Shown one piece after another: positions 1-64,000 of a DNA stretch of 64,000 nt. The position numbers and the translations under genes are program-made. Where the stretch lies: positions 1 to 64,000 of the forward strand of contig JAERSW010000012.1 of assembly GCA_016845305.1 (NCBI GenBank). The letters run 5' to 3'. Numbering within the stretch: position 1 is the first letter of the stretch; every line of letters starts with the position of its first letter. The notes below the pieces were generated by a model. The model was not told the origin of the DNA. It was given only the letters and a program-made list of their open reading frames with translations, and did no database searches. This DNA is from Acidimicrobiales bacterium. GTDB taxonomy: Bacteria; Actinomycetota; Acidimicrobiia; Acidimicrobiales; MedAcidi-G1.

Positions 1-21
1 GGCGGTGGGACGGGCCGACGG

Positions 22-483
22 TCAGCCGGCGGGCGGGACCATCTCGGCGCGGTGCGCCTCGAGCTCGGCCACCAGGTCGGGATCGTTCACGGCCAGCATC
101 TGGACGGCCAGCAGGGCGGCGTTCATGGCGCCGTCGACGGCCACGGTGGCCACCGGGATGCCCTTGGGCATCTGGACGGTGGCCAGCAGCGAGTCCCAGC
201 CGTTGATGGCGCCGCCCGAGAGCGGCACGCCGATGACCGGCAGGGTGGTGTGGGCGGCGGCCGCGCCGGCCAGGTGGGCGGCCATGCCGGCGCCGCAGAT
301 GATGGCCGAGTAGCCGGCGTCGCGCGCCCCGGCGATGAAGGCCGAGACGAGCGCCGGGCTGCGGTGCGCCGACATCACCCGCACGTCGGCCTCGATCCCG
401 TAGCGCTCCAACGTCGTGGCGGCCGGCGCCATCTTGTCGCCGTCGTTGGGCGAGCCCATCAGCACCGCAACCTTGTACCCCAT
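22..483 (-). CDS. purE: N5-carboxyaminoimidazole ribonucleotide mutase PurE
   Basis: This is the catalytic PurE subunit of de novo purine synthesis, a cytosolic enzyme that converts N5-CAIR to CAIR. The 153-residue product has the usual length. It opens with the class I signature VLMGSPNDG and carries the SAHRSP segment and the GVPLSGG loop that form the nucleotide-binding site. The ATG at 481-483 is chosen because a strong AGGAGG lies about eight bases upstream; a start ten codons earlier has no ribosome site. It is the last gene of the leftward purA-purD-purE series and is separated from purD by about 90 bases holding two hairpins. PurK is not in the window. Assignment is secure. Confidence 0.96.
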
Positions 484-505
484 GTCCCTGCTCCTCCTGC
501 TTTCC

Positions 506-554
506 GGCCCCACCGACGGGGCCGCTCGATCCGCTCCGGGACGCTGCGTCCCGG
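506..554 (-). terminator. Two hairpins between purD and purE
   Basis: Two inverted repeats fill the purD-purE gap: eight-base arms CCGGGACG/CGTCCCGG with a three-base loop at 536-554, and six-base arms GGCCCC/GGGGCC at 506-523. Neither is followed by a T tract on the minus strand. They could attenuate transcription or stabilise the mRNA between purD and purE; a full terminator is less likely because purE has no obvious promoter of its own. Confidence 0.4.
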
Positions 555-573
555 GACCCGCTGATTCTGGCCG

Positions 574-1800
574 CTAGCCGGCCACCGTGGGGGACGCCGC
601 CACGTCACCCCGCACCTGCATCCCCGGCCACGACAGCTCGCCCACCGCGGCGTACGCGCGGCTGCGGGCCTCGGCCACGTCGGACCCCTGCCCGGTGACC
701 GTCAGCACCCGTCCTCCGGCGGTGACCAGGCGACCGTCGACCTCTCCGACGCCGGCGGCGAAGACCGTCACGCCCTCGATGGCCGACGCCGCCTCCAGGC
801 CCTCGATGGGGTCACCGGTGCGCGGCGCGACCGGGTAGCCCTCCGAGGCGCACACCACGGTCACCGCCGCCCCGTCGTCGAACGCCGGCACGCGGCCCGA
901 GAGGTCCCCCGCCGCGGCGGCGGCCAGCAGCTCGCCCAGGTCGTCGACGAGGCGGGGCAGCACCACCTGGGTCTCGGGGTCGCCGAAGCGCACGTTGTAC
1001 TCCAGCACCTTCGGCCCGGTCGGCGTGAACATCAGGCCGCAGTAGAGGACGCCGCGGTAGTCGATCCCGCGCCGGCGCAGGGCGGCCAACGTGGGGCGCA
1101 CGGCGTCGTCCATGAGGGCCTCGACAGCGGCGTCGGTGGCCACCGGGACCGGCGAGTACGCACCCATGCCGCCGGTGTTGGGACCGGCGTCGCCGTCGCC
1201 GAGCCGCTTGAAGTCCTGGGCGGGGGCGAGGGCCACGGCGTCGTGCCCGTCGCACACGGCCAGCACCGACAGCTCGGGCCCGGTCAGGCCCTCCTCGATG
1301 ACGAGGGTGCGGCCGGCGTCGCCGAACGCCTCCCCGGAGAGATAGGCGCGCACGGCGTCGACGGCCTCGGCCCGGTCGGTGGTGACCAGCACCCCCTTGC
1401 CGGCGGCCAGGCCGTCGGTCTTGACCACGAAGAGGTCGCCCATGGCGTCGAGGAAGGCCAGGGCCTCGGCCTCGTCGGTGAAGGCGCCGTGGGCGGCGGT
1501 GGCGACGCCGGCGTCGACGAGGACCTCCTTCATCCAGGCCTTGGAGCCCTCGAGGCGGGCCCCGTCGGCACCGGGCCCGAAGACGAGGCGGCCGTCGGCC
1601 CGCAGGCGGTCGGCCAGTCCGTCGACCAGCGGGGCCTCGGGGCCGATGACGACCAGGTCGGCGGCGACGTCCTCGGGAGGGGTGGCCACCGAGCCCTCGA
1701 TGGCCGGGTTGCCCGGCGTGACCACCACCTCGTGGTGGCGGCCCAGTACGTGGGCCAGGGCGTGCTCGCGACCCCCCGAGCCGACGACGCAGATCCGCAT
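574..1800 (-). CDS. purD: Phosphoribosylamine-glycine ligase PurD
   Basis: GAR synthetase joins glycine to phosphoribosylamine using ATP in the second step of purine synthesis. The 408 residues match the family length. The N-terminal domain starts with the signature GSGGREHALA near residue 7. The ATP-grasp part shows KTDGLAAGKGV and LEYNVRFGDPETQ, which carries metal ligands, and is followed by the C-terminal domain with GRVLTVTGQG. The ATG at 1800 lies 26 bases downstream of the purA stop, so the two genes are very likely co-transcribed. No unusual residues were seen. Confidence 0.96.
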   Translation of the reverse strand: MRICVVGSGGREHALAHVLGRHHEVVVTPGNPAIEGSVATPPEDVAADLVVIGPEAPLVDGLADRLRADGRLVFGPGADGARLEGSKAWMKEVLVDAGVATAAHGAFTDEAEALAFLDAMGDLFVVKTDGLAAGKGVLVTTDRAEAVDAVRAYLSGEAFGDAGRTLVIEEGLTGPELSVLAVCDGHDAVALAPAQDFKRLGDGDAGPNTGGMGAYSPVPVATDAAVEALMDDAVRPTLAALRRRGIDYRGVLYCGLMFTPTGPKVLEYNVRFGDPETQVVLPRLVDDLGELLAAAAAGDLSGRVPAFDDGAAVTVVCASEGYPVAPRTGDPIEGLEAASAIEGVTVFAAGVGEVDGRLVTAGGRVLTVTGQGSDVAEARSRAYAAVGELSWPGMQVRGDVAASPTVAG

Positions 1801-1826
1801 GGCTGGTCCGGTCCGCCTGGTCCGAC

Positions 1827-3155
<1,329 letters not shown>

Positions 3156-3240
3156 CTATCGGCCCGACCACGGCCGGGTTCCCGGGGTTTCCGGTGCCCT
3201 CGGGCACGCCACAGGTGGTTCCGGCCGGGCTCGGATCGGG

Positions 3241-3269
3241 GGATCCTGCGCGGTCGACGCGCAGGATCC
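3241..3269 (-). terminator. Perfect 12-bp hairpin downstream of hspR
   Basis: GGATCCTGCGCG and its exact reverse complement are separated by five bases (GTCGA). The element lies in the 332-base gap between the hspR stop and the purA start, so it can end the dnaK operon transcript reading left. There is no U-tract, which is common for terminators in high-GC actinobacteria. Confidence 0.55.
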
Positions 3270-3273
3270 ATGG

Positions 3274-3337
3274 CGATCCACACCCCCTGTGGACAACCCG
3301 CGCAGCCCTACGGGCACAACGAAGGCGCTGTGGACTG
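3274..3337. promoter_or_regulatory. Cluster of three DnaA-box-like sites
   Basis: Three TCCACA cores occur within 64 bases. CGATCCACA lies at 3274-3282 on the plus strand. TTGTCCACA, a common actinobacterial DnaA box, lies at 3288-3296 on the minus strand. CAGTCCACA lies at 3329-3337 on the minus strand. The cluster sits upstream of purA. It might allow DnaA control or titration, but it is far too small and GC-rich for an origin. The rest of the 3108-3439 gap shows only the hairpin and a possible purA -10 box. Confidence 0.3.
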
Positions 3338-3439
3338 GAACGCGTTCTCCCGGCCTCCGCGGAGTTCGGGAAGCAGTGGGAAACCGCAGGTCAGGAGGCC
3401 CCGGCGGCCCCGGTCAGCGGGCCCCTCCGGCGAAGCCGG

Positions 3440-3832
3440 TCAACGAGAACGCCGTCCCCGGTAGATGGTGACGCTCTGGTTCACCGGCACGAGGTCGCGC
3501 CGGTACTGGCGGTGCACGTCGGCCACCGCACGATCGCCCTCGGTCCGGGTCCGATCCAGCTCGGCCTGGAGCCGGGCCACCTCGGCCTCCAGTTCCAGGA
3601 CCCGTCGGACGCCCTCCAGGTTGAGGCCCTCGTCGGTGAGCCGGGCGATGCGCAGGAGCAGCGCGATGTCGTCCTCGCTGTACCGACGGTTGCCACCCGA
3701 GGTGCGGGCCGGGTCGACCAGGCCCCGGCGTTCGTAGATGCGCAGGGTCTGGGGGTGCATGCCGGCCAGCTCGGCGGCCACCGAGATGACGTAGACCGCC
3801 TGATCGGGTCCGGGGCGGGGGATGGGGGTCAT
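3440..3832 (-). CDS. hspR: MerR-family heat-shock repressor HspR
   Basis: A 130-residue MerR-family regulator matching HspR, which represses the dnaK operon with DnaK as co-repressor in Streptomyces and mycobacteria. The winged helix covers residues 14-80, with [15 protein letters not shown] followed by [19 protein letters not shown] coiled coil (about residues 78-105, [18 protein letters not shown]) provides dimerisation. The start is the only Met before the conserved [12 protein letters not shown] segment. It lies 23 bases after dnaJ, as last gene of dnaK-grpE-dnaJ-hspR, the standard actinobacterial arrangement. Position and sequence agree, so confidence is high. The DNA site it would bind upstream of dnaK is degenerate. 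Confidence 0.93.
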
Positions 3833-3855
3833 GGTCGTCCTCCGGTTCCAGTCTG

Positions 3856-5007
3856 TCAGGACGCGTCGGCGGCGTCGTCCGCCACGTCCGCCACGTCCAC
3901 TTGGTCCGCCTGGTCGGCACCCTCGGCCATGGCGGCGGCCAGGGCCTCGACGGCGGCCCGCTCGGCCTCCGGGGGATCGGCGGGCACGTGGACCTCGACA
4001 GTGGCCAACAGGTCGCCGCTGCCCCGCTTCACCGGGATGCCCCGCCCCCGGATCCGGAAGGCCTGTCCGCTCCGGGTGCCGGCCGGGACCCTCAGGGTGA
4101 CGGTGCCGCCGTCCAGCGTGGGCACCTGGACCTCGGCGCCGAGGACGGCCTGCGGATAGGTGATCGACACGCCAACGGTGAGGTGGTCGTCGCGACGCCC
4201 GAACCGCGGGTGCGGATCGACGGCCACGACCACGTACAGGTCGCCGTTCGGTCCGCCTCGGCCCGGCTCGCCCCGACCCTTCAGGCGGATCCGTTGCCCG
4301 TCGTCGACGCCGGCCGGGATCCGGACCTTGACGGCGCGGGGCCGCCGTTCGCTGCCGGATCCCCGGCAGGTCCCGCAGGGGTCGTCGACCTGCTGGCCGC
4401 GACCGCCGCACGAGCCACAGGGTCGGCTGAACGAGAAGGGGCCCTGTGGATCGGCCTGGACGCCCCGACCGCCGCACGTCCCACAGGTCGTGGGGCGGGT
4501 CCCGGGCCGGGCGCCGTTGCCGCCGCACGTCGAACAGGACGCGTCGGACACCAGGTTGACCGAGGTGGTGACCCCCTCGACCGCCTCGACGAACGAGAGC
4601 GTCAGGCGGGTCTCGAGATCCGCGCCCCGGCGGCCACCGTGGCCGCCCCCGCCCTGGCCGCCGAACAGGCCGCCGAACAGGTCACCCAAGTCGAAGCCGG
4701 CCCCACCGGGGAACCCGCCGGAGAAGCCCCCGGGGCCTCCGAAGCCGCCACCCATCGGGCCGCCCATCGGACCCATCTCGCGGACCTGGTCGTACTCGGC
4801 CCGTCGCTCCTCGTCGCCGACGACGTCGTAGGCCGCGGAGACCTCCTTGAACCGGGCCTCTGCCGCCGCGTCGCCGGGGTTGGCGTCGGGGTGCAGCTCT
4901 CGGGCGAGCCTGCGGTAGGCCTTGGTGACGTCCTTCGCCGAGGCGTCCTTCGGGACGCCGAGCGTGGCGTAGTAGTCCTTCTCGAACCACTCCCGCTGGG
5001 CGTTCAC
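3856..5007 (-). CDS. dnaJ: Chaperone DnaJ
   Basis: Co-chaperone that delivers substrate to DnaK and stimulates its ATPase. The 383-residue protein has all type I parts. The J domain (about residues 10-75) carries the HPD motif in [12 protein letters not shown] Gly/Phe-rich linker contains [16 protein letters not shown]. Four zinc-binding repeats follow: [24 protein letters not shown] and CGTCRGSG. The C-terminal substrate-binding domains end in an Asp/Ala-rich tail. It follows grpE after 27 bases and precedes hspR. Actinobacteria often carry a second dnaJ elsewhere; this one belongs to the hspR operon. Confidence 0.96.
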
Positions 5008-5034
5008 GTCGCCTCCCGCTGCCCGACCGCGGGG

Positions 5035-5597
5035 TCAGCCGCGGACCCGGACCATGGCCGGGCGAAGGACCCGGCCCTCCCAGGCATAGCCGCGACGCAG
5101 GACCTCGACCACCACCTGTCCGGCGTCGTCGCCGTCGTCGGCGGGCTCGTGGAGGACGGCCTCGTGACGGGTGGGGTCGAAGGGCTCGCCGCCGGGGTCG
5201 AGGACCTCGAGGCCGGCCGTCTCCAGCGCCTGGACCAGCGAGGCGCGGATGGGCGCCACGTCGTCGGCCCCGTGCTCCAGGGCCAGGTCGCAGGCGTCCA
5301 GCACGGGCAGCAGCTTCTCGGCGAGGCCACCGCGGGCCAGGGCCCCGATCTCGGCGTTGCGACGTTCGGCCTGCTTCCGGAAGTTGGCGAACTCCGCCGT
5401 CGCCCGCTGCAGGTCGGCCAGGTACCCGTCCCGTTCCGCCTCGACGGCGGCCAGGACGTCGAGCACCGGATCCCCACTGCCCTCCTCCGGCTCCTCGGAA
5501 GCGCTGTCGCCGGCCTCTCGGTCGGACGGGGAGGACGGGGCGTCGACGGCGGGACCTCCGACTGGGTCGTCATCAGGGCCGTCGACGGCCGGATCGC

Positions 5598-5601
<4 letters not shown>
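5035..5601 (-). CDS. grpE: Nucleotide exchange factor GrpE
   Basis: Releases ADP from DnaK. The product has 188 residues: a disordered acidic N-terminus ([15 protein letters not shown]), a long helix typical of the GrpE dimer (about residues 50-90, including [19 protein letters not shown]), and a compact C-terminal beta domain ending in the family signature [16 protein letters not shown]. The ATG overlaps the dnaK stop by four bases (ATGA), so translation is probably coupled to dnaK and keeps the chaperone and its exchange factor in proportion. Confidence 0.95.
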
Positions 5602-7421
<1,820 letters not shown>

Positions 7422-7591
7422 GGTGTCTTCCTCTCTTCTCTCTGTGTCGTTCTTCTCCGGTCCCGGGTGGGGACCTGCGATGGAATGGTCGGGAAGCGGT
7501 GGCGCCCCGCCGGCCCCGGGTGGGGCCCGAGTGGGGGGGGACTGGGCTCCCGGGACCGACGGTGCAGGCTAGGGACTGCCTCCGTGGACAC

Positions 7592-7645
7592 CACCATTTC
7601 TTGGTGCCATTCACTCTAGAAAGTTGAGCGGTACTTTAGCAACTT
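7592..7645 (-). promoter_or_regulatory. dnaK: dnaK promoter with inverted repeats, possible HspR operator
   Basis: On the minus strand TTGCTA (7637-7642) and TAGAGT (7613-7618) are separated by 18 bases and fit a housekeeping promoter. An inverted repeat AAGTTG/CAACTT (7621-7626 and 7640-7645) lies over it. It matches the HspR element CTTGAGT-N7-ACTCAAG only in part (TTGAG on one side, CAA on the other). A second repeat CACCA-N5-TGGTG at 7592-7606 falls at the predicted transcript start. The remaining leader (about 170 bases to the dnaK ATG) shows no other clear signal. Confidence 0.45.
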
Positions 7646-7685
7646 CTGGGCGGAGATTCCCCGGCCCCCTCGGATCGGCGTCCGG

Positions 7686-7691
7686 TACGGT
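7686..7691 (+). promoter_or_regulatory. gpmA: -10 box of a leaderless gpmA promoter
   Basis: TACGGT fits TANNNT and ends exactly six bases before the gpmA ATG, so the transcript would start at or next to the start codon. There is no Shine-Dalgarno sequence. No convincing -35 box was found. Confidence 0.45.
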
Positions 7692-7697
7692 GGCCCG

Positions 7698-8441
7698 ATG
7701 CCCACCCTGATCCTGCTCCGGCACGGCCAGAGCGAGTGGAACGCCACCAACCAGTTCACCGGCTGGTACGACTGCGACCTCACCGCCCAGGGCGAGGTCG
7801 AGGCCCGCGACGGCGCCCGGCTCCTGGCCGAGGCCGGGATCCTCCCCGACGTGGTCCACACCTCGTTGCAGGTCCGGGCCATCCGCACCGCCGAGCTGGC
7901 CCTGGCCGCCCTCGGCCGGTCATGGATCCCCGTCCGACGGGACTGGCGCCTCAACGAACGCCACTACGGCGACCTCACCGGCCTCGACAAGGCCGAGACC
8001 CGGGAGCGGCACGGCGACGAGCAGCTCCAGGCCTGGCGCCGCGGCTACGCCACCCCTCCCCCGCCCATCGCCGACGACAACCCCTTCAACCCCAACGACG
8101 ACGTCCGCTACGCCGACATCGCCCCCCCGCGGGCCGAGTGCCTGGCCGACGTGGTCGAACGCATGCGCCCCTACTGGGACGAGGCCATCGCCCCCGACCT
8201 CCGGGCCGGCCACGTGGTCCTGGTGGCCGCCCACGGCAACAGCCTCCGGGCCATGTGCAAGGAACTCGACGGCATCTCCGACGACGACATCGTGGGACTC
8301 AACATCCCCACGGGCACCCCGCTGCGCTACGAGTTGGACGACGACCTCCGGCCCATCGACGACCGACCGGTGCTGGAACGCTCACTGGATCCAGAGGCCG
8401 CCCGCGCCGCCGCCGAGGCCGTCGCCCGCCAGGCCGGCTGA
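7698..8441 (+). CDS. gpmA: 2,3-bisphosphoglycerate-dependent phosphoglycerate mutase
   Basis: Interconverts 3- and 2-phosphoglycerate in glycolysis and gluconeogenesis through a phosphohistidine. The 247-residue length is that of the dPGM family. The catalytic RHG is in [12 protein letters not shown] near residue 8, the partner acid is in [10 protein letters not shown], and the second histidine is in [11 protein letters not shown]. The ATG has no ribosome-binding site but follows a TANNNT box by six bases. It is divergent from dnaK and convergent with amt, from which it is separated by a strong hairpin. Confidence 0.95.
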
Positions 8442-8462
8442 GACGTCCGTCGGGACGCGACG

Positions 8463-8519
8463 GGGCGGGTCCCGAAGGACCCGCCCACGCCGGATTCCCG
8501 CCGATTGTCCCCCGGCGGG
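8463..8519. terminator. Bidirectional terminator between gpmA and amt
   Basis: A perfect ten-base stem GGGCGGGTCC/GGACCCGCCC with the stable tetraloop CGAA lies at 8463-8486. A second stem CCCGCCG/CGGCGGG lies at 8497-8519. Both sit in the short gap between two convergent genes and can end transcription from either side. T tracts are absent. Confidence 0.65.
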
Positions 8520-8524
8520 GGAGG

Positions 8525-9973
8525 TCAGCCGACCGACACCGGCTCCGGGCCGTAGCCGGGCGAGCCGTGCTCGGCCACGTCGAGGCCGGCCAGCTCCTCC
8601 TCCTCGGAGACCCGCAGCCCCACCGTCGACGACAGGACCTTGAACAGGACGGCCGTGGTGGCCAGCACCCAGGCGGCCACGATGACCACGCCGATGGCCT
8701 GCACCGCCAGCTGGTCGAACCCGCCGCCGTAGAACAGGCCGGCGTCGTCCCGACCCAGGAAGGCGTCGTCGTGCCTGGCGAACAGGCCGATGGCGAGCGT
8801 GCCCCACACGCCGCACACGCCGTGGACCGACACGGCGCCCACCGGATCGTCGATGCCCCGTCGCTCGATGAACAGCACCGACCAGACGACGACCACGCCG
8901 CCGATCAGGCCCACGATGACCGCCCCGAGGAAGGTCATGGTCCCGGTGCCGGCGGTGATGGAGACCAGGCCGGCCAGGGCGCCGTTTCCGGCCATGCCCA
9001 CGTCGACCGCACCGGTCTTCTTCCAGATGAGGGCCGATGCACCGATCACGCCGGCCGAGGCGGCCAGCAGGGTGGTCATGATGCAGTGGGCCACCCACTC
9101 GTCCATGGCCAGCTCGGAGCCGGCGTTGAAGCCGAACCATCCGAACCACAGGATGAACACGCCGATGACGGCATAGCCCACGTTGTGGCCGGGCAGCGCC
9201 CGGGGCGTGCCGTCCGGCCCGTACTTGCCGAGGCGGGGACCGAGGAACACGGCGCCCATGAGGGCCGCCCAGCCGCCGGCGCTGTGCACGATGCTCGAGC
9301 CGGCGAAGTCGCTGAACCGGGCGTCGCCGATGGCCAGGTCGGACAGGATCCCGTCCCCGTGCCAGAACATGTGGACGACCACCGGGTAGATGAAGCCGCT
9401 CATCACCAGGCTGAACAGCAGGTAGGCCGAGAACTTGGTCCGCTCGGCCATGGCCCCCGAGGCGATGGTCACCGCGGTGGCGGCGAACACGACCTGGAAG
9501 AAGAAGAAGGACGGCGTGGCCAGCACGTCCCCATCCGCGAACGACTCCGACATGCCCGACAGGAAGAAGGTGTCGGTGCCGATGAGGCTGGCTCCGTCGG
9601 ACCCGAAGGCGAAGCCGAAGCCCACCGCCCAGAAGGCCAGGGCACCGATCGCCATGTCGGCCAGGTTCTTGGCCATGATGTTGCCGATGTTCTTGGCCCG
9701 GGTCAGCCCGGCCTCGACCAGGGCGAAGCCGGCCTGCATCAGGAACACGAGGCAGCCAGCCAGGATCAGCCACAGGCTGGTCAACAGCGCGCCGTTGTAC
9801 TCGGCGGGCGTGATCTCCTGGGCCATGGCCGGCGTGGCCGTCAGGAGGACGGCGGCGCCGACCCCGAACAGGCCGAAGCCGATCTTGTGGATCCGGCTGC
9901 GGCCCGCCCGCCGCAGCCAGAGGCGCCCCACGGCGCCCCTCGATCGGTGTTCGGTTCTGGTGGTCTCTCGCAC
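8525..9973 (-). CDS. amt: Ammonium transporter Amt
   Basis: Membrane channel of the Amt/MEP/Rh family for ammonium uptake, 482 residues. A cleavable signal sequence (hydrophobic core FGLFGVGAAVLLTATPAMA) precedes about eleven membrane segments. Family motifs include GFALVEAGLTRAKN early and SIVHSAGGWAALMGA and VHGVCGVWGTLAIG in the core. The GTG at 9973 is preferred because GGAGGGG lies eight bases before it; the in-frame GTG five codons upstream has no such site. No glnK follows, which is unusual for amt. A GlnR-like operator lies about 150 bases upstream. Confidence 0.94.
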   Translation of the reverse strand: MRETTRTEHRSRGAVGRLWLRRAGRSRIHKIGFGLFGVGAAVLLTATPAMAQEITPAEYNGALLTSLWLILAGCLVFLMQAGFALVEAGLTRAKNIGNIMAKNLADMAIGALAFWAVGFGFAFGSDGASLIGTDTFFLSGMSESFADGDVLATPSFFFFQVVFAATAVTIASGAMAERTKFSAYLLFSLVMSGFIYPVVVHMFWHGDGILSDLAIGDARFSDFAGSSIVHSAGGWAALMGAVFLGPRLGKYGPDGTPRALPGHNVGYAVIGVFILWFGWFGFNAGSELAMDEWVAHCIMTTLLAASAGVIGASALIWKKTGAVDVGMAGNGALAGLVSITAGTGTMTFLGAVIVGLIGGVVVVWSVLFIERRGIDDPVGAVSVHGVCGVWGTLAIGLFARHDDAFLGRDDAGLFYGGGFDQLAVQAIGVVIVAAWVLATTAVLFKVLSSTVGLRVSEEEELAGLDVAEHGSPGYGPEPVSVG

Positions 9974-10125
9974 GATTGCCCCCTCCACGGGTGGACGTCG
10001 GTTCGCACGGCAACGTACGGAGGCCGGATTTCACGCTCGTCAGCACGGCGTGACATCCCGGCGACGGGCACCTGAACGTTCTCTGACCGCGTGCCCGGCC
10101 GGGGCCGGAACGGCGCCGTCCGGCC

Positions 10126-10163
10126 GTGACCACCGGTTCACCCGGGCGTAACAGGCGGGAAAC
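10126..10163. promoter_or_regulatory. GlnR-like operator between amt and a regulator gene
   Basis: Four pentamers are spaced exactly six bases apart: GTGAC, TTCAC, GTAAC, GAAAC. The actinobacterial GlnR consensus is gTnAC-n6-GaAAC repeated twice; three of the four blocks match and the phasing of 11 is exact. It lies 153 bases upstream of the amt start on one side and 22 bases upstream of the regulator ATG on the other. Confidence 0.55.
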
Positions 10164-10173
10164 AGGGCCTTCC

Positions 10174-10179
10174 TAGGGT
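10174..10179 (+). promoter_or_regulatory. -10 box of a leaderless promoter
   Basis: TAGGGT followed by six bases and then the ATG at 10186. There is no Shine-Dalgarno. The box starts 11 bases after the GlnR-like repeats end, so a bound regulator would sit over the -35 region. Confidence 0.4.
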
Positions 10180-10185
10180 CCGACC

Positions 10186-10677
10186 ATGGATCGGGACGTG
10201 GCGTTGGTGCGGTGGCCGTCCGAGGAGGACCGCCTGGACGAGTTGCGGGGCCGGGCCGTCCCCCGCCTGGTACTGGTCGCCCCGCATGCCGAGGCCTTCT
10301 CCCCGGCCGACGACCTGGAGGACTGGGTCCGGCTCCCGGCGGCCGAGGTCGACGTCCGGATCCGGGTCCGGACGCTGAAGCGCCGGGCCGCCGACGCGGC
10401 CGAACGGCTCCCCGAGCTCGACGACGGTCGGCTGCTGCGGTACGGACGCTGGTGGGTGGCCCTCGCCCCCGTCGAGGCCCGACTGGCGGAAGCCCTGGTC
10501 GACCGGTTCGGCGCCGTGGTCGGCCGCACCGACCTGGCCCGGGCCGGATGGCCCGAGGGGCTGCCCAGCCGCAACTCGCTGGACGTGCAACTGGGGCGCC
10601 TCCGGCGACGCCTCGACGGATCGGGCCTGGCCCTGCGCACCGTCCGGTCCCGGGGCTGCATCCTCGCTCCCGCCTGA
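10186..10677 (+). CDS. Short OmpR/GlnR-type winged-helix transcriptional regulator
   Basis: A 163-residue DNA-binding protein. The C-terminal half (about residues 80-160) is a Trans_reg_C winged helix: GRWWVALAPVEARLAEALVDR, then GRTDLARAGWPEG, the recognition helix in NSLDVQLGRLRRRLD and the wing in LRTVRSRGCIL. The first 70 residues are too short for a receiver domain and lack a phospho-acceptor pattern, though VDVRIRVRTLKRRA resembles the end of one. It is divergent from amt across a GlnR-like operator. GlnR itself is an atypical OmpR-family protein that is not phosphorylated, so a reduced nitrogen regulator is possible but unproven. Confidence 0.75.
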   Translation: MDRDVALVRWPSEEDRLDELRGRAVPRLVLVAPHAEAFSPADDLEDWVRLPAAEVDVRIRVRTLKRRAADAAERLPELDDGRLLRYGRWWVALAPVEARLAEALVDRFGAVVGRTDLARAGWPEGLPSRNSLDVQLGRLRRRLDGSGLALRTVRSRGCILAPA

Positions 10678-10743
10678 GCGCGACGCCCCGGACGGCGTCC
10701 GGGCGAGAACCGCACCGGTGGCCCCCGATAGTCTCGGGCCGCC

Positions 10744-12969
10744 ATGAGTGACACTCGCATCCGCCCCCACCACGCGGTCATCGGGCTCGGCGTCGCCGTC
10801 GCCCTGTTCACCGCCCTCTCCGGCGTCGCCTCGGTCATCAACGGGTTCCACGACGACTCGCCGATCACCCGGGAGGTCTTCGCCAACGTCCCGGGACCGT
10901 TGAAGCTGGCCTTCTACACGGTCATCCCGGTGCTGATCGTCTACGGGTCGGTGCTGTTCGCGTCACGCACGAAGAACTGGCAGCGGGGCGTTCCCGACGA
11001 CCGGTCCACGAAGCCGGCCAACGCCAAGCGCCGGTTCGGCGACTTCCGGTCCGGCGTCTACATGCAGACCCTGCTGCGCGAGCCGGCGGCCGGCGTCATG
11101 CACGCCCTCATCTACTTCCCCTTCCTGGTCCTGATGGCCGTCACCACGGTGCTGGAGGTCAACCACCAGGTCCCCGAGTCGATGAAGTTCCTGCACGGCG
11201 ACGTCTACCGGGCGTACACCGCGGTGGGCGACATCGCCGGCGTCCTCTACCTGGTCGGCGTCGTGTGGGCCATCCTGCGCCGCTTCGGCCCCCGCCGGTT
11301 CCGCCCGTACCGCATCCGCATCAAGTCCAAGCCGGAGCACGCGGCGGTGCTGTTCGTCTTCCTGGCCATCGGCGTCACCGGTTTCGGGGCCGAGGCGTTC
11401 CGCATCGCCCTGCAGGACGTCGCCCCCGGCGGCCACGGCGTCGACGCCGAGACGTGGTCGGTGGTCGGCTACCCGCTGGCCATGGCCATCGGCGAGGTCG
11501 ACTGGCTGGTCGACGACGTGTCGGGCTGGCACCAGGGCTGGTGGATCGCCCACGTGGTGTCGTTCATGGCCTTCCTGGCCCTGCTGCCCATCACCATGAT
11601 CCGCCACATGTTCACGTCGCCGCTGAACATGTACCTGAAGGACCGGGCCCGCCCCAAGGGCGCCATGAAGCCGCTGCCCAACCTGATGGAGACCGAGCTG
11701 GAGAGCTTCGGCGTCTCCACCATCGAGGAGTTCACCTGGAAGCAGCTGCTGGACACCGACTCGTGCACCATGTGCGGCCGCTGCACCAGCGTCTGCCCGG
11801 CGCACGCCACCGGCAAGCCGCTGGACCCCCGCGAGATCGTGCTCAAGACCGGCGAGGTCATGGCCGCCACCGGCGACCCGACGGTGTCGCCGCCGCTCGG
11901 CACCGACGCCGAGGTCACGGTGCCCGCCAACTGGATGTTCGACCGCATCACCAACGACGAGCTCTGGTCGTGCACCTCATGTCGGGCGTGCGACGAGATC
12001 TGCCCGGTCAACATCGAGATCCTCGACAAGATCCTCGACATGCGGCGCTACCTGTCGCTGATGGAGTCCGACTTCCCGACCGAGCTGGGCGCCGCCTACC
12101 GGTCGATGGAGAACTCGGGCAACCCGTGGGGCCTGTCGCAGAGCGAACGGGCCGACTGGGTCGGCGACCTCGAGGGCATCGAGGTCCTCGACGGCGGCGA
12201 CCCGTTCGAGGCCGACTACCTCTACTGGGTGGGCTGCGCCGGCTCGTTCGACGACAAGAACAAGAAGGTGTCGCGGGCCATGGCCACGCTCATGCAGCGC
12301 GCCGGCCTGTCGTTCTCGATCCTGGGCCCGTCGGAGATGTGCACCGGCGACCCGGCCCGCCGCTCCGGCAACGAGTACATCTTCCAGATGCTGGCCATGC
12401 AGAACGTCGAGACCCTCGACGCCATGGGCGTGAAGAAGATCGTCACCCAGTGCCCACACTGCTTCAACACACTGGCCAACGAGTACCCGCAGCTGGGCGG
12501 CCACTACGAGGTCGTGCACCACAGCCAGCTGCTGGAGTGGCTGATCGCCGAGGGCCGCCTCGACATGAGCGGCGCCCGGCTCGAGGAGCGGGTCGTGTAC
12601 CACGACTCCTGCTACCTGGGCCGCCACAACGACGTCTACGAGTCGCCCCGCAACGTGATCGGAAGCCTGGCCGGCGTCGAGATCGTGGAGGCCGACCGGC
12701 AGGGCACCAAGGGCATGTGCTGCGGCGCCGGCGGCGGCCGCATGTTCATGGAGGAGCACATCGGCAAGAACATCAACGTCGAGCGCTCCCAGGAACTGCT
12801 GGCCACCGGCGCCGGTCGCATCGCCACGGCGTGCCCGTTCTGCTACGTCATGATCGACGACGGCGTGAAGGGCGAGGGCGTGGACGACGACGAGGTGAAG
12901 GTGGGCGACATCGCCCTGCACCTGCTCGAGGCGCTGGAGTCGGCCGAGACGCCCGTCGACATCTCGTGA
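10744..12969 (+). CDS. etfD: EtfD-like membrane Fe-S oxidoreductase
   Basis: A 741-residue membrane protein like mycobacterial Rv0338c (EtfD), which passes electrons from electron-transfer flavoprotein to the quinone pool during acyl-CoA oxidation. The first 290 residues hold about six membrane helices resembling the nitrate-reductase gamma fold. Two [4Fe-4S] motifs follow: CTMCGRCTSVCP from Cys341 and CTSCRACDEICP from Cys410. The C-terminal half has two heterodisulfide-reductase-type CCG domains, visible as CPHCFN and HDSCYLGRHNDVY...GMCCGAGGG. No etfAB is in the window. TAGTCT at 10729-10734 is a possible -10 box nine bases from the ATG. Confidence 0.85.
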   Translation: MSDTRIRPHHAVIGLGVAVALFTALSGVASVINGFHDDSPITREVFANVPGPLKLAFYTVIPVLIVYGSVLFASRTKNWQRGVPDDRSTKPANAKRRFGDFRSGVYMQTLLREPAAGVMHALIYFPFLVLMAVTTVLEVNHQVPESMKFLHGDVYRAYTAVGDIAGVLYLVGVVWAILRRFGPRRFRPYRIRIKSKPEHAAVLFVFLAIGVTGFGAEAFRIALQDVAPGGHGVDAETWSVVGYPLAMAIGEVDWLVDDVSGWHQGWWIAHVVSFMAFLALLPITMIRHMFTSPLNMYLKDRARPKGAMKPLPNLMETELESFGVSTIEEFTWKQLLDTDSCTMCGRCTSVCPAHATGKPLDPREIVLKTGEVMAATGDPTVSPPLGTDAEVTVPANWMFDRITNDELWSCTSCRACDEICPVNIEILDKILDMRRYLSLMESDFPTELGAAYRSMENSGNPWGLSQSERADWVGDLEGIEVLDGGDPFEADYLYWVGCAGSFDDKNKKVSRAMATLMQRAGLSFSILGPSEMCTGDPARRSGNEYIFQMLAMQNVETLDAMGVKKIVTQCPHCFNTLANEYPQLGGHYEVVHHSQLLEWLIAEGRLDMSGARLEERVVYHDSCYLGRHNDVYESPRNVIGSLAGVEIVEADRQGTKGMCCGAGGGRMFMEEHIGKNINVERSQELLATGAGRIATACPFCYVMIDDGVKGEGVDDDEVKVGDIALHLLEALESAETPVDIS

Positions 12970-12974
12970 CCCGC

Positions 12975-12997
12975 GGCCGGCGGTGGGATCGCCGGCC
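12975..12997. terminator. Hairpin between convergent etfD and dcd
   Basis: Eight-base arms GGCCGGCG/CGCCGGCC with a seven-base loop fill the 37-base gap between two converging genes. Confidence 0.55.
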
Positions 12998-13006
12998 AAC
13001 AGGGAC

Positions 13007-13570
13007 TCAGCCGAAGTTCTCCCAGTAGCGGCTGGGACGCGGGCCTTCCTGGCCCCGGTACTTCGACCCCAGGGCGCTGGAGCCGTAGGGCTGGTCGGCG
13101 GCCGTGGTCATCCGCACGAACGAGATCTGGCCGATCTTCATCCCCGGGTACAGCGTGATGGGGAGGCTGGCCACGTTGGAGAGTTCCAGGGTGAGCTGGC
13201 CGTCCCAGCCGGCGTCGACGTAGCCGGCCGTGGAGTGGATGAGCAGCCCCAGCCGACCGAGGCTGGACTTGCCCTCCAGGCGGGCCACCAGGTCGTCGGG
13301 CACCGCCACGCGCTCCGAGGTGGAGCCGAGCACGAACTCGCCGGGGTGGAGGATGAACGGGTCGTCGTCGTCGGCCTCGACCTGCTCGGTCAGCTCGGTG
13401 AGGTCCTGCTTCACGTCGATGTGGCCCATCACGTGGTTGCGGAACACCAGGAACCTGTGGTCGAGGTGCAGGTCGATGGACGACGGTTGGACGCAGGCGT
13501 CGTCGAACGGTTCGATGACGATGCGCCCGGCGGCGATCTCCTCGCGGAGCGTTCGGTCGGACAGGATCAT
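13007..13570 (-). CDS. dcd: dCTP deaminase
   Basis: Deaminates dCTP to supply dUTP or, in bifunctional actinobacterial members, dUMP for thymidylate synthesis. The 187-residue protein has the trimeric dUTPase-like fold: [12 protein letters not shown] at the start, [11 protein letters not shown], the active-site segment [19 protein letters not shown], and [10 protein letters not shown]. The mono- versus bifunctional distinction cannot be made by eye. TAGCAT lies nine bases before the ATG and no ribosome site is visible, suggesting a leaderless message. Confidence 0.94.
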
Positions 13571-13617
13571 GCGGCGCCGATGCTAGCCAGCGGCCCGGAC
13601 GTCCACCCGGGGCCCGA

Positions 13618-13632
13618 GCCCTCCGGGAGGGC
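13618..13632 (-). terminator. Hairpin downstream of the ureohydrolase gene
   Basis: GCCCTC/GAGGGC arms with a three-base loop lie directly after the ureohydrolase stop and before dcd. It may end the leftward run that starts at the RimK-like gene. Confidence 0.35.
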
Positions 13633-13638
13633 CCGGCC

Positions 13639-14625
13639 TCAGGAGGCGATCCGGTCGGCGATGAGCGACAGGATCTCGAACATCACCGCCATGGACCGGT
13701 AGCTGGTGATGTGGTTGGGCGAGTCCACCGTCGGCATGAGGCACACCACGTCGCCGCCGATCACGTTCCTGCCCCGCACCGACCGCAGCAGCTGGACGAC
13801 CTGGTCCATGCCGAAGCCCTCGATGCCGGCCTCGATGTTGGCCACGCCGGGCGCCACGGTCGGGTCCAGGCAGTCCAGGTCGAAGGTGATGTAGAGCGGG
13901 CGGTCGCCGATGCGCTCGTCGATGATCTCCATGACCCGCTCGGGACCCATCTCGTCGTAGTCGACCTTGCGGATCACCTCGTAGCCCAGGGCGTACGACG
14001 GATCGGTCCAGCCCAAGGACCGGACGTTGCCGCGGATGCCGACCTGGACGGAGTGCTCGGGGTCCACGTGCCCGCCCTCGACGAGGTAGCCGGCCCAGTG
14101 GGCCGCCGACTTCACCGCCCCGAGGAAGTGCGGGATGGTGTGGTAGGCGTCGGTGTGGGCGTCGAAGTGCAGCAGGCAGGCCTTCTCGCCGCCGGTGAGG
14201 CGGGCGCCGTCGCCGGCGATGCCCTGGAGGATCCCGCCGGTGATGGAGTGGTCGCCGCCGATCGACACCGGGCGGCAGCCCGCCTCGCCGACCCGGCGGT
14301 AGAAGGCGGTGATGTCCTCGATGCAGGCCTCGTTGTCGTTGGCCTTCGGCAGCGGCACGTCGCCGAGGTCGTTGATCCGGCACGAGTCCCACGGATCGAA
14401 GGCGAAGTCGTTGTGGACCCGACGGCCCAACGCCGAGATGTCACGGACCGAGCGCGGCCCGAGGTGCTGGTCCCGCTGGGTGGTGCCGTTGCCGGTGCTG
14501 TGGGGGACGCCCACCAGCCCGATGTCGGCGTTGGCCGGATCGGGGTCGTGCGGGCAACGGAAGAGCGTGGGGATGCCGTGCCAGAACAGCCCCTCCATCA
14601 TCCGGTCCTCGTCGGACCTGGCCAT
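13639..14625 (-). CDS. Ureohydrolase (agmatinase/guanidino-acid amidinohydrolase family)
   Basis: A 328-residue arginase-fold hydrolase that cleaves a guanidino group to urea. All manganese-binding motifs are present: SIGGDHSITGG, LLHFDAHTDAYH and ITFDLDCLDPTVAPG. Length and sequence fit the agmatinase/guanidinobutyrase/guanidinopropionase branch rather than arginase; the substrate cannot be set by inspection. The ATG at 14625 is preceded by GAGGAGG at ideal spacing; a GTG two codons earlier overlaps that ribosome site and is rejected. It lies 27 bases after an HD-domain protein and ends a run of five minus-strand genes. Confidence 0.88.
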   Translation of the reverse strand: MARSDEDRMMEGLFWHGIPTLFRCPHDPDPANADIGLVGVPHSTGNGTTQRDQHLGPRSVRDISALGRRVHNDFAFDPWDSCRINDLGDVPLPKANDNEACIEDITAFYRRVGEAGCRPVSIGGDHSITGGILQGIAGDGARLTGGEKACLLHFDAHTDAYHTIPHFLGAVKSAAHWAGYLVEGGHVDPEHSVQVGIRGNVRSLGWTDPSYALGYEVIRKVDYDEMGPERVMEIIDERIGDRPLYITFDLDCLDPTVAPGVANIEAGIEGFGMDQVVQLLRSVRGRNVIGGDVVCLMPTVDSPNHITSYRSMAVMFEILSLIADRIAS

Positions 14626-14652
14626 GGTCACCTCCTCTTTCGGGACGGACGC

Positions 14653-15231
14653 TCAGCGCCAGGGGTTGGCGCCGAAGACGTCCCGGATGAGCGGGACGTA
14701 GTGCTCGAACGGCTTCGAGTCGTACGTCGGGTCGAACGCCGGGGCGTCGTACTCCGAGCAGAACGTGGCGCAGTGGTCGAAGTGCTCGTGGCCGTCGAAC
14801 CGATCACGGGTGTTGCGGTCCATGCCCAGGTGGTGCCAGAAGTAGTACCCCTGGAAGATGCCGTGGTGCTCGACCATCCAGTGGTTGGCCTCGGACACGA
14901 ACGGCTTGAGGATCGCCGCGGCCACGTCGGGATGGTTGTACGGCGTGAGCGGGTCGCCGATGTCGTGGAGCAGGGCGCACAACACGTACTCGTCGTCGCG
15001 GCCGTCGCGTTCGGCCCGGGTGGCCGTCTGGACGCTGTGCTCAAGGCGATCCACGGGGAAGCCGCCGTAATCGTTCCGTAGGTGGCCGAACTGCTCGATG
15101 ATGCGGTCGGGCAGCGACTGCTCGAGCTCGGCCCGCTGGCCCATGATGACCTGCCAGTCCTCGGGCGTGGACTCGGCCATGTCGGTGAACGTGGCCCGGG
15201 GGGCCATCGCCGGATCGGTCACGTCGGTCAT
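14653..15231 (-). CDS. HD-domain protein, candidate PhnZ/MIOX-type diiron oxygenase
   Basis: A 192-residue HD-fold protein. Metal-binding positions are visible as LEHSVQTA, then LLHDIGDPL, YNHPDVAAAIL and an HH pair in MVEHHGIF. The pattern of LEHS-x(n)-HDIG with nearby His residues, and the size near 190 residues, resemble mixed-valent diiron oxygenases (PhnZ, TmpB, inositol oxygenase) rather than nucleotide phosphohydrolases. The start has GGGAGA about eight bases upstream. Neighbours are a VOC protein upstream and a ureohydrolase downstream. The substrate is unknown; the oxygenase reading is inference. Confidence 0.65.
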   Translation of the reverse strand: MTDVTDPAMAPRATFTDMAESTPEDWQVIMGQRAELEQSLPDRIIEQFGHLRNDYGGFPVDRLEHSVQTATRAERDGRDDEYVLCALLHDIGDPLTPYNHPDVAAAILKPFVSEANHWMVEHHGIFQGYYFWHHLGMDRNTRDRFDGHEHFDHCATFCSEYDAPAFDPTYDSKPFEHYVPLIRDVFGANPWR

Positions 15232-15253
15232 GGGTCGTCTCCCTGCTCGCTGG

Positions 15254-15745
15254 TCAGCCGGTCGTCGCGTCCGACGCCGGGCCGTCCGGGAATCCTTCCA
15301 TCACCTCGGCCTCGGCGACCGGGTCGGGGCCCGGTCCCGGCGTGGCCAGCGACCACTGGTGACCGAACGGGTCGACGAGGCGGGCGTACCGGTCGCCCCA
15401 GAACATGTCCTCGGGACCGGTCACCACCGTGGCGCCGGCCGCCTCGGCCCGCGCCGTCGCCGCGTCGACGTCGGGCACGTCGCGGTGCAGGCAGATCGGC
15501 GAGCCACCCAGCGCCGTGGGTGCCGACTCCCGGCCCCCGTTCATCTCGGGGAAGTCGTCGACCACGAACACGACGAACCCGTCGAACGACACCTCGGCGT
15601 GGATGATGCGGCCGTCGGGCGCCTCGTGGCGCATCAGCTCGGTGGCGCCGAACGCCTCGACGTAGAAGGCGAGCGCGTCCGCCGCGCCGGCCACGCAGAT
15701 CTCGGGGACGACGTCGGTCCGGAGGGGGCGGTGGGGTTCGGCCAT
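15254..15745 (-). CDS. VOC (glyoxalase/PhnB-like) family protein
   Basis: A 163-residue protein with a single VOC domain of the PhnB/glyoxalase-like group. It contains VPEICVAGAADALAFYVEAF near the start, VVFVVDDFPEMN in the middle and the C-terminal signature FWGDRYARLVDPFGHQWSLA. Such proteins may bind metal and act on small electrophiles or antibiotics, but no function can be assigned. It sits between the sulfatase and HD-protein genes on the same strand and is probably co-transcribed with them. Confidence 0.8.
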   Translation of the reverse strand: MAEPHRPLRTDVVPEICVAGAADALAFYVEAFGATELMRHEAPDGRIIHAEVSFDGFVVFVVDDFPEMNGGRESAPTALGGSPICLHRDVPDVDAATARAEAAGATVVTGPEDMFWGDRYARLVDPFGHQWSLATPGPGPDPVAEAEVMEGFPDGPASDATTG

Positions 15746-15787
15746 GGGGCCAGTCTCGCGCCCCGCCGGCCGGCCCTCGACCGGCGG

Positions 15788-17281
15788 TCAGCCGAAGGAG
15801 CGGGCCTCGTACTCGAGGAGGCGTTCGTACTGCTCGCGGTGCTCGGCCCGACGACCGCGGTCGACGGCCAGGTTCACCAGCTCGTGCGGATCGGCCGAGT
15901 GGTCGTACCACTCGTGGTCCTGGTCGTCGAAGGAGGCGTCCACGTCGAAGCGCTTGCCGTCGGCGGCCGGGGTGCCGTCGCGCTCGATGCCCCCGCCGAT
16001 GCCGTAGTAGCGGGCCACCTTGTTCGTCCCGTCGAAGAAGCCCCGCACGGCGTACCGGCTGTTGCGCAGTACGTCGTCCTGGGCGCAGTCCTGGGAGAAC
16101 AGCACGTGGTCGCGCACCGACGCCGCCGGGTCGGCCAGCACCGGGGCCAGGTCCTCGCCGGACAGGGCGTCGAGGTCGTCGCCCGACACGCCACCGGCGG
16201 CGGCCAGGGTGGTGGCCAGGTCGACGTGGGTGGCCAGCGCGTCGGTGCGGGTCCCGGCCGGCACCCCGGGGCCGCGCACCATCAGCGGCACGCCCATGAC
16301 CTCCTCGTAGACGCACGGCAGCTTGGCCCGCAGGCCGTGCGAGCCGCAGGCGTCGCCGTGGTCCGAGGTGTAGACGACCATCGTGTCCTCGGCGAGGCCG
16401 AGGTCGTCGAGCGTGCCGAGCAGGCGCCCGAGGTTGGCGTCGAGCTCCTCGTGCAGGAAGGCGTAGTAGTCGAGGCCGCGCAGCCAGGTGGTGCGGTCGT
16501 CCGGGTCGATGGAGCCGACCATGTGGTTCCGGTTCCGGGTGTGGCGCCAGGCCCGCTGCACCTCCGGCTTGGCGTGGAGGTCGTCGGCGAAGTTGGCCGG
16601 CAGCTCGTCGAACCGGTGCGGGTAGTCCTCGGGCGGTACCGGGAGGTCCACGTCCTTGAGGAAGAGGTCCTTGATGAAGGCCAGCTGGCCGGCGACCTCG
16701 GGGTTCTCGGCCTGGAAGGACATGTGGTCGGCCGGGTACCACATGATGTCGTGGGGGTTGACCAGGGCCACGGTCAGGAACCACGGGGTGGTCCCGGTGC
16801 CGTGCTCGCGCATCCACGCCACGGCCTGGTCGGTGATGATCGGATCGAAGTACCGGCCCGTCCAGGCGTTGCCGGTGTACTGCCGGTCGTCGCCCTCCCA
16901 GTCGAGGTAGCCGTACGAGGCCATGTCGGGGACGTGGCCGTGCGAGAGGTGCCACTTGCCGAGGTAGCCGGACCGGTAGCCGCGGTCGGCCAGCAGCGAA
17001 CCCACGGTGGGGATCTCCGGGTCCAGGGCGGTGTGGGCCGGGAAGCTGACGTTGTCGACGACGCCGTGGTCGGCCAGGTAGCGGCCGGTGTAGAGGCTGG
17101 CCCTCGACGGCGAGCACGGCGACGAGTGCGTGTAGTAGCGGTCGAAGCGCATGCCCTCGCGGGCGAGGCGCTGGTGGTGGGGCAGGTCGACCACCCCGTC
17201 CAGCCAGTCGTTGCGCCGTTCCTCGTCGGAGACGATGAACAGGACGTTGGGCCGACGGGTGGCGTCCCCGACCGGGCTCAC
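15788..17281 (-). CDS. Sulfatase/phosphonate-monoester-hydrolase family enzyme
   Basis: A 497-residue member of the alkaline-phosphatase superfamily. The metal-binding start NVLFIVSDEERRN, the formylglycine motif C-S-P-S-R in SSPCSPSRASLYTGRY, YLGKWHLSHG, and TSDHGDACGSHG are all present. Cys in the motif implies maturation by a formylglycine-generating enzyme. The protein has no signal peptide and is probably cytoplasmic. Sulfate esters or phosphonate/phosphate diesters are possible substrates. The GTG start overlaps the stop of the upstream RimK-like gene (GTGA), indicating translational coupling; an ATG far upstream would run through that gene. Confidence 0.82.
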   Translation of the reverse strand: MSPVGDATRRPNVLFIVSDEERRNDWLDGVVDLPHHQRLAREGMRFDRYYTHSSPCSPSRASLYTGRYLADHGVVDNVSFPAHTALDPEIPTVGSLLADRGYRSGYLGKWHLSHGHVPDMASYGYLDWEGDDRQYTGNAWTGRYFDPIITDQAVAWMREHGTGTTPWFLTVALVNPHDIMWYPADHMSFQAENPEVAGQLAFIKDLFLKDVDLPVPPEDYPHRFDELPANFADDLHAKPEVQRAWRHTRNRNHMVGSIDPDDRTTWLRGLDYYAFLHEELDANLGRLLGTLDDLGLAEDTMVVYTSDHGDACGSHGLRAKLPCVYEEVMGVPLMVRGPGVPAGTRTDALATHVDLATTLAAAGGVSGDDLDALSGEDLAPVLADPAASVRDHVLFSQDCAQDDVLRNSRYAVRGFFDGTNKVARYYGIGGGIERDGTPAADGKRFDVDASFDDQDHEWYDHSADPHELVNLAVDRGRRAEHREQYERLLEYEARSFG

Positions 17282-18492
17282 GCCTCCGCCTCGTCGTCCA
17301 CGGGGCGGCCCGACTCGGGATCCTCGGGCAGGGGACGGATGCGGGTCCGTCGCCGGCGTCGCTCGGGGATCATGTCGCGCATCTCCTCCAACCTGCCGAA
17401 GCACAGCAGGCGGTCGTTGGCCTCCAGCACCCGTTGGGTCCGGGGGTTGGGGATGACCTGGGCCCCCCGGTGCAGGGTCAGGACCGAGATGTCCCGGTCG
17501 AGGAGGCCACTCTCGCCGATGGTCTGGCCGACGAACGAACCGTCCTCGCGGACCAGCAGTTCCGCCACGCCGTAGCCGGTGCTGACCGTCAGGCGCTGGC
17601 GGACGTCCAGCTCGGGGAAGGCGACCTGGTCGTCCACGTAGTCGATGACGGCCCCGGCGATGTCCAGGCCGGTGGCCGACTCGATGCCCTCGAAGCCGGG
17701 CGACGAGTTGACCTCCATGACGAGCGGGCCGTCGGCGCCCTCGAGCATGTCCACGCCGGCCACCCGCAGGCCCATGATCTGCGCCGAACGCACTGCGGTC
17801 TCCTCGTACTCGGCATCCAGGTCGACGGCCTCCACGGTGCCGCCCCGGTGCACGTTGGACCGGAACTCGTCGCCCACCGCGGTGCGGCGCATGGCGCCCA
17901 CCACCCGGTCGCCGACCACCAGCGCCCGCACGTCACGGCCCTTGGACTCGGACACGAAGGCCTGGATGAGGACGTTCTGCTTGGCGCTCTGGAGGGTCTC
18001 GATGATGGCCGAGGCCACCCTCGTGTCGGGGGCCAGGATGACGCCGATGCCCTGGGTGCCCTCCAGCAGCTTGATGACCACCGGGGCGCCGCCGACGCGT
18101 TCGATAGCGGGCAGGACGTCCTCGCGGGTGCGGGCGAAGGCGGTGGCCGGCATCCCGATCTCGTGGCGGGACATGATCTGGATGGCCCGGAGCTTGTCCC
18201 GGGAGTTGGCGATGCCGTTCGACGTGTTGGGCGTGTAGACGTCCATCTGCTCGAACTGGCGGACCACGGCGGTGCCGAAGTAGGTGATCGAGGCGCCGAT
18301 GCGGGGGATGACGGCGTCGTAGTCGTCGATCGGATCGCTGCGGTACTGCATGTCGGGTTCGTCGCCGGCCAGGTCGATGGCGAAGCGCAGCGTGTCGAGC
18401 ACGTCGACCTCGTGGCCCCGGTCCAGCGCGGCGAGGTGCAACCGCATCGTGGAGTACGAGTCGGGCTGTCGGGAGAGGATGGCGAGCTTCAC
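17278..18492 (-). CDS. RimK-like ATP-grasp ligase fused to a TrkA-C (RCK_C) domain
   Basis: A 404-residue fusion. Residues 1-300 are an ATP-grasp ligase of the RimK alpha-glutamate ligase group, which adds amino acids to a peptide C-terminus: LAILSRQPDSYST at the start, VVIKLLEGTQGIGVIL for ATP binding, and the metal site LVMEVNSSPGFEGIE. Residues about 305-375 form a TrkA-C-like ligand-binding domain (VRQRLTVSTGYGVAELLV through DRLLCFGRLEEMRDM), followed by an Arg-rich tail. The GTG start is chosen because the conserved N-terminus begins there. It is divergent from the retropepsin-like gene. The tail suggests allosteric control by a small ligand. Confidence 0.8.
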   Translation of the reverse strand: MKLAILSRQPDSYSTMRLHLAALDRGHEVDVLDTLRFAIDLAGDEPDMQYRSDPIDDYDAVIPRIGASITYFGTAVVRQFEQMDVYTPNTSNGIANSRDKLRAIQIMSRHEIGMPATAFARTREDVLPAIERVGGAPVVIKLLEGTQGIGVILAPDTRVASAIIETLQSAKQNVLIQAFVSESKGRDVRALVVGDRVVGAMRRTAVGDEFRSNVHRGGTVEAVDLDAEYEETAVRSAQIMGLRVAGVDMLEGADGPLVMEVNSSPGFEGIESATGLDIAGAVIDYVDDQVAFPELDVRQRLTVSTGYGVAELLVREDGSFVGQTIGESGLLDRDISVLTLHRGAQVIPNPRTQRVLEANDRLLCFGRLEEMRDMIPERRRRRTRIRPLPEDPESGRPVDDEAEA

Positions 18493-18531
18493 GCCGGCTC
18501 CGGGGTCGGGCGGAACGGTTCGGGAGGCACC

Positions 18532-18537
18532 ATTATG
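18532..18537 (-). promoter_or_regulatory. Possible -10 box of the RimK-like gene
   Basis: CATAAT on the minus strand matches the -10 consensus at five of six positions and lies 39 bases before the GTG start. No good -35 was found. It is in the 94-base divergent region shared with the retropepsin-like gene. Confidence 0.3.
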
Positions 18538-18586
18538 GGGCCCGAAGCCGCCCGGATGCCCCGGAGCCGCCAGGAGACGACCCGAC

Positions 18587-19198
18587 GTGCCCGACCCCAC
18601 CCCCGCCCGGAAGGGCACGAAGCGACCCCGCCGGACCCGTCGTCCGACGCCATCGCTGGGCTGGCGCGAGTGGGTGGGCCTGCCGGACCACGGCATCGAC
18701 TGGGTGAAGGCCAAGGTCGACACGGGGGCCCGCACCTCGTCGCTGCACGCGGCGGGCCTGCACACCTTCGAGGTGGAGAACCGCGAATGGGTGCGGTTCT
18801 CGGTGTACCCGTGGCAGCGGTCATCGGCCGATGCCGTGCTGGTCGAAGCCCGGGTCCTGGACCGGAGGCAGGTCCGGTCGTCCAGTGGGGCCACGGAACG
18901 GCGGCCGGTGGTGGTGCTGCCGGTGCGGATCGGTGACGGGGTGGTGGACGTCGAGTTCACGCTGACCCGTCGCGACCAGATGGGCTTCCGGATGCTGCTG
19001 GGGCGCCAGGCGCTGCGGGGTCGGTTCCTGGTCGACACCGGGCGTTCGTACCTGCTGGGCCAGCCGCCCCGACCGGAGCGCCGGGCCAACCGGGCACCCG
19101 AGGTTCCCGACGGCCTCCCGGTCCACGATGGGGCCGGCCATGCAGGCGACGGTGCGAGTGACGGGGGCGCGGGCGACGAGGATCGGGTCGATGGTTGA
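18587..19198 (+). CDS. Retropepsin-like protease (RimB/ATP-dependent zinc protease family)
   Basis: A 203-residue protein whose central part (about residues 22-140) matches the retropepsin-like family often encoded beside RimK. The catalytic motif is VDTGARTSSLHA, preceded by WREWVGLPDHGIDWVKAK. The strands RRPVVVLPVRIG and FRMLLGRQALRGRFLVD complete the fold. The C-terminus is Gly/Ala/Asp-rich and probably disordered. A GTG at 18587 with AGGAG ten bases upstream gives a protein without the long odd N-terminal extension of the upstream start. Its stop overlaps the next gene by eight bases. Likely a peptidase acting on tagged peptides. Confidence 0.75.
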   Translation: MPDPTPARKGTKRPRRTRRPTPSLGWREWVGLPDHGIDWVKAKVDTGARTSSLHAAGLHTFEVENREWVRFSVYPWQRSSADAVLVEARVLDRRQVRSSSGATERRPVVVLPVRIGDGVVDVEFTLTRRDQMGFRMLLGRQALRGRFLVDTGRSYLLGQPPRPERRANRAPEVPDGLPVHDGAGHAGDGASDGGAGDEDRVDG

Positions 19199-20195
19199 GC
19201 ACGGGTCGATCGTGGTCGGCGGGCACGAGGTCCGTCCGGGCACCGCCGACCACTTCGAGTTGCCCATCGGGCGTCTGGTGACCGGCACCGACATGGCCCT
19301 GCCCGTCCGGGTGGTCCACGGCGCCGAGCCCGGTCCGACGGCGTGGCTGAACGCAGCCATCCACGGCGACGAGGTGGGGGGCGTGGAGGTCATCACCCGG
19401 GTGCTGGCCGGCCTGGACCCCGCCTTGCTGCGGGGCACCCTGTTGGCCGTCCCGGTGGTGAACGTGTGGGGGTTCGTGGGCGGCGACCGCTTCCTGCCCG
19501 ACCGCCGAGACCTGAACCGGTCGTTCCCCGGCTCGCCGACCGGGTCGCTGGCCGCCCAGATCGCCCACCTGTTCATGACCGAGGTGGTGGGCCGGTGCAG
19601 CGTGGGCATCGACCTGCACACGGCGTCCGACAACCGGGCCAACCTGCCCCAGGTCCGAGCCGACCTGGACGACCCCGAGACCCGCCGCCTGGCCGAGGCG
19701 TTCGGAGCGCCGGTCATGGTCCACGCCCGGAACCGGGCGGGCACCCTCCGGCAGGCGGCCACCCGTCGGGGAGCCACGGTGCTGCTCTACGAGGGCGGCG
19801 AGGCGTTGCGCTTCGACGCGGCGGCCATCTCGGCCGGGGTGGACGGGGTCCGCCGGGTGCTGGCCGCCATCGGAATGGTCGACGGCGGTGACCCACCGGC
19901 GGCCCCGCCGTGGGGAACGCGGTCGGTGGAGTCGCGGTCGACGACGTGGGTGCGCGCTGGACGCAGCGGGATCCTGCACCTGGCCGTCGACCTGGGCGAC
20001 CGGGTGGAGCGTCGACAGGCGCTGGGCACCATCGACGACGCCTTCGGCAACGCGGTGACCGCAGTGCGTGCCTCGAGGTCGGGCACCGTGATCGGGGTGA
20101 CCCGGTCGCCCCTGGTCAACCGCGGCGACGCCGTGGCGCACCTCGCCGAGATCGCCACCGCCCGGACGGCAGACGCCGATGCCGACGCCGACTGA
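19191..20195 (+). CDS. Succinylglutamate desuccinylase/aspartoacylase-family zinc hydrolase
   Basis: A 334-residue M14-like hydrolase of the AstE/AspA group, which cleaves amide bonds of acylated amino acids or short glutamyl tags. The zinc site is seen as NAAIHGDEVGG and GIDLHTAS, with a catalytic acid likely in LLYEGGE near residue 200. The C-terminal part (about 255-330) is a beta-rich domain with GILHLAVDLGDRV. An ATG overlapping the previous stop by eight bases is chosen; an alternative ATG at 19128 would overlap the previous gene by 71 bases. Together with the retropepsin-like and RimK-like genes it forms a recognisable three-part set. Confidence 0.8.
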   Translation: MVEHGSIVVGGHEVRPGTADHFELPIGRLVTGTDMALPVRVVHGAEPGPTAWLNAAIHGDEVGGVEVITRVLAGLDPALLRGTLLAVPVVNVWGFVGGDRFLPDRRDLNRSFPGSPTGSLAAQIAHLFMTEVVGRCSVGIDLHTASDNRANLPQVRADLDDPETRRLAEAFGAPVMVHARNRAGTLRQAATRRGATVLLYEGGEALRFDAAAISAGVDGVRRVLAAIGMVDGGDPPAAPPWGTRSVESRSTTWVRAGRSGILHLAVDLGDRVERRQALGTIDDAFGNAVTAVRASRSGTVIGVTRSPLVNRGDAVAHLAEIATARTADADADAD

Positions 20196-20288
20196 CCGAA
20201 TGCGGCCCGAGCACCAGAACGGGTTCTAGGGGTCGGAGGGCCGCGGGTAGATTGCCCGGGTCCTGCCACCGGGACGCCCGACCCCGCG

Positions 20289-22679
20289 ATGCGCCGCCAC
20301 CCGTTCCGCCTCCGTCCGCTGTCCGCCGCGGTGTCCGTCGCGCTCGTGGCCGGGCTGGTCGCCGTGTCGACGCCGCCGGCCGGTGCCCTGCAGACCACCT
20401 ACTCGACGCGCACTGCCGGTGCCGACCGGTACGCCACCTCGGCGGCGGCCGCACTTGATGCCTACTCGTCGGCCGACGCCGTCGTCCTGGTCAGCGGCGA
20501 GGAGGCCAACTTTCCCGACGGCCTGTCCGCCGCCGCGCTGGCCGGCACCGTCGGCGGACCCGTCGTCCTGACCGAACCGCACCGGCTGACGCCGACGGCG
20601 GCCATGGCCATCGGCGAGCTGCTCACCGCGCCGGCCACCGTCTACATCGTCGGCGGCACCGCGGCGGTGTCCGAGGCGGTGGCCACCGACATCCGGGGCC
20701 TGGACCTCACCGTGGAACGGATCTGGGGCGACGACCGGTACGCCACGGCCGTGGCCGTCGCCGAGAAGGTCGCCGCGCTGCGACCGCTGGGCAGCTACGA
20801 CGGCCAGAAGGCGGCCATCCTCGCCGCCGGCCGACAGTTCCCCGATGCGTTGGCCATCGGCGGCCTCGCCCATTCGCAGAAGATCCCCGTCCTGCTCGTC
20901 GACACCGCCCTGTCGACCGGCACCTCTGCCTTCCTGGACTCCGAGGCCCACGGCGTGCGCGAGGTCATCATCGTGGGCGGCACGGCGGCCGTCCCCGCCT
21001 CGGTCGCCACCGCCGTGCGGGCGCTGCGCAACTCGAGCTCAGCGCTGCAGGTCACCCGGGTGTCGGGCGCCAACCGGTACGCCACCGCCGTCGAGGTGGC
21101 CAAGCTCATCGAGAAGAGCACCACGATGGACGGCTTCGGCCACACCATCGACAACGTGGTGCTGGTCTCGGGCCGGACCCCCTGGGACGCCCTGACCGCG
21201 TCGGCACTCGTGAGCCGTGGCAGCCCGGCCGACGGCGACTTCCCGGCGGTGGGCAACGACAATTCGGTGCTGCTGCTCCACGACGGGGGCTGGCGGCTCA
21301 ACTCGGCCACCAAGGCCTACCTGGCCACCAAGGTCTCGCACTTCGAATCGGTGCGGGCCGTCGGCACCACGGCGTCGGTGTCGAACGACGCCCTCGCCGA
21401 CGCGAAGACGGCCATCACCAAGGCCACCCCGACCGTGTCGGCCAGCCCCGGCCTGGGCGTCACCACGGTCACCTTCTCGTTCTCCAAGAAGATCGACTGC
21501 ACGTCGTCGACGGCGGGGACTGACGGCACCGGCGGCGGCCTGAAGGCCAACTACCTGCTCAACAACTCGGCGCTCAGCGGCCACCACATCACCTGCGCCT
21601 CGTCGAAGAGGTCGGCGACGCTGACGTTGGGCTCCGCTCTGGCGGCCGGCGACCGGCTCACGGTGCTGCCCATCACCACCACGGCGGTGGCCGACGCCGA
21701 CGGGGTGGGCACGTCCACGTCGCAGACGGCCCGCTCCACCTTCGAGGTGGAGGGCGCCACGCCCACGTCGGGCGCCATGTACATCGGCTCGACGTCGGCG
21801 ACGGTCACCTTCGACATGGCCATCGCGATGGACGGCACCGAGGTGTCGGTGCGGGACGCCAACGGCAACGCCAACGCGGTGTCGTCGGTGACCGCCAACA
21901 CGAACAACCGGACGTGGCTGGTCACCATGACCGATGCGATCACGGCCGACGACACCATGACGGTGACCATCACCAACAAGCCGACGCTGACCGTCAACCC
22001 CACCTGGGACAAGACCAATGCCGCCCTGCAGTCGGCGAAGATCACGGCGACGACCTACACGGGTGCCTCGGCCACCCTGGACTCGGGCTCCGGCGACATC
22101 AAGGTGGCCTCGAAGGCCACGGGCGGCTACCCGGGCGAGCAGGCCGAGACGTGGACGGTCCAGCTCATCGAGGGCACGGCCACCACGTCGGTCACCGTGG
22201 ACACCGACGACGAGACGATCCTCATCATGAGCCCGATCGCCATGACGGCGTCGCGGCGGACGGCCTCGTCGCTGGTGTCGGTGATGAACGCCACGTCGTC
22301 GTTCTCGGCGCACTTCACCGCCAGCGTGGTCACCACCGGCACCATCGACGCCGTGCACCCCGTCACCACGCTCAGCGGCGGTCAGTCGGTGCACACCGTG
22401 AAGGTGACGATGTCCGAGCCGATGCTCCCGTCGACGTGGTCGACCGACGGGACGCCGAACACGAACACCGACGCCGATGCCGACGAGGTCGACGACGCCT
22501 CGACCACCAGCACCACCTCGGCCCACGACTGGTGGGCGGGCACCCTGACCGACACCATCACGGTGACGTCGCCCACCGAGACCCTGGTGAAGGGCACGTC
22601 GCTCTACAAGATCGCCACCACGGCCACCGACCTGGCCGGCAATGCCCGCACGCTCGCCTACGAGATCGCCATCTCCTGA
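20289..22679 (+). CDS. Secreted cell-wall-binding (CWB2) repeat protein
   Basis: A 796-residue exported protein. The signal peptide spans about residues 1-34 (AVSVALVAGLVAVSTPPAGA). Three cell-wall-binding type 2 repeats follow, recognisable by TAGADRYATSAAAALDA, GDDRYATAVAVAEKVA and GANRYATAVEVAKLI, each with a IVGGTAAVS-like strand. Residues about 385-796 are beta-rich, with Ig-like or SbsA-like segments (VTFDMAIAMDGTEVSVRD, VKVTMSEPMLPSTW, TDLAGNARTLAYE). CWB2 repeats anchor surface proteins to secondary wall polymers. No catalytic motif was found. It is convergent with the giant secreted protein gene, 39 bases apart. Confidence 0.85.
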   Translation: MRRHPFRLRPLSAAVSVALVAGLVAVSTPPAGALQTTYSTRTAGADRYATSAAAALDAYSSADAVVLVSGEEANFPDGLSAAALAGTVGGPVVLTEPHRLTPTAAMAIGELLTAPATVYIVGGTAAVSEAVATDIRGLDLTVERIWGDDRYATAVAVAEKVAALRPLGSYDGQKAAILAAGRQFPDALAIGGLAHSQKIPVLLVDTALSTGTSAFLDSEAHGVREVIIVGGTAAVPASVATAVRALRNSSSALQVTRVSGANRYATAVEVAKLIEKSTTMDGFGHTIDNVVLVSGRTPWDALTASALVSRGSPADGDFPAVGNDNSVLLLHDGGWRLNSATKAYLATKVSHFESVRAVGTTASVSNDALADAKTAITKATPTVSASPGLGVTTVTFSFSKKIDCTSSTAGTDGTGGGLKANYLLNNSALSGHHITCASSKRSATLTLGSALAAGDRLTVLPITTTAVADADGVGTSTSQTARSTFEVEGATPTSGAMYIGSTSATVTFDMAIAMDGTEVSVRDANGNANAVSSVTANTNNRTWLVTMTDAITADDTMTVTITNKPTLTVNPTWDKTNAALQSAKITATTYTGASATLDSGSGDIKVASKATGGYPGEQAETWTVQLIEGTATTSVTVDTDDETILIMSPIAMTASRRTASSLVSVMNATSSFSAHFTASVVTTGTIDAVHPVTTLSGGQSVHTVKVTMSEPMLPSTWSTDGTPNTNTDADADEVDDASTTSTTSAHDWWAGTLTDTITVTSPTETLVKGTSLYKIATTATDLAGNARTLAYEIAIS

Positions 22680-22699
22680 TCGGCGCCCGGCCCGGGCCA

Positions 22700-22712
22700 C
22701 CCCGTGCCGGGG
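22700..22712. terminator. Small hairpin between convergent surface-protein genes
   Basis: CCCCG/CGGGG arms with a three-base loop, next to the ten-base palindrome GGCCCGGGCC at 22689-22698, in the 39-base gap. Weak but correctly placed. Confidence 0.3.
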
Positions 22713-22718
22713 ACCCGG

Positions 22719-25700
22719 TCAGGAGACGAGGGTGAAGGTGCCGCTCACGCCGGAGACGCTGATGGTCACCTTGATCTTGGTCGGGTTGAACTGGCCCTGG
22801 ATCGAGCCGCCGACCTTGATGGGCGAGCAGCCGTCGCTCTTGGCGCCGACGGTGGCCGAGCCGTAGAAGGAGAACTGCGGCGAGGCCGTCTGGACCCTCA
22901 CCCACACCTCGTAGTCGGCGAAGGCGTAGATGTTCCAGCAGCCGAAGATCCAGCCCACCTGCGTCTGCCAGTGGTGCTGCCCCGAGCCGGCCGGCGATCG
23001 GGCGGTGATCGAGAAGTCGCCGTCACCCTCCACCCAGCCGTCCAGGCCGAACGACAGGCCGATCACGCTGAGGCTGCCCGAGAAGTCGACTCGGAAGTCC
23101 GACAGCGTGCAGTAGGTCGCGCCACCCACCGTGATCTCGCTGCACGACTGGCCCGAGGCCTTGGGCCGGATGTTCCCGAGTTTGACGGTCCCGTCTGCGT
23201 CCACGACGAGGGTGTCGAGGCTGCCGGAGAAGCCGCCGTAGTACCACGAGCCGGTGAACACCAGCTCGCCCTCGCCCGACAGCTGGGCACCGGTCACGCC
23301 GGCCTGGACCGACACGGTCGCCCGTAGGCCCTCGTTGCCGGGCACGTTCGACAGGCTGAACGAACCCGAACCGGTCAGTCCCGGCAGGGACAGCGACGCG
23401 TCGCCGGTCAGGGCGTACCGCACGCCGTCGCCCTCGTCGTAGAAGCTGCCGTCAAGCAGCACGGTGGCCACCGACAGCACGTCCGCGGTGAACGACAGGT
23501 CCATCGACCACGTCCCGTCGGTGTCGCGATCCAACGTGCCGCTGATGGACGCCGAGGCCAGCGGGGCGATGGTCAGGCTGCCCGCCGCGGTGGCGTCCAG
23601 GTTCCCGGTGGAGTCGAACGAGCCCGACACCGTCAGCGACCCCTGGACCGGGCCGAGGCTGAGCGTGCCGCTCACCTCGAGCGAGCCGTAGACCACTTGG
23701 GCCACGTCGCCGACCAGCTGCGTTCCGGCGACCGGATCACCGACGCCCTCCTGGAACACGGTGATGGACCGGAAGTCGGTGATGGCGTCCGGGTCGAAGA
23801 TCCGGAGGGTGAACGTCCGGTCCTCGACCACCGGTGCGACGGCGACCACGAACGCGTCGGCGGCGGTCACCACGCCCGACACGCCGTCGACCGGGTCGAG
23901 GACGTCGACGAACGAGAACTCGTAGTCACCCGGGGACGAGTCCAGTTCGGTGACGAGGCCCATCTCGACCGAGTACGCACCCGAGGCCAGCACGATGCTG
24001 TCGCACGGCCGACCGCTGGCGACCACGACGGCCTCGCCGGCCGGGTCGCCGCACGTGACGAGGTAGCCCGGATCCTCCGGCGGGACGAGGCCCGGTTGGA
24101 CGACGCTGAACGACCGCTCCCACCCGGTGTCCACGTCGTGGTCGACGGTGACGTCGACGGTGCGGTCGTCGCCGTACCAGACGTCGAGGGCGAGGCGCAC
24201 CGTCGACCCGTCGGTCATCGATCCCTCGACGCCGTAGGGGCCGTCGACGGCGTGTCCGGACGGGTTGTAGATCGACGGATGGGCGAGGACGAGGTCGACG
24301 ACCCGGTCGCCGCCGGGAACGTGCACCTCGTCGCACCGCTGGGTGCCGAAGCGGATGGTCCCGTGCTGGAGCACCTCGGCGCACCCGAGGGTGCCGGCAT
24401 CCGCGGCGGTGGTCGACACGGCATCGGCCTGGACGACGACCGCGATGTCGAGGGCCTGGTACCAGCCGTCCTCCTGATAGACGAGGCGGGCCCAGGTGGC
24501 CCGCTGTCCGTCGCCGGACCAGGCGTCGGAGCGCAGTTTGAGGGTCCGCGTGGCGCTGGTCCACGTCCCGACCAGCCAGTCGGCTCCGGTCTCGACCTCG
24601 ACGGTGGACTTCACGTCGCCCTGGCCGACGGTGTCGCCGTAGACGTCGGCGGGGAGGACCAGGTCGACGATGTCACCGCCCTTGCCGACGATCACGCCGT
24701 CGCACGACGAGCCGGACAGCGTGTAGGTGGTGATGGCCGCCTGGTGGGCACACGTGGCCGTCGACCACGAACCCCAGGTCAGCGCCCACGACGGCACCCC
24801 GCCGAACGAGACCTCGGGGCTCCCGCCGCCACAGTCCACCGACCCGGAGTCGAGGGCCTGGACGACCATGCGGGCCGTCGCCTGCACGGCGTCGCCGTCG
24901 AGCAGCTCGATGGTCAGGACCGCCGGCTCGCAGTCCTTGGTGCCGCCGTCGAGGTCGACGACGACCTCGAGCCCGGTCATGGAGAGGTCGACGTCGGCCG
25001 GCGCCACGCCGTCGGCCAGCTGGTCGGCGACCGGGGTGACGAGGCTGGCGTCGGATGCGTCGAGCCAGGCGTCGACGTCGTTGCCGTCGGCATCGACCAC
25101 CTCGACCTCGAGCACCTTGGGGTCGCCGGCCGCCCGGGTGGCCACCGCCACCTCGCCCTGTCCGGCCACGTACGCCGAGACCGGGACGAGGATCGCCCAG
25201 CAGCCCACGCTGCCCTCCTGCCCCGGTTCGGGGACCAGTAGGCCGGCCGCCTTGTCCCACGTGTCGCAGGCCAGCCCGGTCGGCGTCGCCCCGGCCCCGG
25301 TCGCCCCCACCCAGGCCGGATGCTCCACGTCGTCCAACCAGTCCGGGAGGACCGTCACGATCGGGGGCAGGCCGTCGCCCGACGCCGCCGCCTGCGCGGC
25401 CTCGTACTCGGCGGCCTTCTCGGCCGAGATGGTCGTCGAGGTGGCCGAATCGGCCTCGTCGGGGGTCTTGGACGCGGCCGTCGTGGTGGCCACGTTGCCC
25501 TCGGCGTCCTTGGTCGTGGTGGTCACCGCGCCGGCACGGGCCTCCTCCGGTGCAGTGGTCGTCGTCGTGGTGGTCGTCGTGGTGGTCGTCGTGGTCGTGG
25601 TCGCCGGCGCGGGAATGCTGATGGTGGGCTGGTTGGAGGTGGTCACCGTGTCGTCGGAGTGCAGGGCCCGGACCCGGTAGGTCAACTCGGATCCGGCCGG

Positions 25701-28700
25701 CACGCCGGTGTGCGTGTAGGAGGTCTCCGACGCCTTCAGGGTCCACGGCTGGCTCCACTGGGCCAGGCCGCCCTGCTGCCGGTGCTGCAGCTCGAAGCCC
25801 ATCAGCAGGCCGCCGCTGGAGTCGTCGAAGGTCCACGAGAGGTCCACGTCTCCGTCGTCGGTGACGGTGGCCGTCAGCTCGGGGGTGTCGTAGACGATCG
25901 TCGTGGTGGTCGTGGTGGACGTCGTGGCCCCACCGCTGCGCTGGTCAGGGAGCAGCAGGCCCGTGCCGGCGGCGACGGTCGTCGAGCTGCCCGGGATGGT
26001 CGAGAAGACCTCGTCGAGGACCTCGCCGACCGGGGAGTCCTTGGATTCGACCGGCGTCCAGTCCTGGCAGTCGGGCAGGGTCGGCTGGTCGGTCGACAGC
26101 GCGGCCCGGCCGAGGACCACGTTCCCGCTGGCCGCCACGATGCCGACGTTCAGGTTGGCCGCTGCGGTGAACCGGAAGTCGCCGGGCTGGGCGGTCACCG
26201 TGTCGCCGTCCCGGTTGGTGATGGTGATGTCGCCCGGGTTGCACCACACGACCTGGCCGGTGACGTCGCCGTTGAACGTCTCGCCGAGGTCGATGCGTCC
26301 CGTCAGTTGGAACTGGTGGGCGTCCATGGACCCGCTGACCGAGGCCAGCTCGTAGCCGCCCACCGCGGCCAGGCCGTCGAACGCCATGGACGGGAACCCG
26401 CCCCGCAGGTACTCGAAGTCGAACGACCCCTTCAGGTCGACCTCGCCGAGGTCCCAGTTGCCGGCGAACATGCCGGAGATCTCGTAGATGCCCTCCGAGT
26501 CGACATCCAGTCTCAGATGGGCGTCCAGCTCCGCGCCGAGGATCGTGGCCGTCCCGTCGACGTCCACGAAGAAGGTCAGGACCAGGGGCTCGACGAGGGC
26601 CTCGACGGTGACGTCCTGGATGTCGAGCAGGTCGGGGATGATCGGCAGGTTCGACGCCTCGGCCTGCAGCGCGAAGCGCGGCCCGTTCGGACCGTCCACG
26701 TCGATGGCCGCCCGGGCGTCGATGACCGACTGGCCGGCCGGGGTGGTGACGCGCATCCCGCCGGTGAAGTACAGGTGGGTGGCGAACGGGTCGGTGGGCG
26801 ACACGAACACGTCGAGGAAGGTCTGCTCGAACTCGAGCGGTCCGAGGCTGAACGAGTCGACGTTCACGTAGGCCTGCAGGCTCGGCGGGAGGAGCCCGAT
26901 GTCGAGCCGCACGTCGACCTGGTTGCCGAGGATGATGCCCGTGAAGCCCGCCTTCAGGCCGGGGTCGATGGTCAGGTTGTCGATGCTGCAGCCGTACGGG
27001 GCGACGGTGATCTCGGCGTAGTTGGCGATGAACGCCCCGCTGAACAGGTCGACGGCCTTCGGCAGCTCGCTGGGCGTCGACCCCTCGGGCGGTACCGAGC
27101 CGATCTTCACGCTGAGGCACGTCCCCGACACGCCGAAGCGGAACGCGCCGGCGATCTCGATGCCCTCGTCCATGCCGAACAGGTCGCGGATCAGGCCCGG
27201 CAGCTCGATCGACAACGCCATCCCCACCTCCGGCGTGGGGATCGGCGTGGACACGAAGTTGATCGAGATCTCGAACGCGGCGTAGTTGATGGTCAGGCCG
27301 GGGATGGCGAACGCGTTCGTCCACGGCATGACGTTCCCGAAGGCGTCCAGGCCGAGGCTGCCCGAGACGGTCAGGTTGCCGGTCGACGTGAACGCCACCG
27401 AGACCGAGAACGGGACCTCGTTGTCCTGGTCGGGGACCATCAGGCGGGCCTCGCCGAACACGCCGATGGAGACGTCGGCGAAGTTCACCACCGAGATCCG
27501 CAGGCCCAGGCTGTGGACCCGTAGTCCGTAGCCGCCGGCCTGGAACCACCAGGCGTCGGCCGGCAGCTGGATGGCCAGGTCGATCGTGATGTTGCCGGTC
27601 AGCAACTGCTTCACCGACGTCACGAACGGCGCCAGCGTGATGTCGACGCCGCCGAGGACCTCGCTGATGCCCGCCGGCATGGCCATGCTGGCGGCGAGCG
27701 TCGGATCGAGGGCGCCGACGTTGATGGTGGTGCCCGAGCCGGGCAGCTCGACGGTGGTGTCGTAGGTCGAGAAGACCACCAGGAGGTCGCTGAAGACCGG
27801 GCCGCCCTCGAAGATCTGCCAGTTCTCCACCCCGGCCTGGAGCAGCAGGCCCTGGCTGGTGACCGACAGGGAGGCGTTGATCTGGACGCCGAGGATGCTG
27901 ATGGCGCCGTCGATGAGGACGCCGACCCCACCACCGCCGGTGTCGTACCGGATGGTGAAGTTGGCCTCCAGCAGGCTGAAGCCGTCGAGGAGCTCGATCT
28001 CGCCGAGCGAGACGGTGATGGACCAGACGCCGTCCTCGTAGCCGCCGGAGATCTCCAGCTCCGGCAGCGTGATGCTGCCGATGGTCAGGTTCAACGTGCC
28101 GCCGATGCCGAAGATCGGGCTGCACGACCCCTCCGACGGACAGTCGAGGCCGATCTCCACGTACAGGTCGTCGAGGTCCACCCCGCTGGCCGGCGTCCAC
28201 GTCGACGTCGTCTCGAGGCGCAGGGCGGCGGCGAGGTCACCGTCGGTCCGCGACACCGAGCCGGTGACCTGGGCGGTGGGCAGGACGAGGCCGGGGATGG
28301 GCTCCCACGAGTCGCCGCCCTCGCCGTCGCCGAGGCTGGCCACGGCCTGGATCGACCAGTCGTCGGCGCCGCTGAACGACGCCGACGCGTCGATGCTCAA
28401 CGACACCCCGGGCAGGGTCACGGCCAGCGTGCCGTCGAGGTACGCGGACGTGTCGGCCACCGGCAGATCCGCCTCGTCGAGGCTGGTGATCCGCAGCGAC
28501 AGGCCCGACAGCGTGAACTGCGGGACGATGGTGATCGTCCCCGGCACGCCGACCGTCAGGTCCCAGCCCCACAGCCCGTCGCTTGACGCCCGGGTGAGCT
28601 GGCCCGACACGGTGAACGTGTCCGACGAGGCCGAGGCCCACAGCGAGACGGCACCGGAGGTGAAGTCGAGCGACCCGCCGACCAGTACCTCCTCGGGCAT

Positions 28701-31700
28701 GGACACCGCACCGCCGGTCAGGTTGGCCACCTGGTCGAGCACCGACGGCAGGCCCACCCGGGCCAGGATGCGCACCGAACCCGCGTTCAGGGCGGGCGCA
28801 CCGGCCTGCAGGGCCTTGAGCTGCGTGTCGTCGGGGACCCACGTGTACGCCGAGTCGGTGGCGAGCACCACCACCAGCTCGCCGGCCTCCAGCGACGGGC
28901 CGGCGTCGCCGAACGGGGCGAGGTCGGTGAGGCCGGCGGTCAGGATGGCCGTCGTGGACGAGAGCTCGATGCCCGCGCTCACCCCGGTGCCGAACACGGT
29001 GAGGGTGCCCTCGGCCGAGAGGCTCAGGGCCGAGTCGGCGACCTCCAGCGCCACCGTCACCTGGCTGAGCTCCACGCCGGCGGTCAGGGTGGCCGACTGG
29101 ATGGTGCCGGTCAGCGAGGCGGTGCCGGCGGCGACGTCCAGCGACCCGGTGAGCTTCCCGTTGGCGGTCACCCCGCCGGCGTCGATGCGGAACTTCGTCC
29201 GGAAGCCGGCCGTCACGTTGCACGAGCCGGCCTCGGGGCAGGTCAGGCCGACGGTGGCCTCGAGGTCGTGGAGGGTGACCAGGCCGCCGCCGAACACGAT
29301 GTCGTCGGCCGACAGGGTCAGGTCACCGGACCAGTCGGTGCCCGACCGGGTGAGCGAACCGCTGAGCTCCAGCTCGGTCAGGTCCAGGCCGGGGACGGGA
29401 CTCAGGTCGGGCAGGGTGCCGGTGGCCGTGATGCCCTGCTCGGTCGCGCTGTAGGCCACGCCGATCTCCACGGTGAACGGCACGTCGAACAGGTCGACGT
29501 CGAGCGTGCCCGTCCCGGTGAAGGACACGTCGTCACCGCTGGAGAAGCTGGCGTCCAGCTCGAAGGTGGCCGTGACGCCGTCGACGAGGGGCAGGTCGAC
29601 CAGGTCGAGCGACAGGTCGAGGGTCCCGTCGACGAGCGATCCCCAGCCGACGATGCCGGGCGGCGCGTCCGGGTCGCCGGATTCGTCCACGCCGTCGATC
29701 TCGATGGCGGCCAGCGCACCCCCCTGCAGGTGGATGGAGGCGTCCACCGTCCAGTCGCCGATGCCGAGCAGGTTCGACAGGGTCGCCCCGATGGTCCCGG
29801 TGAGGGTTCCGTCCAGGGAGCCCATCTCGGTGGCCGACTCGAAGGGCAGGAAGAGCTGGACGTCGTCGACGTTCATGCTGGACGTCAGCAGCCACGAGGG
29901 CGTGGCGATCAGGCCGGACCGCACCGCGAAGCCGAACCGGTCGATGCGGGCGGTGACGTTGGTGAAGGTCATGCCGGCGTAGGTGAACGACTTGCCGGTC
30001 ACCCAGATCTCGCTGCCGTTGGCGCACGAGGCCACCGCGGCGGCCAGCTCGGTACCGACCTCCAGGCCGGTCAGGACGTCCTCGACCGAGTCGCCGATGG
30101 TGGACAGCGACGAGCAGAAGTTCGGGACCGGCGCGGCGGCGGGCACCACGATGGGCACGTCGCGGACCCGGACGGCGCCCGAGGCGTTCTTGGCCGTCAC
30201 GATCAGGGTGCCGCGGGTGGCCTCCGAGCCGGCGGTGAGCATCGTCTTGACGTCGGTGGTGCTGGACAGCGACAGGCCGGTGCCCTCCACGGCGAACGTG
30301 ATGGACGCCCCCGAGGTGGCCTCGGCGTAGACGTCGAGACGCCCGTCCGGGGCCAGCACGATGGGGGTGCCGTCGTTGGCGGCGTCCACGACGAGGTCCG
30401 GCTGCTGGGTGGCGGCCGGCGTGCTGCCGCCGGCCTTGACGACGACGGTGAGGGTGTCGGTGGCGGTCCGACCGCCGGCGGTGACGGTCACCTTCAGCAC
30501 GGCGGTACCGGCCGTGTTCGGCGCGGTGACCGACAGCTTCGGACCGGTGGTGGCCGACACCGACGAGGCGAAGGTGGTCCCACCGGCCATCGAGGACGAG
30601 GCGTCGTGGACCGACCACGACCAGGCCAGGGTGCCCGGTCCGGAGCCGGCGGCCAGGACCTTGAGCGCCGCGCCGGGGGCGACGGTCAGCACCTTGGCGC
30701 CGAAGGCGTTGGCGTCGACGGCGACGTCGGCGTTGCGCCGGACCCACGCGTTGGGGGCCGGAGCGCCGCCCTTGCCGACGGTGGGTTCGTCCGGCGTGAG
30801 GCCGTCGACGGTGATCGGGTTCCAGGTGCCGGGCGCGGCGGTGGTCGTCGGGACGGTGGTGGTCGAGCTGGTCGAGGTCGTCGAGGTGGACGTGGTGCTG
30901 GACGAGGTGGTGCTCGTGGTCGTGGCCGCGCCGGACCCGGTGACCTCGATGACCACCGTGTCCGAGAGGCTGAAGGTGCCGTTGGTCCACGAGGCTCCGA
31001 CCTGGAAGGCGTGGTCGCCGGCGGCCAGGTCGGCCAGCACGTGCGACGTGGCGGCGGCGTCGAGGCTGGCCGCCTGCGTCCACGCTCCGTCGGGGGGCTG
31101 GTGGGCGATGGAGATCCCGGTGAGGTCGGTGGCGTCGGACAGCGTCCAGTTGAGCGTGGCGTCGACGCCCGTCACGACAACGCTCAGGACCGGGGCCGGT
31201 CCGGGCGGCAGGGTCGTCGTGGTGGTGGTCGTGGTCGTGGTGGTCGTCGGGGGGAGGACGTCGACGACCACGACGTCGGAGTAGGCGGTCTGGGCGCCGG
31301 CCACGACCTGCACCCGGTACTGGTGGGAACCGGTGGCCACGTCGACGTCGGTCCACGTGGTGACGGCCGGACCCAGCGACGCGACCTCCTGCCACCCGCC
31401 GACGCCGCTGAGGCGTTCCACCCGGTGGGCGGTCAGGCCGTCGTCGGCCACCAGCGTCCACGAGAGGTCCACGTCGTCGTCGCCGACGATGGTGGCCGTC
31501 AGCGTCGGTCCCGCCGGTGGCGCCGCGGTGGTGGTCGTGGGTGGGGTGGTCGTGGTGGTCGCACCGGGCACCGTGGTGGTGGGCGACGCGCCGGCGAGAG
31601 TGGTCGTCGTGACGGCGGGCGTCGGCACGGTCACGACGACGACGTCCGAGGGGCTGACCTCGTCGCCGTACTCCGCCACGACCCGGAGGACGTGGGTCCC

Positions 31701-34700
31701 CGCCCCCAGCCCGGTGACGGTGGTCGAGGAGGCGTCCGCGTCGAGCTCGGCCAGGGAGCTCCAGGCGTCTCCGCCCGCCGGGGTCTCGACGAGGAAGCCG
31801 GTCAGGTCGTCGTCGGCGTCGACCGTCCACGACAGGTCGACGTCCTGGCCGTTCATGCCGGCCGTGACCTGCGGCGTCGGCTTGGCGACCGGAATCGACG
31901 TGGTCGTGGTCGGCGGCAGGGTCGTGGTGGTGGTCGTGGTGGTGGTGGTCGTCGTCGTGGTCGTCGTCGTGGTGGTGGTCGTGGTGGTCGTCGTCGTCGG
32001 GGCCAACGTCGTGGTGGTGGTGGTCGTCGTGGTCGTCGTCGACGTGGTGGTCGTGGTCGGCGCCGCCACCTGCACGGTGGCGACGTTCGAGGCCACGTCA
32101 CCGGCCGTGTACACGGCCACGACCCGGACCTCGCGGTCGCCGCCGGCCGAGCCGACGATGGTGTGGGCGGTCGTCACCCTCGACACGGTGGCCGCCGTCG
32201 ACCAGTCGGCCGCCCCGGCCGCCCGCTCCTCCACCCGGAAGGCGGTCAGCACCCCACCGGAAACGATCGTCCACGAGAGGTCGACGTCGTCGCCGTCGAC
32301 GGTCGCCGTCACCACCGGCGCCGGCAGGTCGACCTGGCGGGGCAGCAGCAGCGACTGGCCCGCCGCACTGGTCCGGTCCACCGTCATCTCGTCGTCGGTG
32401 GGTTGGACGAGGACGGGGGCCGGCACGACCCGCACGGTCACCTCGTCGCTGGCCGTCGCCCCGTGGTCGTCGGCCACCACCCGGAAGCGCAGGACGACCG
32501 GTCGGTCCACGTCCGGGGCCCGGAAGCGCGCCGTGCCGTGCGAGACCGCCTCCAGGTCCACCGACGGGGTGACGCCCTCGCACGCCTCGCCCAGGGCCGA
32601 CGGGTCGGTGCAGAGCTGGTGCCAGGTGAGGAGCGCTTCCGAGGAGGCCGTCGACGTGAGGTGGACGAGGGTCGCCTCGGCGGTGGTGCCGCCCGGCGGC
32701 AGCGACCGGTCGGCGACCTCCCGGGCGGCGGTGGCGCCCACCGTGAGGGGTGCCTTCTGGGTGATGCGGGCCGAGGTGGTCGACGCCGGTCCGTCGTCAC
32801 CGGCCAGGGTCACCGCCGCGATCCGGCCCGGTCCGTGCCATCCGGCGACCGTCCGGACCGACAGTGAGCCGATGCCCGAGGTGGACGCCGCCTCCAAGCT
32901 CCCCGGCGCACAGGCCGTCAGGCCACCGGCCAGGAGCGACGCCATCGGCGCACACGCCCAACCAACCTCGTCGCCTCCCGAGAGGCCGTCGACGCCCAGC
33001 CGACGGGTCCCCTCGAGCAGGACCAGCGGGTGGTCGACCGGTTCGCCGCCGTCGTTGGCCGTCTCGAGGCGCACCGTGCCCGACGCGCCGGGTCGGAGGC
33101 CGATCCCGGCCATGGCCGAGCGGACGCGGCGACGGCCCGGGGCCACCACGGCGACCGTGTCGATGCGTGCGCCGGTGTCCGGTTCGTCCAGCGTCGCCGT
33201 CCACACCACGCCACCGACCTCGGCACCGGACGGATCGAGTGCCAGCACCAGCGGTGCGCCGGTCGACCCGACGGCGATCGGGTCCCCGGTCCAGTCGCAG
33301 TGCAGGCCGGGCACCTCGCCGTCGACCTGGTCGATCGCCTCGACGGCGGCCTGACCGGTGAGCTGCTCGACCAGCTGGCGTTCGACCGCCGACGCGGCAC
33401 GTTCCAGGTCGGCCAGCGCCAGGCGGGCCGTGGCCGCCAACGCGGCGGATCGACGGATCTCGTCGCCGACGACGGGCGCCGGGACGGTGGTCGACGTACA
33501 GGTCCACGGTGAGTCCACGGCGGTGGCGGTGATCCCCGGCGACAAGGCCAGGTCGACGACGAACGGCGTCCCGGCCTCGAACGGGGCGGCACCCCCGTTG
33601 CGGATCGCCACCGCCCACCGGCCCGACCCGTCGGCGGGCACGTCGACGACGCCACCGTCGTAGGCGGTCCATCCTCCGGCGCCGTCCGACTCCATCGGCG
33701 TGAGGAGGGCGAACGGGGCGGCCGCCGGCTGTACGACGATCGGGATGGCCGTGGCGTTGTCGGCCATCAGCCCGGGCGGCTCGCCCTCGGTGGCCACGGC
33801 CAGCACCACGCTGGCCTCCCCACCCGACGCGCCGAGGCCGGTCTCTCCGATCGGGAACGACAACGTGGCGAGGCGTTCGACCCCCGGCGACACGTCGTCG
33901 ACGGAGCACTCGACGACGCCGGCGATCAGGAGCGCGCACGGCCAGTCGCCGCCTCCGCCCGTGATGCCCGGGAACTCGACCGTCAGCGTCGACGGGCCGC
34001 GGGTGCCGGCTCCGAGGGTGGCCACCCCGACCTCGAGGACGAGGTCACCACCGTCGACCACCACCGGGGTCGAGGCCACGGCACGCAGGGCCAGGTTCGG
34101 TTCGCCCTGCTCACGGGCGGTGAAGGTGACCGGGGAGGCCGACGCTCCGGGCACGCCGTCGACGGTGGGGGTCCAACGCACGGACTCGCCGACCGTGGCG
34201 ACGTCGGAGACGCGTCCCTCGACCACGAGCTCGGCCGAGCGTCCGGCAGCGGGCACCGTCCCGTCCCAGGCACACCGCCCGATCCGGTCGGCCTCGACCT
34301 CGCAGGTCCAGCCCATCCCAGAGGCCTCCAGGTCGACGAGGCCCACCGTCGCCGGTACCGGATCCACGAGGACCGGGTCGACCACCGGGGCGCCGCCGAT
34401 GCCGAGCACGACGTAGGTCCATCGCACCGTCTCGTGGAGCCGGGCGTCCTGCGGCCCCTGGCGCCGCACGGCGGCCCGGGCACGCCCCGGCTCGTCGGTC
34501 ACCGCCAGTGCGGTCTCGGTGGGCGCGCTGAGGGCTCCGGGATCTCCGGGGGTCCGGACTGAGACGGGCACCACGGTGAGGCCCGACGCCCCGACCGCCG
34601 TCATCTCGGGGTCGGCGGCCAGGGCCTCCAGTTCGTCGTCGCCGATGCGGGCCACCTCGGCGGTGTCGGCCACGTCGAGGAGGAGCATCCCCTCGAACGA

Positions 34701-35150
34701 CGACATCGGGAGCAGCGGGACGCCATCGACGGACCCGGCGGCGGCGAGCGTCCCGTAGGCGCAGGCATCGGCCTCGCACGACCAGCCCGGCGACGAGTCG
34801 GTGGCCTCCGGCGTGGCCCCGGCCACCGTGATCCCGGCCGGCAGCGAGGCCAGGTCGAGGACGACGGTGGAGCCCTCGGCGGTGGCCCGACCACCGAGGT
34901 TGGCGACCACGATCTCGGCGAAGCCCGTCCCGCCCGGTTCGAGCGGCACCGCCGGCGCCACCACGCCGTACAGCCGGGGTGCCTCGTCCTGTTCGGTGGC
35001 CGGGTCGGCGGCCTCGGCGGCCCGCGCCGGGTCGGGCAGCACCACCAGCAGCGAGCCGACCTGCATGACGGCCAGGAGGAGGGTCAGGGCCCGACGGGAC
35101 CGGATCCGACGAAGGGTCGACCAGGCGGCGGTGAGGAGGGCGACGGTCAC
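22719..35150 (-). CDS. Giant secreted multidomain protein with FnIII domains and poly-Thr linkers
   Basis: A 4143-residue exported protein with one uninterrupted frame. A signal peptide (about 1-44, RALTLLLAVMQVGSLLVVLP then ARA) leads into beta-sandwich segments of DUF11/Ig type (45-930). Five fibronectin III domains show the strand DVDLSWT or close variants, near residues 950, 1095, 1220, 1330 and 3095. They are separated by nearly pure threonine linkers (about 1031-1082, 1300-1315, 1407-1437, 3181-3199). Residues about 1700-3050 are a long run of alternating beta strands such as LDGTLTGTIGATLSN, suggesting a beta-solenoid or layered sheet. The C-terminal 900 residues repeat this style and end in VSGTFTLVS, with no sortase motif or membrane anchor. 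It is GTG-initiated, one base after the lipoprotein stop. Function unknown; adhesion or envelope structure is likely. Confidence 0.8.
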   Translation of the reverse strand: MTVALLTAAWSTLRRIRSRRALTLLLAVMQVGSLLVVLPDPARAAEAADPATEQDEAPRLYGVVAPAVPLEPGGTGFAEIVVANLGGRATAEGSTVVLDLASLPAGITVAGATPEATDSSPGWSCEADACAYGTLAAAGSVDGVPLLPMSSFEGMLLLDVADTAEVARIGDDELEALAADPEMTAVGASGLTVVPVSVRTPGDPGALSAPTETALAVTDEPGRARAAVRRQGPQDARLHETVRWTYVVLGIGGAPVVDPVLVDPVPATVGLVDLEASGMGWTCEVEADRIGRCAWDGTVPAAGRSAELVVEGRVSDVATVGESVRWTPTVDGVPGASASPVTFTAREQGEPNLALRAVASTPVVVDGGDLVLEVGVATLGAGTRGPSTLTVEFPGITGGGGDWPCALLIAGVVECSVDDVSPGVERLATLSFPIGETGLGASGGEASVVLAVATEGEPPGLMADNATAIPIVVQPAAAPFALLTPMESDGAGGWTAYDGGVVDVPADGSGRWAVAIRNGGAAPFEAGTPFVVDLALSPGITATAVDSPWTCTSTTVPAPVVGDEIRRSAALAATARLALADLERAASAVERQLVEQLTGQAAVEAIDQVDGEVPGLHCDWTGDPIAVGSTGAPLVLALDPSGAEVGGVVWTATLDEPDTGARIDTVAVVAPGRRRVRSAMAGIGLRPGASGTVRLETANDGGEPVDHPLVLLEGTRRLGVDGLSGGDEVGWACAPMASLLAGGLTACAPGSLEAASTSGIGSLSVRTVAGWHGPGRIAAVTLAGDDGPASTTSARITQKAPLTVGATAAREVADRSLPPGGTTAEATLVHLTSTASSEALLTWHQLCTDPSALGEACEGVTPSVDLEAVSHGTARFRAPDVDRPVVLRFRVVADDHGATASDEVTVRVVPAPVLVQPTDDEMTVDRTSAAGQSLLLPRQVDLPAPVVTATVDGDDVDLSWTIVSGGVLTAFRVEERAAGAADWSTAATVSRVTTAHTIVGSAGGDREVRVVAVYTAGDVASNVATVQVAAPTTTTTSTTTTTTTTTTTLAPTTTTTTTTTTTTTTTTTTTTTTTTTTLPPTTTTSIPVAKPTPQVTAGMNGQDVDLSWTVDADDDLTGFLVETPAGGDAWSSLAELDADASSTTVTGLGAGTHVLRVVAEYGDEVSPSDVVVVTVPTPAVTTTTLAGASPTTTVPGATTTTTPPTTTTAAPPAGPTLTATIVGDDDVDLSWTLVADDGLTAHRVERLSGVGGWQEVASLGPAVTTWTDVDVATGSHQYRVQVVAGAQTAYSDVVVVDVLPPTTTTTTTTTTTTLPPGPAPVLSVVVTGVDATLNWTLSDATDLTGISIAHQPPDGAWTQAASLDAAATSHVLADLAAGDHAFQVGASWTNGTFSLSDTVVIEVTGSGAATTTSTTSSSTTSTSTTSTSSTTTVPTTTAAPGTWNPITVDGLTPDEPTVGKGGAPAPNAWVRRNADVAVDANAFGAKVLTVAPGAALKVLAAGSGPGTLAWSWSVHDASSSMAGGTTFASSVSATTGPKLSVTAPNTAGTAVLKVTVTAGGRTATDTLTVVVKAGGSTPAATQQPDLVVDAANDGTPIVLAPDGRLDVYAEATSGASITFAVEGTGLSLSSTTDVKTMLTAGSEATRGTLIVTAKNASGAVRVRDVPIVVPAAAPVPNFCSSLSTIGDSVEDVLTGLEVGTELAAAVASCANGSEIWVTGKSFTYAGMTFTNVTARIDRFGFAVRSGLIATPSWLLTSSMNVDDVQLFLPFESATEMGSLDGTLTGTIGATLSNLLGIGDWTVDASIHLQGGALAAIEIDGVDESGDPDAPPGIVGWGSLVDGTLDLSLDLVDLPLVDGVTATFELDASFSSGDDVSFTGTGTLDVDLFDVPFTVEIGVAYSATEQGITATGTLPDLSPVPGLDLTELELSGSLTRSGTDWSGDLTLSADDIVFGGGLVTLHDLEATVGLTCPEAGSCNVTAGFRTKFRIDAGGVTANGKLTGSLDVAAGTASLTGTIQSATLTAGVELSQVTVALEVADSALSLSAEGTLTVFGTGVSAGIELSSTTAILTAGLTDLAPFGDAGPSLEAGELVVVLATDSAYTWVPDDTQLKALQAGAPALNAGSVRILARVGLPSVLDQVANLTGGAVSMPEEVLVGGSLDFTSGAVSLWASASSDTFTVSGQLTRASSDGLWGWDLTVGVPGTITIVPQFTLSGLSLRITSLDEADLPVADTSAYLDGTLAVTLPGVSLSIDASASFSGADDWSIQAVASLGDGEGGDSWEPIPGLVLPTAQVTGSVSRTDGDLAAALRLETTSTWTPASGVDLDDLYVEIGLDCPSEGSCSPIFGIGGTLNLTIGSITLPELEISGGYEDGVWSITVSLGEIELLDGFSLLEANFTIRYDTGGGGVGVLIDGAISILGVQINASLSVTSQGLLLQAGVENWQIFEGGPVFSDLLVVFSTYDTTVELPGSGTTINVGALDPTLAASMAMPAGISEVLGGVDITLAPFVTSVKQLLTGNITIDLAIQLPADAWWFQAGGYGLRVHSLGLRISVVNFADVSIGVFGEARLMVPDQDNEVPFSVSVAFTSTGNLTVSGSLGLDAFGNVMPWTNAFAIPGLTINYAAFEISINFVSTPIPTPEVGMALSIELPGLIRDLFGMDEGIEIAGAFRFGVSGTCLSVKIGSVPPEGSTPSELPKAVDLFSGAFIANYAEITVAPYGCSIDNLTIDPGLKAGFTGIILGNQVDVRLDIGLLPPSLQAYVNVDSFSLGPLEFEQTFLDVFVSPTDPFATHLYFTGGMRVTTPAGQSVIDARAAIDVDGPNGPRFALQAEASNLPIIPDLLDIQDVTVEALVEPLVLTFFVDVDGTATILGAELDAHLRLDVDSEGIYEISGMFAGNWDLGEVDLKGSFDFEYLRGGFPSMAFDGLAAVGGYELASVSGSMDAHQFQLTGRIDLGETFNGDVTGQVVWCNPGDITITNRDGDTVTAQPGDFRFTAAANLNVGIVAASGNVVLGRAALSTDQPTLPDCQDWTPVESKDSPVGEVLDEVFSTIPGSSTTVAAGTGLLLPDQRSGGATTSTTTTTTIVYDTPELTATVTDDGDVDLSWTFDDSSGGLLMGFELQHRQQGGLAQWSQPWTLKASETSYTHTGVPAGSELTYRVRALHSDDTVTTSNQPTISIPAPATTTTTTTTTTTTTTTTAPEEARAGAVTTTTKDAEGNVATTTAASKTPDEADSATSTTISAEKAAEYEAAQAAASGDGLPPIVTVLPDWLDDVEHPAWVGATGAGATPTGLACDTWDKAAGLLVPEPGQEGSVGCWAILVPVSAYVAGQGEVAVATRAAGDPKVLEVEVVDADGNDVDAWLDASDASLVTPVADQLADGVAPADVDLSMTGLEVVVDLDGGTKDCEPAVLTIELLDGDAVQATARMVVQALDSGSVDCGGGSPEVSFGGVPSWALTWGSWSTATCAHQAAITTYTLSGSSCDGVIVGKGGDIVDLVLPADVYGDTVGQGDVKSTVEVETGADWLVGTWTSATRTLKLRSDAWSGDGQRATWARLVYQEDGWYQALDIAVVVQADAVSTTAADAGTLGCAEVLQHGTIRFGTQRCDEVHVPGGDRVVDLVLAHPSIYNPSGHAVDGPYGVEGSMTDGSTVRLALDVWYGDDRTVDVTVDHDVDTGWERSFSVVQPGLVPPEDPGYLVTCGDPAGEAVVVASGRPCDSIVLASGAYSVEMGLVTELDSSPGDYEFSFVDVLDPVDGVSGVVTAADAFVVAVAPVVEDRTFTLRIFDPDAITDFRSITVFQEGVGDPVAGTQLVGDVAQVVYGSLEVSGTLSLGPVQGSLTVSGSFDSTGNLDATAAGSLTIAPLASASISGTLDRDTDGTWSMDLSFTADVLSVATVLLDGSFYDEGDGVRYALTGDASLSLPGLTGSGSFSLSNVPGNEGLRATVSVQAGVTGAQLSGEGELVFTGSWYYGGFSGSLDTLVVDADGTVKLGNIRPKASGQSCSEITVGGATYCTLSDFRVDFSGSLSVIGLSFGLDGWVEGDGDFSITARSPAGSGQHHWQTQVGWIFGCWNIYAFADYEVWVRVQTASPQFSFYGSATVGAKSDGCSPIKVGGSIQGQFNPTKIKVTISVSGVSGTFTLVS
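31900..32062 (-). repeat. Threonine-codon low-complexity tract
   Basis: About 54 codons, nearly all ACC/ACG/ACA threonine, broken by LAP and LPP. It is a linker between fibronectin III domains and the longest of four such tracts in the giant gene. On the plus strand it reads as G/T-only sequence and gives false open frames. Confidence 0.85.
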
Positions 35151-35151
35151 G

Positions 35152-36012
35152 TCATTCGCACCCGGTGGCCAGGTAGGCGGTCAGGACCTGGGCGCCGTTG
35201 CGGTCCTCCCACAGGGGGCGGTACGCCGGCGAGGCCACGATCACCCGGTCGAAGGCGGCGTCCCGGTCCCCGGCATCCGACGTGCCCTGCTCGTAGCCGG
35301 GGTACACCTCGTAGGGGGCCACGTAGCCGAAGTCCTCGCCGCAACCGGCCGACGCGTACAGGCGGTTGCGCCACAGCACGTGGCTGAAGTCGAGCAGCTC
35401 GCCCCGGCACGAGCCGTCGGAGCAGTCCAGCAGCCATTCGGCGAGGTCGGCCGCCGCGTCCAGGCCGTCGGCGTCGGTGCCGTAGACGAACTCCACCTGC
35501 CAGCCGTTCCCGGCGTAGTCGCCGGGCGTGGTCCGGGCCGGGTCGAAGCCCACCACCTCGTCCAGTGCCGAGGCCGACGGCAGGGCCAGCACCTCGCCGA
35601 TCAGGTTCCGGAGCCGGGTGGCGAGGTAGGCGCAGTTGCGGCACGGGACGAGCCCGTCCTCGAGGTTGAAGTTCCACACCAGGACCGACGGTCCGTCGCC
35701 GGCCTCGTAGGCCCACGACCACAGCGACAACGCACCGGAGTCGTCGACCTTGGCCGCCGCGGTGACCACGCCGGCGTCGGCGTGCGCCGGGTGGGCCTCG
35801 GGGAACAGGGTCGGACGGGGCGATCCGTCGGGGTCCGACGGGGGGATGGTCGCCGTCGGTGCCGCCGGCTTGGTCGGCACCCCCTGCGCCTCGGTGACCA
35901 CGGCGGCACTCCGGACCACCGGTTCGTCGTCGTCGCCGCAGGCCACGGCCGCGACGGTCAGGACGAGGGCCGGTACGGACCTCCGGAGGAGGGCGGCGAG
36001 GCGGGTGCCCAT
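35152..36012 (-). CDS. Predicted lipoprotein, Cys-rich, unknown function
   Basis: A 286-residue protein with a lipoprotein-type signal: RRSVPALVLTVAAVAC, the likely acylated Cys at 25, then GDDDE. The mature part has several further cysteines (VPCRNCAY, LLDCSDGSCRGE, AGCGEDFGY, ATGCE) that could form disulfides outside the cell. No family was recognised. It is the middle gene of a three-gene operon: its start overlaps the stop of the upstream membrane protein by one base, and one base separates it from the giant protein gene. This spacing suggests the three act together at the envelope. Confidence 0.7.
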   Translation of the reverse strand: MGTRLAALLRRSVPALVLTVAAVACGDDDEPVVRSAAVVTEAQGVPTKPAAPTATIPPSDPDGSPRPTLFPEAHPAHADAGVVTAAAKVDDSGALSLWSWAYEAGDGPSVLVWNFNLEDGLVPCRNCAYLATRLRNLIGEVLALPSASALDEVVGFDPARTTPGDYAGNGWQVEFVYGTDADGLDAAADLAEWLLDCSDGSCRGELLDFSHVLWRNRLYASAGCGEDFGYVAPYEVYPGYEQGTSDAGDRDAAFDRVIVASPAYRPLWEDRNGAQVLTAYLATGCE

Positions 36013-36500
36013 CAGCCGCAGCCCGCCAGGGCCTCGTCGAGGAGCGACTGGCCCGCCCGGTAGGCGGCATCGTCGGCCAGGGCCCGCACGAGGGCCTCGG
36101 CCTGCGCACCGGTCGGGTCGGCGTCGGTGGCATCGGCCAGTCCCTCGAGGGCGAACGCGGCGTCGCGTACGGCGTTCTCCACCAATTCGTCGCTGTCGCC
36201 GAGGGCGTCGCGCATCGACCCGGCACGGTCCCGCAGGGCGGTGGCCAGGTCGCCGTCACCGTCGACGACGTCGTCGAGCGTGGGCACGTCGACGTCCAGC
36301 AGGGCGCACAGCCGCGGTCCGGCGCGGGGGCCGACGGGCTCGGCCGCGCCCCCGGTTCCGACCTCGGGAGACGGTCCATCGGACAGGCCCCGGCCGAAGG
36401 CGAGGACCACCACGAGGACGGCGACGATGGCGAGGAAGAAGCCCAGCAGGACCCGGCCGACCGGATCGCGCGTCTCGTCCACCGAAGGCCCCCCGGTCAC
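36012..36500 (-). CDS. Small single-pass membrane protein, unknown function
   Basis: A 162-residue protein with one membrane helix (about residues 16-36, RVLLGFFLAIVAVLVVVLAFG) and a mostly helical external part with two Cys residues (RLCALLDVDVP and the C-terminal AGCG). No family was recognised. It is the first gene of the operon that ends in the 4143-residue protein. The GTG start has no ribosome site; TAGCAT lies eight bases before it, which fits a leaderless promoter. A GTG six codons downstream is an alternative start. Confidence 0.65.
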   Translation of the reverse strand: MTGGPSVDETRDPVGRVLLGFFLAIVAVLVVVLAFGRGLSDGPSPEVGTGGAAEPVGPRAGPRLCALLDVDVPTLDDVVDGDGDLATALRDRAGSMRDALGDSDELVENAVRDAAFALEGLADATDADPTGAQAEALVRALADDAAYRAGQSLLDEALAGCG

Positions 36501-36539
36501 GAGGGGCGATGCTAGGTCAGCCCGCGGAGGCGCCGATCA

Positions 36540-36561
36540 CCCGACGTGGAACACCGTCGGG
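36540..36561 (-). terminator. Hairpin downstream of the SDR gene
   Basis: CCCGACG/CGTCGGG arms with an eight-base loop lie six bases after the SDR stop, between it and the next minus-strand operon. Confidence 0.45.
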
Positions 36562-36566
36562 ACGGA

Positions 36567-37376
36567 TCAGAGGCGCATCTGCTGGACCTGGGCCGACAGG
36601 CCGCCGTCCAGCACCCAGAGCTGCCCCGTGGCGTAGCGGGCCTCGTCGGAGGCCAGCCAGTGCACGAGGTTGGCCACGTCGTCGGGCCGTCCCACGGTCC
36701 GCAGCGGGTGCACGGCCTCGGCCTCGGCCCGCACGTCGGCCGACAGGTCTCCCGGGTCCCCCGGCCCGGCTCCCGCACCGGCACCGCCGGCGCCACCGCC
36801 GAAGAAGCTCCCCAGCATCGGCGTGTCGACGTAGCCGGGGCAGATGGCGTTGACCCGGATGCCCTCGGGCCCGTGGTCACACGCCATGGCCCGGGTCAGG
36901 GCGTGCACGGCGCCCTTGGTGGCGCAGTAGGCGGCCAGTTGCGGGTCGGCGATGAAGCCGTCGTACGACCCGAAGTTCACGATCGACGCACCCGGCGACC
37001 GCCGCAGCAGCGGCAGGGCGTGCCGGGAGACCAGGAACGTGCCGGTGACGTTCACGGCGAAGATCCGGTTCCACTGCTCCAGCGTCGTGTGCTCGATCGT
37101 CTCCTCGATCTCGATGCCGGCGGCGTTGACGACGACGTCGAGGCGCCCGTGGGTGGCGTCGACGGCCTCGATGGCAGCCACCACCTCGGCCTCGGAGGTG
37201 ACGTCCAGGCGCTGGAACGAGCCGACCGCGTCCGACGCCCCGACGCTGCCGGCGTCGTCCAGGTCGGCGGCCACGACGTGGGCACCCTCGTCGGCCAGCC
37301 GACGGCAGACGGCCCGGCCGATCCCGCCCCGACCCCCGGTGACCAGGGCGACCCGCCCCTCGAGCGTCCCGGTCAT
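36567..37376 (-). CDS. Short-chain dehydrogenase/reductase
   Basis: A 269-residue classical SDR. The cofactor motif is TGGRGGIG (about residues 13-20), an Asp after the second strand (AADLDD) suggests NAD rather than NADP, NAAG follows, and the catalytic part has SYDG and YCATK. Closing strands are VNAICPGYVDTPM and GQLWVLDGG. An unusual insertion of mostly Gly and Ala (FFGGGAGGAGAGAGPGDPG) extends the substrate loop after residue 190. The start is supported by GGAGGGG eight bases upstream. The substrate is unknown; the gene stands alone. Confidence 0.88.
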   Translation of the reverse strand: MTGTLEGRVALVTGGRGGIGRAVCRRLADEGAHVVAADLDDAGSVGASDAVGSFQRLDVTSEAEVVAAIEAVDATHGRLDVVVNAAGIEIEETIEHTTLEQWNRIFAVNVTGTFLVSRHALPLLRRSPGASIVNFGSYDGFIADPQLAAYCATKGAVHALTRAMACDHGPEGIRVNAICPGYVDTPMLGSFFGGGAGGAGAGAGPGDPGDLSADVRAEAEAVHPLRTVGRPDDVANLVHWLASDEARYATGQLWVLDGGLSAQVQQMRL

Positions 37377-37446
37377 CGTGGCGTCCCCTCCGGTCGCGGC
37401 GCCGTCCGGCGGCTCGCCGACCGGCAGGGAACCCGGCGGTCGTCGC

Positions 37447-37452
37447 TACGCT
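37447..37452 (+). promoter_or_regulatory. -10 box of the tRNA-Gly gene
   Basis: TACGCT fits TANNNT and ends ten bases before the first tRNA base. Confidence 0.35.
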
Positions 37453-37462
37453 GGCGGCTCCC

Positions 37463-37533
37463 GCGGGTGTAGTTCAATGGTAGAACCTCAGCTTCCCAAG
37501 CTGATGACGCGAGTTCGATTCTCGTCACCCGCT
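37463..37533 (+). tRNA. tRNA-Gly (anticodon CCC)
   Basis: A 71-base tRNA. The acceptor arms GCGGGTG and CACCCGC pair fully, with discriminator T. The D arm GTTC/GAAC, the anticodon stem TCAGC/GCTGA with loop TTCCCAA, and the T arm GCGAG/CTCGT around TTCGATT all fold. The anticodon CCC reads GGG. The 3' CCA is not encoded. No integrase or direct repeat of the 3' end was noticed nearby, so it is not evidently an attachment site. Confidence 0.95.
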
Positions 37534-37553
37534 CGCTGGCCGGGAGCCGACCC

Positions 37554-39977
37554 TCAGGACCTGAGGCGCTCGTTGGCCGGGTCGTAGGCCGCCTCGCCGA
37601 GCACCCGTGCCGGGTACAGGTCGCCGAAGACCATCACCTCCAGCTCGGTGCCGGGTTCGGCGTCGTCGGGCGACACGAAGGCGAAGGCGTACACCGCGTC
37701 GGTGGTGTAGCCGTGCCCGCCCGACGAGGTGAGGCCGACGGGTCGTCCGTCGCGGAAGACCCCCTCGCCGCCGGTGCATTCGGCGACGTCGCAGTCCACC
37801 TGCAGGTAGGCCGAGGCCCACTTCCGGGGACGGGCGTCTCGCTCGAGCAGCGCCTCGCGGCCCACGAAGTCGCCCTTGTCGCGCTTGACGAACATCCCGA
37901 CGCCGGCCTCGACCGGGTCGACGTCGTGGGTCATGTCGCGCGAGATGCGGTAGCCCTTCTCGACCCGCAGGCTGTTCACGGCGTGGTGGCCGACGTCGAC
38001 GACGCCGAGGTCCGCGCCGGCCGCCCACAGCCCGTCGTAGACGGCCAGCATCCCGTCGATGGGGACGTGCAGCTCCCAGCCCAGCTCGCCGACGAAGCCG
38101 ACCCGCAGGGCACGGAGCGATACCCCGCACACCTCGATCTCCTGGGCGGTGAGCCACCGGAACGCCTCGTTGGAGAGGTCGGCGTCGGTGCAGCGGGCCA
38201 GCAGGTCGCGGCTGCGGGGGCCGGCGACGGCCAGCACCCCGTAGTCCTGCGACACGGTGGTGAGCGTGGCGTCGAGGCCGTCGGGGAGGTGGGTCTCGAA
38301 GAACTCGCGGTCCTTGAGCTCACCGACGGCGGCCGACACCAGGTAGAAGTGGTCGTCGGCAAGGCGGGTGACGGTCATCTCGCCCTCGACCCGTCCGGTC
38401 GGGGTCAGGTAGTAGTCGAGGCCGATGCGGCCGACCCGGGGCAGGGTGTTGCAGGTCAGGCGGTCGAGGGCCTCGGCCGCGTCGGGACCGGTCAGGTCGA
38501 ACTTGGCGAAGGCGGTCATGTCGATGATGCCGACGGCCTCGCGGACGGCCCGGGCCTCGGCCCGGACCGGCTCGAACCACGACACGTGGCGGAAGCCGAC
38601 GTCGTCGACCTGTTCGAGGCCGGCCACCGTCGGGTACCACTTGGGCCGCTCCCAGCCGTACACCTGGGTGAACACGGCACCGTGCTCGGTCTGGCGATCG
38701 AAGCACGGGGTGGCCTTCAGCGGGCGCAGCAGCGGGTGCTCGAGGCCGGGCACCGGGGTCTGGTGCCGGTACATGTAGTCCTCGGTGCCCTTGCGGTGGC
38801 CGTAGTCGCCGTCGGGGACGAAGCCGAAGCGGCGGGCGTCGTAGCCCCGCACGCTGAGCTGGGTCTCGCCGTGGACCATCCAGCGGGCCAGCTCGCGGCC
38901 CAGGCCCGGCCCGTCGGCCACGCCGACCTGGGCGCCGCAGGCCATCCAGAAGTTGGGCACGCCGCTGGGGCCGAGCATGGCCTCGCCGTCGGGGGTGTGG
39001 GTGATGGCTCCCCGGATGACCTGCTTGATGCCGCGGGGCTCGAGGCAGGGCATGCACTCGAAGGCCCGCATGAGGCGGTCGCCGATGATGTCGTAGTCGA
39101 CCGGGAAGAGGGGGTTCTCGAGGTCCCACGAGGGGCCGTCGTGCCAGGCCGACTCGGCGCCGACCTGCTCGTAGATGCCGATGAGGCCGGACTGCTGTTC
39201 CTGGCGGATGTAGCCCGACAGGTAGTCGTCGCGCATGACCGGCAGCTCGGTGCCGAGTTCGGCGATCTCGGGTACCGGCTCGGTGACGAGGTAGGCGTGC
39301 AGGGCGTTGGCCATGGGGACCCGCAGGCCCACCATGCGGGCGACCAGGTCGGCGTAGCAGCCGGCGGCGTTGACGACGTGCTCGCAGGTGACGGTGCCCT
39401 TCTCGGTCACGACGTCCCAGTCGCCGTCGGGGCGACGGTTCACCTCGAGCACCCGGTTGCGCCGCGAGGTGGACGCGCCCAGGGTGCGGGCGCCGGTCAG
39501 CAGGGCGTTGGTGGCGCCGGAGGGGTCGACGTGGCCGTCGCGCGGCGTCCAGATGGCGCCGACGATCCGGGACACGTCGTAGAGCGGGTGGTGTTCGGCG
39601 ATGACCTCGGGACCGACCCAGTCCATCTCGAGGCCGGCGTAGGCGCCGACGCCGAGCTGGCCCTTCAGCCAGTCGACCTCGACGGGCTCGTAGGCGACGC
39701 GGAACGAGCCGGGCTCGTGCCACGAGGTGACCACGCCGGTCTCGTCCTCGAGCGCCGGGTACAGCTCGGTGGCGTACCTGCGCATGTCGGCCAGCGTGTA
39801 GCTGGACACCGAGTGGGTGATCTGGCCGGCGGCGTGCCACGTCGAGCCGGAGGTGAACTCGGCCTTCTCGACGAGGAGGGCGTCGGTCCAGCCCTCGTGG
39901 GCCAGGTGGTAGAGGACGCTGGCGCCGACGATGCCGCCGCCGATGACGACGACTCGGGCGTGATCGGGCATGGCCAT
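37554..39977 (-). CDS. FAD-dependent dehydrogenase with GcvT domain (dimethylglycine/sarcosine dehydrogenase type)
   Basis: An 807-residue two-domain enzyme that would oxidise an N-methyl amino acid and hand the one-carbon unit to tetrahydrofolate. The DAO domain (about 1-420) has VVVIGGGIVGAS and SGSTWHAAG, where the His is the usual covalent FAD site of dimethylglycine and sarcosine dehydrogenases. The second half is a GcvT-like aminomethyltransferase region (MTAFAKFDLTGPDA, then GWELHVP, ending in a C-terminal barrel). AGGAG before the ATG at 39977 decides the start. It is divergent from the RpiR gene across a repeated ACTTGT motif. A nearby Rieske betaine-type oxygenase supports a role in osmolyte demethylation. 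Confidence 0.85.
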   Translation of the reverse strand: MAMPDHARVVVIGGGIVGASVLYHLAHEGWTDALLVEKAEFTSGSTWHAAGQITHSVSSYTLADMRRYATELYPALEDETGVVTSWHEPGSFRVAYEPVEVDWLKGQLGVGAYAGLEMDWVGPEVIAEHHPLYDVSRIVGAIWTPRDGHVDPSGATNALLTGARTLGASTSRRNRVLEVNRRPDGDWDVVTEKGTVTCEHVVNAAGCYADLVARMVGLRVPMANALHAYLVTEPVPEIAELGTELPVMRDDYLSGYIRQEQQSGLIGIYEQVGAESAWHDGPSWDLENPLFPVDYDIIGDRLMRAFECMPCLEPRGIKQVIRGAITHTPDGEAMLGPSGVPNFWMACGAQVGVADGPGLGRELARWMVHGETQLSVRGYDARRFGFVPDGDYGHRKGTEDYMYRHQTPVPGLEHPLLRPLKATPCFDRQTEHGAVFTQVYGWERPKWYPTVAGLEQVDDVGFRHVSWFEPVRAEARAVREAVGIIDMTAFAKFDLTGPDAAEALDRLTCNTLPRVGRIGLDYYLTPTGRVEGEMTVTRLADDHFYLVSAAVGELKDREFFETHLPDGLDATLTTVSQDYGVLAVAGPRSRDLLARCTDADLSNEAFRWLTAQEIEVCGVSLRALRVGFVGELGWELHVPIDGMLAVYDGLWAAGADLGVVDVGHHAVNSLRVEKGYRISRDMTHDVDPVEAGVGMFVKRDKGDFVGREALLERDARPRKWASAYLQVDCDVAECTGGEGVFRDGRPVGLTSSGGHGYTTDAVYAFAFVSPDDAEPGTELEVMVFGDLYPARVLGEAAYDPANERLRS

Positions 39978-40005
39978 GGGGCTCTCCTGTCGGTGCCGAC
40001 CGGTC

Positions 40006-40081
40006 GACAAGTTCCACTGGGCGGGAGGCCCCGCCAAGCGATCACTTGTCCCTTTCGTTGATATTTAGCGTACACTTGTAC
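40006..40081. promoter_or_regulatory. Divergent control region with repeated ACTTGT operator
   Basis: The motif GACAAGT/ACTTGTC occurs three times: inverted at 40006-40012, direct at 40044-40050, and within the palindrome GTACACTTGTAC at 40070-40081. The last two are 30 bases apart, about three helical turns. The region controls both the FAD/GcvT dehydrogenase (left) and the RpiR gene (right). TACACT at 40071-40076, six bases before the GTG of rpiR, looks like a leaderless -10 box inside the palindrome. Confidence 0.55.
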
Positions 40082-40082
40082 C

Positions 40083-40961
40083 GTGCTGGCCACCACCCCC
40101 GCCCAGGTCCTGGACCGCCTGGCCGACGCCTACGAGGACCTCAGCCCCCAGGCCCGGATCGCCGCCCGCCACGTCCTCGACCAGCCCGGCCGCGTCGCCG
40201 TCCTGTCCATGCGCCAGCTGGCCGACGAGGCCGGCGTCAAGCCCAACACGCTCGTCCGCCTCGCGCGCGGCCTGGGCTTCGACGGCTACGACGACCTGCG
40301 CACCCCCTTCCGCGAGGAGGCCGTCGACGGCGGCACCCCGTTCCCCGACAAGGCCCGGTGGCTCCGGGAGCTGGCCGACGCCGAGCACCACGGCGACCTG
40401 CTGGCCGATCTGGCCTCGTCCAGCCTGGCCATCGTGGAGCAGGTCTTCGACGGCCTCGACACCGCCGAGCTCAAGGCCGTCGCCGAGACGATCCTGGCCG
40501 CCCCCACCACCGGCGTCCTCGGCGTCGGCGCCCTCGGACCGGTGGCCCGCCACTTCTGCTACGTCGGCGCCATGGCGCTGGACGGCCTGCGCTCGCTCCC
40601 CACCAACGACGGCCACCCGGTCGACGACGCCGCCCGCATGGGCCCCGGCGACGTGCTCGTGGCCATGACGTTCGCGCCGTACCGCACCGAGATCGTCGAG
40701 GCCACCCGCCTGGCCGCCGACCGGGGCGCCACGGTGGTCGCCGTCACCGACAGCCGCACCGCCCCGGTGGCCCGCCCCGCCCACCACGTGTTCACGTGCC
40801 CCACCGACACGCCGCTCTACTTCGCCAGCGTCGTCGGCGTCGTCGCCCTGCTGGAGGCCCTCCTGGCCTTCCTGGTCGCCGACGGCCGCGACGACGCCAC
40901 CACCTCCATCGCCCGTTTCCACCGGAACCGCCGCGACGCCGGCGTCTACACCACGGAGTGA
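40083..40961 (+). CDS. RpiR-family transcriptional regulator with SIS domain
   Basis: A 292-residue regulator. The N-terminal helix-turn-helix (about 1-75) has LSPQARIAARHVLD and SMRQLADEAGVKPNTLVRLARGLGF. The C-terminal SIS domain (about 120-270) normally binds a phosphorylated sugar or related ligand, but several relatives control amine and betaine catabolism. GTG start with no ribosome site, six bases after a -10-like TACACT. It heads a plus-strand series with the aminotransferase four bases downstream, and probably controls itself and the divergent dehydrogenase through the ACTTGT sites. Confidence 0.88.
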   Translation: MLATTPAQVLDRLADAYEDLSPQARIAARHVLDQPGRVAVLSMRQLADEAGVKPNTLVRLARGLGFDGYDDLRTPFREEAVDGGTPFPDKARWLRELADAEHHGDLLADLASSSLAIVEQVFDGLDTAELKAVAETILAAPTTGVLGVGALGPVARHFCYVGAMALDGLRSLPTNDGHPVDDAARMGPGDVLVAMTFAPYRTEIVEATRLAADRGATVVAVTDSRTAPVARPAHHVFTCPTDTPLYFASVVGVVALLEALLAFLVADGRDDATTSIARFHRNRRDAGVYTTE

Positions 40962-40965
40962 CCCC

Positions 40966-42072
40966 ATGGACCTGAACCTCGCCCACCCGGGCCTGGCGGA
41001 CCCCGAGTACTACGTGCCCGGGCTGCCCGCCGACTGGGTCACCGAGCGCTACGGCATCCCCGCCGACGAGGTGGCCAAGTTGGGCTCGGCCGAGAACCCC
41101 TTCGGACCGTCGCCGAAGGCCATGGACGCCGTGCGCGACGCCATCGCCCGGATGCACATGTACGCCCCGTGGACGGCCGAGCCGCTGCGCGAGGCCCTGG
41201 CGGCGAAGTACGGCTACCAGCCCGAGGACTTCGTCTGCGGCTCCGGCGAGACCGAGGTGATCGCGCTCATCATCCGGGCCTTCGCCGAGCCGGGCGGCAA
41301 GGTCCTCATGACCCGCCCCTGCTTCCCGATGTACCACCTGTTCGCCGAGGCCGAGGACCGCCGCCCCGTGTACATCGACACCCCCGACATGACCGTCGAC
41401 GTGGACGCCTACGTCGACGCCATCGAACCCGACACCCGCATCGTGTTCGTCACCAACCCGCACTCGCCGTCCGGTACGTGGCTCAGCGAGGCCGACGTCC
41501 GCCGCATCGTCGAGGCCGCCCCCCACGCCCTGGTGGCCCTCGACGAGGCCTACGTCCACTACTCCGACACGCCCGGCTACATCCACCTGGCCCGGGAGTA
41601 CGACAACCTCATCGTGCTGCGGACCTTCTCCAAGGCGTTCGGCCTGGCTGGCCTGCGCCTCGGCTTCGGCGTCGCCAACCCCGACATCGCCCGTCCGCTG
41701 CTGGCCGTCAAGCCGACGTGGAACGTGGGACGGCTCCAGATCGAGGCCGGCGTCGCCGCCCTCGCGGACGACGAGCACGTGGACCGCACCGTGGCCGCCA
41801 TCCTCGAGGGCAAGGCGCACGTCACGAAGCGCTTCGCCGAGCTGGACCGCTTCCGCCTCGTGCCCGGGACCATGTCCAACTTCATGCTCATCGAGATCCT
41901 CGATCCCGACACCGACTCCACCCGCGTCTTCGACGGGCTGCTGGAGCGCGGCGTCATCGTCAAGGACGGCTCGGTGTCGTTCCGTGGCCTCGAGAAGCGG
42001 TACCTGCGCAGCGACATCAACCTGCCGCACCGCATGGACCACCTCGTCGACGCCCTGGCCGACCTTCCCTAG
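40966..42072 (+). CDS. PLP-dependent aminotransferase, HisC-like
   Basis: A 368-residue class I/II aminotransferase closest in pattern to histidinol-phosphate aminotransferase. Visible motifs are AENPFGPSPKAM, CGSGETEVI, FVTNPHSPSGT, LDEAYVHY and the PLP lysine in TFSKAFGLAGLRLGFG. It is encoded with a regulator and oxygenase rather than his genes, so a catabolic substrate is more likely than histidine synthesis. GGAGTG before the ATG overlaps the end of rpiR. Confidence in family is high, in substrate low. Confidence 0.82.
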   Translation: MDLNLAHPGLADPEYYVPGLPADWVTERYGIPADEVAKLGSAENPFGPSPKAMDAVRDAIARMHMYAPWTAEPLREALAAKYGYQPEDFVCGSGETEVIALIIRAFAEPGGKVLMTRPCFPMYHLFAEAEDRRPVYIDTPDMTVDVDAYVDAIEPDTRIVFVTNPHSPSGTWLSEADVRRIVEAAPHALVALDEAYVHYSDTPGYIHLAREYDNLIVLRTFSKAFGLAGLRLGFGVANPDIARPLLAVKPTWNVGRLQIEAGVAALADDEHVDRTVAAILEGKAHVTKRFAELDRFRLVPGTMSNFMLIEILDPDTDSTRVFDGLLERGVIVKDGSVSFRGLEKRYLRSDINLPHRMDHLVDALADLP

Positions 42073-42116
42073 GCCGGCCTTCCGTTGCATCCACCCACGG
42101 CGCGAGGATCCCGGCG

Positions 42117-43196
42117 ATGACCGAGCACGAGCAGGGCGAACCGGGCGGCCACCGGCGGGGACTGGACGGCGGCTGGTACACCGACCCGGCGACCTTCGCC
42201 GTCGAGCTGGACCGGATCTTCGCCCGCACCTGGCACCTCGTCGGCCACGCCGGCCAGGTGCCCGAGCCGGGCGACTGGATCACGGCGACCGTCGGCGACC
42301 AGGGCGTCGCCGTGGTCCGCCAGGCCGACGGCAGCCTGCGGGCCCTCTACAACGTCTGCCAGCACCGGGGCCACGAGCTGCTGGTCGGCGACGCCGGCTC
42401 GTCGTCGTCGCTGACGTGCCCCTACCACGCCTGGAACTACGACCTCGACGGTCGCCTCCTGCATGCCCGCGGCGAACCGGTCGGCGACCTGTGCGTCCCG
42501 TCGGTGCGCCTCGAGCAGGCGGCGGGCTTCCTGTGGGTCAACCTCGACGACGACGCCCCGACGCTCGACGAGGTCGTGCCCGGCCTCGAGGACCGGCTAC
42601 TGGCCATCGCCCCGACGGCACCGGAACGCACGCTGACGTTCCGGCGCACCCACCTGTTCGAGGCCAACTGGAAGATCGCCGTCGAGAACTACAACGAGTG
42701 CTACCACTGCCCGAACGTCCACAAGGCGTTCACCAAGGGCGTGGTGTCGCCCGGTTCCTACCGGATCTCCTGCCACGGCGGCGCCATCCGCCACGAGGCC
42801 GAGGCGCCGGCCACCACCGGCTACGCGCTGGCCTCCGGCGGCCAGCCCTACGAGTCGAACTTCGTGTTCCCGGTGTCGTCGATCCAGTGCTACCCCGGCG
42901 AGGTCCTCAACACCTTCCGGTGGGTGCCGCTCGCCGTCGACCGCACCCTGCTGGTCCGCGAGTGGTGGTTCGACGCCGCCGAGCCGACCCCCGAGCAGTC
43001 CGAGGTCATCGAGCTGGACTGGGCCACCACCGTGGCCGAGGACTTCACGATCATGGACTCGGTGCAACGGGGCATGCGCAGCCGCGGCTACACGCCGGGA
43101 CCGCTGATCGAGCGACCCGACGGCGTGGCCACGGTGCACTCCGAGGACACCGTCGCCCACCTCCAGGACCTGGTCCGCGCCGCCGTCGGCCGCTGA
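42117..43196 (+). CDS. Rieske non-heme iron oxygenase, betaine/carnitine demethylase type
   Basis: A 359-residue oxygenase alpha subunit. The Rieske cluster motif is CQHRGHE followed by CPYHAW; the mononuclear iron ligands are in NYNECYHCPNVH with the third ligand in EDFTIMDSVQRG. The NYNECYHC form and length fit the group that includes GbcA, CntA and stachydrine demethylase, which remove methyl groups from quaternary amines. GAGGA eight bases upstream supports the ATG. No cognate ferredoxin reductase is nearby. The adjacent FAD/GcvT dehydrogenase could process the demethylated product. Confidence 0.83.
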   Translation: MTEHEQGEPGGHRRGLDGGWYTDPATFAVELDRIFARTWHLVGHAGQVPEPGDWITATVGDQGVAVVRQADGSLRALYNVCQHRGHELLVGDAGSSSSLTCPYHAWNYDLDGRLLHARGEPVGDLCVPSVRLEQAAGFLWVNLDDDAPTLDEVVPGLEDRLLAIAPTAPERTLTFRRTHLFEANWKIAVENYNECYHCPNVHKAFTKGVVSPGSYRISCHGGAIRHEAEAPATTGYALASGGQPYESNFVFPVSSIQCYPGEVLNTFRWVPLAVDRTLLVREWWFDAAEPTPEQSEVIELDWATTVAEDFTIMDSVQRGMRSRGYTPGPLIERPDGVATVHSEDTVAHLQDLVRAAVGR

Positions 43197-43233
43197 GCCG
43201 ACCCGACGCCCCACCCGTCCCCCGACGGCACCC

Positions 43234-44586
43234 GTGACCGGCGACCGCACCCCCACCGGCGAGCTGGCGGCATTCCTCGCCGACTGCCCCGTCGACGGCG
43301 CCCGGCGCGGCACGGCCACCGACTGGCTGCTCGACACCCTCGGCTGCATCGTCTTCGGCGCCGGGCGCCCCGAGAGCGCCGCGGCCGCCACGCACGCCCG
43401 GGCGTCGGGCGGCACCGGCGGCACGGCCACGGTGGTCGGCCACGGCTTCGCCACGTCGCCGGCCCTGGCCGCCTTCGCCAATGGCACGTCGGGCCACGCC
43501 TTCGAGTTGGACGACGTCCACGAGGAGGCCATCTCGCACCCCGGGGCCGTCGTCGTGCCCGCCGTCCTGGCCGTGGCGCCCACCGTCGGCGCGTCGGGCC
43601 GGACCGTGGTCGACGCCATCGTCGTCGGCTACGAGGCCATGGGGCGGGCGGGCATCGCCGTGGGCCCCGCCGCCCACATGCTGTCCGGCTTCCACCCCAC
43701 CGGGCAGTCGGGCGTGTTCGGCTCGGCCGCGGCGGTCGGCCACCTGCTCGGCTTCGACGCCGCCACGATGGCCCACGCCCTCGGGCTGGCCGCCACGTTC
43801 GCCTCCGGGTCGACCGAGTTCAGCCAGACCGGCGGGTCGACCAAGCGCTTCCACGCCGGACGGGCCTCCGAGGGTGGCCTGACCGCGGCGATGCTGGCCG
43901 CGGCGGGCATGGAGGGTCCGGCCGACGGGCTGGCCGGGCGCTACGGGTTCTGCCGCACCACCACCACCGACCCCCGCATCCACCTCCTGACCGAGGACCT
44001 GGGCTCGCGGTGGATGGTCGACGAGGTGACGGTCAAGCCGTGGGCGGCGTGCAGCGACATCCACCCGCTCATCGACGCCGCGGTGGAGATCCGGGCCCGG
44101 GGCGTGACCGCCGACGACATCGCCGAGATCCACGCCGAGGTCCCCACCAAGGCCGCCGAGCAGAACGCCCTGGACGGCACCACGTCGGTCATGGCCGCGC
44201 AGTACAGCGGGCCGTTCAACGTGGCCGCCGCCTTCCTGGCCGACCCGGCCGATCCGGCCACCTACACCCCCGAGCGGATCGCCGATCCCGCGCTGGCCGA
44301 CCTGCAGTCGCGGGTGGTGTCGATGCGGGCCGCCGAGTGGTGCGACGCCACCTACGCCTGGAAGATGGCGGGGTCGCTGCGGGTGGTGTGCCACGACGGC
44401 ACCGAGCACGAGGTCCGGGTGGCCGGCCAGAAGGGCTCGATGCACCAGCCGCTCACCGCCGACGAGCTGGAGCAGAAGTTCCGCCTGCTGGTCGACGACC
44501 GGCTCGACGCCGACGCGCTGCTGGCCGCCGTCCGCGGCCTGCTCGACGCACCCGACGCCCGGACCCTCCTCGACGCCCTGGCCTGA
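43234..44586 (+). CDS. MmgE/PrpD family protein
   Basis: A 450-residue protein of the 2-methylcitrate dehydratase/aconitate decarboxylase fold. Typical segments are FANGTSGHAFELDDVHE near residue 85, AYGAM-like VVGYEAMGRAGIAVG, HPTGQSGVFGSAAAVG and the C-terminal KPWAACSDIHPLIDA. The reaction may be dehydration or decarboxylation of a small carboxylic acid; prpC and prpB are absent, so methylcitrate is not supported. GTG start 37 bases after the Rieske gene. Last gene of the rpiR series. Confidence 0.82.
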   Translation: MTGDRTPTGELAAFLADCPVDGARRGTATDWLLDTLGCIVFGAGRPESAAAATHARASGGTGGTATVVGHGFATSPALAAFANGTSGHAFELDDVHEEAISHPGAVVVPAVLAVAPTVGASGRTVVDAIVVGYEAMGRAGIAVGPAAHMLSGFHPTGQSGVFGSAAAVGHLLGFDAATMAHALGLAATFASGSTEFSQTGGSTKRFHAGRASEGGLTAAMLAAAGMEGPADGLAGRYGFCRTTTTDPRIHLLTEDLGSRWMVDEVTVKPWAACSDIHPLIDAAVEIRARGVTADDIAEIHAEVPTKAAEQNALDGTTSVMAAQYSGPFNVAAAFLADPADPATYTPERIADPALADLQSRVVSMRAAEWCDATYAWKMAGSLRVVCHDGTEHEVRVAGQKGSMHQPLTADELEQKFRLLVDDRLDADALLAAVRGLLDAPDARTLLDALA

Positions 44587-44587
44587 C

Positions 44588-44631
44588 CGACCGCCTCGCC
44601 AGTCAGCGGCGACCGCCTCGCCAGTCAGCGG
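44588..44631. repeat. Tandem 22-bp duplication at convergent gene ends
   Basis: The 22-base unit starting CGACCGCCTCGCC and ending GTCAGCGG is present twice without a gap (44588-44609, 44610-44631). The second copy contains the stop codon of the minus-strand flavin oxidoreductase. A recent slippage duplication is the simplest explanation. Confidence 0.85.
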
Positions 44632-46091
44632 CGACGGCCTCCACGGGCGGCCTCGGCCCCGCGCTTGGCCCGGGCGAGCTCCACCCGTTCGGGCAGCGCC
44701 CGGTAGTGCTCGTCCAGGGGGTAGCAGCCCGAGACGAGGCCGTTGCGGGGTGCGGTGGTGCAGTCGCTGAACGTCCGGCACAGGCGCCGACGCTCGAGGG
44801 CGCGGCCGGCCAGGAGGTCGGTGGGCAGGTCCGGGTAGGAGAGGACCATGCGACCGAGGCCGACCACGTCGACGCGCCCGTGGCGGACCTCGGCCTGGGC
44901 GACGTGGCCCAGCCAGTCCTGGAGGTACGAGTAGCCGGTGCCCACGAACGCGAGGCCCGGACGGCGGGCCTTGAGGTCCGCGGTGGCGTCGAGCAGGCGG
45001 ACCACGTCGACCAACGGGTCGGTGGGCGGCAGGTAGCCGTCGGATGGCGGGAAGTAGGCGGGGCGCTGGGCGTGCGGGCAGTGGTAGGGGCTGCCGGCGG
45101 TGGTGCACAGCATCGACACGCCGACGTCAGTCAGCCGGTCCAGCAGCAGCGACGGCTCGCTGGCGTCGAGGCCGTCCGGCGTCCCGTCGCCCCCGAAGGC
45201 GTACCGGTACGGACCGTCGACGGCCGGGCGTCCCACCCCGTCGGGCCCGGCCTCATGCGGCACCAGGTCGAACAGGCTGAGGCGCACCCCGAGACCGAGG
45301 CCGGGCACCGCCGAGCGGACGGCGGCCAGGGTGTCGACCAGGAACCGGGCGCGACCGTCGAAGTCGCCGCCGTACCGACCCGGACGGTCGACGGCGCTGA
45401 GCAGCTCGTGGACCAGGTAGCCGTGGCAGGCCTTGACGTCGACGAAGTCGAAGCCGGCCTCAGCGGCCACCACCGCGGCCTCCACGTACCGGCCCGACAG
45501 CTCGTCCAGCTCGTCGTCGGACAGGACCGAGGCGTCGTCGACCGGTCCCCGATCGTCCAGGACCGGGTGCCGGTACGCCACCCGGGGCCGCGGATCGCCG
45601 TCGGGTCGGGACCATCGGCCGGAGTGGGTGAGCTGGAGGCCGACCACCAGGTCGTCGGTCCGGCCGTGGGCCGCCGCGTGGGCGTCGACGAGGCGTGCCC
45701 GCAGCGTTCCGAGGTCGTCGACGCTGGACGGGCCGATGCGCAGCTGGTTCGGGTTGGCCCGTCCGTCGGGACGGACGGCGATGGCCTCGCCACCCCAGAC
45801 CAGCTTGGCCCCACCGGCCCCGAAGCGTTCCCACCGCCGGGCCACCAGGTCGGTGGGCCGCCCGTCGGCGGTGCCGTCCCAGCCCTCCATGGGCAGCACC
45901 GCGAACCGGTTCCCGATCGTGCGGGTCCGGCCGTCGGCCAGGCCGACCTCGAGGGGCCGGGCCAGCGGGGCGTCCGGCCCGTGGTCGACCTCGTCGTCGA
46001 CGGCCAGGCCCACGCCGAGCTCGGCGAGGCGGGTACGGACGGCGTCGACGTCGGCGAGGCGGCGGACCTGGACGATCCGGTCGTCGCTCAC
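44625..46091 (-). CDS. NADH:flavin oxidoreductase (old yellow enzyme family)
   Basis: A 488-residue FMN-binding TIM barrel. It contains GNRFAVLPMEGWDG, GLQLTHSGRWS, the substrate-binding CHGYLVHELLS with R-YGG following, and the phosphate-binding end VVGLGRMVLSYPD. A C-terminal Cys-rich stretch (RRLCRTFSDCTTAP, SGCYPLD) resembles the iron-sulfur-linker region of dienoyl-CoA reductase relatives, but the FAD/NAD domain of those enzymes is missing. The GTG start overlaps the upstream stop (GTGA). Last of five overlapping genes; a reduction of an unsaturated or keto intermediate is likely. Confidence 0.83.
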   Translation of the reverse strand: MSDDRIVQVRRLADVDAVRTRLAELGVGLAVDDEVDHGPDAPLARPLEVGLADGRTRTIGNRFAVLPMEGWDGTADGRPTDLVARRWERFGAGGAKLVWGGEAIAVRPDGRANPNQLRIGPSSVDDLGTLRARLVDAHAAAHGRTDDLVVGLQLTHSGRWSRPDGDPRPRVAYRHPVLDDRGPVDDASVLSDDELDELSGRYVEAAVVAAEAGFDFVDVKACHGYLVHELLSAVDRPGRYGGDFDGRARFLVDTLAAVRSAVPGLGLGVRLSLFDLVPHEAGPDGVGRPAVDGPYRYAFGGDGTPDGLDASEPSLLLDRLTDVGVSMLCTTAGSPYHCPHAQRPAYFPPSDGYLPPTDPLVDVVRLLDATADLKARRPGLAFVGTGYSYLQDWLGHVAQAEVRHGRVDVVGLGRMVLSYPDLPTDLLAGRALERRRLCRTFSDCTTAPRNGLVSGCYPLDEHYRALPERVELARAKRGAEAARGGRRR

Positions 46092-47038
46092 GCCCCCGCC
46101 CCGGCGACCATGGCGTCGAGCCGTTCGGCGATGTCGCGCAGCACGTCGCGGTCCGAGTCGGGGCGTCGGGGCGCTCCGTCGGGGATGCGGTCCGAGCCGA
46201 TCCGGCCACAAAGGCGGAGGAACATCGCCGCGTCATGGCGGTAGCCGGGCACGGGATCGCGGAAGGTGAAGAACCCGAGGTACTGGAGGAGGTCGTTCAG
46301 CTCGTGGAAGCCGGGGTCGCCGGCCGCCCACCGCCGGTCCCGTTCGGCGAAGGCCTCCGGAGCGAAGGTGCTGAGGCCCAGCAGGTAGTCGGAGCCGTAC
46401 ACCACCATGTCGATGGCCAGGTCGTTGCCGGTCAACACCCGGAAGTCGGGCCGGACCTCGTCGCGGACGGCCAGGCGTTCCCACTCCAGGCGCCGGTCCA
46501 GCGACGAGTGCTTGGCGCCGACGCACGCCGCCACCTCCAACAGGCCCCGGTAGGCGTCGAGGTCGTAGATCCGGCCATAGGGCACGAACATCGGCCCCAG
46601 CTCGAAGGCCAGGAAGCGGTCGGAGCCCTCGCCGATGGCCGCGTGGGCGGCCACCCAACCGTCGCCGTCGAGGGCGGTCAGGCCGTGGGTGGGGAAGACG
46701 ATGGGCGTCCCGCCGCGGGCCTCGATGCGTTCGACCTCCCGGCGGTAGCCGTCGAGGTCCAACGGGTCGCCGGCCCGGTCGTCGAGGTGGGCGCCGGCGA
46801 CGAAGGCGTCGCAGTGGGCGGCGGCGATGGCCAGCACCTCGTCCTTGGTGGCGGCGTCCAGCAACTGGACGAACCCGGTGTCCATGTTGACCGCCGGGGT
46901 GAGCCCGGCTTCCGCGGTGCGCTCCACGTGGCCGGCCAGCCCTGCCCAGTCGACCGAGCCGTCGTCGTGGTGGGGCAGGAGGATGGCCGACATGCCCGTG
47001 ATGGTCCGGCCGGGCCGCGACGGAGGGGCACCGGGCAT
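46088..47038 (-). CDS. Dihydrodipicolinate synthase-like aldolase/lyase
   Basis: A 316-residue TIM-barrel protein of the DapA/NAL superfamily. The Schiff-base lysine is probably in VGAKHSSLD near residue 175. An early strand reads SAILLPHHDDGSVDW and a middle one LAFELGPMFVPYG, differing from the YNxP pattern of true DapA, so an aldolase or dehydratase acting on a sugar acid is more likely than lysine synthesis. Both ends overlap neighbours by four bases (ATGA and GTGA), which places it firmly in the five-gene operon. Confidence 0.75.
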   Translation of the reverse strand: MPGAPPSRPGRTITGMSAILLPHHDDGSVDWAGLAGHVERTAEAGLTPAVNMDTGFVQLLDAATKDEVLAIAAAHCDAFVAGAHLDDRAGDPLDLDGYRREVERIEARGGTPIVFPTHGLTALDGDGWVAAHAAIGEGSDRFLAFELGPMFVPYGRIYDLDAYRGLLEVAACVGAKHSSLDRRLEWERLAVRDEVRPDFRVLTGNDLAIDMVVYGSDYLLGLSTFAPEAFAERDRRWAAGDPGFHELNDLLQYLGFFTFRDPVPGYRHDAAMFLRLCGRIGSDRIPDGAPRRPDSDRDVLRDIAERLDAMVAGAGA

Positions 47039-48954
47039 CAGTCGGTCCCTCGGACGGGGAGCCGGATGAGGGACTCGATGTCGGCCCCCTCCCGGGGCTC
47101 GGACTGGCGGTCGCGGAAGCCCTCGAGCACGGCGACGGCCTCGACGGGTGGCGGTGGCAGCCGGTCGGGCTCCGGTGCGACGCCCGTCGGGACGGCCCAG
47201 ACCGTGCAGGCCAGCACGTGCTCGCCGGGCTCCAGCGCGCAGGACAGCACCGGCACGGCGCTGGACGGGTCGACCATCGAGGCGTTGGGGGGCAGTGGCC
47301 GGACCGCGGCCTTCCGTGGTCCCACCCCGGCGGCGGAACGGTCGACGAGGCCGGTGACGTCGCGGACCGTGGACAGCACGGCCGATCCCTCGGCGGTCGA
47401 GGTGTGCACCTCGCTCTCCCCACCGACCAGGCGCAGCGAGTCGACGCCGACGGCGAAGCCGGTCTCCACGGCCCGGACGGCCCGGCCGGTCCGGACCAGG
47501 TGGACCCGGTGGTGGTGGGCCGCCCCGCCGGCCAGGACGGTGTCGACCACCACGTCGGGCCACGGCCGCCACCGCGACCACAACATCGGACCCGCGTCGG
47601 TCTCGACGACCTCGACGTCCTCGACCCGCGAGCGGCTCCGTCGGTCGTCGCCGTCGACCAGGACCAGGGTCGAGTCGGACTCCGAGGCGCCCCAGCCGAA
47701 CTCCACCTCGCCGGTGAAGCCGTAGCGGGACGAGTAGGCGAGCTTCTCGTACTTGGCCTCGACCTGTTCGACGAACCGCATGCTCGTCGTGCGGCCGGCC
47801 GACAGGGCGACGACGTGCACGTCGTCCCGGTCGACGATCCGGCCGGCCACCGGCTGGGCCACCGGGCCGTCGGTCGGCACGGGCGGGGCCTCGGGCCCGG
47901 ACCAGAACGGGTGGTCGTCGGGCGCGGCCAGCCCGGCGAAGGCCTTCATGGCCCAGTACGGCGACCCCGCCGAGTTGTAGGCCTCGGCCAGGCGTCGGTT
48001 GTCGTAGCCGTACCCGATGGACAGCACCCCGTCACGGTCCGAGACGGGCCGGTCCGCCCACCAGCGGAGGTGTCGGCCCCAGTGGCCTCGGGCCTCGTCC
48101 CACGGCACGGCCTCCACGTCGGCCAGGGCGTAGGCACCCCAGAGGCTGGACTGGGCGAACCGGTAGGTCATGGAGCGGCCGTAGGCGATGCCGGCCCCGT
48201 CGGGTCCGAACCAGTGGCCGAACTCGGGGCCGAAGAGGCGAGCCCGCTCGACGTAGCGGTCGGCCGCCTCCCGGTCGCCCAGCCCCGAGGCGTGGAGGAT
48301 CAGCCCGTAGGTGTGGAAGGCGAAGGGAAGGTACCAGTCGACGTTGCCCAGGGCGCCGTCGCGGGACCAGCCGTCGGCCACGTGGTAGTCCTCGATCTGC
48401 TCGACCGACCGCTGGGCGGCGGCCGGATCCCCGGGGGCCCCGATGCGCTCGCGCCCCATGTGGACCAGGAGCCGGAAGTACTGCCAGTTGTTGGGAGCCG
48501 GCTCGAACTCGTCGATGCCGTCCAGCCAGGCCAGGACCCGCTGCCGAGCCGGGTCGTCCAGAGGCTCCCAGAGATGGTCGGGGGTGAAGGCAAGGGCAAA
48601 GCCGACGGCCGCCATCTCGACCATGCGCTGGTCGTTGTCGCCCGGGCACGGCCCCCAGTACTCGTCGCCGTCGGGGTCGGTCCCGGCGACCAGGCCGTCA
48701 CGCCACCGGTCCCAGTGGTCGAAGTGGCCACCACCCACGGTCAGGGGGACGATTCCGTAGAGGGGACGGGCCCAGCCCTCCAGCTCGGCCACCCGCTGCT
48801 CGAACAGGGCGGCGCCGCTGCCCAGGCGGGCCCGGGCGCCACCAGGCGACAGGTGCCGGGCCACCGGTTCGACGAGGTCGCGGACAGCCTGCTGGGCGTC
48901 GGCCTTCGTGGCGAACGGGTTGCCGGCCAGCGGATTGGCCCGGGGATCAGCCAC
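47038..48954 (-). CDS. DUF2264 domain protein, predicted glycan-active enzyme
   Basis: A 638-residue protein of the DUF2264 family. The N-terminal two thirds look like an (alpha/alpha)-toroid (RPLYGIVPLTVGGGHFDHW, PNNWQYFRLLVHMGRERIG, GRSMTYRFAQSSLWGAYAL, SIGYGYDNRRLAEAYNSAG) and the rest is beta-rich. Related folds occur in heparinases and glycoside hydrolases. No signal peptide is seen, so it would act on imported sugars. It overlaps the genes on both sides. The operon context (isomerase, aldolase, dehydrogenases) supports a carbohydrate role; the exact reaction is not known. Confidence 0.72.
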   Translation of the reverse strand: MADPRANPLAGNPFATKADAQQAVRDLVEPVARHLSPGGARARLGSGAALFEQRVAELEGWARPLYGIVPLTVGGGHFDHWDRWRDGLVAGTDPDGDEYWGPCPGDNDQRMVEMAAVGFALAFTPDHLWEPLDDPARQRVLAWLDGIDEFEPAPNNWQYFRLLVHMGRERIGAPGDPAAAQRSVEQIEDYHVADGWSRDGALGNVDWYLPFAFHTYGLILHASGLGDREAADRYVERARLFGPEFGHWFGPDGAGIAYGRSMTYRFAQSSLWGAYALADVEAVPWDEARGHWGRHLRWWADRPVSDRDGVLSIGYGYDNRRLAEAYNSAGSPYWAMKAFAGLAAPDDHPFWSGPEAPPVPTDGPVAQPVAGRIVDRDDVHVVALSAGRTTSMRFVEQVEAKYEKLAYSSRYGFTGEVEFGWGASESDSTLVLVDGDDRRSRSRVEDVEVVETDAGPMLWSRWRPWPDVVVDTVLAGGAAHHHRVHLVRTGRAVRAVETGFAVGVDSLRLVGGESEVHTSTAEGSAVLSTVRDVTGLVDRSAAGVGPRKAAVRPLPPNASMVDPSSAVPVLSCALEPGEHVLACTVWAVPTGVAPEPDRLPPPPVEAVAVLEGFRDRQSEPREGADIESLIRLPVRGTD

Positions 48955-49765
48955 CGTCGTCCCCTCTCCCTGCGTCCAGCCAGGTGCGGAGCGTGGCGGC
49001 GTCGGCGGCTAGCTGTCCGGGGTCGTCGTCCCGGACGTACTCGAGGAAGGCCCAGCGGTCACGACCGGCGTCGGTCCACGCACCGCCATCGGGAACCGCC
49101 GCCAGGGCCGGTTTCCACAGCGAGGCCCCGTCGGCGAGCGGATACCGGTCGGTGAAGCCGGTCCCCCACCGGTACACGTGGAGGTGGGAGAGCCGTCCGG
49201 CGACCCGGACGAGCTCGGCCACGGCGCCGGCGTCGTCGAGCGACACGAGCGGCTGCCAGTAGGTGAACAGGCCCGGGTGGTCCACCTCGGCCAGCACGGC
49301 GAGGGCCGACGCCGCGGTCTCGGTCAGGGTGCCGACGTGGTACTCCAGCGACGTGGTCAGGCCCCGGGCGTCGATGACGGCCACCGCCTCGGCCACCCCG
49401 GCCACCACCGCGGCCCGTTCGGCGTCGGGAGCGTCGGGACCGGTGCCGTACGGCGTCCAGATCCTGACGTTGTCCACCCCGAGGGTCGCCGCCGTGTCGG
49501 CCACCCGTTCGACCTCGTCGCGTGGCGTCTGCCCGGCCTGCACGTAGCTGCCGTACGACGGACACGCCAGGCCGGCCGCACGACACCGGTCGGCCACCGC
49601 TTCGGCCACCGTCGCGTCGCCGACCGGAACGTGGAGGTCGCTGCCCCACTCGATCCCGTCCAGGCCGGCAGCCGCCGCCAGGTCGACGACCTCGTCAGCG
49701 GACAGTTGGCGGAAGGTGATCGAGCACAGGCCCGGTCGGATGGCGGATCGAGGCGTGCCGGTCAT
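48947..49765 (-). CDS. Sugar phosphate isomerase/epimerase-like TIM barrel
   Basis: A 272-residue AP-endonuclease-2/xylose-isomerase-like barrel. Characteristic strands are LDGIEWGSDLHVP, VDNVRIWTPYG, TTSLEYHVGTL with a metal-binding Glu, LFTYWQP, and RLSHLHVYRWG with a metal-binding His. Such proteins isomerise, epimerise or dehydrate sugars or inositols. The ATG overlaps the upstream stop (ATGA) and its own stop overlaps the DUF2264 gene by eight bases. Confidence 0.8.
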   Translation of the reverse strand: MTGTPRSAIRPGLCSITFRQLSADEVVDLAAAAGLDGIEWGSDLHVPVGDATVAEAVADRCRAAGLACPSYGSYVQAGQTPRDEVERVADTAATLGVDNVRIWTPYGTGPDAPDAERAAVVAGVAEAVAVIDARGLTTSLEYHVGTLTETAASALAVLAEVDHPGLFTYWQPLVSLDDAGAVAELVRVAGRLSHLHVYRWGTGFTDRYPLADGASLWKPALAAVPDGGAWTDAGRDRWAFLEYVRDDDPGQLAADAATLRTWLDAGRGDDGG

Positions 49766-50772
49766 GCGATGCGTTCCAGGTCGGCTCGGACGACCGGGTG
49801 GAGTGGCGGCTCGCCGGCCACGAAGCGCTCGACCTCGGTGACGGCCAGGTCGCCCAGGCGGGTCACCTCGTTGCCGAGCGAGCCGGCCACGTGCGGGGTC
49901 AGCACCGCCCCCTCGTGGTCGTACAGCGGCGAATCGGGCGGAAGCGGTTCCGGTTCGGGGGTGTCGACGAAGGCCCGGAGGCGGCCGGCGACCACCTCGG
50001 CGGTGAGGGCGTCGGTGTCGACGAGGCCGCCCCGGGCGGTGTTGACCAGCCAGGCGCCGTCGCGCATGCGGGCCAGCTGGTCGGCACCCACCATGCCGCG
50101 GGTCTCGTCCAGCAGCGGGGCGTGGAGGGTGACCAGGTCGGAGGCGTCCAGCAGGTCGTCGAGGTCGACCAGGCGGGCACCCATCGCCTCGGCGTCGGCG
50201 GCGGCCAGGTACGGGTCGGCCACCAGCACGTCGACCTCGAGGGTCCGGAGGCGTTCGACGACGAGGCGGCCGATGGACGACGCCCCGACGACGCCGATGG
50301 TCAGGCCCCGGGTGCCCATGCGGGCGTGGTCGACCACCGGTCGCTGCCCGCGGGCCTCGCGGTGACGGTCGCGGATGGCGAACACGTCCTTGGCGGCCAT
50401 GACGATCGCTGCGAAGGTGAACTCGGCCACCGGGACCGCGTTGGCGGCCGCTGCCGAGGTGACCGCGACGCCGCGTTCCCACAGGGCGTCGGTGACCACC
50501 GGCCGGACGGTTCCCGCGGCGTGGGCGACGAGGCGCAGCGCGGGCAGGTGGTCGAGTGCTTCGGCATCGAGGGCCGGGCAACCCCAGCCGGTGACCAGGA
50601 CCTCGACGCCGGCCGCCACGTCGTCCGGCACGTCCAACGGGCCGGCCACGGCGGTGGGCGACACGAGGTCGACCGCAGCGGCCAGGCGTTCCCGGGTCGC
50701 CGGGGAGAACACCGTGCCCTCCAGTCCCGGGACCATGGCCAGTGCGGCCCTGGGGCGTCCGGATCCCGACAT
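49762..50772 (-). CDS. D-isomer-specific 2-hydroxyacid dehydrogenase
   Basis: A 336-residue NAD-dependent enzyme. The cofactor motif is IGVVGASSIGRLV near residue 150; the catalytic triad is visible as Arg in LVNTARGGLVD, Glu in the following FVDTPEPEP segment and His in LTPHVAGSLG. First gene of the five-gene minus-strand operon. The start is uncertain: the ATG at 50772 begins the recognisable protein, but GTG codons up to 13 codons upstream are also in frame and no ribosome site is strong. Confidence 0.85.
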   Translation of the reverse strand: MSGSGRPRAALAMVPGLEGTVFSPATRERLAAAVDLVSPTAVAGPLDVPDDVAAGVEVLVTGWGCPALDAEALDHLPALRLVAHAAGTVRPVVTDALWERGVAVTSAAAANAVPVAEFTFAAIVMAAKDVFAIRDRHREARGQRPVVDHARMGTRGLTIGVVGASSIGRLVVERLRTLEVDVLVADPYLAAADAEAMGARLVDLDDLLDASDLVTLHAPLLDETRGMVGADQLARMRDGAWLVNTARGGLVDTDALTAEVVAGRLRAFVDTPEPEPLPPDSPLYDHEGAVLTPHVAGSLGNEVTRLGDLAVTEVERFVAGEPPLHPVVRADLERIA

Positions 50773-50834
50773 GCGGCCATGGTCGCCCACCAGCCTCCCG
50801 ACTGCCACCACCGCCTCACGGGCAGACCTCCGAC

Positions 50835-50863
50835 TTGCAACTAATCAAACCTTTGATTAGTTT
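50835..50863 (+). promoter_or_regulatory. paaZ: paaZ promoter with palindromic operator
   Basis: An almost perfect palindrome of 11-base arms, AACTAATCAAA and TTTGATTAGTT, around CC spans 50839-50862. It lies between TTGCAA (-35, 50835-50840) and TAGTTT (-10, 50858-50863), which are 17 bases apart. Six bases after the -10 comes the paaZ ATG, so the transcript is probably leaderless. The palindrome is AT-rich in a GC-rich surrounding and has the size of a TetR-family operator; PaaR-type repressors control such operons. No regulator gene is in the window. Confidence 0.75.
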
Positions 50864-50869
50864 CAGCAC

Positions 50870-52927
50870 ATGCGCATCCTCGAGAGCCACGTGGCCGGGT
50901 CCTGGCAGGCCCCCACCGCCGACGGCGTCGTCACCCACCACGCCGTCACCGGCGAGCCCGTCGCCTCGGTGTCCAGCGCCGGCGTCGACCTGGCGGCCGC
51001 CGTCGACCACGCCCGCACCGTCGGCGGACCCGCCCTGCGGTCCCTGACCTTCCCCGAGCGGGCCGCCCTGCTCAAGGCCGTCGGGCTCCACCTGATGGCC
51101 GAGAAGGAGTCCCTCTACGAGCTGTCCACGGCCACCGGGGCCACCCGGGCCGATTCGTGGATCGACGTCGAGGGCGGGGCCGGCGTGCTCCTCGGCTACG
51201 CCTCGAAGGGTCGCCGGGAACTCCCCGACGGCCACGTGCTCGTCGACGGCGACCCGGAGGTCCTGGCCCGCGACGGCTCGTTCCTGGGCGTCCACGTGGC
51301 CACCCCCCGCCGCGGCGTGGCCGTCCAGGTCAACGCCTTCAACTTCCCCGTCTGGGGCGTCCTCGAGAAGCTGGCCCCCGCCCTGCTGGCCGGCGTGCCC
51401 ACCATCGTCAAGCCGGCCACCCCGACCGCGTTCCTGACGGAGGCCATGGTGCGCCTCGTGGTCGACGCCGGGATCCTCCCCGACGGGGCCCTGCAACTGG
51501 TGTGCGGTCGGATCGACGGTCTGTTCGACCTGCTGGACGGCCAGGACCACGTGGCCTTCACCGGCTCCGCCGACACGGCCAACCTGCTGCGGTCGCATCC
51601 CACGCTGGCCGCCCGGTCGGTGCGCTTCAACGCTGAGGCCGACTCGCTGAACGCGGCCGTCCTCGGCGAGGCCGCGGCCCCCGGCACGACCGAGTTCGAC
51701 CTGTTCGTGGCCGAAGTGGTCCGCGAGATGACCGTCAAGGCCGGCCAGAAGTGCACGGCCATCCGCCGGGCCCTCGTCCCGACCACCCACCTCGACGCGG
51801 CCACCGAGGCCCTGGCCGTCGCGCTGGCCGACGTGCGGGTCGGCGACCCGGCCGACCCCGACGTCGGCATGGGCGCCCTGGTCGGCACCGGCCAGCGCGA
51901 GGAGGTCCGGGGGGCGGTCATGGCGCTGCGGGCCAAAGCCGACGTGGTCGTCGACGCCTGCGACTTCCACGGCGTCGACCCCGACGTCGGCGCCTTCCTG
52001 GCTCCCACCCTGCTGCGGGCCACCGACCCCGAGGCCCGCGCCGTCCACGCCACCGAGGCGTTCGGGCCGGTCTGCACCCTCGTCGGCTACGACGGCACCG
52101 ACGACGCCGTGCGACTGGCCGCCCTCGGTGCCGGCAGCCTGGTGGCCTCGGTCGTCACCCCCGACGCCGGCGAGGCCACGGCCCTCACCCTCGGCATCGC
52201 CGCCCACCACGGACGGGTCCACGTCCTGGACGCCGCGGCGGCGGGCGGTTCGACCGGGCACGGCTCGCCTCTCCCCACCCTCGTCCACGGTGGCCCCGGC
52301 CGGGCCGGCGGCGGCGAGGAGATGGGCGGGCTGCGGGGCATCCGCCACCACATGCAGACCACCGCCGTGCAGGGCTCGCCCGACATGCTCACCGCCATCA
52401 CCGGCCAGTGGATGCCCGGCGCCACCCGCCACGAGGACCGGGGCCACCCGTTCCGGCTCCACTTCGACGACCTGGAGGTGGGCACGGCGCTGCGCACCGC
52501 GAGCCGCACCGTGACCCTCGACGACATCGAGGACTTCGCCCACAGCACCGGCGACCACTTCTACGCCCACATGGACGAGGAGGCGGCCTCGGCCAGCCCC
52601 ATCTTCGGCGGCCGGGTGGCCCACGGCTACCTCGTGCTGTCGTTGGCTGCCGGCCTGTTCGTGTGGCCCGACCCCGGGCCGGTGCTGGCCAACTACGGCG
52701 TCGACCGGTGCCGCTTCGCCAAGCCGACCTACCCCGGCGACACCCTCACCGTCCGGCTGACCGCCAAGCGAAGGACGCTGCGGGCCGGCACCGGCTACGG
52801 CGAGGTGGCGTGGGACGCGCAGGTGGTCAACCAGGACGACGAGGTCGTGGCCGCCTACGACGTCCTGACCATGGTCGCCAACCGCCCCGGCGTGAACGGC
52901 GCCCCGGACGGCGGAGGAGCCGACTGA
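50870..52927 (+). CDS. paaZ: Bifunctional oxepin-CoA hydrolase/semialdehyde dehydrogenase PaaZ
   Basis: Opens the oxepin-CoA ring in phenylacetate degradation and oxidises the resulting aldehyde. The 685-residue protein has the complete two-domain form. The aldehyde dehydrogenase (about 1-515) has VQVNAFNFPVWG, VAFTGSADTANLL and the catalytic Cys in KAGQKCTAIRR. The MaoC-type hydratase (about 530-680) has DFAHSTGDHFYAHMDEE. There is no ribosome site; the ATG is six bases after a -10 box. First gene of paaZ-A-D-B-C. Confidence 0.95.
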   Translation: MRILESHVAGSWQAPTADGVVTHHAVTGEPVASVSSAGVDLAAAVDHARTVGGPALRSLTFPERAALLKAVGLHLMAEKESLYELSTATGATRADSWIDVEGGAGVLLGYASKGRRELPDGHVLVDGDPEVLARDGSFLGVHVATPRRGVAVQVNAFNFPVWGVLEKLAPALLAGVPTIVKPATPTAFLTEAMVRLVVDAGILPDGALQLVCGRIDGLFDLLDGQDHVAFTGSADTANLLRSHPTLAARSVRFNAEADSLNAAVLGEAAAPGTTEFDLFVAEVVREMTVKAGQKCTAIRRALVPTTHLDAATEALAVALADVRVGDPADPDVGMGALVGTGQREEVRGAVMALRAKADVVVDACDFHGVDPDVGAFLAPTLLRATDPEARAVHATEAFGPVCTLVGYDGTDDAVRLAALGAGSLVASVVTPDAGEATALTLGIAAHHGRVHVLDAAAAGGSTGHGSPLPTLVHGGPGRAGGGEEMGGLRGIRHHMQTTAVQGSPDMLTAITGQWMPGATRHEDRGHPFRLHFDDLEVGTALRTASRTVTLDDIEDFAHSTGDHFYAHMDEEAASASPIFGGRVAHGYLVLSLAAGLFVWPDPGPVLANYGVDRCRFAKPTYPGDTLTVRLTAKRRTLRAGTGYGEVAWDAQVVNQDDEVVAAYDVLTMVANRPGVNGAPDGGGAD

Positions 52928-53862
52928 TGGGCCGCACCTGGTCGTCCATGGACGAGTTCGAGGCGTTCCTCGACGGCGGCGGGATCGTCGAGGTCGACGA
53001 CGACATGCCCGACGCCTACCGCACGGCCGTCTTCGCCTTCATCGAGATGCACGCCAACTCCGAGCTGATGGGCGGCCTCACCGAGCGGGACTGGATCCCC
53101 CGCACCCCGGGGCTGCGCCACAAGATGTCGGTGCTGGCCAAGACCCAGGACGAGATCGGCCACGGCCACCTGCTGTACATGGTGGCCGCCGACCTGGGCC
53201 TCAAGACGCGCCGGGAGATGCTCGAGGACCTGTTCGCCGGGAAGTCCAAGTTCCACAACGTCTTCCACTACCGGGCCAAGACGTGGGGCGACCAGGTGGC
53301 CATCTCGTTCCTCGTGGACGCCGCCGCGCTGGCCAGCCAGCAGGCCGTCTTCAAGAACTGCTCCTACGGCCCGTACCGCCGGATCCTCAAGCGGATCATC
53401 GCCGAGGAGGGGTTCCACATGCGGATGGGCGAGGAGCGGATGCTGCTCATCGCCGAGGGCACCGAGTTCCAGCGCCGCATGTTCCAGCAGTCGATCGACG
53501 ACTGGTGGTGGCCGGCGCTCCAGTTGTTCGGACCCGACTCCAAGCCGGACGACGTGCTGCTCCGGTGGCACATCAAGTCGGAGCGCAACGAGGTGCTGCG
53601 GGCCCGGTGGGTCCAGAAGTTCGCACCCATGCTGGCGTCCTACGGGTTCACCGTCCCCGATCCCGGCCTCACCCACGACCCGGAGACCGACACGTGGACG
53701 GCCGGCCCCATCGACTGGGAGCCGCTGAAGCGAACCCTGGCCCAGGGCGGCCCCGACTCGGCACGCCGGATCGGCGAGGCGGCCGCCAACTGGGACGCCA
53801 CCCGGTGGGTCCGCGACGCCCTCGACGAGGCACCCGACCGGGCCGCCGGGGTCCCGGCATGA
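52927..53862 (+). CDS. paaA: Phenylacetyl-CoA epoxidase subunit PaaA
   Basis: Catalytic diiron subunit of the 1,2-phenylacetyl-CoA epoxidase. The 311-residue ferritin-like protein shows iron-binding helices in FIEMHANSELMGG, KTQDEIGHGHLLYM and IAEEGFHMRMGEERM. The ATG shares one base with the paaZ stop (TGATG), and its stop overlaps paaD by four bases. It works with PaaC (structural), PaaB and a PaaE reductase that is not in this window. Confidence 0.96.
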   Translation: MGRTWSSMDEFEAFLDGGGIVEVDDDMPDAYRTAVFAFIEMHANSELMGGLTERDWIPRTPGLRHKMSVLAKTQDEIGHGHLLYMVAADLGLKTRREMLEDLFAGKSKFHNVFHYRAKTWGDQVAISFLVDAAALASQQAVFKNCSYGPYRRILKRIIAEEGFHMRMGEERMLLIAEGTEFQRRMFQQSIDDWWWPALQLFGPDSKPDDVLLRWHIKSERNEVLRARWVQKFAPMLASYGFTVPDPGLTHDPETDTWTAGPIDWEPLKRTLAQGGPDSARRIGEAAANWDATRWVRDALDEAPDRAAGVPA

Positions 53863-54347
53863 CCGCCGCTCCCATCACCGTGCCGGCGTTGCTGGCGGAC
53901 CGGGTCCGCGCTGCGGTGGCCACCGTCGACGACCCCGAGTACCCGGGCGTCTCGGTGGTCGACCTGGGCCTGCTGGAGTCGATCGAGGTGCATGTCGACG
54001 GACTCGTCGAGGTGGGCCTGGTCCCCACCTTCTCCGGCTGTCCGGCGCTCGGAATGATCGCCGACGAGGTCCGGACCGCCGTGGCCTCCGTCGCCGGCGT
54101 CGACCGGGTGGAGGTCCGTTGGCTGGGCGCCCCGGCGTGGACGGTGGACCGGATCACCGAAGCCGGGCGCGACGCAATGGCCCGCGAGTTCACCGTGGCC
54201 ATCCGCATCGGCCGACAGCCGGTGGCCTGCCCCCGGTGCGGTGCCGAGACCACCGAGGACTCGTTGTTCGGACCCAGCCGCTGCCGGGCCGTCCACCTCT
54301 GCCCGTCGTGCGCCGAGGTGGTCGAAGTCATGCGGTCGGGAGGCTGA
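53859..54347 (+). CDS. paaD: Phenylacetate pathway Fe-S protein PaaD
   Basis: A 162-residue MIP18-family (DUF59) protein with a C-terminal zinc or Fe-S binding part. The N-terminal domain contains DPEYPGVSVVDLGL and PTFSGCPALGMI; the C-terminal part has VACPRCGAETTEDS and LCPSCAE. PaaD is thought to mature the iron-sulfur centre of PaaE. It is placed between paaA and paaB, with an ATGA overlap with paaA, rather than after paaC as in Escherichia coli. Confidence 0.93.
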   Translation: MTAAPITVPALLADRVRAAVATVDDPEYPGVSVVDLGLLESIEVHVDGLVEVGLVPTFSGCPALGMIADEVRTAVASVAGVDRVEVRWLGAPAWTVDRITEAGRDAMAREFTVAIRIGRQPVACPRCGAETTEDSLFGPSRCRAVHLCPSCAEVVEVMRSGG

Positions 54348-54348
54348 C

Positions 54349-54645
54349 GTGCGGCGCTACGAGGTGTTCCTGAAGAAGGACGGTCGGGACGAACATCGGC
54401 ACGCCGGCTCGTTGGACGCCCCCGACGACGCGATGGCCCTGGTCCTCGCCCGCGAGGCGTACCTCCGCCGGGCCGAGGGCGACCGGCTCTGGCTGGTGTG
54501 CCGCGACCACCTGATCGTCGGGGCACCCGAGTTCGTGGCCCCCAACGCCGACAAGCCCCACCGCCACAACGACGGCGAACGCATCGCCGGACGACGGCGC
54601 CGTCTCCGGGAAGAGGGCCTGCCCAGAAAGGAGGACTCGGCATGA
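54349..54645 (+). CDS. paaB: Phenylacetyl-CoA epoxidase subunit PaaB
   Basis: A 98-residue subunit that bridges the PaaAC heterodimers. The typical start RRYEVFLKKDGRDEHRHAGS and the middle ALVLAREAYLRR with LWLVCRDHL are clear. The GTG start is two bases after the paaD stop; the longer frame upstream lies inside paaD and is rejected. The charged C-terminus (GRRRRLREEGLPRK) overlaps the ribosome site of paaC. Confidence 0.94.
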   Translation: MRRYEVFLKKDGRDEHRHAGSLDAPDDAMALVLAREAYLRRAEGDRLWLVCRDHLIVGAPEFVAPNADKPHRHNDGERIAGRRRRLREEGLPRKEDSA

Positions 54646-55409
54646 CCGCACCGTGGAACGACGGCATCCGGGAGTTCGTCCTGGCGTTCGCCGACGACGA
54701 GCACCTGATGGGACAGCAGCACGCCGAGTGGATCGGGGTGGCCCCCTTCCTCGAGGAGGACCTGGCCTTCTGCTCCATCGGCCAGGACGAGTTGGGCCAC
54801 GCCGCATCGCTCTACGCCCTCGTGGCCGGAGAGGGAGACGGCGGTGAGGTCGACGACCGGGCGATCGACGCCCTCGCCTTCGACTCGGACCCCACCCGTT
54901 GGCGGTCGTGCCACCTGGTCGAGATGCCGACCCCCGACTGGGCCCACGCCCTGGTCCGCCACTGGCTCTACGACGCCGCCGAGGAGCTCCGCTGGCAGCT
55001 GGTGGCCGAATCCGCACTGGAGCCGCTGGCCGAGGCAGCCATCCGGGCCGACCGGGAGGAGTGGTTCCACCGTCGGCACGCCGACGGCCTGCTCGACGTC
55101 CTCCTTTCCGACCCCGAGGCCGGGCCACGGCTCCAGGCCGCCCTGGTCGACCTGCTCCCCATCGCCGTGGGCCTGTTCGCTCCGGTGGCCGGCGAGGCCG
55201 CGGCCGTCGACGCCGACGTGGCCGCCGCTCCGTTCGACACCCGGCTTCCCGTCTGGGCCAACCGGATCCGCGACCGGTTCGCCATCGACGCCATCGTGCC
55301 CGGGGTCGATGCCGCCTGTTCCGGACGGACGATCCGGAGCGAACACTTCGAGCCGATGCTGTCCCGCATGCGGGAGGTCCTGGTCCTGGACCCCGCCGCC
55401 GTCTGGTAG
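54642..55409 (+). CDS. paaC: Phenylacetyl-CoA epoxidase subunit PaaC
   Basis: The structural ferritin-like partner of PaaA, 255 residues. Recognisable parts are FADDEHLMGQQHAEW, LAFCSIGQDELGHA and HWLYDAAEELRWQL. The ATG overlaps the paaB stop (ATGA) and is preceded by AAAGGAGG, one of the strongest ribosome sites in the window. It ends the operon; paaE and the thioesterase, hydratase and thiolase genes of the pathway lie outside the window or elsewhere. Confidence 0.94.
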   Translation: MTAPWNDGIREFVLAFADDEHLMGQQHAEWIGVAPFLEEDLAFCSIGQDELGHAASLYALVAGEGDGGEVDDRAIDALAFDSDPTRWRSCHLVEMPTPDWAHALVRHWLYDAAEELRWQLVAESALEPLAEAAIRADREEWFHRRHADGLLDVLLSDPEAGPRLQAALVDLLPIAVGLFAPVAGEAAAVDADVAAAPFDTRLPVWANRIRDRFAIDAIVPGVDAACSGRTIRSEHFEPMLSRMREVLVLDPAAVW

Positions 55410-55435
55410 GTCTGCCACCCGACCCCGGCCCGCAC

Positions 55436-55441
55436 TACGGT
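55436..55441 (+). promoter_or_regulatory. Possible -10 box of the proline-racemase-family gene
   Basis: TACGGT (TANNNT) lies eight bases before the ATG, within the 40-base gap after paaC. No ribosome site is present, so this may be a separate leaderless transcript. Confidence 0.35.
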
Positions 55442-55449
55442 CCGCGGCC

Positions 55450-56457
55450 ATGGTGCTGGCCCCCGGAGAGTCGCTGACCGTCGACGACTACCACACGGCC
55501 GGCGAGCCGTTCCGCATCGTCGACCTCGGCGCCATGGAAGGAACCACGGTCCTCGACCGGCGGTCGTGGGCCATCGAACACCTCGAGGACCACCGTCGGT
55601 TCCTCGTCCACGAGCCGAGGGGCCATGCCGACATGTACGGCGGCATGATCGTCCCGCCGAACGATGCCGACGGCCACCTGGGCGTGGTCTTCTTCCACAA
55701 GGACGGCTTCTCGACGGCCTGCGGCCACGGCACCATCGCCATGGCCACCTGGGCCATCGAGACCGGCCTCGTCGACGCTCCCACCGACGGAGAGGTGGAC
55801 GTGGTCGTCGACGTCCCGTCGGGCCGGCTTCCCACGGTCGCCCGGCTGGAGGACGGTCGGGTGGCCTCCGTCCGCTTCACCAACGTGGCGGCGTTCCCGT
55901 CGGCCCGGGACCTCGTCGTCGACACCGACCTGGGGCCGGTGACCGCGCACGTGTCGTTCGGCGGTGCCTTCTACGCCTCGGTGGCCGTCGACGACCTCGA
56001 CGTGTCGTGCCGGGCCGGTGACGTGGACCGGCTCATCGCCCTCGGACGACGGGTCAGGGCCGGGCTCGCCGGCCATCCGTCGGTGGTCCACCCGGTCGAC
56101 GACCGGCTCTCGGGCCTGTACGGCACGATCCTCCACGAGGAGGTCGAACCGGCCGACCCCGGTTCCGCGGTGCACCAGCGGAACGTGACGGTGTTCGCCG
56201 ACGGCCAGGTCGACCGCTCCCCGTGCGGGTCGGGCACGTGCGCCCGGCTCGCGCTGCTCCATGACGACGGTCGGCTCGGCGTCGGCGACCGGTTCCTGAA
56301 CGAGGGCGTCGCCGGAGGGACGTTCGACGCCCGGATCGAGGCCGTGACCGACGCCGGGGTCGTCCCCAGCGTCGAGGGTTCGGCCCACCGGACCGGCACC
56401 GCCTCGTTCGTCCTCGATCCCCACGACGCCGTCGGCCTCGGGTTCCTCCTGCGATGA
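55450..56457 (+). CDS. Proline racemase family enzyme (two catalytic Cys)
   Basis: A 335-residue member of the proline racemase/hydroxyproline epimerase/3-hydroxyproline dehydratase family. Both catalytic cysteines are present, in STACGHGTIAM near residue 95 and DRSPCGSGTCA near residue 260. In trans-3-hydroxyproline dehydratases the second Cys is usually Thr, so racemase or 4-hydroxyproline 2-epimerase activity is predicted. The next gene, a pyrroline-2-carboxylate-reductase-like protein overlapping by ATGA, is the usual partner of the dehydratase. The two clues therefore conflict; a bifunctional enzyme is possible. Confidence 0.85.
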   Translation: MVLAPGESLTVDDYHTAGEPFRIVDLGAMEGTTVLDRRSWAIEHLEDHRRFLVHEPRGHADMYGGMIVPPNDADGHLGVVFFHKDGFSTACGHGTIAMATWAIETGLVDAPTDGEVDVVVDVPSGRLPTVARLEDGRVASVRFTNVAAFPSARDLVVDTDLGPVTAHVSFGGAFYASVAVDDLDVSCRAGDVDRLIALGRRVRAGLAGHPSVVHPVDDRLSGLYGTILHEEVEPADPGSAVHQRNVTVFADGQVDRSPCGSGTCARLALLHDDGRLGVGDRFLNEGVAGGTFDARIEAVTDAGVVPSVEGSAHRTGTASFVLDPHDAVGLGFLLR

Positions 56458-57389
56458 CCGGCCTCCCCCACTTCGACGCCGACGCGATCCGCTCGGTGAT
56501 GGACATGGCCTCGTGCATCGAGGCGCTCCGGGCTGGCAGCCGCCAGCTCGGCGAGCTGCACCCCCGGGCCCACGTGCCGCTCGGGCCGGGCTCCGACTTC
56601 CTGATGATGCCGGCGGTGTCGCCCGCCGGGATCGGCGTGAAGGTCGTGAACGTGGTGCCGGACAACCCGGCACGGGGCCTGCCGCTGATCCACGGCTTCT
56701 ACCTGTACTGCGATCGCGAGACGGGCGTGCCGACGGCGACGCTGGACGGCTCGGCGCTCACCACCCTGCGCACGCCGGCCGCCTCGGCGCTGGCCGCCGA
56801 CGTGGTGGCCCGACCCGACGCCACCAGCCTCGGGATCTTCGGCACCGGCATCCAGGCCCGCGGCCACCTCGAGGCGATGCTGGTCGTGCGTCCCGACGTG
56901 GACGAGGTCGTGGTGTGCGGCCGGACGACCGCCTCGTCTGACGCCTTCGTCGCCGACGACGGCGTCGTGGCCCTCGCCGGTGGGCGACGGCTGGTGGCCG
57001 GAACGCCGGACGAGGCCGCCGCCTGCGACGTGGTGTGCGGCTGCACGACGTCGGTCGAGCCGGTGGTGCCCACCGATGCCGTGCGCGACGGCGCGCACGT
57101 CGGCCTGGTGGGCAGCTACTCGACGGCCCGCCGGGAGGTCGCCCCCGACCTGCTGCGCCGGTCCTCGGTGTTCGTCGACGATCGTGGTGCGGCCGCCGAC
57201 GAGGCCGGTGACCTGATCCTGGCCGCCGAGGCGGGCGAATGGTCGTTCGACGCCGTGGCCGGGGACCTGGCCGAGCTCTGCCTGGGAACCGCCGGTCGCA
57301 CGGCCGACGACGAGGTCACCCTGTTCAAGTCGGTGGGCCTGGCCGTCTGGGACCTCATCGTCGCCGGCGCGGTGGTGCAAACCGCCTGA
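56454..57389 (+). CDS. Ornithine cyclodeaminase/mu-crystallin family reductase
   Basis: A 311-residue NAD(P)-binding protein. Residues of the family are ISP-like substrate strands VKVVNVVPDNPARGLP, TLDGSALTTLRTPAASALA, the cofactor loop IFGTGIQARGHLEAM, and the closing TLFKSVGLAVWDL. Members include ornithine cyclodeaminase and delta-1-pyrroline-2-carboxylate reductase; the coupled proline-racemase-family gene favours the latter, giving proline from an imino acid. Its end is four bases from the end of the convergent lipoprotein gene. Confidence 0.84.
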   Translation: MTGLPHFDADAIRSVMDMASCIEALRAGSRQLGELHPRAHVPLGPGSDFLMMPAVSPAGIGVKVVNVVPDNPARGLPLIHGFYLYCDRETGVPTATLDGSALTTLRTPAASALAADVVARPDATSLGIFGTGIQARGHLEAMLVVRPDVDEVVVCGRTTASSDAFVADDGVVALAGGRRLVAGTPDEAAACDVVCGCTTSVEPVVPTDAVRDGAHVGLVGSYSTARREVAPDLLRRSSVFVDDRGAAADEAGDLILAAEAGEWSFDAVAGDLAELCLGTAGRTADDEVTLFKSVGLAVWDLIVAGAVVQTA

Positions 57390-57393
57390 AGCC

Positions 57394-60300
57394 CTAGCGA
57401 CCCCGGGCCACCGTCGTGGTGGTCGTGGTTCCACGCGACGGTGCCACCGTCGTGGTGGTGGTCGTCGCCCGAGGCGCCACCGTCGTCGTGGTCGTCGTTG
57501 AAGCCACCGTCGTCGTCGTTGTGGTGGGTGCGGCAGTGGTGGTGGTCGCCCGAGACGCCACCGTCGTCGTCACCGGTGGAGCAGTGGTCGTCGTCGTGGG
57601 TGCGGCAGTGGTCGTCGTGGTCGGCGCCACCGTGGTCGTCGTCGTGGGTGCGGCAGTGGATGTCGTCGCCCGAGGCGCCACCGTGGTCGTCGTCGCCACC
57701 GTCGTCGTGGTCACCGGTCTCGGGACGACGGTCGTCGTGGTCACGGGGCGCGCCCTGTCCGGCGGATCCGTCGTCGTGCTCACCCGACCCGGCACCGTCG
57801 TCACCGGCGGCCGCGTCCCCACCGACGCCACCGTCGTGGTCGTCACCCGCCTCGGCACCTCGGTCGTCGTGGTCACCGGCCTTGGGACGACGGTCGTCGT
57901 CGTGCCAGGGCGCGCCCTGTCCGGCGGATCCGTCGTCGTGCTCACCCGATCCGGCACCGTCGTCACCGGCGGCCGCGTCCCCACCGACGCCACCGTCGTG
58001 GTCGTCACCCGCCTCGGCACCGTCGTCGCGTCGACCCTCGTGGTCGTCGGCACCACCGTCGGCACCGAACGACCCCCATCCGGTGGAGCCGTCGTCCCGA
58101 CGACGTCCGGCACCGTCCTGGTCGAGCGGACCGGCAGGGTGCGCCGTCGTTCGGCCTCGACGGCCACCGCCACGGGGTCGGACACCGAATCGGACCCGTC
58201 GGCGAACTCGGTCCGAACGCGGAACGACCACATTCCCTCGGGAACCCGATCCAGGGCCGCCCCGTCCGCATCGGCGTCGTGCTTCTCGAGGACGTGCCAG
58301 GTGCCATCCTGTCGCTGGACCTCGACGGCGTGGAAGGCCACCTCCGCATCCGACCCGCCGTCCGGGGCCGTCCAGGCCACCTTCACCATGTCACCGGACG
58401 ACCCGACGGCGAGGTCCACAGGGGCTTCGGGACGGCCACTCCCGGCGTCCGGGGAGGTCCGTTCCGGCACCGTCGACGCGCTCGGGTCGTCCACCACCGT
58501 CGGTTCCGGCACGGAGGCCTCCGATGGCTCATCGTCGTCGGGGACGACCGCCGCCACCTCGACCGGAGGCTCCGGGTCCGGCGGTCGAGGGGAATCGGGA
58601 CGGGGTGGCTCGACCGCACGGCGGTCGTCGACGGCCTCGGTGATGGCCACGGCCTCGACCACCGCCTCGGCCTCCACCGCCTCGGTCACCACCTCGGCCA
58701 CGCCGTCGTCGGCCAGCACCACCTCGGTGGCCATCACCTCGCCGTCGTCGGACGTCTCCACGAAGGCCTCCTCGAAGACCACCTCGTCGGCCTCGAGCAC
58801 CGTCACCTCGACCACCTGGTCCTCGTCGATCCAGGCATCCGGCCGCTCGACCACCACGGCCTGCTCGGCCTTCAACCCGATGGTCATGGTCTGGCGCTCC
58901 GAGGCCACCGAGGCCGTCGCCTCGGCCCCGTCGACGACCTCGACCACCGTGGCGTCCACGTCGGCGTCGGTGGTGATCCGCACCTCGGCCGGGGTCTCCT
59001 CCTCGACGGCTTCGACCATCACCTGGACTGCGCTCGCATCGGGCCGCACCACCGACACCAGCGCCACCGCGCCCGGCCCCTCCCCCTCGCCGGGCGTACC
59101 GACGTCGGCGACCGTCGTCGTCGGGCCAGTCGAGGTCGGGGCCATTGACGTCGAGGCCGTCGGCTCGGCGTCCTGAACCGGTTCGGCCACCACCTCGGCC
59201 TCCACGACGAGGTCGCCGACGTATCCGGGCAACAGGACGGTCACGCCCTGGCCGGGACCGTCGCGGTGGACCTGGACGACGGCGCCGTCGATCCCCGTCT
59301 CGATGCCGTCGGCAGCCACCTCCACCGTGGTGCCGTCCTCGGCGGTGAGGCGCATTCGGACGGACCCGCCGTCGCCGACCGGGAGGATGGTCACCCGGAC
59401 CGGCGCCGACCCACGGACGACCTCGCCCCCGCACGTGTCGCACGACGGCGCCTCCTCGCGGACCGACATGGGGAGCAGGTCGATGGTGCCGACGCCACCC
59501 GACCACTCGGTGGCCTCCTGGTCGGCCGACACCGTCCCGTGCGCGTACCGCCAGGTGTCGGCCTCGGCGTCGACCTCGAGGACGCGCAGCTGGCCGGCCC
59601 AGTTGCCGTCGTACACGTGGACCTCGTGGATCCCGTCCGACCGGAGGGTCACGGCCACGGGGAGGAGGGTGTGGCCCGACAGGCCGTCGTAGACGCCGAT
59701 CGTGTACCCGATCCCCGAGCCCAACTCGGCGACCAGCTTGCGGAGCAGCGCAGCCGGTCCGAGCGACCGGTGGGCGTCGGCGCTGGCGATGGCGGCCTCG
59801 CCGAACTGGGTGGCCCACCAGTGGTTGATGACCTGGATCAGGTGGGGGGCGGTCGGCAGGAGCTGGAGGGTGAGCGTGGCGTCCGGTCGGAACGCCGACC
59901 GGTCGGCCAGGCCGAGGTGGAAACGCGACCCCAGCACGGCCATGCCCTCGCAGCGCCCGGCGAGGACCAGTGCCTCGAGCTCGACCCGTCGCTGCTCGGC
60001 CCCACCACTCAGGACGCAGTTCTCGCCGTCGAACTCGGCGCACACCTGGTCGGCGCCGTAGAGGCTGACCAGTTCGTCGACGCCGAACCCGTCGTCGTCG
60101 TAGCGGCTCCCCGACCAGTTCTGGAAGGCGAAGCCGTCCGGTGCCCGGAACCCCGAGTCGGCACACAGGTGGCCGAGCCCGAGGTCCAGCGGAGCGGGCT
60201 GGTCGCATGTGCCGAGGGCGTCGGGCACGGAGATGGCGGCGAGGGCCGTGGCGACGGCCTCCTCGGTCTCGGACGGCGTGTCGTCCGGGGGCTCCACCGA

Positions 60301-60465
60301 TGCTACGACCGCTGGTTCCGCGGCCGTCGAACCGACCGGGAGCGACTCCGTCGTGGACGGGCCCGCACCGGACCCTCCGCAGGCCGATGCGACGAGGGCC
60401 ACGACGGCGACCAGCCCGGACGGTCTCCGGACCAGGCCCGGCACGTGCCGGGCGCTAGCCACCAC
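57394..60465 (-). CDS. Lipoprotein with papain-like domain, FnIII domain and Thr-rich tail (paralogue 1)
   Basis: A 1023-residue exported lipoprotein (signal VAVVALVASAC, acylated Cys at 29). Residues about 85-320 match the pattern of papain-like thiol peptidase folds: Cys172 in GRCEGMAVLG, His265 in SGHTLLPVAV and Asp286/Asn288 in VYDGNW. A Cys pair CDTCGGE and a beta-rich part follow, then Val/Glu-rich repeats (VVEVVDGAEATASVAS), one fibronectin III domain near residues 685-780 (VDLAVGSSGDMVKVAWT) and a tail of about 240 residues of TTT/VAP repeats. Each part except the tail is shared with the next gene. Peptidase activity is inferred only. The GTG start has no ribosome site and could be a few codons downstream. 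Confidence 0.72.
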   Translation of the reverse strand: MVASARHVPGLVRRPSGLVAVVALVASACGGSGAGPSTTESLPVGSTAAEPAVVASVEPPDDTPSETEEAVATALAAISVPDALGTCDQPAPLDLGLGHLCADSGFRAPDGFAFQNWSGSRYDDDGFGVDELVSLYGADQVCAEFDGENCVLSGGAEQRRVELEALVLAGRCEGMAVLGSRFHLGLADRSAFRPDATLTLQLLPTAPHLIQVINHWWATQFGEAAIASADAHRSLGPAALLRKLVAELGSGIGYTIGVYDGLSGHTLLPVAVTLRSDGIHEVHVYDGNWAGQLRVLEVDAEADTWRYAHGTVSADQEATEWSGGVGTIDLLPMSVREEAPSCDTCGGEVVRGSAPVRVTILPVGDGGSVRMRLTAEDGTTVEVAADGIETGIDGAVVQVHRDGPGQGVTVLLPGYVGDLVVEAEVVAEPVQDAEPTASTSMAPTSTGPTTTVADVGTPGEGEGPGAVALVSVVRPDASAVQVMVEAVEEETPAEVRITTDADVDATVVEVVDGAEATASVASERQTMTIGLKAEQAVVVERPDAWIDEDQVVEVTVLEADEVVFEEAFVETSDDGEVMATEVVLADDGVAEVVTEAVEAEAVVEAVAITEAVDDRRAVEPPRPDSPRPPDPEPPVEVAAVVPDDDEPSEASVPEPTVVDDPSASTVPERTSPDAGSGRPEAPVDLAVGSSGDMVKVAWTAPDGGSDAEVAFHAVEVQRQDGTWHVLEKHDADADGAALDRVPEGMWSFRVRTEFADGSDSVSDPVAVAVEAERRRTLPVRSTRTVPDVVGTTAPPDGGRSVPTVVPTTTRVDATTVPRRVTTTTVASVGTRPPVTTVPDRVSTTTDPPDRARPGTTTTVVPRPVTTTTEVPRRVTTTTVASVGTRPPVTTVPGRVSTTTDPPDRARPVTTTTVVPRPVTTTTVATTTTVAPRATTSTAAPTTTTTVAPTTTTTAAPTTTTTAPPVTTTVASRATTTTAAPTTTTTTVASTTTTTTVAPRATTTTTTVAPSRGTTTTTTVARGR
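57702..58025 (-). repeat. 162-bp tandem repeat in the lipoprotein tail
   Basis: Two adjacent copies of a 162-base unit (54 residues, starting RVTTTTVASVGTRPPVTTVP) differ at only a few positions. The period is a multiple of three, so the frame is kept. Confidence 0.85.
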
Positions 60466-60488
60466 CGTGTCGACGCCCGACGGGTCGG

Positions 60489-63470
60489 CTACTTGCCATC
60501 GTCCTTGCCGTCGTCCTCAGCATCGTCCTTGCCGTCGTCGTCCTTGCCGTCCTGGGCGGGCGCCGCCGTGGTCGTGGGTGGCGCCGCCGTCGTCGTGGGA
60601 GCCGGTTTCGGCGCAGCGGTGGTGGTCGGCGGAGGCGGTGCGGCCGTGGTGGTCGGTGGCGGTGGAGGTGCAGCGGTCGTGGTCGGTGGTGGCGGCGCGG
60701 CCGTGGTGGTCGGCGGAGGCGGCGCTGCGGGCTTCGCGTCGTCACCCTTGCCGTCGTCCGACTTGCCGTCATCACCCTTGCCGTCGTCGTCATCGACGAC
60801 CGGCGCCGCGGTGGTCGGCGGCGGTGCGGCCGTGGTGGTCGGCGAGGGGACGGGCTTCCCGTCATCGCCCTTCCCATCGTCACCCTCGCCGTCGTCCGGC
60901 TTTCCGTCGTCGCCCTTGCCGTCATCAGGAGCCTTGCCGGGCGGATCCGTCGTCGTGGCGACGGACACCGTCGTGGTCACCACCGGCTTCCCATCGTCAC
61001 CCTTGCCGTCGTCCGATTCTCCGTCGTCGCCCTTCCCATCGTCACCCTTGCCGTCATCAAGAGCCTTGCCGGGCGGATCCGTCGTCGTCGCGACGGGCAC
61101 CGTGGTCGTCACCACCTGCTTCCCGTCGTCACCCTTGCCGTCGTCCGATTCTCCGTCGTCGCCCTTCCCATCGTCACCCTTGCCGTCATCAGGTGCCTTG
61201 CCGGGCGGATCCGTCGTCGTGGCGACGGGCACCGTGGTCGTCGTCGGGGGAAGGGTCGTCGTGGTCGTCGTGGTCGTCGTGGTCGTGCTCGGGGTCTGGG
61301 GCTTGCCGTCGACGTCGATGGCACGGGGCACCGACGGGATGACCGTCCCGTCGCGGAACACCGTCACCACCCGGACGTCCCAGGTTCCCTCGGGCACGCC
61401 ACCGAACGTCGCCCCGGTGGTCTTCTCGTCGACCATCTGGACGACCTTCCACGAGCCGTCGGCCTGTCGGACCTCCACCGCGTAGTGGTCGACCGCTCCC
61501 GTGGCCGGCTTCCAGGTCAGGCCCACCTCGTCGGCCTCGGCCTCGGCGGCCATCTCCCCCGCCGGCTCGGATGCCGACTCCGACTCGGGGTCGGTGGCGT
61601 CGGCCTCCGACGCCGCGACCTCGTCGGTCGACGGATCGACCGGCTTCGATTCGGCCTTGTCGACCATGGACGACAGGACCTCGGCCACAGCCACGTCCTC
61701 GGCGTCGCGGACCTTCTCCTCCATGGTCAACGAGCCGTCCTCGGCGACCGCCATCTCGACGACGACCACCTCGTCGACGTCCTCGACGATCGTCTCGGCG
61801 AACACCACCTCGTCGGCCTCGGTCACCACCACCTCGACGGTGGCCGCCTCCTCGGTCCACACGGCAGGACGCTCGGCCTCCATCACCTGCTCGGCCTTCA
61901 ACGCCACGGTCATGGTCTGGCGTTCGCTGGCCATCGACGCACGGGCCTCGGCCTCGGCGCCGACCTCGACGGTCATGGCGTCGGTCCGCGCCTCGGTCGT
62001 GATCCGGACCCCCGCCGGAATCGCATCCTCGGGCGCTTCGTCGTCGGGAACCGTGGCCACCACCTCGACCTGGACGGCGCTGGCGTCCGGCCGCACGACC
62101 GACACCATGGCGGCCGCCGGAGCCTCGACGACCACGCCGTCGCCGATCCCGCCGTCCCCCGACCCGTCCGACGGCGGTTCGGCCTCGGTCGCGGTGGGAA
62201 CGACGGGCATGACCTCGGCGTCGACCACGAGGTCGCCGACGTCGGGGGGCAGGAGCACCGTCACGCCCTGGCCGGGTCCGTCGCGGTGGACCTGGACCAT
62301 CGCTCCCTCGATGCCGACGTCGATCCCGCCGGCCGCCACCTCGACCACGTCACCGTCGGCATCGGCGACGGCCAGGCGGATGGCACTCCCGCGGACCGGC
62401 AGCATGGTCACCCGGATGGGCGCCGAACCCCGCACCACCTCACCGCCGCAGCTGTCGCAGGTGAGCGCACCCTCACGCGACGACATGGGCGTCAGGTCGA
62501 TGGTGCCGGCCCCCCCGGACCACTCCTCGGCCTCCACGTCCGCGCTGGTCGCCGCGTGGGCGTAGCGCCACTGGTCGGCGTCCTCGTCGATCTCCAGGAT
62601 CCGCAGCTTCCCGACGACGTTGCCGTCGTAGACGTGGACCTCGTGGATGCCGTCGTCCCGGAGGGTGACGGCCACGGGCAGGAGGGCGTGGCCCGACGTC
62701 CCCGAGTAGATGCCGAGGGTCGACGTGGCACCCGACGGCAGGTCGGCCACCAGGCGTCGGAGCAGGGCAGCCGGCCCGAGGTCGCGGGAGGCGGCGGTGG
62801 CCGAGATGGTGGCCTCGCTGAACTGGGTGGCCCACCAGTGGTGGATGACCCCGATGAGCTGGGGTGCGGTGGGTGGGAGTTGGGCGGTGATGGTGGCGTC
62901 GGCCCGGAACAACGTGCGGTCGGCCAGGCCGGCGTGGAACCGGGCCCCGAGGACGGCCATGCCCTCGCAGCGGCCACCCTGGACGAGGGCGTCCAACTCG
63001 GCCAGTCGCTGGGCGGCGCCGCCGTTCAGCACGCACTGCTCGCCGTCGTACTCGGCGCACACCTGCTCGGCGCCGTAGAGGCTGACCAGCTCGTCGGCGC
63101 CGAAGCCGTCACCCTCGTACACGCTGCCCGCCCAGTTGGGGAAGGCGAAGCCGTCCAGCAGCCGGAAGCCCGAATCGGCGCACAGCATCCCGGCGCCGAG
63201 GTCGTCCGGTGCGGGCTCCGCGCAGGGCCCGAGGTCGGCCGGCACCTCGACAGGAGCCTCGACGGGCGCCACCGTCGTGGTGGGCCGGGCGGCGCCCGGC
63301 TGGTCCGTCGTTGACGGGGGCGACGCCCCCTCGACGCTCGCGGTCGACGGGGCGACCTCCCCGACGGTCGTCGAGGTCGCACCCTCCCCACCACCCCCGC
63401 AGGCCGAGGCGACGAGCGCCGCGACCAGCAGCGACACGAGGGCCGGGCTCAGGCGGTGGACGGCGGACAC
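60489..63470 (-). CDS. Lipoprotein with papain-like domain, FnIII domain and DGK-repeat tail (paralogue 2)
   Basis: A 993-residue paralogue of the neighbouring gene. The signal LVSLLVAALVASAC places the acylated Cys at 24. The putative thiol-peptidase domain has Cys168 in GRCEGMAVLG and His261 in SGHALLPVAV, again 93 residues apart, and Asp282 in VYDGN. CDSCGGEVVRGSAP and the Val/Glu-rich part are kept. The fibronectin III domain (VGLTWKPATGAVDHYAVEV) is followed by a different tail: Asp-Asp-Gly-Lys repeats alternating with TTTVPVATTTDPPG, then TTTAAPPPP blocks, ending in DGKDDAEDDGKDDGK. The GTG at 63470 is chosen because it begins the signal peptide; TACCCT lies eight bases before it. Confidence 0.72.
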   Translation of the reverse strand: MSAVHRLSPALVSLLVAALVASACGGGGEGATSTTVGEVAPSTASVEGASPPSTTDQPGAARPTTTVAPVEAPVEVPADLGPCAEPAPDDLGAGMLCADSGFRLLDGFAFPNWAGSVYEGDGFGADELVSLYGAEQVCAEYDGEQCVLNGGAAQRLAELDALVQGGRCEGMAVLGARFHAGLADRTLFRADATITAQLPPTAPQLIGVIHHWWATQFSEATISATAASRDLGPAALLRRLVADLPSGATSTLGIYSGTSGHALLPVAVTLRDDGIHEVHVYDGNVVGKLRILEIDEDADQWRYAHAATSADVEAEEWSGGAGTIDLTPMSSREGALTCDSCGGEVVRGSAPIRVTMLPVRGSAIRLAVADADGDVVEVAAGGIDVGIEGAMVQVHRDGPGQGVTVLLPPDVGDLVVDAEVMPVVPTATEAEPPSDGSGDGGIGDGVVVEAPAAAMVSVVRPDASAVQVEVVATVPDDEAPEDAIPAGVRITTEARTDAMTVEVGAEAEARASMASERQTMTVALKAEQVMEAERPAVWTEEAATVEVVVTEADEVVFAETIVEDVDEVVVVEMAVAEDGSLTMEEKVRDAEDVAVAEVLSSMVDKAESKPVDPSTDEVAASEADATDPESESASEPAGEMAAEAEADEVGLTWKPATGAVDHYAVEVRQADGSWKVVQMVDEKTTGATFGGVPEGTWDVRVVTVFRDGTVIPSVPRAIDVDGKPQTPSTTTTTTTTTTTLPPTTTTVPVATTTDPPGKAPDDGKGDDGKGDDGESDDGKGDDGKQVVTTTVPVATTTDPPGKALDDGKGDDGKGDDGESDDGKGDDGKPVVTTTVSVATTTDPPGKAPDDGKGDDGKPDDGEGDDGKGDDGKPVPSPTTTAAPPPTTAAPVVDDDDGKGDDGKSDDGKGDDAKPAAPPPPTTTAAPPPPTTTAAPPPPPTTTAAPPPPTTTAAPKPAPTTTAAPPTTTAAPAQDGKDDDGKDDAEDDGKDDGK
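60850..61230 (-). repeat. 132-bp tandem repeat coding for DGK/TTT units
   Basis: Near-identical 132-base units (44 residues, with GKAPDDGKGDDGKGDDGE inside) recur at the anchor GCCTTGCC at 60931, 61063 and 61195, plus a degenerate copy to the left. The frame is preserved. Confidence 0.85.
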
Positions 63471-63504
63471 GACGGAAAAGGGTAGCCAGACGCCCGGACG
63501 GGCC

Positions 63505-64000
63505 TCAGCGATCGGACCGAGCCTCGAACGCACGGACGAACAGGTCGACGGCCGCCGCGGTGGCGCCGGGGTCCGAGCCGACCGACGTGTGGCGGCCGCC
63601 GTCGACCACGTGGATCGTCCAGCCCGCATCTGCAGCGAGGCGTTCGACGAGGTCGATCGGGCTGGCCGGATCGCCGACGGCACCGACCACCAGGCCGGGC
63701 ACCCGGTCGCCGGGCGGCTCGGCGAACCAGTCCACCGACAAGAGCGGGCGGGTCGAACCGCCCAGCGACGGGCACAGCGCCTCGACCGCGGTACCGATCC
63801 CGGACGACCGGTCGTCGGGCCGGAGGTCGAGGACGCGTCCGGCCTCGGCCACGGTCAGGTCGCTGCACCGCACGGCGACCTGGGCCTCCATGCCGCCGTC
63901 GTCGTGGCCACCCTTCTGGCGACCGAGGCGTTGGTTGGCCAGGACGAGCACGGCGTCTCGGTCCCGGTGGTCGACGGCGGCGCGCAACGCAGGCCACCGG
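63505..64000 (-). CDS. Alpha/beta hydrolase, C-terminal part (cut by window end)
   Basis: The reading frame is open to the right edge of the window, so only the last 164 residues are visible. VPGLVVGAVGDPASPIDLVERLAADAG carries the acidic member of the triad, and VDGGRHTSVGSDPGATAAAVD carries the catalytic His. This matches the TAP-like C-terminal domain of secreted actinobacterial alpha/beta hydrolases and peptidases (SCO7095/tripeptidyl aminopeptidase type). The nucleophile and start lie outside. It ends 35 bases before the lipoprotein start, on the same strand. Confidence 0.78.
   Translation of the reverse strand, partial: RWPALRAAVDHRDRDAVLVLANQRLGRQKGGHDDGGMEAQVAVRCSDLTVAEAGRVLDLRPDDRSSGIGTAVEALCPSLGGSTRPLLSVDWFAEPPGDRVPGLVVGAVGDPASPIDLVERLAADAGWTIHVVDGGRHTSVGSDPGATAAAVDLFVRAFEARSDR

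Follow-up and report, generated by a model that had tools for sequence, protein, structure and literature searches.

What chemistry, if any, is carried out by a domain that two adjacent exported lipoproteins share, and how does this domain relate to known papain-like enzymes? This question is raised by a gene pair of an Acidimicrobiales bacterium located within the 64,000-nucleotide stretch of contig JAERSW010000012.1 analysed here (the window). The original prediction of two neighbouring lipoprotein reading frames with a shared domain was borne out, with gene A (57394..60465; 1023 aa) and gene B (60489..63470; 993 aa) each beginning at a GTG start on the minus strand, as do all features of the pair given below. 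A longer in-frame ORF of gene B reaches 63683; the start at 63470 was preferred because of the position of the lipobox. Codon positions 1, 2 and 3 have GC contents of 0.71/0.58/0.91 and 0.74/0.54/0.90 in the two ORFs, and substitution rates over the shared domain were estimated at dN 0.225 and dS 0.514 between A and B, and at dN 0.094 and dS 0.775 between B and its counterpart in a sister genome (G014). The domain is thus under purifying selection and its coding signal is real, and from codon-position GC and dN/dS together we regard A and B as selected genes. Since many genomes carry homologues with the same motifs, the sharing of this domain is also far beyond chance.

Both proteins follow the same layout. 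Predicted signal peptides extend to a lipidated Cys29 in A (VALVASAC; 60379..60465) and Cys24 in B (VAALVASAC; 63399..63470), and a linker of ~55 residues separates the lipobox Cys from the shared domain of 262 residues, which spans residues 84-345 of A (59431..60216) and 80-341 of B (62448..63233) and is 71% identical between the two. Downstream lie middle regions of ~300 residues (A, residues 346-677, 58435..59430; B, residues 342-646, 61533..62447), previously described as Val/Glu-rich repeats; the Val/Glu/Ala-rich composition holds (18-20% Val, 13% Glu), but DNA repeats in these regions are short and local only. Likewise, of the single fibronectin III (FN3) domain proposed for each protein, that of B (61296..61532) corresponds to a Pfam match below the gathering score (PF00041; E 1.6e-4; 22.3 bits against a cut-off of 25), but the FN3-like segment of A (58144..58434) has no Pfam match and is recognised through paralogy with B alone; one homologue possesses a clear fn3 domain (46.2 bits). 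The low-complexity tails were confirmed, being Thr/Pro-rich in A (57397..58143) and rich in Thr, Pro, Asp and Lys in B (60492..61295), with genuine DNA tandem repeats in both (162 bp x2 and 132 bp x3, respectively). The description of this remainder as adhesin-like, for which composition is the sole evidence, is not supported.

The candidate catalytic residues of the shared domain are Cys172 (59950..59952), His265 (59671..59673) and Asp286 (59608..59610) in A, and Cys168 (62967..62969), His261 (62688..62690) and Asp282 (62625..62627) in B. Their numbering and spacing agree with the original prediction, with 93 residues from Cys to His and 21 from His to Asp in both proteins. Among 39 diverse homologues, G87, G91, H182 and D203 (domain-B numbering) are invariant (39/39), and C89, Q137, P186 and Y202 are kept in 38/39, placing the candidate triad within the eight most conserved alignment columns and upholding the expected conservation of the Cys (38/39) and His (39/39). 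The sole loss of the Cys is a substitution by Ser in a 1727-aa homologue from a Myxococcaceae MAG (L064:7655-12835), a natural C-to-S variant that keeps the His and Asp as well as a disulphide-type Cys pair beside the Ser. Beyond the lipidated Cys, A and B each contain three close Cys pairs (87/101, 142/150 and 342/345 in A), which we infer from spacing, such that only the candidate nucleophile would be unpaired. The domain likewise contains exactly three cysteines in almost every exported homologue, corresponding to one pair and the nucleophile. No conserved papain-type oxyanion Gln was found ~6 residues before the Cys in the 39-sequence alignment, the conserved Gln (Q137) lying elsewhere.

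Structure prediction yielded a confident model with papain topology for the B domain (AlphaFold2; pLDDT 91.6, pTM 0.89), in which helix 89-100 begins with Cys89, strand 181-191 has His182 at its start, and Asp203 lies just after strand 196-202, with further strands beyond. A second model (pLDDT 91.2, pTM 0.88) was obtained for a 198-aa homologue (L140) from a family of genomes that, from their general character, we take to be Rubrobacter-like, and which shares 19-28% identity with members outside that family. Here Cys41 starts helix 41-55, His142 lies in strand 142-150, and Asp158 follows strand 153-157. The two predicted models have the same topology, matching in the order of helix and strands the superfamily core, which is defined as having the His on beta2 and a third polar residue on beta3 of an antiparallel sheet (PMC10318531). 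Their input alignments overlap, which makes them only partly independent of each other; one fold prediction was run without a row that came from a plasmid record. In Foldseek comparisons against the PDB, the top nine matches of the B model were all papain-like (Mac-1/IdeS/IdeC of C66, T-Mac, and staphopains), as were ~27 of the 50 matches listed, and the list falls in published cluster I (C1, C10, C47, C66, C39). For the small homologue, 46 of the 50 matches listed were papain-like (C39, CHAP amidases, C71, USP, ATG4); in both lists the same molecules often recur as several chains. The named entries (C66, T-Mac, C47 and others) all belong to clan CA. Thus, the fold search placed clan CA foremost among its best matches, but none was individually significant: neither model gave a match at E <= 0.001, the best values being 0.014 and 0.15, and TM-scores did not exceed ~0.4, low enough to indicate a large distance between the family and all solved structures. 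Model topology, conservation of Cys, His and Asp, and the predominance of clan CA matches nonetheless back the proposed papain-like fold.

Kinship with the C39 family in particular, also suggested originally, did not withstand profile comparison. Profile searches against C1 and C39 gave no match, and both memberships were rejected: neither Peptidase C1 (PF00112) nor C39 or C39_2 (PF03412, PF13529) matched in Pfam, and hhalign comparison with actinobacterial sequences returned a probability below 1% for PF00112, and 24 aligned columns at 0.89% for PF13529. Furthermore, Pfam and NCBIfam lack a model for the domain, searches of PDB sequences with 11- and 41-row profiles recovered chance matches only, and a description of the family was not found in the literature. 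From this lack of Pfam, NCBIfam and PDB matches, together with the negative C1 and C39_2 comparisons, the domain is best described as a predicted member of the papain-like superfamily that forms an undescribed family outside C1 and C39.

Comparison with individual systems sharpens this placement. Papain-like C1 enzymes have a comparable helix with an N-terminal Cys, and a His-strand preceding the Asn/Asp-strand. The Cys-His spacing in papain is ~134, in contrast to 93 in A and B, in which the oxyanion Gln is also not conserved at its usual place. C39 and C39_2 domains (PF03412, PF13529), C39 being present among the Foldseek matches of the small homologue, share with the domain the GH...strand...DP(N) motif that surrounds the second and third catalytic residues, whereas A and B lack an ABC transporter fusion and are lipoproteins with an FN3/low-complexity C-terminal part. 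NlpC/P60 and CHAP amidases belong to the same superfamily, and CHAP amidases again occur among the matches of the small homologue, but A and B show no sequence match to them, have Asp as third residue, and carry no wall-binding domain. The best Foldseek matches of B, Mac-1/IdeS (C66) and T-Mac of Treponema denticola, are secreted papain-like cysteine peptidases, and T-Mac is, like A and B, a multi-part exported protein (PMC11833123). These matches reach E 0.014 at best, with 10-12% identity and undetectable sequence homology, and the C66 profile (PF09028) had no Pfam match in the A and B domain. Likeness to C66 gives no grounds for assuming an immunoglobulin target in an environmental bacterium.

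Searches with single sequences and with a profile of 11 sequences (A1) identified homologues in Microtrichaceae, in further families of this order, and elsewhere in the phylum. The family as a whole includes Candidatus Microthrix MAGs and ranges over Microtrichaceae and other Acidimicrobiia, Rhodococcus plasmids, the Rubrobacter-like family, Thermoleophilia- and Chloroflexi-labelled MAGs, and a Myxococcaceae MAG. The two Rhodococcus plasmid homologues, detected by tblastn, are annotated as hypothetical (L155:7944-9449, L156:5944-7449), and the latter adjoins transposition genes (TniB, TniQ, and a Mu-type transposase). Two distant actinobacterial homologues (L074, L075) carry the domain inside open frames of ~1200-1300 aa, that of L074 with N-terminal LGFP-like repeats recognised by eye. 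A phage or viral origin was rejected, with no relative in IMG/VR or phage records and no fold match in BFVD. Within the genus, sister genome G014 has a single copy at the same locus (69% identical to A, 85% to B), and no copy was found in the other 15 genomes searched. Synonymous divergence between A and B (dS 0.51) is lower than between B and G014 (0.78), and dN/dS is 0.44 as against 0.12, with A evolving faster at the protein level. These values suggest either a duplication in this lineage, after which A evolved faster, or gene conversion. A tandem pair also occurs in a Thermoleophilia MAG (L045), which indicates that duplication recurs.

The gene directly upstream of B (L088:1506-2834, minus strand, overlapping the window at 63505-64000) encodes an alpha/beta-hydrolase (PF00561) of 442 aa that carries a lipobox. 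Two genes upstream, just past the window end, a further gene (L088:2848-15822, minus strand) encodes an exported protein of 4324 aa that contains Thr-rich stretches and matches no Pfam model, and whose homologue is present in part at a contig end of the sister genome (L089:14127-16748). Next to gene A and convergent with it, a plus-strand cluster (50870-57389), syntenic in G014, comprises by eye phenylacetate-degradation-like genes, after which come proline-racemase-like and ornithine-cyclodeaminase-like ones. Across eight loci of exported homologues no conserved neighbour was found, the sister genome excepted.

At a probability of roughly 0.72, we read A and B as tandem-duplicated exported lipoproteins that each carry an extracellular papain-like cysteine hydrolase domain, most likely acting as a thiol hydrolase, either a peptidase or an amidase, that is tethered to the membrane and faces outward. 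Predicted export and lipidation would tether the N-proximal domain ~55 residues from the lipid anchor, with the C-terminal Val/Glu-rich, FN3-like and low-complexity part directed away from the membrane. By analogy with papain, the nucleophile attacking an amide (peptide or isopeptide) bond would be the Cys that begins the core helix, its thiolate being paired with the His; the His, on a later core strand, would be oriented by the Asp on the next, and the outcome would be hydrolysis rather than transfer.

Several other readings were weighed against this one. The domain may instead be a catalytically dead papain-like scaffold serving as the binding module of a surface adhesin, as the long FN3/low-complexity C-terminal part, the absence of the canonical oxyanion Gln, and the homologue with Ser for Cys would allow. 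We consider this unlikely, for retention of the Cys in 38 and of the His and Asp in all 39 sequences of a very diverse alignment is not normal for a pseudoenzyme, and the triad has persisted in both A and B despite the faster divergence of A. The papain-like superfamily includes transglutaminases and acyltransferases (PMC10318531), a precedent for a surface transamidase or transglutaminase that would cross-link proteins such as the upstream 4324-aa exported protein; the position of this giant and the alpha/beta-hydrolase lipoprotein directly upstream, and the partial giant homologue in the sister genome, fit such a role. Such a neighbour is, however, absent at the other homologue loci examined, and transfer is indistinguishable from hydrolysis from sequence; we regard cross-linking as very unlikely. 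Also very unlikely is a role as an NlpC/P60- or CHAP-type amidase or endopeptidase of the cell wall: although the proteins would be exported and near the membrane, and CHAP amidases and PeiR appear in the Foldseek list of the small homologue, neither Pfam nor NCBIfam gives an NlpC/P60 or CHAP match, the third residue is an invariant Asp as opposed to the His of NlpC/P60, and wall-binding domains such as SH3b or LysM were not found.

The small homologues of the Rubrobacter-like family (f77) offer a further alternative. Profile A1, which contains no sequence from this family, detects them at E 3e-9 and 1e-8, and they occur in 20 of the 40 f77 genomes searched. At ~200 aa and apparently without a signal peptide (L134-L154, L157-L161), they appear to be cytoplasmic. 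In the loci of ~20 genomes they adjoin lpd (dihydrolipoyl dehydrogenase), usually with lipA (lipoyl synthase), or lipA-lipB, on their other side and all on one strand; some overlap lpd by a few bases. It is conceivable, albeit highly improbable, that lipoyl-amide cleavage or transfer is the ancestral activity, kept in these cytoplasmic members and redirected in the exported lipoproteins. Because all carriers belong to one family, the gene order may simply be inherited, and the context is a clue rather than proof; lpd, lipA and lipB also remain together in f77 genomes without the homologue, some with unrelated genes (NUDIX, GAF-like) in the gap, and the exported proteins lack a lipoate context. 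More specifically, the new papain-like family might comprise a cytoplasmic branch, in the lpd-lipA-lipB cluster, of lipoyl amidases or lipoyl/octanoyl transferases, and an exported branch performing the same amide chemistry at the surface, a proposal that we regard as improbable; if true, it would reveal a fold previously unknown for lipoyl amidase or lipoyl/octanoyl transferase chemistry.

Under the preferred reading of A and B as exported cysteine hydrolases, these findings concern a superfamily that is heavily studied, yet of which this branch is represented in neither Pfam nor NCBIfam, and sequence comparison detects no relative of it with a solved structure. Through its place in a metabolic cluster that is conserved, the small, apparently cytoplasmic homologue provides an entry point to the chemistry of the family. 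If active, A and B would represent an additional secreted cysteine hydrolase in a group of bacteria that includes Candidatus Microthrix.
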